A stretch of DNA of 32,708 bases from Pyrinomonadaceae bacterium (GTDB lineage: Bacteria; Acidobacteriota; Blastocatellia; Pyrinomonadales; Pyrinomonadaceae): contig JAMQPI010000402.1 in assembly GCA_023717565.1 (NCBI GenBank), positions 1 through 32,708 of the forward strand, in the 5' to 3' direction. Shown piece after piece: positions 1-32,708 of the stretch. Position 1 is the first letter of the stretch. Every line of letters starts with the position of its first letter. The position numbers and the translations under genes were made by a program. Under the pieces are notes generated by a model, which was not told the DNA's origin, did no database searches, and saw only the letters and a list, made by a program, of their open reading frames with translations.

Positions 1-136
1 CGGCGATGGCCGACCCTTGCGCATCGTTGACCGTTCCCGAAAGAGAACCGCTGGTTGTTTGAGCCGCGACTAAGATAGTCGCTGCCAATACGGCTAAGAC
101 TAACGCTAAAGCTTTCAGTAGAACCTGATATCGCAT
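1..136 (-). CDS. 5' end of a TonB-dependent-receptor-like gene (partial, cut by window edge)
   Basis: The minus strand encodes 45 codons from an ATG at 136-134 and runs off the left edge. The start is supported by a GGAGG ribosome binding site at 147-143, six bases before the ATG. The product begins with two basic residues among the first eight (R2, K8) and a hydrophobic segment (residues 5-24) ending near Ala-Ala-Gln, a typical signal peptide. It continues with TSGSLSGTVNDAQGSAIA, which matches the beginning of the carboxypeptidase-regulatory-like domain that opens many acidobacterial TonB-dependent outer-membrane receptors. The barrel itself lies outside the window, so the receptor assignment is inferred from the signal peptide plus this short motif. 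Other secreted proteins carrying the same domain cannot be excluded. It is divergent from the genes that follow. Confidence 0.6.
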   Translation of the reverse strand, partial: MRYQVLLKALALVLAVLAATILVAAQTTSGSLSGTVNDAQGSAIA

Positions 137-252
137 TAGATTCCTCCATTCTTAAGGTGCGGTTGGTTTCTGATTCTCATTTCCCAGCGCCGCTAAACCA
201 GGCGCCTGGGCAAGAGAACTTGAGCGTTGCAAACCCCTTATTGCCTTGCCCC

Positions 253-278
253 GCATCGAAAGATTTTTCGATGCTTTT
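253..278 (+). terminator. Rho-independent-terminator-like hairpin
   Basis: GCATCGAAA (253-261) and TTTCGATGC (266-274) form a perfect 9-bp stem around the loop GATT, followed directly by TTTTGTT. The T-run implies plus-strand transcription, yet no plus-strand gene precedes it in the window. It sits about 120 bp upstream of the minus-strand receptor-like start. It could end a short plus-strand RNA, act as a boundary for antisense transcription, or be a structure in the receptor leader. Confidence 0.4.
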
Positions 279-809
279 GTTGCTGGTACGAACTAATACT
301 GCGTAAATTCGCATATGAGGACATAGTTCGACCGATGGCAGCCAGAGTGCTACCTTAAACCTAACCTGGCGACGAATGCTCCCAAGCCTTCAGCCGCCCT
401 AAGATAAATAAGACTTTTGTTGAGATAAACTTGATTCTAAGACGAATAATGAATAAGCAAGCAACATGCCGAAATCTGTTGAGAGCCGCTAAAGATTTTC
501 CCATCCTCACTTACATTGTTCATTCGTCGAACAAAAGGTGATCAGGATTGGAAAAAATGGACGAAGCTACGAAGATTTGGGAATTGGTTTGAATTGGTAA
601 AGCAGTATTACCGAGAAGGTGGGAGGTTCGGTTTGAGCTAGTCCGGCACAAGAACCTTGGTGATACCTGCTACCGCTGTAACGAATATGTCGAACCATCG
701 TTGAGACATGGCACGCCTAGTTGTCGATGAGGTTGCAGTTAAAAAGTCTTGGACGTTTAGAGCTTGAATGGTACTCTGTCTCACTCTTACGGTAAGGGAG
801 CGGAATTTA

Positions 810-853
810 TTCGGGACCATGAGGTCGGAGGTTTGAAACCTCGCCCCGACGAA
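810..853 (+). pseudogene. Degenerate 3' half of a tRNA-Pro (anticodon-loop to 3' end)
   Basis: From 810 the sequence reads as an anticodon loop TTCGGGA (CGG anticodon, proline), then GAGGTC, then a T-arm GGAGG-TTTGAAA-CCTC, then an acceptor-like GCCCCG plus A and CGA. This is the order seen in bacterial tRNA-Pro. Upstream of the loop the bases ATTTA (805-809) cannot pair with the 3' anticodon stem CCATG. No D-arm or complementary acceptor strand (CGGGGC) is present, so homology starts at the anticodon loop. The TTC of the T-loop is TTT and the end is CGA rather than CCA, so it is not a working tRNA. Such 3' fragments are classically left as attachment sites by tyrosine-recombinase elements, but no integrase is in view. 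Confidence 0.55.
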
Positions 854-1052
854 TTACTCGATTCGAAACTTTCCTTCCAGTAGGACAGCTTAGCTTGCGA
901 GGGCGTTCCCCTAACGCGACGCAAGACAGAAGAAGCTTCGTATCCTGAACAAACAGGAGCTTGAACCTACAAGTGACGGCCCCATCGTCATGGCAAAGAA
1001 CAAGTCTTAACTCACGTAAAACAGATCATCACTGCCCCAAAGGAGAACTCAG

Positions 1053-1781
1053 ATGGAACGAAGGATTGCGGGCCTGACTCTTGTTGTCTTATTGCTCACC
1101 GTCTTGGCGCCGAAGTGTCTCGGGCAGAAGAGCGCGGCTCAAGTCGTCAAACAACAATCGAGTTACACGTTGTCTTTGGAACTGGAGTTCTCGAAAAAAA
1201 ATCGCAATAACCTGCAGCGGGCCATGTCTCTCCTGCTTGCCCTTGGACCTAATGGCCATGCAACTGGATTCCTTGTTGGTGACGGACTCGTGATGACTGC
1301 GTATCACGTGGTTTCCGGAGAGTTAAGTGATTCGAAAAAGATCGCATTGGGTTTCAGTCCAAAAGATCAACTGCAGGTCAAGGTGTTTGTAAATGGTTGC
1401 CAGGCGACTGTGCTGAGAGTGGATAAGGAAGCCGATTTGGCGCTGCTGGAAATATGTGGTTCCCGCAAACTCGTTAAAACGCCTTCTTTTCAGGGGACTC
1501 CCGCCAAGGACGAGCGTCTCCTCTTAATAGCCAGGCCACATGGGGACAAGACCGTCAGCCAGGGAACTTTCTACGGTTCATACACTTTCCGCGGACAAGA
1601 GTTCTTATCGGCGCGAATTGAGGGCCGGGATGGCTATTCCGGTAGCCCAATCTATAATCAGAAGGCGGAAGTCATCGGAGTTTTTAGTGGTTATGACTGG
1701 TCCCAAAAACTTGCGTTGATAAGTCCCGGCACAAAGGCCCAAAAACTTCTCGCAGATCACATCTCAAGTCCCAAACCTTGA
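1053..1781 (+). CDS. Exported trypsin-like (S1-fold) serine protease, 242 aa
   Basis: Residues 1-25 form a signal peptide (MERR, then a hydrophobic core ending near CLGQ). The mature part is a compact trypsin-2/HtrA-like protease domain. The catalytic triad is readable as His85 in TAYHVVSG, Asp128 in EADLALLE and Ser196 in GYSGSP, in the expected order and spacing. No PDZ domain follows, so it is shorter than DegP/HtrA proteins and consists of the catalytic domain alone. Two cysteines (116 and 135) could form a disulfide. The start is supported by AAGGAGA at 1040-1046, seven bases upstream. It stands alone: the next gene begins 275 bp away behind its own putative promoter. The likely role is hydrolysis of peptides in the periplasm or outside the cell; the substrate is unknown. 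Confidence 0.8.
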   Translation: MERRIAGLTLVVLLLTVLAPKCLGQKSAAQVVKQQSSYTLSLELEFSKKNRNNLQRAMSLLLALGPNGHATGFLVGDGLVMTAYHVVSGELSDSKKIALGFSPKDQLQVKVFVNGCQATVLRVDKEADLALLEICGSRKLVKTPSFQGTPAKDERLLLIARPHGDKTVSQGTFYGSYTFRGQEFLSARIEGRDGYSGSPIYNQKAEVIGVFSGYDWSQKLALISPGTKAQKLLADHISSPKP

Positions 1782-1925
1782 GAAGCTGACAGCCCGCCCC
1801 ATCCCAATACTCCGATCTTCCCGACTGTAGCCTAAGGTTAACAGCGCCGAATCCCTTATTTTTTACGCTAGTTCAGTTCCTCAGATCTTTTTTCAGCTTT
1901 ATGCCAACTTATTCCGTCTAAGGTG

Positions 1926-1956
1926 TTGACTCAGGGGATGCTCAACATGGTATATT
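1926..1956 (+). promoter_or_regulatory. Putative sigma-70-type promoter with extended -10
   Basis: TTGACT (1926-1931) and TATATT (1951-1956) are separated by 19 bp. The -10 is preceded by TG at 1948-1949, giving an extended -10 that could compensate for the long spacer. Transcription would start near 1963, about 94 bases before the DUF1800 gene, and would cover the DUF1800-DUF1501 pair up to the terminator at 5775-5809. Confidence 0.4.
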
Positions 1957-2056
1957 GCGTTTAACCTGGTGATGGCTAGGCGGCCCCGACAAGAGTCAGC
2001 GACCTCTCACGTTTTTCAGTCCACGCAGATGATTTGGTTGTCGGAGAGCCACCTAT

Positions 2057-4345
2057 ATGAGAAACAGTCTCCCGCGATTGACGCCCAAGCGGTGTCTTAA
2101 ACTCGCCTTCCTTGTTGCGCAAATTCTTCTTCTGATTGGCATCACCGGTGGTTCAACCACCCTCCAGGCCGCAACAACCAGGCCGCCGACGTTGTTAAGC
2201 GGACCTACTTCCACCCGAGCAATAGCGTTCGAATCAGTCTCGATGAAAGCCGAGCCCTTCCCGGTGACGGCCTCCGTCGCATTTAGCACTGACACGCGGA
2301 CCCGGATAGCCATTTTCGCGATGAATCTGGATTTTCTGGGTGCTTATGGGTTGGGTGCTGCTCCCGAAGCAACTACTGCTCTTACCGCCGACGCACAGGA
2401 TTCCGCGGGCAAGGTCTATTCGCTGAGGATCGAGCACGTAGGTCAGGTGCCAGGCTTCCCGGGCATCACCATGATCATCGTGCGACTGGCTGATGACATG
2501 GGAGATGTTGGCGACGTACTCCTAAACCTGAATCTGCACGGCACGTCCAGCAATCGAGTTAGGGTTGCGATTGGTCATATGGGAGGCGGACCACCAGACG
2601 ACATCGGAGCCGTGGCCACACCTGCTCCAGTAACCCCGCCGCCGCCGGATGTGCCGCTGGTTCCGGAGACCTACCTTGGTCCGGCAAGTAGTGATGCCGA
2701 CACCGTGCGTTTTCTCGAACAGGCATCATGGGGTCCGACAGCCGCCGAAGTTACTCGCGTCAGGGCCATGGGCTTCCGAGCTTACCTTGACGAGCAATTC
2801 AACCTTCCTCCGCTCAACGTCCCGAAGGGTTCGAACTTTCCGGACATGGCATTCCTGGTTGATGACCAGGGCACGGCGTGTCCCGCCACTATGCCAACAG
2901 ACCCGACTTATGTTCAGGCAGACTGCAATCGTGACAATTTTTCGATGTACCAGATTCATCGAAACTACTACACGAACGCTCTCTACGGTCCCGATCAGTT
3001 GCGGCAGCGTGTGGCTTGGGCCTTACACCAGATCCTGGTCGTGTCCGGGCGCGATATTACGGTCCCGAGTCGCTTGACGGTTTATCTTCAGGCGCTAGAC
3101 CGAGGAGCCTTCGGAAACTATCGGACTCTCTTAAACGAGATTACGTTGAATCCGGCAATGGGCGAGTACCTCGACATGCGCTTAAGCAGGCGAACGGATC
3201 CAAACGAGAACTTCGCTCGCGAAATCCTGCAGCTCTTCTCGATCGGAACGGTCGAGTTGAACCTCGATGGCACTTCCAAGCTCGACGCCCAGGGCAGTCC
3301 CATCGCCTCTTACAATCAGACAACTGTTAACGAGTTCACACGGGTCTTCACTGGTTGGAACTTTGCCGCAGTTATCGCCGCTGGGACCACCAACTTCCGC
3401 GATCCGATGATCCCGCGTGGAGGCACTAACCACGACTTTAACCCGAAGACTCTATTAAACGGCTTAGTGACCCCTCAATGCGCGGGCACGAGCGGAGCGG
3501 TGAACGTAGCCTGCGCTCAGGCAGACATGACCATCGCTCTCGATAACATCTTCAACCATCCCAACGTTGGGCCCTTTGTTGGGAAGCAGATGATTCAGCA
3601 TCTGGTGACGAGCAATCCAACTCCACCTTACGTGGCGCGGGTAGCGCGGGTGTTCAACAACGATTGTGATGCTCTTTACCCGCAAGGTTGTACCGGCGTG
3701 CGTGGCAACATGCGAGCAGTGGTGCAAGCCATCCTGCTCGATCCGGAAGCCCGCGGTGATGTGAAGACCGATCCGAACTTCGGAAAACTGCGAGAGCCGG
3801 CTCAGTACGTCAACAACATCCTGCGCGCGAATAACGTGAAGTCATTTGACAGGACGACTACGAGCGACGGAGTGCTGGGCAGCCGTTCTTCGAGCGATTT
3901 CACTAACACGTTGGATCAGGGCATTTTCCTGCCGCCGACTGTCTTTAGTTACTTCCAGCCCGGTTACGAAATTCCGGGTCTGAAGATACTGGGTCCGGCG
4001 TTTGGAATTCTCTCGACGTCGACCACGTTGCGGCGAGCTAACGCAGTCAACACTCTCGTTTACAGTGGTGTGAACGTGACGACTGCTCCCAACACAGACC
4101 GTCCCCGAGGAACCTCACTCGACCTAACAAACCTGGAAACAATCGCTAATGCCGATCCCGGAGGAGTTGCTGATCAGCTCAATGCGTTAATGCTGCATGG
4201 GACGATGTCCACGCAGATGCGCACATCGCTGGTTACCGCAATGAGCGCCATCAACGACGCCGATACGGCGCTGCGCGCGCGCAAACGAGCACGGACAGCG
4301 GTTTACCTGGTAGCAACTTCGTCACAGTTCGACATACAGAGATAA
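2057..4345 (+). CDS. DUF1800 domain-containing exported protein, 762 aa
   Basis: An N-terminal hydrophobic segment (about residues 14-40) is a likely signal peptide. Residues 50-175 form a beta-rich module with the phrases RTRIAIF, DVGDVL and SSNRVRVAIGH, a type I associate with acidobacterial secreted proteins but cannot name. After a proline-rich linker (185-205), residues 215-762 carry the DUF1800 domain, opening with FLEQASWGPTAAEV and containing QRVAWALHQI, the conserved ANFAREILQLFSIG-like segment (here ENFAREILQLFSIG), FTGWNF and LREPAQYV. The molecular function of DUF1800 is unknown. These proteins are characteristically encoded next to DUF1501 proteins, as here, where only five bases separate the two genes. 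GGAG at 2043-2046 is the likely ribosome binding site. Confidence 0.88.
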   Translation: MRNSLPRLTPKRCLKLAFLVAQILLLIGITGGSTTLQAATTRPPTLLSGPTSTRAIAFESVSMKAEPFPVTASVAFSTDTRTRIAIFAMNLDFLGAYGLGAAPEATTALTADAQDSAGKVYSLRIEHVGQVPGFPGITMIIVRLADDMGDVGDVLLNLNLHGTSSNRVRVAIGHMGGGPPDDIGAVATPAPVTPPPPDVPLVPETYLGPASSDADTVRFLEQASWGPTAAEVTRVRAMGFRAYLDEQFNLPPLNVPKGSNFPDMAFLVDDQGTACPATMPTDPTYVQADCNRDNFSMYQIHRNYYTNALYGPDQLRQRVAWALHQILVVSGRDITVPSRLTVYLQALDRGAFGNYRTLLNEITLNPAMGEYLDMRLSRRTDPNENFAREILQLFSIGTVELNLDGTSKLDAQGSPIASYNQTTVNEFTRVFTGWNFAAVIAAGTTNFRDPMIPRGGTNHDFNPKTLLNGLVTPQCAGTSGAVNVACAQADMTIALDNIFNHPNVGPFVGKQMIQHLVTSNPTPPYVARVARVFNNDCDALYPQGCTGVRGNMRAVVQAILLDPEARGDVKTDPNFGKLREPAQYVNNILRANNVKSFDRTTTSDGVLGSRSSSDFTNTLDQGIFLPPTVFSYFQPGYEIPGLKILGPAFGILSTSTTLRRANAVNTLVYSGVNVTTAPNTDRPRGTSLDLTNLETIANADPGGVADQLNALMLHGTMSTQMRTSLVTAMSAINDADTALRARKRARTAVYLVATSSQFDIQR

Positions 4346-4350
4346 CCATC

Positions 4351-5745
4351 ATGGCAACAACACGCAGAGACTTCCTTCGCAATACCGCATGTGCGCTCGG
4401 CAGCATGGCGATGGCCTCCAGCATCGAGAGCTTTGGCATAGTTAACGCTCTCACACCTCAGGCCGCCACCGGGTACAAGGCGCTCGTTTGCATTTTCCTG
4501 AACGGCGGCAACGACGGCAACAATGTGCTGGTCGATCTTAACCAGTACGCTACCTATGCCACCGGACGTGGTGTGGACATCGCGATTCCCCAGCCAAGTC
4601 TCCTTCCGGTTTCACCGGTCGGCGGAGGCTCCTATGGATTTCATCCCAACATGCCGGAAATGCAGGCGCTTTTCAACCAGGGCAAGTTGGCTGTGGTCTG
4701 TAATAACGGCCCGCTGGTCGAGCCACTAACCCGCACCACCTATCAGAACGGGACCGGGAAGAAACCACTGCAGCTCTTCTCGCATTCGGATCAGGTAGGG
4801 TTGTACTCAACGGGGATTGCCAACATAGTTGCCCAAACGGGTTGGGGTGGTCGAGTTGCAGATCTTACAAAAGCGCTGAACGGGCTCGCTACGTTCCCGT
4901 CGAATGTCTCTATCGCTGGAATCAATCTGCTCTTGACTGGAATCGACACCCGTCAGCTCGCCGTTGCCGATTCAAACACGCCTCTAGCCAACGTACTTCA
5001 GCTGAATAACGGCGCTGGGGCTTCCACCAGTGACAACAACGCTCGCAACACCTCCTTCAACGAGCTGCGAACGTTCGACAACAAGTTCAAACTTGTGAAG
5101 GCTGCCAGCGATACGCGCAGCAGCGCGATTCAGACTGACATTGCTCTCAGTACAGTGAGCCCGGTTCTGACGACGGTTTTCCCAAACACGGGACTCGGTC
5201 GTCAGCTCCTGCAGATTGCGCGACTGATCAAGGCGTGCAACGATCCGGTAGCCGGCATCAACATGAAGCGGCAGATTTTCTTCGCCCAGATCGGCGGCTT
5301 TGACACCCATTCCGGCCAAATCGCAGGTCAGGGTGCGTTAATGCAGCAGGTCAGTCAGGCGATGAATGCTTTCTACCTTGCAACCGTCGAGTTGGGACGG
5401 CAGAACGAAGTGACTACCTTTACGCTTTCGGATTTCAGTCGTACGTTGCAACCGTCGGGCACGGGTACCGGGGCCGGTAGTGATCACGCATGGGGCAACA
5501 ACCACTTGGTTCTCGGAGGCGCGGTGGTTGGCAACACTCTGTATGGCACGTATCCAAACTTAACCCTTGGCGGTCCAAATGACACCGATGGTGGTGCGAC
5601 TCCACGTGGTCGCTGGATACCGACGACTTCAGTGGAACAGTTTGCGGCAACGCTGGCGACCTGGTACGGATTGTCTCCTACCGATCTTCCAGCCGTGTTC
5701 CCGTTGATTGGACGATTCCCGACTCCAAATCTGGGCTTCGTCTAA
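4351..5745 (+). CDS. DUF1501 domain-containing exported protein, 464 aa
   Basis: The N-terminus MATTRRDFLRNTACALGSM has a twin-arginine export motif (Arg5-Arg6, then DFL), suggesting folded export by Tat. The rest is a full-length DUF1501 domain of the alkaline-phosphatase/sulfatase-like superfamily. Visible landmarks are FLNGGNDGNN near residue 50, FHPNMPEM near 96, QIGGFDTHSGQ near 315, TLSDFSRTLQPSG near 357, SDHAWGNNHLVLGG near 377, and a YGTYPNLTLGG stretch near 397. No enzymatic activity is established for this family. The gene follows DUF1800 by five bases with no strong ribosome binding site of its own, so translational coupling is likely. A strong terminator lies 30 bp after the stop, closing the two-gene unit. 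Confidence 0.9.
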   Translation: MATTRRDFLRNTACALGSMAMASSIESFGIVNALTPQAATGYKALVCIFLNGGNDGNNVLVDLNQYATYATGRGVDIAIPQPSLLPVSPVGGGSYGFHPNMPEMQALFNQGKLAVVCNNGPLVEPLTRTTYQNGTGKKPLQLFSHSDQVGLYSTGIANIVAQTGWGGRVADLTKALNGLATFPSNVSIAGINLLLTGIDTRQLAVADSNTPLANVLQLNNGAGASTSDNNARNTSFNELRTFDNKFKLVKAASDTRSSAIQTDIALSTVSPVLTTVFPNTGLGRQLLQIARLIKACNDPVAGINMKRQIFFAQIGGFDTHSGQIAGQGALMQQVSQAMNAFYLATVELGRQNEVTTFTLSDFSRTLQPSGTGTGAGSDHAWGNNHLVLGGAVVGNTLYGTYPNLTLGGPNDTDGGATPRGRWIPTTSVEQFAATLATWYGLSPTDLPAVFPLIGRFPTPNLGFV

Positions 5746-5774
5746 CGGCCGATGTTCTTTAACGCTTAGAAATG

Positions 5775-5809
5775 AAAATAGCCTGGCGATCTTCGCTAGG
5801 CTATTTTTT
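5775..5809 (+). terminator. Rho-independent terminator after the DUF1800-DUF1501 pair
   Basis: AAAATAGCCTGGCGA (5775-5789) pairs with TCGCTAGGCTATTTT (5793-5807) over 15 bp with a single G-T pair, around the loop TCT. Two further Ts follow, giving a run of six. It lies 30 bp after the DUF1501 stop. It also overlaps an in-frame upstream ATG at 5772 of the next gene, which argues against that ATG being the real start. Confidence 0.85.
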
Positions 5810-5833
5810 AAGCACTCCGATCAAGTTTCAGAC

Positions 5834-5839
5834 TACAAT
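5834..5839 (+). promoter_or_regulatory. Possible -10 element for a leaderless transcript
   Basis: TACAAT at 5834-5839 is followed by seven bases and then the ATG at 5847. A transcript starting 7-8 bases after this element would begin at or next to the start codon. No Shine-Dalgarno sequence is visible before 5847, which fits leaderless translation. The -35 region (around 5811-5816, AGCACT) is poor, so the promoter call is tentative. Confidence 0.35.
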
Positions 5840-5846
5840 CGTCGCA

Positions 5847-8800
5847 ATGCCCTCCACTTTCTCAGTGCTCAAGTTCGAAAAAGTCCGACTGATACTTCTT
5901 CCGGCTCTTCTGGCCGCTTTCGTTGGGTTCTTACTTTCCAGCAATACCAGCCCATCGGTACATGCGTTTTCCGTCGGCCCGCCGCCAGGTTATACCGGCG
6001 CGACCGGAGAGGAACCGGAGGCGTGCGCTGAATGTCATCTGTTAGTTGGCGACAGACCACTGGGTCAAATCTCAATATCCGTACCCCCGACTTACATTCC
6101 GGGTCAGACGTATCCGATTACAGTAACCAACAGCAGTGCGGACAACACCCGAACGCGGTGGGGCTTTGAGTTAACCGTCCTCGATCCATCCGAAGAAAGA
6201 GCCGGCAACCTGCAGAGTACTGATGGTCTGACGCAGGTGCTGAACAATGCCGGTCCCGGCGGGGCCCGTCAATACATCGAGCACACCCAGGCCGGCACTT
6301 TCATGGGGCAGATGAACAATGCGAGTTGGACTTTCAATTGGACGGCGCCGGCGACGGATGTGGGAACGGTGATCTTCTACGCCGCGGGGAATCATGCTAA
6401 TAATGACGGCAATAGCTCGGGCGACTTTATCTATAAGACTTTCGTCGCCTCTTCATCAGCTGCAAGTACTCCGAACTTTTCCCTAACGGTGAATCCATCT
6501 TCGAACGCGGTGATCCCCGGCGGTAGCGCCGTGTATTCGGTAACCGTCACCCCGCTGGCCGGATTTACGGGAACGGTTGCTCTGAGCGCAACCGGATTGC
6601 CGGCGGGCGCTGGTGCAAGTTTTAATCCTGCTTCTTTAAATTTTACCGACGCAAATTCAAAGAGTTCGACTCTGACTATAACCACAGGCGCAGGCACTCC
6701 TCTCGGGACTTACCCCGCGGTGAACATCACCGGTGTATCCGGAATGCTCATGAACACAATTCCAGTAACGCTGAGGGTGATCAGTCCAACGAGCGTTGAT
6801 CTTTCCTTGACCAAATCGGCGTCACCGAACCCCGGACAAGTTGGTCTTAACCTTTCCTATCGCATCACGGTAACCAACAGTGGTCCCGCCCTCGCCACGA
6901 GCGTAGCCATGAGCGACACACTACCAGCGGGCGTAAGCTTTGTTTCGGCGATTCCCACTCAAGGAATGTGTAACGGCACCGGAACGATAAACTGCGCGCT
7001 GGGAAATCTGGGCGTAGGAGCAACCGCAGTCATCACCATTATGGTGACTCCGTCAGCGACCGGCTCGATTATCAATACAGCCACGGTCTCTGCCACCGAG
7101 ACTGACTTTGACCCGAGCAACAACTCCGCGACGATCACCACTTTCATCCAGCCGTTCTCTGCGTCACCCACCATGCTGGATGACAATCTCATGGTCAGTA
7201 CGGTGGTCACCGGGCTGGTTCAGCCAACCAGCATGGCGTTTATCGGCGCCAATGACTTTCTAGTGCTTGAGAAGGCGAGCGGTAAGGTCCAACGAGTATC
7301 AAACGGCGTTCTGCAAGGCCCGGTGCTCGACCTAAACGTGAACTCAGCATCCGAGCGCGGCCTGCTCGGCGTCGCCTTACATCCGCAGTTCGCTCTTAAT
7401 GGGTGGGTTTACCTTTTCTGGACCGAAAGCACCGCGGTTCCAGCGGGCGACAGCCTTGATCTTGATAAAACTCCTTTGCTCGGCAATCGTGTCGATCGTT
7501 ACGTCTGGAACGGATCAACCTTGACGTTTGATCGGAACTTGATCCGGCTGCGCGCCTTGCAAGAGGACGCCGGTCAGCCCGCGCGCGGAAATCACGACGG
7601 CGGTGTCTTACGCTTTGGACCGGACGGCAAGATCTACATCCTCTTTGGCGATAACGGGCGGCGCGGTTTCCTGCAGAACATCACCAACGGCCCCGTTGAT
7701 GACGATCAATTTGGGGGACCCGAACCGGACGATGCACACATGACCGGCGTCATTTTGCGCTTGAATGATGACGGCAGCACCCCAAGTGACAATCCTTTCT
7801 TTAGCGTGAACACCACGCTGACTGGTGAGGCGGCCGCCAATATCAAAAAGATCTTCGCCTATGGTGTTCGTAATGGGTTCGGGATGGCCTTCGACCCACT
7901 CAGCGGTTTCCTGTGGACGCAGGAAAATGGTGACGACGCTTTTGACGAAATGAATCGCGTAACTGCCGGCTTCAATGGTGGCTGGATCCAGACAATGGGT
8001 CCGCTAGGCCGGATCAACCAATTCAAGTCAATTGAGTCGACCTACGGCAATGGCACGCTGCAGCAACTACGTTGGCCGCCCAGCAACATCGCCGACACGC
8101 CGTCGGCGGCGTTGGCCCGAATGTATATGCTTACCGGGGCGCAGTACACGGACCCCGAATTCAGCTGGAAGTATGCAGTAGCTCCGTCGGCACTTGGCTT
8201 CGTCAAAGGTCGTGGACTGGGTCCGGAGTTCGAGTCAGACATGTTCGTGGGCGCGTCACGCACAACTCTACTCAATGGCTATATATTCCGCTTCAAGTTA
8301 ACTGGCAACCGTCAGCATTTCGCGTTCACCGATCCACTGCTGAACGATCTCGTCGCCGACAACACTGATAAGTTTGATCTTGCCGAGAGCGAGAGTCTAG
8401 CTGTTGGTCGAGACTTTGGGGTTACTACCGATATCCAAACGGGACCCAACGGCAACGTGTTTGTGGTTTCTCTGTTGAATGGCGCCATCTACGAGATCAA
8501 GTCGAAACCGAGTCAGATCTTTGTGGCCACGTTAACCGGCGCGCAGGAAGTTCCTCCCAATGCCTCCACGGCCACCGGTTCGGCCACTCTGTTACTGAGT
8601 CATGACGAAGAGACTGCGACGCTATCGCTGAACTTCAGTGGTTTGTCGAGCGGGCAGACTGACGCGCATATCCATGGTCCGGCAGCACCCGGGATTTCGG
8701 CACCTCCGATTTTTCCACTCGCACTGGGTCAGATTAGTGATTATCAGATTAGCCTGACACCCCAACAAGTCCTCGATCTGAAGAATGGCTTGCACTATAT

Positions 8801-10028
8801 CAACGTGCACAGCAGCATGTTTCCCACGGGGGAGATTCGCGGACAATTTCAGACTTCCCCTCTGGCCAGCGTGTTTGTGCTGGGCGCCGATAGCTCTGGC
8901 ATCGGAGAGGGCGAAGGGAGCGTGACCGTGAATGTGAGGCGGCTTGGGAACACGTCCACCCCTGCAACCGTCGGCTACGCCACGAGCGACAACTCAGGCT
9001 CGAACGGTTGCAGTGTTGCGAATGGAAATGCGTCATCACGATGCGATTATTCGACTCTGACCGGCTCAGTAACGTTTGCTGCCGGCGAGACTTCAAAAGA
9101 CATTGCGATCCCGATAATTGATGATTCCTATGCGGAGGGCAGTGAGAGCTTTACCTTCAGCCTCGTAAGTCTGTCAGGTGGCGGCCTGGGCCCACCGACT
9201 ACCGCCACTATCACGATCAATGACAACGAGATCACGAATGGCGTTAATCCGATCGACCAGGCTAACTTCTTTGTGCGGCAACACTATCTCGACTTTCTCA
9301 ACCGCGAACCAGACGAGCCAGGTCGGCTGTTTTGGACGAACCAGATAACCTCATGCGGGTCAGATGCAACGTGTATAGAGTTGAAGCGTATCAATGTCTC
9401 GGCAGCCTTCTTCCTATCGATTGAGTTTCAGCAAACGGGATATCTGGTCTACCGAATATATAAAGCGGGCTATGGAAATCTGCCTGGCGCTCCGGTGCCG
9501 GTCAGGTTTAATGAGTTCTTGCCCGACACGCAGCAGATTGGCAAAGGAGTGATCGTCGGGCAAACAGGTTGGGAGCTAGTGTTGGCGAGCAACAAGATTG
9601 CCTTCGCGGTGGACTTTGTTTCCCGACCTCGGTTTTTGGCGGCTCACCCAACGACGTTAACTCCTGCCCAGTTTGTTGACGAGCTTTTTGCTAATGCCGT
9701 CGTCACACCCTCAGGTACGGAGCGGACCGCAGCCATCAACGAGTTTGGCGGGGCTCCTACCAGCGCAGATACTGCAGCAAGAGCTCGGGTGATAAGGCTC
9801 GTGGCAGAGCATTCCACGCTGACGCAACAGGAATTCAACAAGGCATTTGTACTCATGCAGTATTTCGGATACTTGAGAAGGAACCCTAACGATGCGCCTG
9901 ATGCGGATTTCGGTGGGTATAATTTCTGGCTGAGCAAGCTCAACCAGTTCAATGGCAACTTCGTCAACGCGGAGATGGTTAAGGCATTTCTTGTCGCCGG
10001 CGAGTATAAGCAAAGATTTGGGCAGTGA
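5847..10028 (+). CDS. Multidomain exported PQQ-type sugar dehydrogenase-like protein with CXXCH motif and Calx-beta/DUF4214 tail, 1393 aa
   Basis: I start at ATG 5847 because the longer frame (5772) begins in a terminator; from 5847 a clean signal peptide appears (residues 11-40). Order of parts: a choice-of-anchor-V/Reeler-like domain with one heme-type motif CAECH (Cys60, Cys63, His64), about 41-205; an Ig-like region 210-311; a DUF11 repeat 316-431 (DLSLTKSASPNPGQVG); a glucose/sorbosone dehydrogenase beta-propeller 448-888 with NHDGGVLRFGPDGKIY, YGVRNGFGMAFDP and WTQENGDDAFDEMN; a CHRD domain 892-1001 with DAHIHGPAAPG; Calx-beta 1008-1130; and a DUF4214-type region 1132-1393. The propeller family oxidises sugars using PQQ; heme attachment at CAECH is possible but unproven. 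It is the first of six neighbours sharing the same tail. Confidence 0.85.
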   Translation: MPSTFSVLKFEKVRLILLPALLAAFVGFLLSSNTSPSVHAFSVGPPPGYTGATGEEPEACAECHLLVGDRPLGQISISVPPTYIPGQTYPITVTNSSADNTRTRWGFELTVLDPSEERAGNLQSTDGLTQVLNNAGPGGARQYIEHTQAGTFMGQMNNASWTFNWTAPATDVGTVIFYAAGNHANNDGNSSGDFIYKTFVASSSAASTPNFSLTVNPSSNAVIPGGSAVYSVTVTPLAGFTGTVALSATGLPAGAGASFNPASLNFTDANSKSSTLTITTGAGTPLGTYPAVNITGVSGMLMNTIPVTLRVISPTSVDLSLTKSASPNPGQVGLNLSYRITVTNSGPALATSVAMSDTLPAGVSFVSAIPTQGMCNGTGTINCALGNLGVGATAVITIMVTPSATGSIINTATVSATETDFDPSNNSATITTFIQPFSASPTMLDDNLMVSTVVTGLVQPTSMAFIGANDFLVLEKASGKVQRVSNGVLQGPVLDLNVNSASERGLLGVALHPQFALNGWVYLFWTESTAVPAGDSLDLDKTPLLGNRVDRYVWNGSTLTFDRNLIRLRALQEDAGQPARGNHDGGVLRFGPDGKIYILFGDNGRRGFLQNITNGPVDDDQFGGPEPDDAHMTGVILRLNDDGSTPSDNPFFSVNTTLTGEAAANIKKIFAYGVRNGFGMAFDPLSGFLWTQENGDDAFDEMNRVTAGFNGGWIQTMGPLGRINQFKSIESTYGNGTLQQLRWPPSNIADTPSAALARMYMLTGAQYTDPEFSWKYAVAPSALGFVKGRGLGPEFESDMFVGASRTTLLNGYIFRFKLTGNRQHFAFTDPLLNDLVADNTDKFDLAESESLAVGRDFGVTTDIQTGPNGNVFVVSLLNGAIYEIKSKPSQIFVATLTGAQEVPPNASTATGSATLLLSHDEETATLSLNFSGLSSGQTDAHIHGPAAPGISAPPIFPLALGQISDYQISLTPQQVLDLKNGLHYINVHSSMFPTGEIRGQFQTSPLASVFVLGADSSGIGEGEGSVTVNVRRLGNTSTPATVGYATSDNSGSNGCSVANGNASSRCDYSTLTGSVTFAAGETSKDIAIPIIDDSYAEGSESFTFSLVSLSGGGLGPPTTATITINDNEITNGVNPIDQANFFVRQHYLDFLNREPDEPGRLFWTNQITSCGSDATCIELKRINVSAAFFLSIEFQQTGYLVYRIYKAGYGNLPGAPVPVRFNEFLPDTQQIGKGVIVGQTGWELVLASNKIAFAVDFVSRPRFLAAHPTTLTPAQFVDELFANAVVTPSGTERTAAINEFGGAPTSADTAARARVIRLVAEHSTLTQQEFNKAFVLMQYFGYLRRNPNDAPDADFGGYNFWLSKLNQFNGNFVNAEMVKAFLVAGEYKQRFGQ

Positions 10029-10224
10029 GGTGTGTTACGATATCGCACAGTGAGTGCTGCGGTTCGCCCCGGACGGCGGCCTCAATTTGAGAAGCAAGTC
10101 CCTCTCCTCAAAATATTCCAACTTTTTCAGGCTTTTACCGGCCTTGTAACATCTTAAGTTCAGCGGTCCCCCGTCAAGATTGCCCCTTTTATTCGGAGCG
10201 TCACTAAACCCTAGCCCCCCTATT

Positions 10225-10240
10225 CACTGTCTTGACAGTG
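10225..10240. promoter_or_regulatory. Perfect palindrome overlapping a TTGACA box
   Basis: CACTGTC (10225-10231) and GACAGTG (10234-10240) form a perfect 7+7 inverted repeat with a 2-bp centre, 23 bp before the ATG at 10264. TTGACA (10232-10237) lies inside it, so the palindrome could be an operator covering a -35 box. The -10 position 17 bp downstream reads CAGTAG, a weak match. The rest of the 10029-10263 interval shows nothing else I can name. Confidence 0.35.
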
Positions 10241-10263
10241 ACTTCAAACGAAAACAGTAGCTC

Positions 10264-13200
10264 ATGAGAAGCAGCATCCTTGCGTTGGTTGTCCTCTTGA
10301 TTGTCTCCGGACTTACGCTGACCGTCGGTACCGCCGGCTCGGTGACTCCTTTACGGACAGTCCCCAGCAGACCCGTTCTAAGTACAAGCGAAGGCGTTTT
10401 TGATCTGACAGCTTTTGGCGCCGTGGGCGACGGCGTGACGGATGATGGGCCCGCACTGCAAAGCGCTTTGAACGCAATCGCTCAAGCTGGTGGTGGAACA
10501 CTCTTCGTGCCTGCGGGTCGTTACGCCATAGTTACTCCGGTACTGAAGGATTTCTCAGGTAGCGCTACCTCACTCACTATCCTCGGGGTCGCCTCTTCAA
10601 CAGTTGTTAATCCACAGGGCAACGCGGACGAACTTACTCACGGCTTGGACCTGACCTCGGAGTTCGTTATCAGAACAGGTGTCGCAACGACAGCACTATC
10701 TCTACACGGTCTCGAGAACCTGCTGATCTCAGACATGGTTTTCATCGGCACGCCAGAGGCTACGACGGACGCGGCGATAACCCTCGGAATATATTCTGTT
10801 GCCAACGCGTCGATACAGCATTGCGAGTTCTATGGGCTTAGCACACTTCTGGCTGGGGCGATCGTTCATGCCGACCACAGCCGCCTCACGATTGACCGCA
10901 CGGTTTTTCTAGGCTGCACAGGGAATAGCGGTGTCCGCGTCCCAGTCGTTTTGAGCACTAGTTGGATAGGACTCTCGGTCACTGATGCCATTTTCGCGGA
11001 TTATGGACAGCGACCCAATTATTACGGGAAGCTCGGGCTGGCCGCTCCCATTTCGTGGATCATGGTTGGTAATACGTTGGCCGCGAGTAACCTCTCACCC
11101 AGAAGAGAAGCAACCATCCGCAACGTGTTTCTCGACGAGGGTGGGTATTTTGGAATCTCGGTCATACCCGATTACTACGATGAACAAAGTGTTGCCAGCG
11201 ACCTCCTGTACATCTCCCAGCTGAGGATGAATGTATCCAACCTAAACACCTACGGCGTCTATGTAATTCGCGCCAAGCGAGTACTCATTGAGCGCTCGAA
11301 GTTCGAATGGAGTCATTTGTCGGATGGGGCCGTCAGTCTCGTGAATGTCGGCGAGGCCACCCTGGATAGATTGGAGTGCCTGGAGGGCGCTAATCGTATT
11401 CGCGCGGACGGAAGTACGGGCAGGCTTACGGTAATCAACTCGATCTACACCCACCTCGATTCGCTGGCGCAAACCACCGAAGTAATTACGACTCCCACAG
11501 ACGACCAAGATCCGGTCCAACACGTGCGGCAAAAATACATCGCTGTGCTTGGCCACGAACCCGACGCTGCAGGACACGACTATTGGTCGAGAATATTGCT
11601 TGCATGCAACGGTGACGAAACCTGTTTGTTTACGCAACAGCTGACTCTGTTGGGTTATCTCGGCACTGGACCTGCGCCTTTGTTTGCCATCACCGGCCAA
11701 ATCTTGACGGCGGACGGCGACCCGCTGCCGGGAGTGGGGATTACTTTAAGTGGCTCGCAAGCGGCAACAGCGCAGACCGATGCCGAGGGAAACTATCGCT
11801 TTGAAGGTCTGCCGACGAGCGGCATTTACACAGTGACGCCAGTACGGGTCAACTATACGTTCAATTCACCGACTTGGACAACATCAACCCCCAATGGTGA
11901 TCGCGTTGCTAACTTCACGGCCGTTATCAATATTTATTCAATTGCAGGTCGGGTCTTGAGTTCGACCGGACAGGGTCTGGGCGGGGCGACCGTTACGCTC
12001 TCGGGATCACGCGTTGACACCTTTACGACAGACACCAGTGGCAACTACAGCTTCGCGGTACCGGCGGAAGGTAACTACACGGTTTCTGTCGCGAAGGCGC
12101 ATTACACCTTTACATCTCCAAGTGCCTCGTTCAATAACCTCAGCGGAAATCAGACCGCCAACTTTAGCGGGACACAGAACCAGCATTCGATTACTGGTCA
12201 AATAACTGGCGCAAACGGAAGCGCCCTTTCTGGAGTGACCGTAGCGCTTTCAGGTGCTCAGGTGGCCGTCGCCACTACTAGTTCGACTGGAACCTATAGT
12301 TTCAGCGACCTCCCGGCAGGCGGCAACTACACACTGACTCCTGCGAAGCAAAACTATGGCTTCTCTCCACCAAATCGCGTGTTCAATGATCTAGGGGCAA
12401 ATCAGGTTGCAAATTTCACAGGCGCACTTCTGAACTACTCGATTGCAGGTCGAGTCTCAACCTCGAGCGGGCAGGGTCTCAGCGGCGCGATGGTTGCGCT
12501 CTCTGGATCACAGACGGCTGCCTCAACGACGGATGGCAGCGGACTATACAGCTTCACGGTACCGGCTGAAGGTAACTACACGGTGTCAGTCGGGAAGGTG
12601 CATTACACCTTCACAACTCCGAGTGTGTCGTTTGATAACCTCAGCGGCAATCAAACCGTCAACTTCACCGGAACACTGAATCAACATGCTATTACTGGCA
12701 AAGTTGCCACTGCAGACGGTATCGCGTTGGCTGGCGTGACCGTGACGCTTTCCGGTTCGCAGTCGGCTGTGGTTACGACAGCCGCCAACGGCACCTACTC
12801 CTTTACGGTGCCGGCGGGAGGCGACTACACGCTCGTGCCATCAAGAGTTAATTGCCTGTTTACACCGGAGAGCACGACCTTCACTGATCTGGATAGCAGT
12901 GAAGTCGCAGATTTTTCCGGGACCTTGATCAGCAAGGTGGAGTTTAGCGCGGCCAGCTATCAGATTGTTGAGGGCGAGACCAGTCTGGTTGTTACCGTGG
13001 TGCGCAATGGCGATACCTCTAACTCAGCCACTGCTACCTACTCAACGAGCGACCTATCGATGTTTGACCATTGCAGTACGCCTAACACCGAGGAAGCTTC
13101 GTCAGGTTGCGACTACATAACCTCAATCGGTACCGTGCTCTTTGCACCCGGTGAAACCTCGAAGACCTTCTTCGTGCACATCATCGACGATAGTTACGCC

Positions 13201-14100
13201 GAAGGTAGCGAGAGCCTTGACGTGTCTCTCAGCAATCTTGATGGGGTGACCATGGGTTCCAATGGCATCGCTAACGTGACGATCGCGGATAACGAGACCG
13301 TAAGTGGAGCCAATCCTATGCAGGGCGCGGCTTTCTTTGTGAGGCAACACTATTTGGACTTTTTCAATCGCGAGCCCGACGCCACAGGTTTGGCCTTCTG
13401 GACCAATCAGATCACCTCGTGCGGGAGTGACGCGGCCTGCATTGACCTCAAGCGTGCTAACGTTTCGGGTGCTTTCTTTTTGTCTATAGAATTCCAGGAG
13501 ACTGGTTATCTGGTTTACCGGATGTATAAAGCTGCGTATGGCAATCTGCCGGGAGCGCCCGTGCCCTTGGAGTTCATCGAGTTTCTGCCCGACAGGCAGC
13601 AGATCGGGAACGGAGTAGTGGTAGGGAACCCGGGTTTCGCGGAGGTGCTCGAGAATAACAAACAGGCCTTCACCGCAGACTTTGTGGCCCGATCGCGTTT
13701 TGTCACTGCCTATCCGACGACGCTGACGCCAACGGAGTTTGTGACAGCGTTGTTCACTAACGCGGGCGTCACGCCGTCACTGGCTGACCGAGACGCAACT
13801 ATCAATGAGTTTGCCGGCGCGGTTGACACCGAAGACACAGGCGCGCGCGAACGAGCGTTGCGACGGGTAGCTGAAAACTCAAGCTTGTCGCAACAAGAGT
13901 TCAACAAAGCGTTCGTGCTGATGCAGTACTTCGGCTACATGCGTCGCAATCCCAACCAGGCGCCGGAGGCCGGATTGAACTTCGACGGATTTAATTTCTG
14001 GCTGAACAAGCTGAACCAGTTTAACGGCAACTTCGTCAACGCGGAGATGGTGAAAGCCTTCATCGTCTCCGGCGAGTACCGCCAACGTTTCGGCCCGTGA
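10264..14100 (+). CDS. Secreted pectate-lyase-like beta-helix protein with carboxypeptidase-regulatory-like repeats and Calx-beta/DUF4214 tail, 1278 aa
   Basis: A signal peptide occupies residues 1-25. Residues 44-390 begin with FDLTAFGAVGDGVTDDGPAL and GGGTLFVPAGRY, the opening of the pectate-lyase-superfamily (PF12708-type) right-handed beta-helix, suggesting polysaccharide binding or cleavage. Substrate and catalytic residues cannot be read. Residues 418-459 are an incomplete DUF4214-like piece. Residues 474-889 hold five carboxypeptidase-regulatory-like repeats. A Calx-beta domain with a cysteine pair (892-1012) and a full DUF4214-type region (1015-1278, ending RQRFGP) finish the protein. 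The ATG directly precedes a good signal peptide but has no Shine-Dalgarno sequence, as in the preceding gene. It is separated from its neighbours by 235 and 265 bp, so it may have its own promoter. Confidence 0.85.
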   Translation: MRSSILALVVLLIVSGLTLTVGTAGSVTPLRTVPSRPVLSTSEGVFDLTAFGAVGDGVTDDGPALQSALNAIAQAGGGTLFVPAGRYAIVTPVLKDFSGSATSLTILGVASSTVVNPQGNADELTHGLDLTSEFVIRTGVATTALSLHGLENLLISDMVFIGTPEATTDAAITLGIYSVANASIQHCEFYGLSTLLAGAIVHADHSRLTIDRTVFLGCTGNSGVRVPVVLSTSWIGLSVTDAIFADYGQRPNYYGKLGLAAPISWIMVGNTLAASNLSPRREATIRNVFLDEGGYFGISVIPDYYDEQSVASDLLYISQLRMNVSNLNTYGVYVIRAKRVLIERSKFEWSHLSDGAVSLVNVGEATLDRLECLEGANRIRADGSTGRLTVINSIYTHLDSLAQTTEVITTPTDDQDPVQHVRQKYIAVLGHEPDAAGHDYWSRILLACNGDETCLFTQQLTLLGYLGTGPAPLFAITGQILTADGDPLPGVGITLSGSQAATAQTDAEGNYRFEGLPTSGIYTVTPVRVNYTFNSPTWTTSTPNGDRVANFTAVINIYSIAGRVLSSTGQGLGGATVTLSGSRVDTFTTDTSGNYSFAVPAEGNYTVSVAKAHYTFTSPSASFNNLSGNQTANFSGTQNQHSITGQITGANGSALSGVTVALSGAQVAVATTSSTGTYSFSDLPAGGNYTLTPAKQNYGFSPPNRVFNDLGANQVANFTGALLNYSIAGRVSTSSGQGLSGAMVALSGSQTAASTTDGSGLYSFTVPAEGNYTVSVGKVHYTFTTPSVSFDNLSGNQTVNFTGTLNQHAITGKVATADGIALAGVTVTLSGSQSAVVTTAANGTYSFTVPAGGDYTLVPSRVNCLFTPESTTFTDLDSSEVADFSGTLISKVEFSAASYQIVEGETSLVVTVVRNGDTSNSATATYSTSDLSMFDHCSTPNTEEASSGCDYITSIGTVLFAPGETSKTFFVHIIDDSYAEGSESLDVSLSNLDGVTMGSNGIANVTIADNETVSGANPMQGAAFFVRQHYLDFFNREPDATGLAFWTNQITSCGSDAACIDLKRANVSGAFFLSIEFQETGYLVYRMYKAAYGNLPGAPVPLEFIEFLPDRQQIGNGVVVGNPGFAEVLENNKQAFTADFVARSRFVTAYPTTLTPTEFVTALFTNAGVTPSLADRDATINEFAGAVDTEDTGARERALRRVAENSSLSQQEFNKAFVLMQYFGYMRRNPNQAPEAGLNFDGFNFWLNKLNQFNGNFVNAEMVKAFIVSGEYRQRFGP
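11515..11640 (+). other. Internal DUF4214-like fragment inside the pectate-lyase-like protein
   Basis: Residues 418-459 read VQHVRQKYIAVLGHEPDAAG, then HDYW and a cysteine pair (CNGDETC). This parallels the first part of the C-terminal region of the same protein (FVRQHYLDFFNREPDATG, then FW and CGSDAAC). The conserved FFLSIEFQ and later segments are absent; the carboxypeptidase-like repeats begin about 15 residues later. It marks the join between the beta-helix and the repeat block and looks like a truncated copy. Confidence 0.65.
11689..12935 (+). repeat. Five tandem carboxypeptidase-regulatory-like repeats with a 501-bp higher-order period
   Basis: Units begin at 11689, 11941, 12190, 12442 and 12691 (the Ile of the I(A/T)G(R/Q/K) opening), so spacing alternates 252, 249, 252, 249 bp. 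Units 2 and 4 share SIAGRV, GQGL(G/S)GA and FTVPAEGNYTVSV-like phrases; units 3 and 5 share the HSITGQ/HAITGK opening. The array therefore behaves as dimers of 501 bp. Each unit is a small beta-sandwich-type domain, probably a spacer lifting the beta-helix from the C-terminal cassette. Confidence 0.8.
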
Positions 14101-14243
14101 GTCGCCGCCGTCGGAAGCTGCAGCTTAGCTTTGAGCCACCCGGCGTAAGCCTCGACGTGATTACTCAAACATCCATTGACCTCTGGTTCCCCTAAGTTGT
14201 GCCGGCACTTTTCTCAGCAAACTGCCAGATTCCCAGTATCGAT

Positions 14244-14272
14244 TTGACTGGGCCGGGCTGGCGCTGTAGCAT
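14244..14272 (+). promoter_or_regulatory. Putative sigma-70-type promoter
   Basis: TTGACT (14244-14249) and TAGCAT (14267-14272) are separated by exactly 17 bp. Transcription would begin near 14279, giving an 87-base leader before the ATG at 14366. A GTG at 14273 that would extend the frame touches the -10 box and lies upstream of the expected transcription start, which supports the downstream ATG. Confidence 0.45.
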
Positions 14273-14365
14273 GTGGCACCCACTAGGGACCGCACAATTC
14301 TGAGTTCTCCCCTATCGGAAATTTGCCCGTCACAGTTTTGTCCACCCAAAGGAAGTTTTAACAAA

Positions 14366-17300
14366 ATGCCTCCCACACTCGTTCGCCACAGACAGGTTAC
14401 GTCTGTTCTAGTTCTGTCGCTGCTGCTCGTATTGATGAGCTTGCCGGCTACCAAGAATCACCTTCTCAATCTAATTTTTCCAATTGCTCGGGCCGCTACC
14501 ACCTTCACTGTTAACTCGACGGGCGATGGGGTGGATAGCAACTTAGTGGATGGCGTTTGCAACGATGGTACCGGCGCCTGCACGTTGCGGGCGGCAATCC
14601 AACAAGCGAATGTCGCCGGAGGCGACTCGATAAACTTCTCAACGCCGTCAGGCAGCAAGATAATCCTGACCGGCGGCGAATTGCTTATTGACAAGGGAAT
14701 TTCGATAGATGGCCCAGGCGGGGGGCACATAGCCGTGAGCGGGAATAACGCGAGCCGTGTGCTGCGGGTTACGGGTAGCCCGGTCTTTCTCACGCGGCTG
14801 AAGATTACGGAAGGAATGGCCGTCGGTGGGGCCGGGATTTTCAATGATGGTGGAGATCTGACAGTTTTTCTATGCACCGTCTCTGGCAACAATGGTACTA
14901 CCGGCGTCGGAGGAGGAATATCGAATAGCACGGCCGGGCAACAATCAGGGCTGCTGAATCTACACAGCAGCACAATTTCCAACAACACGGCCGACGGCGG
15001 AGGCGGGGGTCTCTTTCAAATCGCCACCGCCTTTATCACAAACACTACGATCTCCAATAACAGCACTGCTGGCTCAGGCGGTGGCATTAACAATGCCAAC
15101 CCGGCGACGCTTACCAACGTTACGATTACCGGGAACACTGCCGCAAACGGCGGTGGCATTTATAACCCTGGAATCGGCATTCTCACGTTCAAGGATACGC
15201 TCATTGCGGGAAACAGCGCTCCTTCAGGGCCGGATGGTGCCGGAGCAAACTTTGTCTCTCAGGATTACAACCTCATCGGAAACACAAGTGGCGCCCTAAT
15301 TGTCGGGATCACTACTCACAACATAACCAACGTCAACGCGCTGCTTGGCCCACTAACGGCGAATGGCGGTCCAACCTTTACGCACGCACTTTTATTCGGC
15401 AGTCCGGCCATCGATGCAGCCAACACTGCGTTGATAAGCGATCAGCGTGGAGAGCCGCGTCCGGTTGATGACACTGCTGCGCCGAACGCCGCCGGGGGAA
15501 ACGCCAGCGACATCGGAGCCTATGAGGCTCACACGCTGCAAGTGAATTCGACTGCCGATACAAGTGATGGACCATGTACTCCGGTCGGCACCGGAAACGG
15601 CTGTACCTTGCGCGAGGCTATCACCGCTGCCAACGCGGAGCCCGGGTCGGAGCTAATCACATTCGCGCCGGCCTTAACTGCTGGCGGGCCAGCGACGATC
15701 GAGCTCTTGACGGCACTCCCCAACCTGTCCGGCGACATGACTATTGGCGGTCCGGGAGCAAGCTCGTTAACCGTACAGCGGAGCAACGCCGTCGGAACCC
15801 CAAGGTTCCGCATTTTTACGATTTTGGGCGGCGGGATCACCGTGAGCATCTCCGGTTTGACGATTTCAAATGGACACACCGCAGACGGCACCGTCCCTAC
15901 CAATGGACAGGGCGATCATGGCGGTGGAATCTTCAACGGTTTCAATGAAACGGTGAACCTGGCGAACGTCACTATTAGCGGTAACACTACTGGAGACGCA
16001 GACTCTTTGGGTGGCCCCAGCGGTTTGGGAGGTTATGGCGGAGGCATTTGGAACGAAGGAATCTTGACGCTGAGCAATAGCGTTATCAGCGGTAACCGGA
16101 CCGGCGATGGCACTGGTAACAGTGGGATCGGCGGTCAGGGTGGTGGGATTCTTAACTCCGGTACGATGACGATTACTGGCAGCACGACTAGCAACAACAT
16201 CACGGGCAACGGAATCCTCGCGGCTGGTTCAGGCGGGGGTATCGCCAGTAGTACGTCGCTGACGGTAGCTAACAGCACGATTAGCGGTAATCGGACGGGT
16301 ACCAGCCAGTTCGGCGGTGGCGGCGGTATCTGGAGCATCGGTAATTTGACAGTCACGAACACAACCATTAGTGGAAACGAGGCGAGCGGCACCGGAGGCG
16401 GTATTAATACCGCTCTTACGCCCTCCACTTTGATCAATGTCACTATTACAAATAATCGAAGCCACAGTTTTCCTGGAGGAGGTCTGTCAACTTCGACGGG
16501 CCCTGTGACTCTGCGCAACAGTCTGGTAGCAGGCAACTTTTTTGGTATCAGCCCCGGCACGACACCAGACGACATCTCGGGGACAGTGAACGCTGCCGCC
16601 AGCTCATTCAACCTAATCGGTACGGGTGGCTCAGGTGGTCTATCTAACGGCACGAATAACAATCAGGTTGGCGTAGACAATCCAAAGCTAGCCACGCTCG
16701 CCAACTACGGCGGTCCGACCCTGACCCACGCGCTGCTGCTGGGTAGTCCGGCCCTCGATGCAGGCAGTAACGGCAACCTGCCCCCAGACACGGTGGATCT
16801 GGACGGAGATGGCAACAGTTCTGAAGCGATACCCTTCGACCAGCGCTCCACGGGCTTCAACCGCTCTATGGATGCGAACGGTGACGGCGCCGCTACAGTG
16901 GACATTGGAGCTTACGAACTTCAGAGCATCCTGGTCACGAGTACAGCTGACAGCGGTGCAGGTACCCTGCGACAAGCGATTACGGACGCCAACTCAAACG
17001 CCAGCAGCGATGCCATCAACTTCCAGGCGGGGCTGACTGGCACAATTACTCTCTCAACTGCGCTACCAGATCTTTCGACTTCGATGACCATCAATGGGCC
17101 AGGCGCGAGTTTGCTAACCGTGCAACGCAGTAACGCAATGGTCCCTCCCTTTCGCATCTTCAACGTGACGGTCGCGAGTCCGGGAGCTGTGACCATCTCA
17201 GGGTTGACGATCTCGAATGGGAATAGCGGTGGCGGCGGCGGTATTCTCAACGCCAGCACCGGGACAGTCGATGTCATCAATAGCGCGCTTACTAATAACT

Positions 17301-20300
17301 CTGCTATCAGCGGTGGCGGCATCGATAACGGTAGCACCGGGACAGTCAACGTCACCGACAGCATACTCACTAACAACTCTAGTGCCGGCGGCTTCGGCGG
17401 CGGGATTTTTAATTTCAGCACCGGGACAGTCAACGTCACCAGGAGCACTCTCATCAATAACTTTGCCCCTGACGGCTCAGGCGCAGGCATCTATAGCAAC
17501 GGCGGCACGCTCACTCTGACAAACAGCGCCGTGAGCAACAACATCGCCGCTGGCGGCAGTGGCTCCAGCAGCGGCGGCATCTTTAGCTTCGGCGGCACGC
17601 TTACTCTGATCAACAGCACGGTGACCGGGAACGGCGCCAGCTTCGCCGGCGGCATCTTCAACCAAAACGGGACGCTCACGCTCACGAACAGCACGGTGAG
17701 CGGCAACACCGCCAGCGCCGGCCACAGCGGCGGCATCTTCAACTTAGGCGGGACGCTGACCCTGACGAACAGCACAGTGAGTGGCAACACCGCCAGCTCC
17801 GACGGCGGTGGTATCTTTAATTCCGGCGGAACGGTCAACCTCAGGAACACAATCGTCGCAAACAATACGGTGGGCGCGGGCACTGGCCCTGATTTGAACG
17901 GAGCGTTCAACTCCCAGGACCACAATTTGATCGAGAACACCTCGGGCGCAACTTTCACGGGCACGGTTACCCACAACATCACAGGTCTTGACCCGCTGCT
18001 TGGCCCGCTTCAAAACAACGGCGGACTCACGCAGACGCTGGCACTCCTGGCCGGCTCTCCGGCTCTGGATGCCGGTGACAACTGCGTCTTTGACAACACC
18101 TGCGTGCCTCCTTACGGGTTCTCATTAACCACCGACCAGCGCGGCGTGGGCTTCGCGCGCAAAGTTGATGGGCCAGATGCTGACACAACAGATACAGTAG
18201 ACATTGGGGCCTTCGAAGCACAGGTCTCGGTTGCAGACATCTCTGACCAGACAATCAACGAAGACAGCTCCCTTTTGCTCCCCTTCAATGTGGGAGGCGG
18301 AGCTTCCATCACGAGCGTGACAGCCACCTCGAGCAATACGACCCTGGTGCCGAACAATCCAGCCAACATCTCGATCTCAGGCAGCGGTGCGACTCGGACG
18401 TTGCTCATCAATCCCGCGGCAAACGCTTTTGGTACTTCCACTATCACGGTGACTGTCAACGGCAGCAACGCACAGACGATGTCTGACACGTTTGTGTTGA
18501 CGGTTAATCCGGTGAACGATGCACCCTCTTTCACTAAAGGGCCGGATCTTACAGTTAACGAAAACGACGGAGCCCAAACGGTCAACAACTGGGCTACCAA
18601 CATTTCGCCGGGAGCGGGTGAATCAGGCCAGACTCTTACCTTCATTGTTACGAATAACACCAACCCATCTCTGTTTTCTGTCGCTCCGGCGATTAGTTCG
18701 TCAGGGACACTGACTTACTCGCCTGCGACTGGCGTCAGTGGTACGGCAACAATCACCACTGCTCTGATGGACAATGGCGGCACCGCCAGCGGAGGCGCCG
18801 ACACCTCGCCTACCCAAACCTTCAGCATCAGTGTGAGAGAGGGCGGCACCCTGCAATTCGGTTCGGCGACGTTCTCAGTCGGCGAAGGGACGCCGAACGC
18901 CATCATCACTGTTACCCGCACGGGTGGCACGGCTGGAGAAGCGCGCGTCAACTATGCAACCAGCAACGGAACTGCAATTGCACTTCGGGATTACACTGCC
19001 GCGTCTGGTACTTTGATCTTTGCAGACGGCGTAACTACCCAGAACTTTAATGTGCCGATCACCGACGATGCGCCGGATGAGATTGATGAAACCGTTAACC
19101 TAACGCTAACGAGTCCTGCGGGGAGCGGCACTTTGGGTGTGACTGTCAACGCGGTATTGACCATCACTGACAACGATCCGCCGCCCAGCATCGCGATCAG
19201 CGACACCTCAATAACGGAAGGCGACAGCGGCACTGTTAGTGCCACATTCACCGTCTCTATGTCGACCTTCAGCAGTCAGACAGTGACCGTGAACTTTGCG
19301 ACTGCGAGTGGCACCGCGACCGCAGGCAGTGATTACCAAACCAGCACCGGGACAGTTACGTTTACACCGCTGGAAACCACGAAGGCCGTTACGGTCATCG
19401 TAAATAGCGATGTCAGCTTTGAGGCGAATGAGACGTTCTTCGTGAATCTCTCGAATCCGGTCAATGCCACAATCAGCGACAGTCAGGGGTTGGGGACAAT
19501 ACTCAACGACGATGCCCAGGGCGGGTTCATCAGCTTTAGTCAGGCAAACTACACGGTTGGTGAAAGCGGCGGCAAGATTACGATCACGGTCAATCGCAGC
19601 AACGATCTCTCGGGCGCGGCGACCGTTGACTACGCTACCTCGGACGATAGCGGGTCCGCGACGGTGGTTCCTTGCGCAACCGTCAACGGCATCGCCTCAT
19701 CTCGTTGTGACTTTACGACTGCCTTGGGCAGGCTGCAATTTGCTGCTGGTGAAAGTTCGAAAACGTTCGAGGTCTTGATCTCGCAGGATAACTACGTGGA
19801 AGGGCCAGAGGGGCTGACGCTGACTCTGTCAAACCTGACGGGCGGCGCGCTCTTGGCCACCCCATCGACGGCGACGCTCACGATTACGGATGACGCGACG
19901 GAGCCGGCAATCAACCCAATCGACGTTGCGGACAGTTTCGTGCGGCAGCATTACCATGACTTCCTCAATCGCGAACCTGATGCTGCAGGTCTCGCCTTCT
20001 GGACCGATCAGATTACGTCGTGCGGAACAGACACTGCGTGCATTGAGCTGAGGCGCATAAATGTCTCAGCAGCCTTCTTCCTCTCGATCGAGTTTCAGCA
20101 GACAGGTTATCTGGTCGAGCGGCTGTACAAATCCTCGTATGGCGATGCGATTGGGACGTCAACCATTGGTGGAACTCATCAGCTTCCGGTCCCAATCGTC
20201 CAGTTCATCGAGTTTCTGCCGGACACGCAAGAGATCGGACGGGGCTTTGTAGTTGGGCAGCCGGGTGCGGATCAGGTGCTGGAGAACAACAAGCAAGCCT

Positions 20301-20725
20301 TCATCGCCGCTTTTGTGCAACGCTCGCGGTTTACGACTGCCTATGCATCAACGTTGACGCCGGCGCAGTTCGTTGACGCCCTCTTCACGAATACCGGGGT
20401 GACGCCGTCGGCGCCAGATCGAACGGCAGCCATCGATGAGTTTGGAGGAGCGGGTACCAGCGCCGACAATGCAGCGCGTGCGCGTGCGCTGCGGCGAGTG
20501 GCGGAGAACTCAGGCTTTGCGCAGCAGGAGAGCAACAAAGCGTTTGTGTTGATGCAGTACTTTGGGTACCTGCGCCGGAGTCCCAACAACACACCAGACT
20601 CAGACCACAGCGGCTATGAGTTCTGGCTGAACAAGCTGAACCAGTTCAACGGCAACTTCGTCAACGCCGAGATGGTCAAGGCATTCATCATCTCCGGTGA
20701 GTACCGACAACGCTTCGGACCCTAG
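14366..20725 (+). CDS. Giant secreted CSLREA beta-helix protein with Calx-beta/DUF4214 tail, 2119 aa
   Basis: I use the ATG at 14366: it follows AAGGAAG (14349-14355) and gives MPPTLVRHRQ plus a hydrophobic signal, aligning with MPRTLRHPIY of the gene at 25021. Three beta-helix units follow. Each opens with a CSLREA-type motif (CTLRAAIQQAN near 71, CTLREAITAAN near 412, GTLRQAITDAN near 865), is filled with N-x-T-(I/V)-(S/T)-(G/N)-N rungs, and closes with DIGAYE or DIGAFE (about 381, 845, 1280), the choice-of-anchor-Q type ending. Residues 1288-1490 are cadherin/Ig-like. Three Calx-beta domains (1495-1601, 1608-1716, 1720-1841) lead to the DUF4214-type region (1848-2119). This is an adhesin- or matrix-like architecture; no catalytic residues are recognised. 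Cargo ligand is unknown. Confidence 0.87.
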   Translation: MPPTLVRHRQVTSVLVLSLLLVLMSLPATKNHLLNLIFPIARAATTFTVNSTGDGVDSNLVDGVCNDGTGACTLRAAIQQANVAGGDSINFSTPSGSKIILTGGELLIDKGISIDGPGGGHIAVSGNNASRVLRVTGSPVFLTRLKITEGMAVGGAGIFNDGGDLTVFLCTVSGNNGTTGVGGGISNSTAGQQSGLLNLHSSTISNNTADGGGGGLFQIATAFITNTTISNNSTAGSGGGINNANPATLTNVTITGNTAANGGGIYNPGIGILTFKDTLIAGNSAPSGPDGAGANFVSQDYNLIGNTSGALIVGITTHNITNVNALLGPLTANGGPTFTHALLFGSPAIDAANTALISDQRGEPRPVDDTAAPNAAGGNASDIGAYEAHTLQVNSTADTSDGPCTPVGTGNGCTLREAITAANAEPGSELITFAPALTAGGPATIELLTALPNLSGDMTIGGPGASSLTVQRSNAVGTPRFRIFTILGGGITVSISGLTISNGHTADGTVPTNGQGDHGGGIFNGFNETVNLANVTISGNTTGDADSLGGPSGLGGYGGGIWNEGILTLSNSVISGNRTGDGTGNSGIGGQGGGILNSGTMTITGSTTSNNITGNGILAAGSGGGIASSTSLTVANSTISGNRTGTSQFGGGGGIWSIGNLTVTNTTISGNEASGTGGGINTALTPSTLINVTITNNRSHSFPGGGLSTSTGPVTLRNSLVAGNFFGISPGTTPDDISGTVNAAASSFNLIGTGGSGGLSNGTNNNQVGVDNPKLATLANYGGPTLTHALLLGSPALDAGSNGNLPPDTVDLDGDGNSSEAIPFDQRSTGFNRSMDANGDGAATVDIGAYELQSILVTSTADSGAGTLRQAITDANSNASSDAINFQAGLTGTITLSTALPDLSTSMTINGPGASLLTVQRSNAMVPPFRIFNVTVASPGAVTISGLTISNGNSGGGGGILNASTGTVDVINSALTNNSAISGGGIDNGSTGTVNVTDSILTNNSSAGGFGGGIFNFSTGTVNVTRSTLINNFAPDGSGAGIYSNGGTLTLTNSAVSNNIAAGGSGSSSGGIFSFGGTLTLINSTVTGNGASFAGGIFNQNGTLTLTNSTVSGNTASAGHSGGIFNLGGTLTLTNSTVSGNTASSDGGGIFNSGGTVNLRNTIVANNTVGAGTGPDLNGAFNSQDHNLIENTSGATFTGTVTHNITGLDPLLGPLQNNGGLTQTLALLAGSPALDAGDNCVFDNTCVPPYGFSLTTDQRGVGFARKVDGPDADTTDTVDIGAFEAQVSVADISDQTINEDSSLLLPFNVGGGASITSVTATSSNTTLVPNNPANISISGSGATRTLLINPAANAFGTSTITVTVNGSNAQTMSDTFVLTVNPVNDAPSFTKGPDLTVNENDGAQTVNNWATNISPGAGESGQTLTFIVTNNTNPSLFSVAPAISSSGTLTYSPATGVSGTATITTALMDNGGTASGGADTSPTQTFSISVREGGTLQFGSATFSVGEGTPNAIITVTRTGGTAGEARVNYATSNGTAIALRDYTAASGTLIFADGVTTQNFNVPITDDAPDEIDETVNLTLTSPAGSGTLGVTVNAVLTITDNDPPPSIAISDTSITEGDSGTVSATFTVSMSTFSSQTVTVNFATASGTATAGSDYQTSTGTVTFTPLETTKAVTVIVNSDVSFEANETFFVNLSNPVNATISDSQGLGTILNDDAQGGFISFSQANYTVGESGGKITITVNRSNDLSGAATVDYATSDDSGSATVVPCATVNGIASSRCDFTTALGRLQFAAGESSKTFEVLISQDNYVEGPEGLTLTLSNLTGGALLATPSTATLTITDDATEPAINPIDVADSFVRQHYHDFLNREPDAAGLAFWTDQITSCGTDTACIELRRINVSAAFFLSIEFQQTGYLVERLYKSSYGDAIGTSTIGGTHQLPVPIVQFIEFLPDTQEIGRGFVVGQPGADQVLENNKQAFIAAFVQRSRFTTAYASTLTPAQFVDALFTNTGVTPSAPDRTAAIDEFGGAGTSADNAARARALRRVAENSGFAQQESNKAFVLMQYFGYLRRSPNNTPDSDHSGYEFWLNKLNQFNGNFVNAEMVKAFIISGEYRQRFGP
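17255..17830 (+). repeat. DNA-level beta-helix rung repeats in the third CSLREA unit
   Basis: The phrase AGCACCGGGACAGTC recurs at 17255, 17333 and 17417 (78 and 84 bp apart, 26 and 28 residues). A second family with G(C/G)(G)ACGCT(C/T/G)AC and AACAGC(A/G)C(C/G)GTGA follows from about 17500 to 17770 at roughly 75-90 bp. These are single coils of the right-handed helix and are similar enough at the DNA level to suggest recent duplication or slippage. Confidence 0.65.
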
Positions 20726-20893
20726 CAAGCAACCGGTGTCTATCGTTGTACTGGCGATCGATCTTAATGTGGTGGTCCGGTGCGCTGTCTCCCAGGTTAG
20801 CACCACCTCGCACCTCGAACAGTCTAAGTCGACTCCCCCTTCAGTCGCCCCGCCTGGCGAGTTACGTTCGAGGGTAGAAGGAAAGACAATTTG

Positions 20894-23800
20894 ATGCTTA
20901 ACAAGATTCTTCACGGGTCCTTACTGGCAGCAACTCTAACCCTGGCTGCATCATCAACAGTCGGCCAATGCCTCACACCAAGTTTCGATGCTGGAATTGT
21001 TGTCGAAGCCGGTGGGGCCGGACCTCAGGGAGAAATTGCGTCAGGCGACCTGAACGGCGACGGCATAACCGACATCGTTGTCCCACGCTTCGTGACCAAC
21101 ACAATCTCGGTAATGCTTGGTAACCCAACCGGGGCCCCCACGGTCGTGTTGATAACCTCGGTACAAGCACCATCGACCGTTGGTATTGGCGACTTCAATC
21201 ATGACGGAAAGAATGATCTCGCGGTCAGCCACTCCGCATCTTCAAGTATATTTCTAGCGGTCCTCTTAGGCGACGGCGCGGGTGGTTTCGGCGCGCCTAC
21301 CGACTTCCCGGCAACACTTCAGAAACCGCTGCTGGTAGCCGATCTCAACAACGATAGCAATCCCGATGTGTTTTTGAGCAGCACGAGCACCGGCTCTTCA
21401 CAGGTCTTTCTCGGTAACGGGAGCGGCGGCTTCGCTGCACCCTTCACTGTCTTTCTAAATGGCAACCCCACCAAGATAGTGGCGGCGGACTTTAACAATG
21501 ACGGGAAACTGGATTTGGCAACAATCGGTGACGGTTCCAGCTTTGTCTCAATCGCCCTGGGCGATGGAACGGGTCACTTCGGCATGGGCACAAACTTTCC
21601 TATTGGTTCCACATTATTTGGCAGCATTGCCGCTGGCGACTTCAATAGCGACGGCAAGGTTGACCTGGTAACGGCAGGCCAAACCGACGGCATCGCGATC
21701 TCGTTGGGTGATGGGGTAGGAGGTTTCGGGCCCTTTACAAATATCATCACGGGCTTCCAGACCACCGGCATCGGGGTGGGCGATTTTAATGGAGATGGCA
21801 AACTGGACGTGGCGACTAGCGGTTCCAATCGCATCGCAATCCTTGTCGGCAATGGCAGCGGCGGATTCGGCTCTCTAACTCAATATGCGACGAGTGAGGC
21901 GCCCAGTAACGTAGTCGTAGCAGATCTCAATGGTGACAGCAGACTCGATGTAGGCGCAGCCAGCTGTCCCAGCTGCCCAAATGCCGTAACCATCCTCTTC
22001 GGTGATGGCCTGGGGAAGTTGCGCTATGCAAATGTTCTGAATCTGGGGATGAGTCCCTTTGCGATTGCCAGCGGTGACGTAAACGCCGACGGTAAGGCTG
22101 ATCTCGCCGTAGCCAATATCAGCCACAACAACGTTTCCATTTTAATCGGCGACGGGGCCGGCGGCTTCAGCTCGCCCACAAATTTCCCCGTTGGAAATCA
22201 GCCGCGATCAGTTACCCTCGGCGATTTGAACAATGATCAGAAACTCGATCTGGTCACGGCCAACTTCAACGACCGAACCATAACCATTTTGTTGGGCGAC
22301 GGCTTGGGAGGTTTCAGCGCACCAAACAACTTGGAAGTACCCGGTTTTAACCCACACTACGCTGCCATTGCCGACTTTAATAACGACTCACTGCCTGATC
22401 TAGCCGTGGCCTATTTGAGCGCCAACATTGTTTCCATTTTGCTGAATAACGGGGTGGGTGGATTCGGCTCTCCCACAAATTTTCCGCTTCCCTCGGGTGG
22501 TCAGCAACTTGCCATTCACGACCTCAATGGAGACGGCAAAGCCGACCTTGTGGCAGCAACGATCAGCGGCGTGGCCTTTTTATTGGGCAACGGAGGCGGT
22601 GGGTTTGGACCTACCAACACCCTTCCGACCCCTGCGAGCGCCAGATCTGTTGGGGTCGGTGACTTTAACCGTGATGGCAAGGCCGACATCGCCACTTCCA
22701 TTGCAAACACAAATAGCGTGCGGGTTTATATTGGAGATGGGCTGGGAGGTTTTGGCCCACCCGCAGACTTTAGAACGGGTGGCGGGCCGAGCTCCGCCAC
22801 AGTTGCGGACTTCAACGGTGACGGAGAATCCGACGTGGCCACGGGCAACAGCCCCGGCACTGCTTCGGTGCTGCTCGGCACTGGCGCGGGAGGTTTCGGA
22901 ATGGCCGTAACATACCTGGACGGCGGAGTCAACAACAGATCGATTACTAACGGCGACTTCAATTCCGACGGTCGGCCAGACCTGGCGACGGCTAGCCAGA
23001 CAGGAACAGTTGGCATCATTTTGAATACTTGCTCCGTTACGCCTTTGCCAGTCCCTGCGTTGTCCGTCTCTGATGTTATGGTGACTGAGGGTGATACGGG
23101 CGCAGCCAATGCAACATTCACCATCAATCTATCGGCTCCCGCTAACAAACCTGTTTCAGTTAGCTTCCACTCTGTCGCGCTGGACGCCCAAAAGGACGTT
23201 GATTATCAAACCACTCAGGGACGAGTGACATTCACGCCGGGTACGACCAGCCAAACGATCAATGTCCCGGTCACTGGAGATACCCTCGACGAGTTTGACG
23301 AGCAATTCAGCGTGTCGCTTGATTACCCGCTCAACGCAAACATCAGCCAGGCGCGAGCCCAAGGAACGATTCTCGACAACGATCCGCCGCCGACAGTCTC
23401 AATCAATGACGTGACGCTCACCGAAGGGAACGCTGGAACTACGGCCGCGATCTTTACCGTTTCCCTATCGGTTCCCAGCGGTAAACCTATTAGTCTTTTG
23501 GTCTCTACCGCGGACGATTCGGCTAACGCCGGTGCGGACTACCAGCCCGTTAGTGCCACCGTCAGCTTCAACCCCGGCCAAACTTCACAAACAGCCAGCG
23601 TGCTCTTAGTGGGCGATAACATCGTGGAGGCCGCGGAAAGATTTTTTGTCAATATCACCAGTCCGGTTAACGTTACCGTGGCAGATGGGCAGGGTATTGG
23701 GACCATTATCAACGACGATACTTCCGTGCAGTTCGGCGCAGATACCATCGCTGTGAACGAATCGGCTGGAATCATCCAGGTGACAGTGACGCGGATAGGG

Positions 23801-24877
23801 CTGCTTTCAGGGACCTCTACCGTCAGTTACTCGACGAGCGCGGGTACGGCTTCTGATAGAACAGACTACAACCTGGCGGTCGGCACCTTGCGATTCGAAC
23901 CAAATGAGACCAGCAAGACTGTCACAGTCTTCATTACCGATGATGCTCTGGTCGAAAATCCGGAGACCTTCAGCATCACACTAAGCGACGCCGCCGGGTG
24001 CACTATCGGCTCACTAGGAACGTCAGTCATTACTATCACTAGCGATGACCTGACGCCGGGACCAAACCCGCTAGACACTGCGTCATTCTTCGTGCGGCAG
24101 CACTATCGCGACTTTCTCAATCGCGATCCGGATCCAGACGGATTCGCGTTCTGGACCGATCAGATCACGTCCTGCGGCTCAGATGCTCAATGCATTGAGA
24201 TCCGTCGCATCAACGTGTCGGCAGCCTTCTTCCTCTCGATCGAGTTTCAGCAGACTGGATACCTGGTGGAGCGGCTGTACAAATCCTCGTACGGCGATGC
24301 GGTTGGTACCTCAACTATTGGTGGGGTTCATCAGCTTCCGGTTCCAATCGTCCAGTTCACAGAGTTTCTGCCGGACACGCAAGAGATCGGACGGGGCTTT
24401 GTAGTTGGGGCTCCCGGCGCAGACCAGGTGCTGGAGAACAACAAGCAAGCCTTCATCGCCGGTTTTGTGCAACGCTCACGGTTTACGACAGCCTATGCCA
24501 CGACGCTGACGCCGGAGCAGTTTGTTGACACCCTGTTCACGAATACCGGCGTGACGCCGTCAGCATCAGAGCGAACGGTGGCTATCAATGAGTTTGGTGG
24601 AGCAGGTACCAGCGCTGACAATGCAGCCCGTGCGCGCGCTCTGCGGCGAGTGGCGGAGAACGGAACCTTTGCACAGCAGGAGAGCAACAAAGCGTTTGTG
24701 TTGATGCAGTACTTTGGGTACATGCGCCGGAGCCCCAACAGCGCACCAGACTCAGATCACAGCGGCTATGAGTTCTGGCTGACGAAGTTGAATCAGTTCG
24801 GCGGCAACTTCGTCAACGCCGAGATGGTCAAGGCGTTCATCATCTCCGGTGAGTACCGACAGCGTTTTGGTCCTTGA
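20894..24877 (+). CDS. Secreted FG-GAP/VCBS double-propeller protein with Calx-beta/DUF4214 tail, 1327 aa
   Basis: ATG 20894 follows AAGGAAAG (20879-20886); a TTG at 20891 is an alternative start one codon earlier. Residues 1-25 are a signal peptide ending near VGQ. Residues 45-709 contain 14 FG-GAP-type repeats with calcium loops of the form D-x-N-x-D-x-x-x-D (for example GDLNGDGITD, GDFNHDGKND, GDFNSDGRPD), alternating with GDG(A/V/L)GGFG(A/S/P)-type phrases. Fourteen repeats fit two seven-bladed propellers, a fold used for calcium-dependent adhesion. Three Calx-beta domains follow (720-830, 834-942, 944-1052), then DUF4214 (1055-1327). Unlike its neighbours, the last Calx-beta domain lacks the cysteine-bracketed insertion. 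The DUF4214 region is closest in DNA sequence to that of the preceding gene. A binding role is inferred. Confidence 0.87.
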   Translation: MLNKILHGSLLAATLTLAASSTVGQCLTPSFDAGIVVEAGGAGPQGEIASGDLNGDGITDIVVPRFVTNTISVMLGNPTGAPTVVLITSVQAPSTVGIGDFNHDGKNDLAVSHSASSSIFLAVLLGDGAGGFGAPTDFPATLQKPLLVADLNNDSNPDVFLSSTSTGSSQVFLGNGSGGFAAPFTVFLNGNPTKIVAADFNNDGKLDLATIGDGSSFVSIALGDGTGHFGMGTNFPIGSTLFGSIAAGDFNSDGKVDLVTAGQTDGIAISLGDGVGGFGPFTNIITGFQTTGIGVGDFNGDGKLDVATSGSNRIAILVGNGSGGFGSLTQYATSEAPSNVVVADLNGDSRLDVGAASCPSCPNAVTILFGDGLGKLRYANVLNLGMSPFAIASGDVNADGKADLAVANISHNNVSILIGDGAGGFSSPTNFPVGNQPRSVTLGDLNNDQKLDLVTANFNDRTITILLGDGLGGFSAPNNLEVPGFNPHYAAIADFNNDSLPDLAVAYLSANIVSILLNNGVGGFGSPTNFPLPSGGQQLAIHDLNGDGKADLVAATISGVAFLLGNGGGGFGPTNTLPTPASARSVGVGDFNRDGKADIATSIANTNSVRVYIGDGLGGFGPPADFRTGGGPSSATVADFNGDGESDVATGNSPGTASVLLGTGAGGFGMAVTYLDGGVNNRSITNGDFNSDGRPDLATASQTGTVGIILNTCSVTPLPVPALSVSDVMVTEGDTGAANATFTINLSAPANKPVSVSFHSVALDAQKDVDYQTTQGRVTFTPGTTSQTINVPVTGDTLDEFDEQFSVSLDYPLNANISQARAQGTILDNDPPPTVSINDVTLTEGNAGTTAAIFTVSLSVPSGKPISLLVSTADDSANAGADYQPVSATVSFNPGQTSQTASVLLVGDNIVEAAERFFVNITSPVNVTVADGQGIGTIINDDTSVQFGADTIAVNESAGIIQVTVTRIGLLSGTSTVSYSTSAGTASDRTDYNLAVGTLRFEPNETSKTVTVFITDDALVENPETFSITLSDAAGCTIGSLGTSVITITSDDLTPGPNPLDTASFFVRQHYRDFLNRDPDPDGFAFWTDQITSCGSDAQCIEIRRINVSAAFFLSIEFQQTGYLVERLYKSSYGDAVGTSTIGGVHQLPVPIVQFTEFLPDTQEIGRGFVVGAPGADQVLENNKQAFIAGFVQRSRFTTAYATTLTPEQFVDTLFTNTGVTPSASERTVAINEFGGAGTSADNAARARALRRVAENGTFAQQESNKAFVLMQYFGYMRRSPNSAPDSDHSGYEFWLTKLNQFGGNFVNAEMVKAFIISGEYRQRFGP

Positions 24878-24878
24878 G

Positions 24879-24894
24879 AAAAGTCGCGGCTTTT
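24879..24894 (+). terminator. Weak terminator-like hairpin
   Basis: AAAAGT (24879-24884) and GCTTTT (24889-24894) pair around CGCG immediately after the stop at 24877; the 3' arm ends in four Ts. The stem is only 6 bp including a T-G pair and mostly A-T, so termination may be inefficient and read-through into the gene at 25021 is possible. Confidence 0.3.
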
Positions 24895-25020
24895 GGTCTG
24901 TACCTGGGGGCCTATCGAGAGCATCCCGCCGAACTTGAAATGAATTTCCTTTGGCGCGGGTTCTCCGTTCGAAGCCCGCCGCAGTCTTCGCCCTGTCTAA
25001 CAGTAGACGAAAGGTAAGCC

Positions 25021-28000
25021 ATGCCCCGCACGCTCCGTCACCCGATCTACGTCACGCCCTTGCTGAGTCTCGTACTGCTGTTGCTGCTGATGAGTTTGCC
25101 CGGCGGGCGGAGCTCTCTCTGGAATCATGTGCGACCAACCGTCGGCGCGGCGACCTTTTTCAGTGTTAACTCAACGGGTGATGGACCGGACAGCAACCTG
25201 ACTGACGGCCTATGTAACGACGGCACTGGAGCCTGCACGTTGCGCGCGGCAATGCAAGAAGCGAACACCATTGCCGGCGATGACACGATCACCTTTGACA
25301 TTACTCTCAATGGCAGCATCATTACCCTGAACAGTTCACTGCCCGACATTGCCGGCAACCTGAACTTCTCGGGAAATGGCTCGAGTTTGCTAACGGTTCA
25401 GCGCAGCACTGCGGTCGGCACGCCTGATTTCCGAATCTTCACGATCAACCCAGGTATAGCGGTAACGATCACCGGCTTGACCATCTCCAACGGTCACGTC
25501 GCTGGAATGACTTTCCCTGCGAATTCAGGGGGTGGCATCCTGAATTCCGGAACTCTAACCGTCAACTTGTGTACCGTATCCGGTAATTCTGCAAGCGCCG
25601 GCGGGGGCGCGGGCATCCACAATCTCGATACGTTAATAGTCAGTGACAGCGTAATTTCCGGCAATTCCGGAGGTGGCATAGCCAATAGCCTTTTTGGCGG
25701 CACGACCACAGCGACGATCAACCACAGTCTGGTCTCCGGAAACACAATCAGCAGCGGAATCTACAACAATGGTCTAAATGGAACGGCCAACCTCACGATT
25801 AACAACAGTACGATATCGGGAAACACTACCGACAGTGTAGCTGGCGGTGGCGGAATTCTTAATGGCGCCGGCAGCTTCACCAGCAGGGCGGCGCTCACCA
25901 TAAACAACAGTACTATTTCCGGCAACCACGCCACCGCCGGCCAGGGCGGTGGAATTTATAGCGCAGCTGTCTTCGGAAACGCCCTGACCACCCTCACGGT
26001 CACCAACACCACCATCACCGGCAATACCTGCAACGGGGACGGTGGCGGTATCCTGCACTTTAGTAACGGCAGCGGCAGTACGGCGCTGGCCACGGTAACC
26101 AACAGTACTATTGCGGGTAATAATGCCGGTAGCACCAGTGGCAAAGGCGGCGGCATCAGTACCTCGATCACGCCGGATAGCATCACTACTTTTTCTCTCC
26201 GCAACACGATCGTCGCCAAGAACATCGCGAGCGCCAGCGCTAACGCTCCCGATCTCTCCGGCGATTTCGATTCGCAAGACTACAACTTCATTCAAAACAC
26301 CTTTGGCTACACCTTCACCGGAACGACAACTCACAACCAATTGGGCCGAGAACCACAGCTTGCCGCGCTTGGTGAATACGGCGGTCTTACAAAGACAATG
26401 ATTCTGCTGCCAAATAGTCCGGCAATAGACGCGGGCGATGTTTCAAATCTTGCGGCGGACACCACCGACGTAGACGGCGACGGCAATATTACTGAGCCAC
26501 TGCCGATTGACCAGCGTGGATTCCCGCGCGTAATCAATACCCGGTTTGACATCGGTGCGGTTGAAACGAACTACTCGATTACAGCAACCGCGGGCTCGGG
26601 TCAAAGTGCCACCATCAACACAGCTTTCGCCATGCCCTTTAAGGTTACTGTTACCGAGTCTGGCAATCTCAGAAGCGGCCTTTTAGTAATGTTTAGGAAC
26701 CCGCCGACAGGGGCGAGCGGCGAGTTCACAACCTCTCCACTCGTGACGACGGACATTAACGGAGTGGAAGCCGCGGGGTTCAAAGCTAACGGTACGGCAG
26801 GAGGTCCTTACAATGTAACTGCCGGTTTCAGTTTCAGCGTTCTGCCAAACGTTGCGTTCAGTCTGACTAATCTGAAGGCGGGAACATCAACCGCCGTCAC
26901 GTCGTCGCTGAACCCGTCGGCGTTTGGTGATAGCGTGATGTTTACAGTAGCAGTCACGCCAACCACTACCGTCCCCCTCGGCGGCAACCTTCCGACCGGA
27001 ACGCTTCAATTCAAAGTCGACGGAATGGGCCTGGGTGGGCCCGTGCCTTTAGATCCAACCGGGGTCATGACGTTCAACACTCCATCCCTGGCCGTGGGGT
27101 CACACGTCATCAGTGCCGACTACAGCGGCGACGCAAATTTCACTGCGAGCACAGGCACGCTGCCGTCCCCGCAAGTGGTGAACGTTGAGTTGGCCATCAA
27201 CGATGTCACCATTACGGAAGGCGACAGCGGTACCAGGACGGCGGACTTTATGGTCACGCTTACCGCGGGGAGCAATGTTCAGGTGAAGGTAGACCTCGCG
27301 ATGGCGAATGGCACGGCTGCTGCGGGCTCGGACTATCAATTAACGTCAGGGACGCTGATCTTTAACCCGGGTCAGACCACGCAGCCAATCAGTGTCACCG
27401 TCAACGGCGATATTAGTTTTGAGTCGAATGAAACTTTCCTGGTGAATCTCTCGAATCCGGTTAATGCGATCATCAGGGACCCGCAAGGAGTGGGAACAAT
27501 TTCCAACGACGACGCACAAGGTGGCTTCATCAGTCTCAGCCAGACAAACTACATGGTCGGTGAAAGCGCCGGCTTCACCACCATCACAGTCAATCGCAGC
27601 AACGACCTCTCGGGCCCAGCCACTGTTGATTACGCAACGTCGGATGACAGTGGCCCAGGGCCTTGCTCAAACGCGAACAGCGTCGCCTCACCTCGCTGTG
27701 ATTTCACGGCTGCGTTTGGCACGCTGCGATTTGCAGCAGGCGAGAGTTCGCAGACTTTCGTGGTGTTGATCTCGCAGGACAATTACCTCGAGGGTCCCGA
27801 AGCCCTGGCGCTGACGCTCTCGAATCTGACGGGCGGCGCGGCCTTTGCCGCCCCCTCATTTGCTATCCTGACGATTACAGATGACCCAACCGAGCCCTCG
27901 ACGAATCCAATTGATACCGCCAATGCTTTCGTCCGTCAGCACTACCATGATTTTCTGAATCGGGAGCCGGATCTGGCGGGCCTCGAGTTCTGGACGAATC

Positions 28001-28698
28001 AGATCACCGAATGCCAGCAACCAGGCGCGACCTGCAATGCCGAGGTGCGACGCATCAACGTCTCCGCCGCTTTCTTTCTGTCGATCGAATTTCAGGAAAC
28101 AGGCTACTTTGTTTACCGCACGTACAAGGCAAGCTATGGAAACATAACGGGAACACAAGTACCGTTAAGGTTAGCTGAGTTCCTGCCGGACACGCAGCAG
28201 ATCGGGAAAGGCGTGATCTTTGGTGAGCCGGGATCGGTTCAGCGATTAGAAAACAACAAGGTCGCGTTTGCTCTGGATTTCGTTTCCCGCTCCCGTTTTA
28301 CCAGTGCCTATCCGACGACGCTGGCGCCGGCGGAGTTTGTTGATGCGCTCTTTGCGAACGCCGGCGCGACGCCATCAGCGACTGACCGGCAAGTAGCTAT
28401 CGATGAGTTTGGCGGTGTCGGGAACACGGCTGACCTGGCCGCGCGGGGCCGAGCGTTGCGGCGAGTAGCGGAAAACTCAACGTTGGCCCAGCAGGAGTTC
28501 AATAAAGCGTTTGTATTGATGCAGTACTTCGGTTACCTGCGTCGCAATCCAAACGACGCGCCGGAGCCTGGATTGAATTTCGACGGCTATGATTTCTGGC
28601 TGGCCAAGCTGAACCAGTTTGGCGGCAACTTTATCAACGCCGAAATGGTGAAGGCGTTCATTATCTCAGGCGAGTACCGTCAACGCTTCGGCCCATGA
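25021..28698 (+). CDS. Secreted CSLREA beta-helix protein with Ig-like, Calx-beta and DUF4214 domains, 1225 aa
   Basis: ATG 25021 follows AAAGG at 25010-25014. Residues 1-43 are an export signal. Residues 45-510 form one CSLREA-type beta-helix: FSVNSTGDGPDSNL, CTLRAAMQEAN near 71, many NNSTISGN rungs, and the closing DIGAVE. Residues 518-621 and 622-720 are Ig-like domains, the second of the Big_3_5 type (GTLQFKVDG, ISADYSGDANF). Two Calx-beta domains (722-830, 834-953) precede DUF4214 (960-1225, ending RQRFGP). It is a shorter paralogue of the gene at 14366: the N-terminus and the last two Calx-beta domains align closely, but only one helix unit is present instead of three. No catalytic motif is seen; surface adhesion or matrix binding is a reasonable inference. 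Confidence 0.87.
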   Translation: MPRTLRHPIYVTPLLSLVLLLLLMSLPGGRSSLWNHVRPTVGAATFFSVNSTGDGPDSNLTDGLCNDGTGACTLRAAMQEANTIAGDDTITFDITLNGSIITLNSSLPDIAGNLNFSGNGSSLLTVQRSTAVGTPDFRIFTINPGIAVTITGLTISNGHVAGMTFPANSGGGILNSGTLTVNLCTVSGNSASAGGGAGIHNLDTLIVSDSVISGNSGGGIANSLFGGTTTATINHSLVSGNTISSGIYNNGLNGTANLTINNSTISGNTTDSVAGGGGILNGAGSFTSRAALTINNSTISGNHATAGQGGGIYSAAVFGNALTTLTVTNTTITGNTCNGDGGGILHFSNGSGSTALATVTNSTIAGNNAGSTSGKGGGISTSITPDSITTFSLRNTIVAKNIASASANAPDLSGDFDSQDYNFIQNTFGYTFTGTTTHNQLGREPQLAALGEYGGLTKTMILLPNSPAIDAGDVSNLAADTTDVDGDGNITEPLPIDQRGFPRVINTRFDIGAVETNYSITATAGSGQSATINTAFAMPFKVTVTESGNLRSGLLVMFRNPPTGASGEFTTSPLVTTDINGVEAAGFKANGTAGGPYNVTAGFSFSVLPNVAFSLTNLKAGTSTAVTSSLNPSAFGDSVMFTVAVTPTTTVPLGGNLPTGTLQFKVDGMGLGGPVPLDPTGVMTFNTPSLAVGSHVISADYSGDANFTASTGTLPSPQVVNVELAINDVTITEGDSGTRTADFMVTLTAGSNVQVKVDLAMANGTAAAGSDYQLTSGTLIFNPGQTTQPISVTVNGDISFESNETFLVNLSNPVNAIIRDPQGVGTISNDDAQGGFISLSQTNYMVGESAGFTTITVNRSNDLSGPATVDYATSDDSGPGPCSNANSVASPRCDFTAAFGTLRFAAGESSQTFVVLISQDNYLEGPEALALTLSNLTGGAAFAAPSFAILTITDDPTEPSTNPIDTANAFVRQHYHDFLNREPDLAGLEFWTNQITECQQPGATCNAEVRRINVSAAFFLSIEFQETGYFVYRTYKASYGNITGTQVPLRLAEFLPDTQQIGKGVIFGEPGSVQRLENNKVAFALDFVSRSRFTSAYPTTLAPAEFVDALFANAGATPSATDRQVAIDEFGGVGNTADLAARGRALRRVAENSTLAQQEFNKAFVLMQYFGYLRRNPNDAPEPGLNFDGYDFWLAKLNQFGGNFINAEMVKAFIISGEYRQRFGP

Positions 28699-28812
28699 GC
28701 AACTGACGATTGCCTTCAGTCGAAGAAACAGTGTGCGACCTTTGGACAGAACACGAAGTGTCACAAGACTAGAGTGTGCTCGGGTGTGATTGCCATAAGA
28801 TCACCCGTCACC

Positions 28813-28841
28813 TTTGGGTTGATGCAGTCCTTCGGTTATCC
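28813..28841 (+). pseudogene. Possible remnant of a DUF4214-coding sequence between genes
   Basis: The 29 bases from 28813 match 24 of 29 positions of 28510-28538, the part of the preceding gene coding for FVLMQYFGYL. Here they would read FGLMQSFGYP but belong to no gene with a start. The core TTGATGCAGT is identical. It may be a leftover of a duplicated or recombined DUF4214 3' end. The rest of the 28699-28893 interval holds the AGGAG ribosome binding site (28881-28885) for the next gene and little else recognisable. Confidence 0.35.
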
Positions 28842-28893
28842 ATTTTGGAGACTATTGGGTAGGTCATGTCCGTGATTCTCAGGAGAACTTGAA

Positions 28894-31800
28894 ATGCTTT
28901 GTTTTCCCCGCGTTTCCGCATCGTGCGAGGCCAGATATGTAACGAGCACGCTGGCAGTGCTCGGCTTGTACCTGCTCCTGATTGCGCCCTCTGTTTATGC
29001 GCAGGCTGTTCCGGGCTTCCAGGCACCTGAAAAGCCCAAGTCAGCGGAGGTATCCGTCCAAGCCAAAGCTGCGCGCGGCGAGGCTCCTTTGAGCAACCTG
29101 TACAGTCACCTCGGAGTTGACCCATCAAAAATCAGACGTCTTCCGGCTCTGGGTGCCCGCGAGCTGCGGAAAGAGATGTCGCGAAAGATTCTGCGGATCG
29201 GAGTTGTCAGGTCTCTTGGTCGTCCACTTAATCCGATGACCGACGGACCATTCTACAGGCTAGTCGAGGGTGAGGTGCGTGTTATGGGAGTCGTTTCGGA
29301 AGGAGCGCTCTATACTCGCGTGCGTTTCACCGGAATGTCGCTGCCCGCCGGAGCCAGGGTCTTCGTCTATTCAATGAAGAATCCCGACGACTTCTACGGT
29401 CCGTATGAAGGGCATGGTGATTCGGAGGATGGGACATTCTGGACCCCTCCCATGAAAGGCGATGGAGTAGTCGTCGAGTACTTCACTCCGAACTCGCCAA
29501 CCACCACTGCGGAGGTTCCTTTCAACGTCTCAGACGTCAGCCATGTCTTTAAGGATGCAGTGGACATAGAAGCCGCGGGTCTGTGCAATCTCGAAGTGCC
29601 TGCCGAATGGGCCACCGTTGCAAAATCTGTGGGCCGGGTTCAGTTCGTTAGTGGCATCTTCGAGGGTCTTTGCACCGGTACTCTGCTCAACGACGAGATC
29701 CCTGGTGGTGAGATCCCATACTTCCTCTCGGCTAATCACTGTATCGGCACACAGACCGAGGCCCAATCGGCGCGGGTCCATTGGTTTTACGATAGCGGCG
29801 ACGACCCACCTCCCGGGACCCCGTTCACGGACGGCGCCAACCTTCTCGTTACCGGTACCGCGAGCGATTTTACTTTCATGCGGCTGACAGGTGCCCTCCC
29901 TGGAGGGCTTGTCTTTTCCGGATGGAGCGCCAACCCTGTTCCGTTATCCACCTCGGTTAGTGGCATCCATCATCCTGAAGGATCGCACAAGCGCATCTCT
30001 TTTGGATCGACTAACTCAAACTGTGCTGGTGGCCTTCCCGGTCCGTGTGCGAACTTTACCCACGTCGGGTGGAGTTCCGGCACCACCGAGGCAGGTTCGT
30101 CCGGCTCGGGACTATGGATCGGACCTGCTGCCAGTGCGCAGTTAGTCGGAACGCTCACCGGCGGTGCTGCCTCTTGTACGCCCCCCTCAGGTACCGATGA
30201 TTACGGCAGCTTTAGTGTGACCTACCCGAGTATCTCTTCTTTCCTTAACGGAACTGATTGCGTTTCCTCGATCAGTCCGACCAATCAAAGCTTCTCAAAC
30301 TTCTCTCAGTCGGGAACTCTGAACGTCATCGCGCCGGGCGGATGCAACTGGACGGCGAGCAGCACGGCCAGCTTCATAACCATTACCTCGGGCGCGAGCG
30401 GTAACGGCGGTGGGACCGTAAACTTTTCTGTCGCGGCCAATAACGGTGAACAGCGTTCCGGATCGATTGTGATCGGCCAGAGGGTCTTCAACGTTACCCA
30501 GGCTCCGGGCGGTGGTTGCGTGCCTAGTCCGATCATTGTCGGCCAGACCGTTAATGGCTCGCTGAACGGGGGAAGTTGCCCGCTCGGCGACGGTACCACC
30601 TATCAGCCTTTCAGGTTCAGCGGTTTGGCTGGTCAACAGATATCGATCCTGATGACTTCAAATGACTTCGACGCCTTTCTCTTTTTAGTAGGCCCGGATG
30701 GTTTCATCCTTGCTACAGATGATGATGGTGGCGGGGGCTTAAACTCTCGGATTCCCCCAGGAAGCGGGCGGTTGACTTTACCGGCGGATGGAACCTACAT
30801 CATCCTGGCAAATTCCATTAGTCCAGTTATCCAAGGTCAGTTTTCCCTGACGTTGGAGGGACCGCCTCTAGCCGATCTGGCAGTCTCTACCATCGCGGCC
30901 AATAATCGGGTCGTTCCGGGCTCTAAGGTCGTTTATCTAATCACTGTCACAAACAATAACGGTACCACGGCTAGTTCTATCACGGTCACGGACAATCTTC
31001 CGGCAGGTCTTACTTTCTCTTCCTGTGGTGCAGCGGATGGAGTGTGTGGCGGGTCGGGAAACAACCGGACGATCACTTTTCCCTCGCTGGCCGCTGGCGC
31101 GTCGGCGACGGCAGTTCTGAGCGCCACGGTAGATAATTCGGCAGCCGTAGATACAGTGATCAGCAACACCGCGACCGTCGGCGCATCGACTCCTGATCCA
31201 CATTCAGCCAATAACGCATCCACAGCGACGGTGACTGTCAGGTCAACGCAGTTTCCGTCACGAGCAAACGGAAGAATTGCAACTAAATCTGATCGGCAAT
31301 TTACGGGTAGCACACAGCCGAGTGGGATCTACGGAATAAATCCCGACGGAACATCTGAAGCTCTGCTCATCGGCAATACCAGGCCGATTGCCTCTCCTCC
31401 GTCGTGGTCACCGGATGGCACTAAGATCGCCTATGGCAGAATTGGTGGACCCCCTCCGTTTGAAGATGAGATTTATGTTGCCAATGCTGACGGCACTGGT
31501 TCCTTAATGATCGCCGGAAATGCCTTCAATCGGAACAGCCGAATCGCCTGGTCGCCAAACGGCGCAAAGCTGGCTTTTATTGGGACCGGCGGGCTTGTTC
31601 ATATCGTGAATGCGGATGGAACGGGACTGACAAAACTCCCGGTCAGCCCGGCGTCCATTAATGACCTTTCTTGGTCTCCAGACGGATCAATGTTCGCTTA
31701 TTCAAATAACGTTGATGTCTTCGTCATGAACGTGGACGGAAGCGGGCAAATGAATTTGACGCAGGGACGAACCATGATTGGGCTCGAGTTGGCGAGGAAC

Positions 31801-32708
31801 TTACTTCCTCGCTGGTCGCCGAATGGGACGAAACTCATATTCAGCGCTGAAGCCAGCAACCAGAAGCACGTTTACGTCATCAATCCGGATGGCACTGGTC
31901 TGGCTCCACTTGTAACTCTGCATCAGTCAATGCAGCCAACCTGGTCGCCCGATGGCTCAAAGATCTCCTTCATCGTTCTTAATGAGCTCTACGTAGCAAA
32001 CGCTGACGGTTCGGCTCCGATGGCACTCACCAACAATCATTTCTATAACTTAATGCCTGACTGGCAGTCACTCGACGTGCCACCGCCGGCAGTACAGCTT
32101 AGCGCCTCGGCTTATCCAGCGACGGAAGGCACTGCGGGAGTTAGCGTCGTAGTCACCCGCACCGGCGACACGTCGGGCGCGTCATCTGTTAACTACGCAA
32201 CCACCGACACGTCTGGCGCTAACAACTGCAACTTCAACAACGGTGCGGCGTCTTCCCGCTGCGACTACCTCACTACCATCGGGACTCTGCACTTTCTTGC
32301 TAGTGAGATGTCTAAGTCAATCACGATTCCGATCATCGACGACTCCTTTGCCGAAGGCAGCGAGAGCTTCACGTTTACAGTCAGCAACCCGACTGGAGCG
32401 ACGCTGGGTTCGCCAGTTAGCGCGACAATCACCATTGCTGATAACGAGACGATCAACGGCGTGAATCCGATCGACGCGTCCGGCTTTTTCGTGCGCCAGC
32501 ACTACATCGATTTTCTTAATCGCGAACCTGACCCGGCCGGCTTCAGCTTCTGGACCGGTGAAATTGAAAACTGCACGCCCAAACCGCAATGCACTGAGAC
32601 TAAGCGCATCAATGTCTCGGCGGCCTTTTTCCTGTCAATCGAGTTTCAGCAGACTGGATACCTGGTGGAGCGGCTGTACAAATCCTCGTACGGCGATGCG
32701 GTTGGTAC
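28894..32708 (+). CDS. Secreted lysyl-endopeptidase-like serine protease with BACON, PPC, DUF11, PD40 propeller, Calx-beta and DUF4214 (partial at right edge)
   Basis: The frame opens at ATG 28894, eight bases after AGGAG (28881-28885), and stays open to the window end (1271 codons). Residues 1-37 are a signal peptide ending VYAQ. A propeptide-like stretch leads to a protease domain resembling Achromobacter lysyl endopeptidase: His282 in SANHC, Asp325 in ASDFTFMRL, and Ser403 in GSSGSG preceded by TEA. Then come a BACON-like domain (459-539), a bacterial pre-peptidase C-terminal (PPC) domain (543-656), a DUF11 repeat (660-783), a TolB/PD40-type propeller with repeated (S/P)WSP(D/N)G and NADG/NPDGTG phrases (790-1063), a Calx-beta domain with the cysteine pair (1067-1186), and the first ~80 residues of DUF4214. 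It should hydrolyse extracellular protein; Lys specificity is not shown. The 3' end lies beyond the window. Confidence 0.85.
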   Translation, partial: MLCFPRVSASCEARYVTSTLAVLGLYLLLIAPSVYAQAVPGFQAPEKPKSAEVSVQAKAARGEAPLSNLYSHLGVDPSKIRRLPALGARELRKEMSRKILRIGVVRSLGRPLNPMTDGPFYRLVEGEVRVMGVVSEGALYTRVRFTGMSLPAGARVFVYSMKNPDDFYGPYEGHGDSEDGTFWTPPMKGDGVVVEYFTPNSPTTTAEVPFNVSDVSHVFKDAVDIEAAGLCNLEVPAEWATVAKSVGRVQFVSGIFEGLCTGTLLNDEIPGGEIPYFLSANHCIGTQTEAQSARVHWFYDSGDDPPPGTPFTDGANLLVTGTASDFTFMRLTGALPGGLVFSGWSANPVPLSTSVSGIHHPEGSHKRISFGSTNSNCAGGLPGPCANFTHVGWSSGTTEAGSSGSGLWIGPAASAQLVGTLTGGAASCTPPSGTDDYGSFSVTYPSISSFLNGTDCVSSISPTNQSFSNFSQSGTLNVIAPGGCNWTASSTASFITITSGASGNGGGTVNFSVAANNGEQRSGSIVIGQRVFNVTQAPGGGCVPSPIIVGQTVNGSLNGGSCPLGDGTTYQPFRFSGLAGQQISILMTSNDFDAFLFLVGPDGFILATDDDGGGGLNSRIPPGSGRLTLPADGTYIILANSISPVIQGQFSLTLEGPPLADLAVSTIAANNRVVPGSKVVYLITVTNNNGTTASSITVTDNLPAGLTFSSCGAADGVCGGSGNNRTITFPSLAAGASATAVLSATVDNSAAVDTVISNTATVGASTPDPHSANNASTATVTVRSTQFPSRANGRIATKSDRQFTGSTQPSGIYGINPDGTSEALLIGNTRPIASPPSWSPDGTKIAYGRIGGPPPFEDEIYVANADGTGSLMIAGNAFNRNSRIAWSPNGAKLAFIGTGGLVHIVNADGTGLTKLPVSPASINDLSWSPDGSMFAYSNNVDVFVMNVDGSGQMNLTQGRTMIGLELARNLLPRWSPNGTKLIFSAEASNQKHVYVINPDGTGLAPLVTLHQSMQPTWSPDGSKISFIVLNELYVANADGSAPMALTNNHFYNLMPDWQSLDVPPPAVQLSASAYPATEGTAGVSVVVTRTGDTSGASSVNYATTDTSGANNCNFNNGAASSRCDYLTTIGTLHFLASEMSKSITIPIIDDSFAEGSESFTFTVSNPTGATLGSPVSATITIADNETINGVNPIDASGFFVRQHYIDFLNREPDPAGFSFWTGEIENCTPKPQCTETKRINVSAAFFLSIEFQQTGYLVERLYKSSYGDAVG
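32638..32708 (+). repeat. 71-bp exact repeat of 24239-24309 (DUF4214-coding)
   Basis: ATCGAGTTTCAGCAGACTGG and the following bases up to the window end are identical to 24239-24309 in the FG-GAP gene, while the flanking upstream bases differ at several positions. The same stretch at 20089-20159 of the beta-helix gene is similar but has several differences. The true right end of the identity is outside the window. Confidence 0.85.

Follow-up and report, generated by a model that had tools for sequence, protein, structure and literature searches.

A likely decayed tRNA-Pro attachment-site scar beside an exported-protein gene cluster in a Pyrinomonadaceae genome

The window analyzed here is an entire contig (C29, 32,708 bp) of a metagenome-assembled Pyrinomonadaceae genome of 6.9 Mb. 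Near its left end, the gap at 137–1052 contains no open reading frame of 80 amino acids or more, in keeping with the otherwise empty 0.9-kb interval of the preliminary description, and within this gap lies a partial tRNA with its flanking sequences (Table 1). A trypsin-like peptidase gene follows, the first of a cluster encoding exported proteins. Further right, positions 5772–32706 encode six consecutive very large exported proteins with Calx-beta and DUF4214 in their C-terminal parts, and these parts are strongly similar to each other.

Table 1. Features at the left end of the window and the basis on which each was delimited
Feature	Position	Strand	Role or basis
Non-coding interval left of the arm	138–742	.	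Side of the putative lost element; relatives search
Putative element-derived arm, class B end, motif TGGTACTCTGT...GGTAAGG	743–809	+	SH2 similarity starts at 743
Decayed tRNA-Pro(CGG) 3′ half, tRNA positions 33–77	810–852	+	Probable attachment-site core (displaced tDNA fragment); BLAST, direct alignment
Right flank of the scar and region upstream of the trypsin-like gene	853–1052	+	Common to SH2
Trypsin-like peptidase gene, first of the exported-protein cluster, apparently outside the element	1053–1781	+	

Read directly against positions 33–77 of the tRNA-Pro(CGG) in the same genome, the sequence at 810–852 (TTCGGGACCATGAGGTCGGAGGTTTGAAACCTCGCCCCGACGA) is identical at 39 of 43 bases and differs by four substitutions and one 2-base deletion. 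The reference gene, located by ARAGORN at C562:7294–7370 on the minus strand, is the only intact tRNA-Pro(CGG) of the genome. In a BLAST search of the whole genome the half was recovered at E = 3.9e-8 (2.5e-8 with a longer query), was present as a single free copy, and was surpassed only by this gene and by tRNA-Pro(TGG) on contig C588. Its local alignment score to tRNA-Pro was 66, whereas none of 200 shuffles scored above 31. These results bear out the earlier reading of a tRNA-Pro 3′ half running from the anticodon loop to the 3′ end, with the feature retained and its right boundary corrected from 853 to 852. Like a displaced tDNA fragment of the Islander type, the fragment begins at a known crossover subsite and extends to the tRNA 3′ terminus.

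The preliminary description named a covariance-model search giving no tRNA similarity as one result that would refute its reading. An Rfam search of window positions 1–2400 indeed returned no match at E ≤ 10, but as a control the same search also missed all five free 45-nt halves of a tandem array in another genome (L066/L067), which are 95.6–100% identical to the tRNA. The lack of a match is therefore uninformative here, and covariance-model negatives in general say nothing about half tRNAs.

The 5′ half, likewise described as missing, was undetectable in the 60 nt upstream of the fragment, either in the window (p = 0.18) or in its ortholog in the relative SH2 (p = 0.57; 500 dinucleotide shuffles for each). 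These values bear on the alternative that a whole tRNA-Pro(CGG), for example a duplicate, once stood here and lost its 5′ half by random deletion, with no integrase involved. In its favor, the half and its flanking genes share a strand, the genome has just one intact tRNA-Pro(CGG), and upstream of the half a weak alignment resembling a D-arm can be made in the window. However, that upstream alignment is not significant in either genome, the break is at tRNA position 33, as it is in integrase-linked halves, and the upstream DNA resembles element ends, so we regard a random deletion as highly improbable.

The nearest named relatives are the Pyrinomonadaceae metagenome-assembled genomes SH2 (G012) and MGR_bin51 (G008). 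When window positions 138–1052 were compared with 97 genomes, our own included, only SH2 aligned at length beyond the half itself, at 72% over 743–1052. The orthologous SH2 locus, on contig C539 (JAMQPH010000536.1), agrees with the window in arm, half, right flank and the genes that follow. The trypsin-like protein is 91% identical in amino acids between the two, and collinearity extends rightwards from 743 to about 17,900, that is, over about 17 kb. Left of the arm, the SH2 DNA is unrelated to the window and, by open reading frame, encodes cupin, methyltransferase and sigma-factor-like genes; the methyltransferase had no match in our genome at E ≤ 1e-60. In the window itself, 138–742 had no convincing relative among the 97 genomes, with one 33-bp match at E = 0.004.

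Because SH2 was assembled independently and carries the same junction, and because the genome-wide E value is so low, chance similarity or an assembly artefact has a probability close to nil. The lack of a covariance-model match and the 735 contigs of the assembly could be cited for it, but near-perfect halves are missed by that search as well. For the half this explanation is refuted already; a mis-join left of 743 could still exist. The half is identical at 38 of 45 positions between window and SH2, compared with 53/64, 65/90 and 80/94 in flanking segments. It is thus no better conserved than its flanks, as would be expected for a neutral relic, and no function is proposed.

We further surveyed 19 other trypsin-like loci, examining up to 1.5 kb of upstream sequence. 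The half was present at one, in SH2, and absent from 18. A candidate at the G048 locus was rejected, its alignment of 36 points falling within its own shuffle range. Among the congeneric loci examined, a trypsin gene beside a DUF1800 gene was seen only in the window, SH2 and MGR_bin51, with no DUF1800 near five other congeneric trypsin loci, and a protein-based scan of genome contigs returned three loci only. In MGR_bin51 the upstream DNA is alignable only from window position 1042.

We then considered the distribution of such halves by searching tRNA-Pro(CGG) in 59 genomes and our own. Among the matches listed, at least 25 free 3′ halves occur in at least 12 of 16 congeneric genomes, or at least 24 in at least 11 of 15 when our own is set aside. 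By genome, again among the matches listed, six were found in SH2, five in G015, three in G006, two each in G001 and G011, and one each in G002, G003, G004, G005, G009, G010 and our own. Most of the listed halves start at tRNA position 28–33, and the junction of the window half at position 33 is at the same place as in halves linked to integrases. The only 5′-only match listed in the genus (G006:C264:1–52) lies at a contig edge. At seven places (L066, L067, L070, L072, L073, L075 and L076), an integrase open reading frame ends at a distance of 10–90 bp from the 3′ terminus of a tRNA-Pro gene or half.

Several of these loci preserve more extended structures. In G015 (C5:379394–412275; L066, L067), a 33-kb stretch holds five free halves in tandem, and an integrase frame lies 10 bp from two of them; the elements are of about 3–14 kb and have exported-type cargo. 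A second tandem array, of three halves, is present on SH2 contig C649. Cargo of the array elements includes subtilase, kelch/galactose-oxidase-like and kinase-PD40 proteins. In G004 (C30:74845–82819; L083), an intact tRNA-Pro(CGG) is followed 7.9 kb downstream by a 3′ half, and the interval encodes a patatin/DUF3376 protein and a 698-aa protein, with no integrase found between. In G029, of another genus (C2; L095:4308–14118), a tRNA-Pro and a half flank 9.7 kb of DNA that encodes integrase, AAA_25 and tape-measure proteins; this is likely an integrated element broadly similar in kind to the free form described below.

The left flanks of the halves were compared in 29 rows, comprising the 25 halves above, one further weak half from G011, and G058 and G029 (twice) from other genera. 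They form two recurrent classes of element end, alike within but not between classes, with a few flanks in neither. The sequence directly 5′ of the window half falls in class B. By right-anchored alignment against a null of 3000 random 50-mers, the window arm matched the G010:C352 end better than all random pieces, and p was 0.003 and 0.009 against two G006 ends. Most class B ends were matched by the SH2 arm, with p ≤ 0.001 for G010, G006:C274, G006:C130 and G012:C649c. All these p values, like those given below for the IMG/VR arm, are somewhat optimistic, the classes having been grouped after the data were seen.

A free form of such an element was found in IMG/VR, where the half pattern occurs in one contig only, at both ends of the 16,029-bp record IMGVR_UViG_3300017791_000386 (L123, L124). 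Its ends are a 141-bp terminal direct repeat made up of a class B arm and a perfect half, so the contig looks circular and fits a circle opened at attP; it is probably a 15.9-kb circular phage-like element. It encodes a tyrosine integrase (phrog_1) together with primase/helicase-like, tape-measure, large and small terminase, and ligase-like proteins. Among the loci compared, its integrase is closest to the one beside tRNA-Pro(CGG) in MGR_bin51 (E = 2.1e-134). No capsid or portal match was found among the 10 open reading frames scanned, and the element may therefore be a satellite. The SH2 arm matched the attP arm of this circle (p = 0.001–0.002), whereas the window arm did not reach significance (p = 0.24), so the link between window and circle runs through the SH2 ortholog and the G010 and G006 ends.

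Taken together, the half, the element-type arm and the recurrence of the same half near integrases in the genus give good support to the earlier suggestion of an att-site scar. We conclude that 810–852 is very probably the decayed attachment-site scar of a long-lost phage-like element that had inserted in a tRNA-Pro gene. A temperate phage-like integrative element with a tyrosine integrase would have carried the tRNA-Pro(CGG) 3′ half in its attP and entered a tRNA-Pro(CGG) site by recombination in the region of the anticodon loop. The distal junction of the element, of attR type, would read element arm (743–809), displaced tRNA 3′ half (810–852), chromosome. Since the order of arm and then half is common to attR and attP, the lost element is placed to the left of 810. 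That element would later have been deleted or replaced, leaving a mutated half and about 67 bp of element-end sequence. No element gene was found in what remains: integrase remnants sought by tblastn in window positions 1–1052 gave a best E of 0.010, judged to be chance, the 10 proteins of the IMG/VR element that were searched had no match in the window, and integrase, primase, terminase and tape-measure genes such as class B elements carry were likewise not found there. The window locus is at most a relic of a class B element, not a member of the class.

With the element on the left, the chromosome side would hold the exported-protein cluster, its trypsin-like gene included, and the cluster therefore appears to lie outside the lost element. 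This gives no support to the preliminary description's suggestion that the cluster or an older island may have been bounded here; the cluster is on the far side from the element, in the stretch collinear with SH2. The integrase and second att copy that were to be sought nearby are both missing from the contig, which begins 809 bp left of the half and so covers little of the element side: a PF00589 search of C29 found no integrase, and no second tRNA-Pro half was detected. As DUF4214 exported proteins are moreover dispersed through the genome (46 matches), these observations do not mark the cluster as an island.

The tandem arrays and their exported-type cargo, with the trypsin–DUF1800 pairing confined to three genomes among the congeneric loci examined, could be taken to favor another arrangement, in which the cluster forms the left portion of an older element, from a former array, that lost its integrase, with the half as the internal junction between it and a lost element to the left. 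However, in several arrays an integrase frame lies about 10 bp from internal halves whereas 853–1052 has no integrase remnant, no second half or integrase occurs in the window or, among the matches listed, elsewhere on SH2 contig C539, and the DUF4214 proteins are spread genome-wide; we consider this arrangement unlikely. A broader conjecture, that exported-protein clusters were spread through Pyrinomonadaceae by an ancient array of tRNA-Pro elements to which the scar belonged, the cluster being a domesticated, integrase-less element moved by recombination between att halves, appears quite unlikely.

The decayed-scar reading also requires an account of where the scar now stands. The intact tRNA-Pro(CGG) that the preliminary description had proposed for comparison is on contig C562. 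The first 86 bp of its right flank match, at 88%, the right flank of a half on SH2 contig C59, which suggests that the C562 flank is probably native and the site empty in this genome. That flank differs from the right flank in the window, and window positions 855–1052 compared with 23 right flanks of tRNA-Pro genes, halves or attP gave nothing beyond shuffles. Because neither this nor any other native flank tested aligns, the scar is placed away from the native locus, outside the simple textbook position. It must have been moved by rearrangement, have come from a broken-up array, or be an attP that arrived by another route.

In our preferred account, the scar and the native tRNA-Pro(CGG) locus would later have been parted by a rearrangement. 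Were the scar instead an attP, a circle with the order arm, half and left end would have arrived by another route and lost everything except its attP region. The distance from the native locus and the arm–half order, which the IMG/VR circle shares, are compatible with this, but 853–1052 is unalignable to the left end of the IMG/VR element and carries no integrase trace, and we hold the attP origin to be improbable.

Other signs of integration were seen elsewhere in the genome. An N-terminal integrase piece (C562:1660–1962; L007) shares its contig with the intact tRNA-Pro(CGG) and is related to the integron-type integrases of SH2 contigs C59 and C649. Contigs C252, C670 and C125 hold further integrases or pieces beside tRNAs or weak tRNA matches, and so represent other occupied or decayed tRNA sites. 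Contigs C100 (L137) and C518 (L138) each carry 13 tRNA genes of various anticodons, grouped in short arrays; they may represent a mobile tRNA array or a phage contig that was binned with the genome.

Phage-like elements are well known to insert into tRNA genes, and the scar would be an ordinary instance of this. As a single decayed att site it matters little in itself; it points to tRNA-Pro as a frequent integration site, with tandem arrays and a probable phage-like circle built on the same core, in a little-studied soil acidobacterial family. A literature search on tRNA-Pro or mobile elements in Acidobacteria or Pyrinomonadaceae yielded, judged from its listings, nothing that looked related.

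A close counterpart is the SH2 scar, which agrees with the window from the arm through the downstream genes. It differs in the unrelated DNA left of the arm and in a half that is less decayed internally (37 of 39 bases identical to tRNA-Pro, closer than the window copy). The IMG/VR circle has a class B arm and the same tRNA-Pro 3′ half as its attP core but is an intact element, whereas in the window nothing is left beyond the arm and a mutated half; it shares a tyrosine integrase with the locus beside tRNA-Pro(CGG) in MGR_bin51. In the excerpted parts of the Islander study (PMC4383910), damaged fragments and tandem arrays are known, with only four arrays of three or more listed. Relative to the islands in those excerpts, the island at our locus would be gone, no integrase is left, and the fragment and the intact tRNA are on different contigs. 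The same excerpts describe class A islands with an anticodon-centred crossover site and a displaced 3′ tDNA fragment, and the window fragment, which starts at the anticodon loop, points to the same kind of crossover site.
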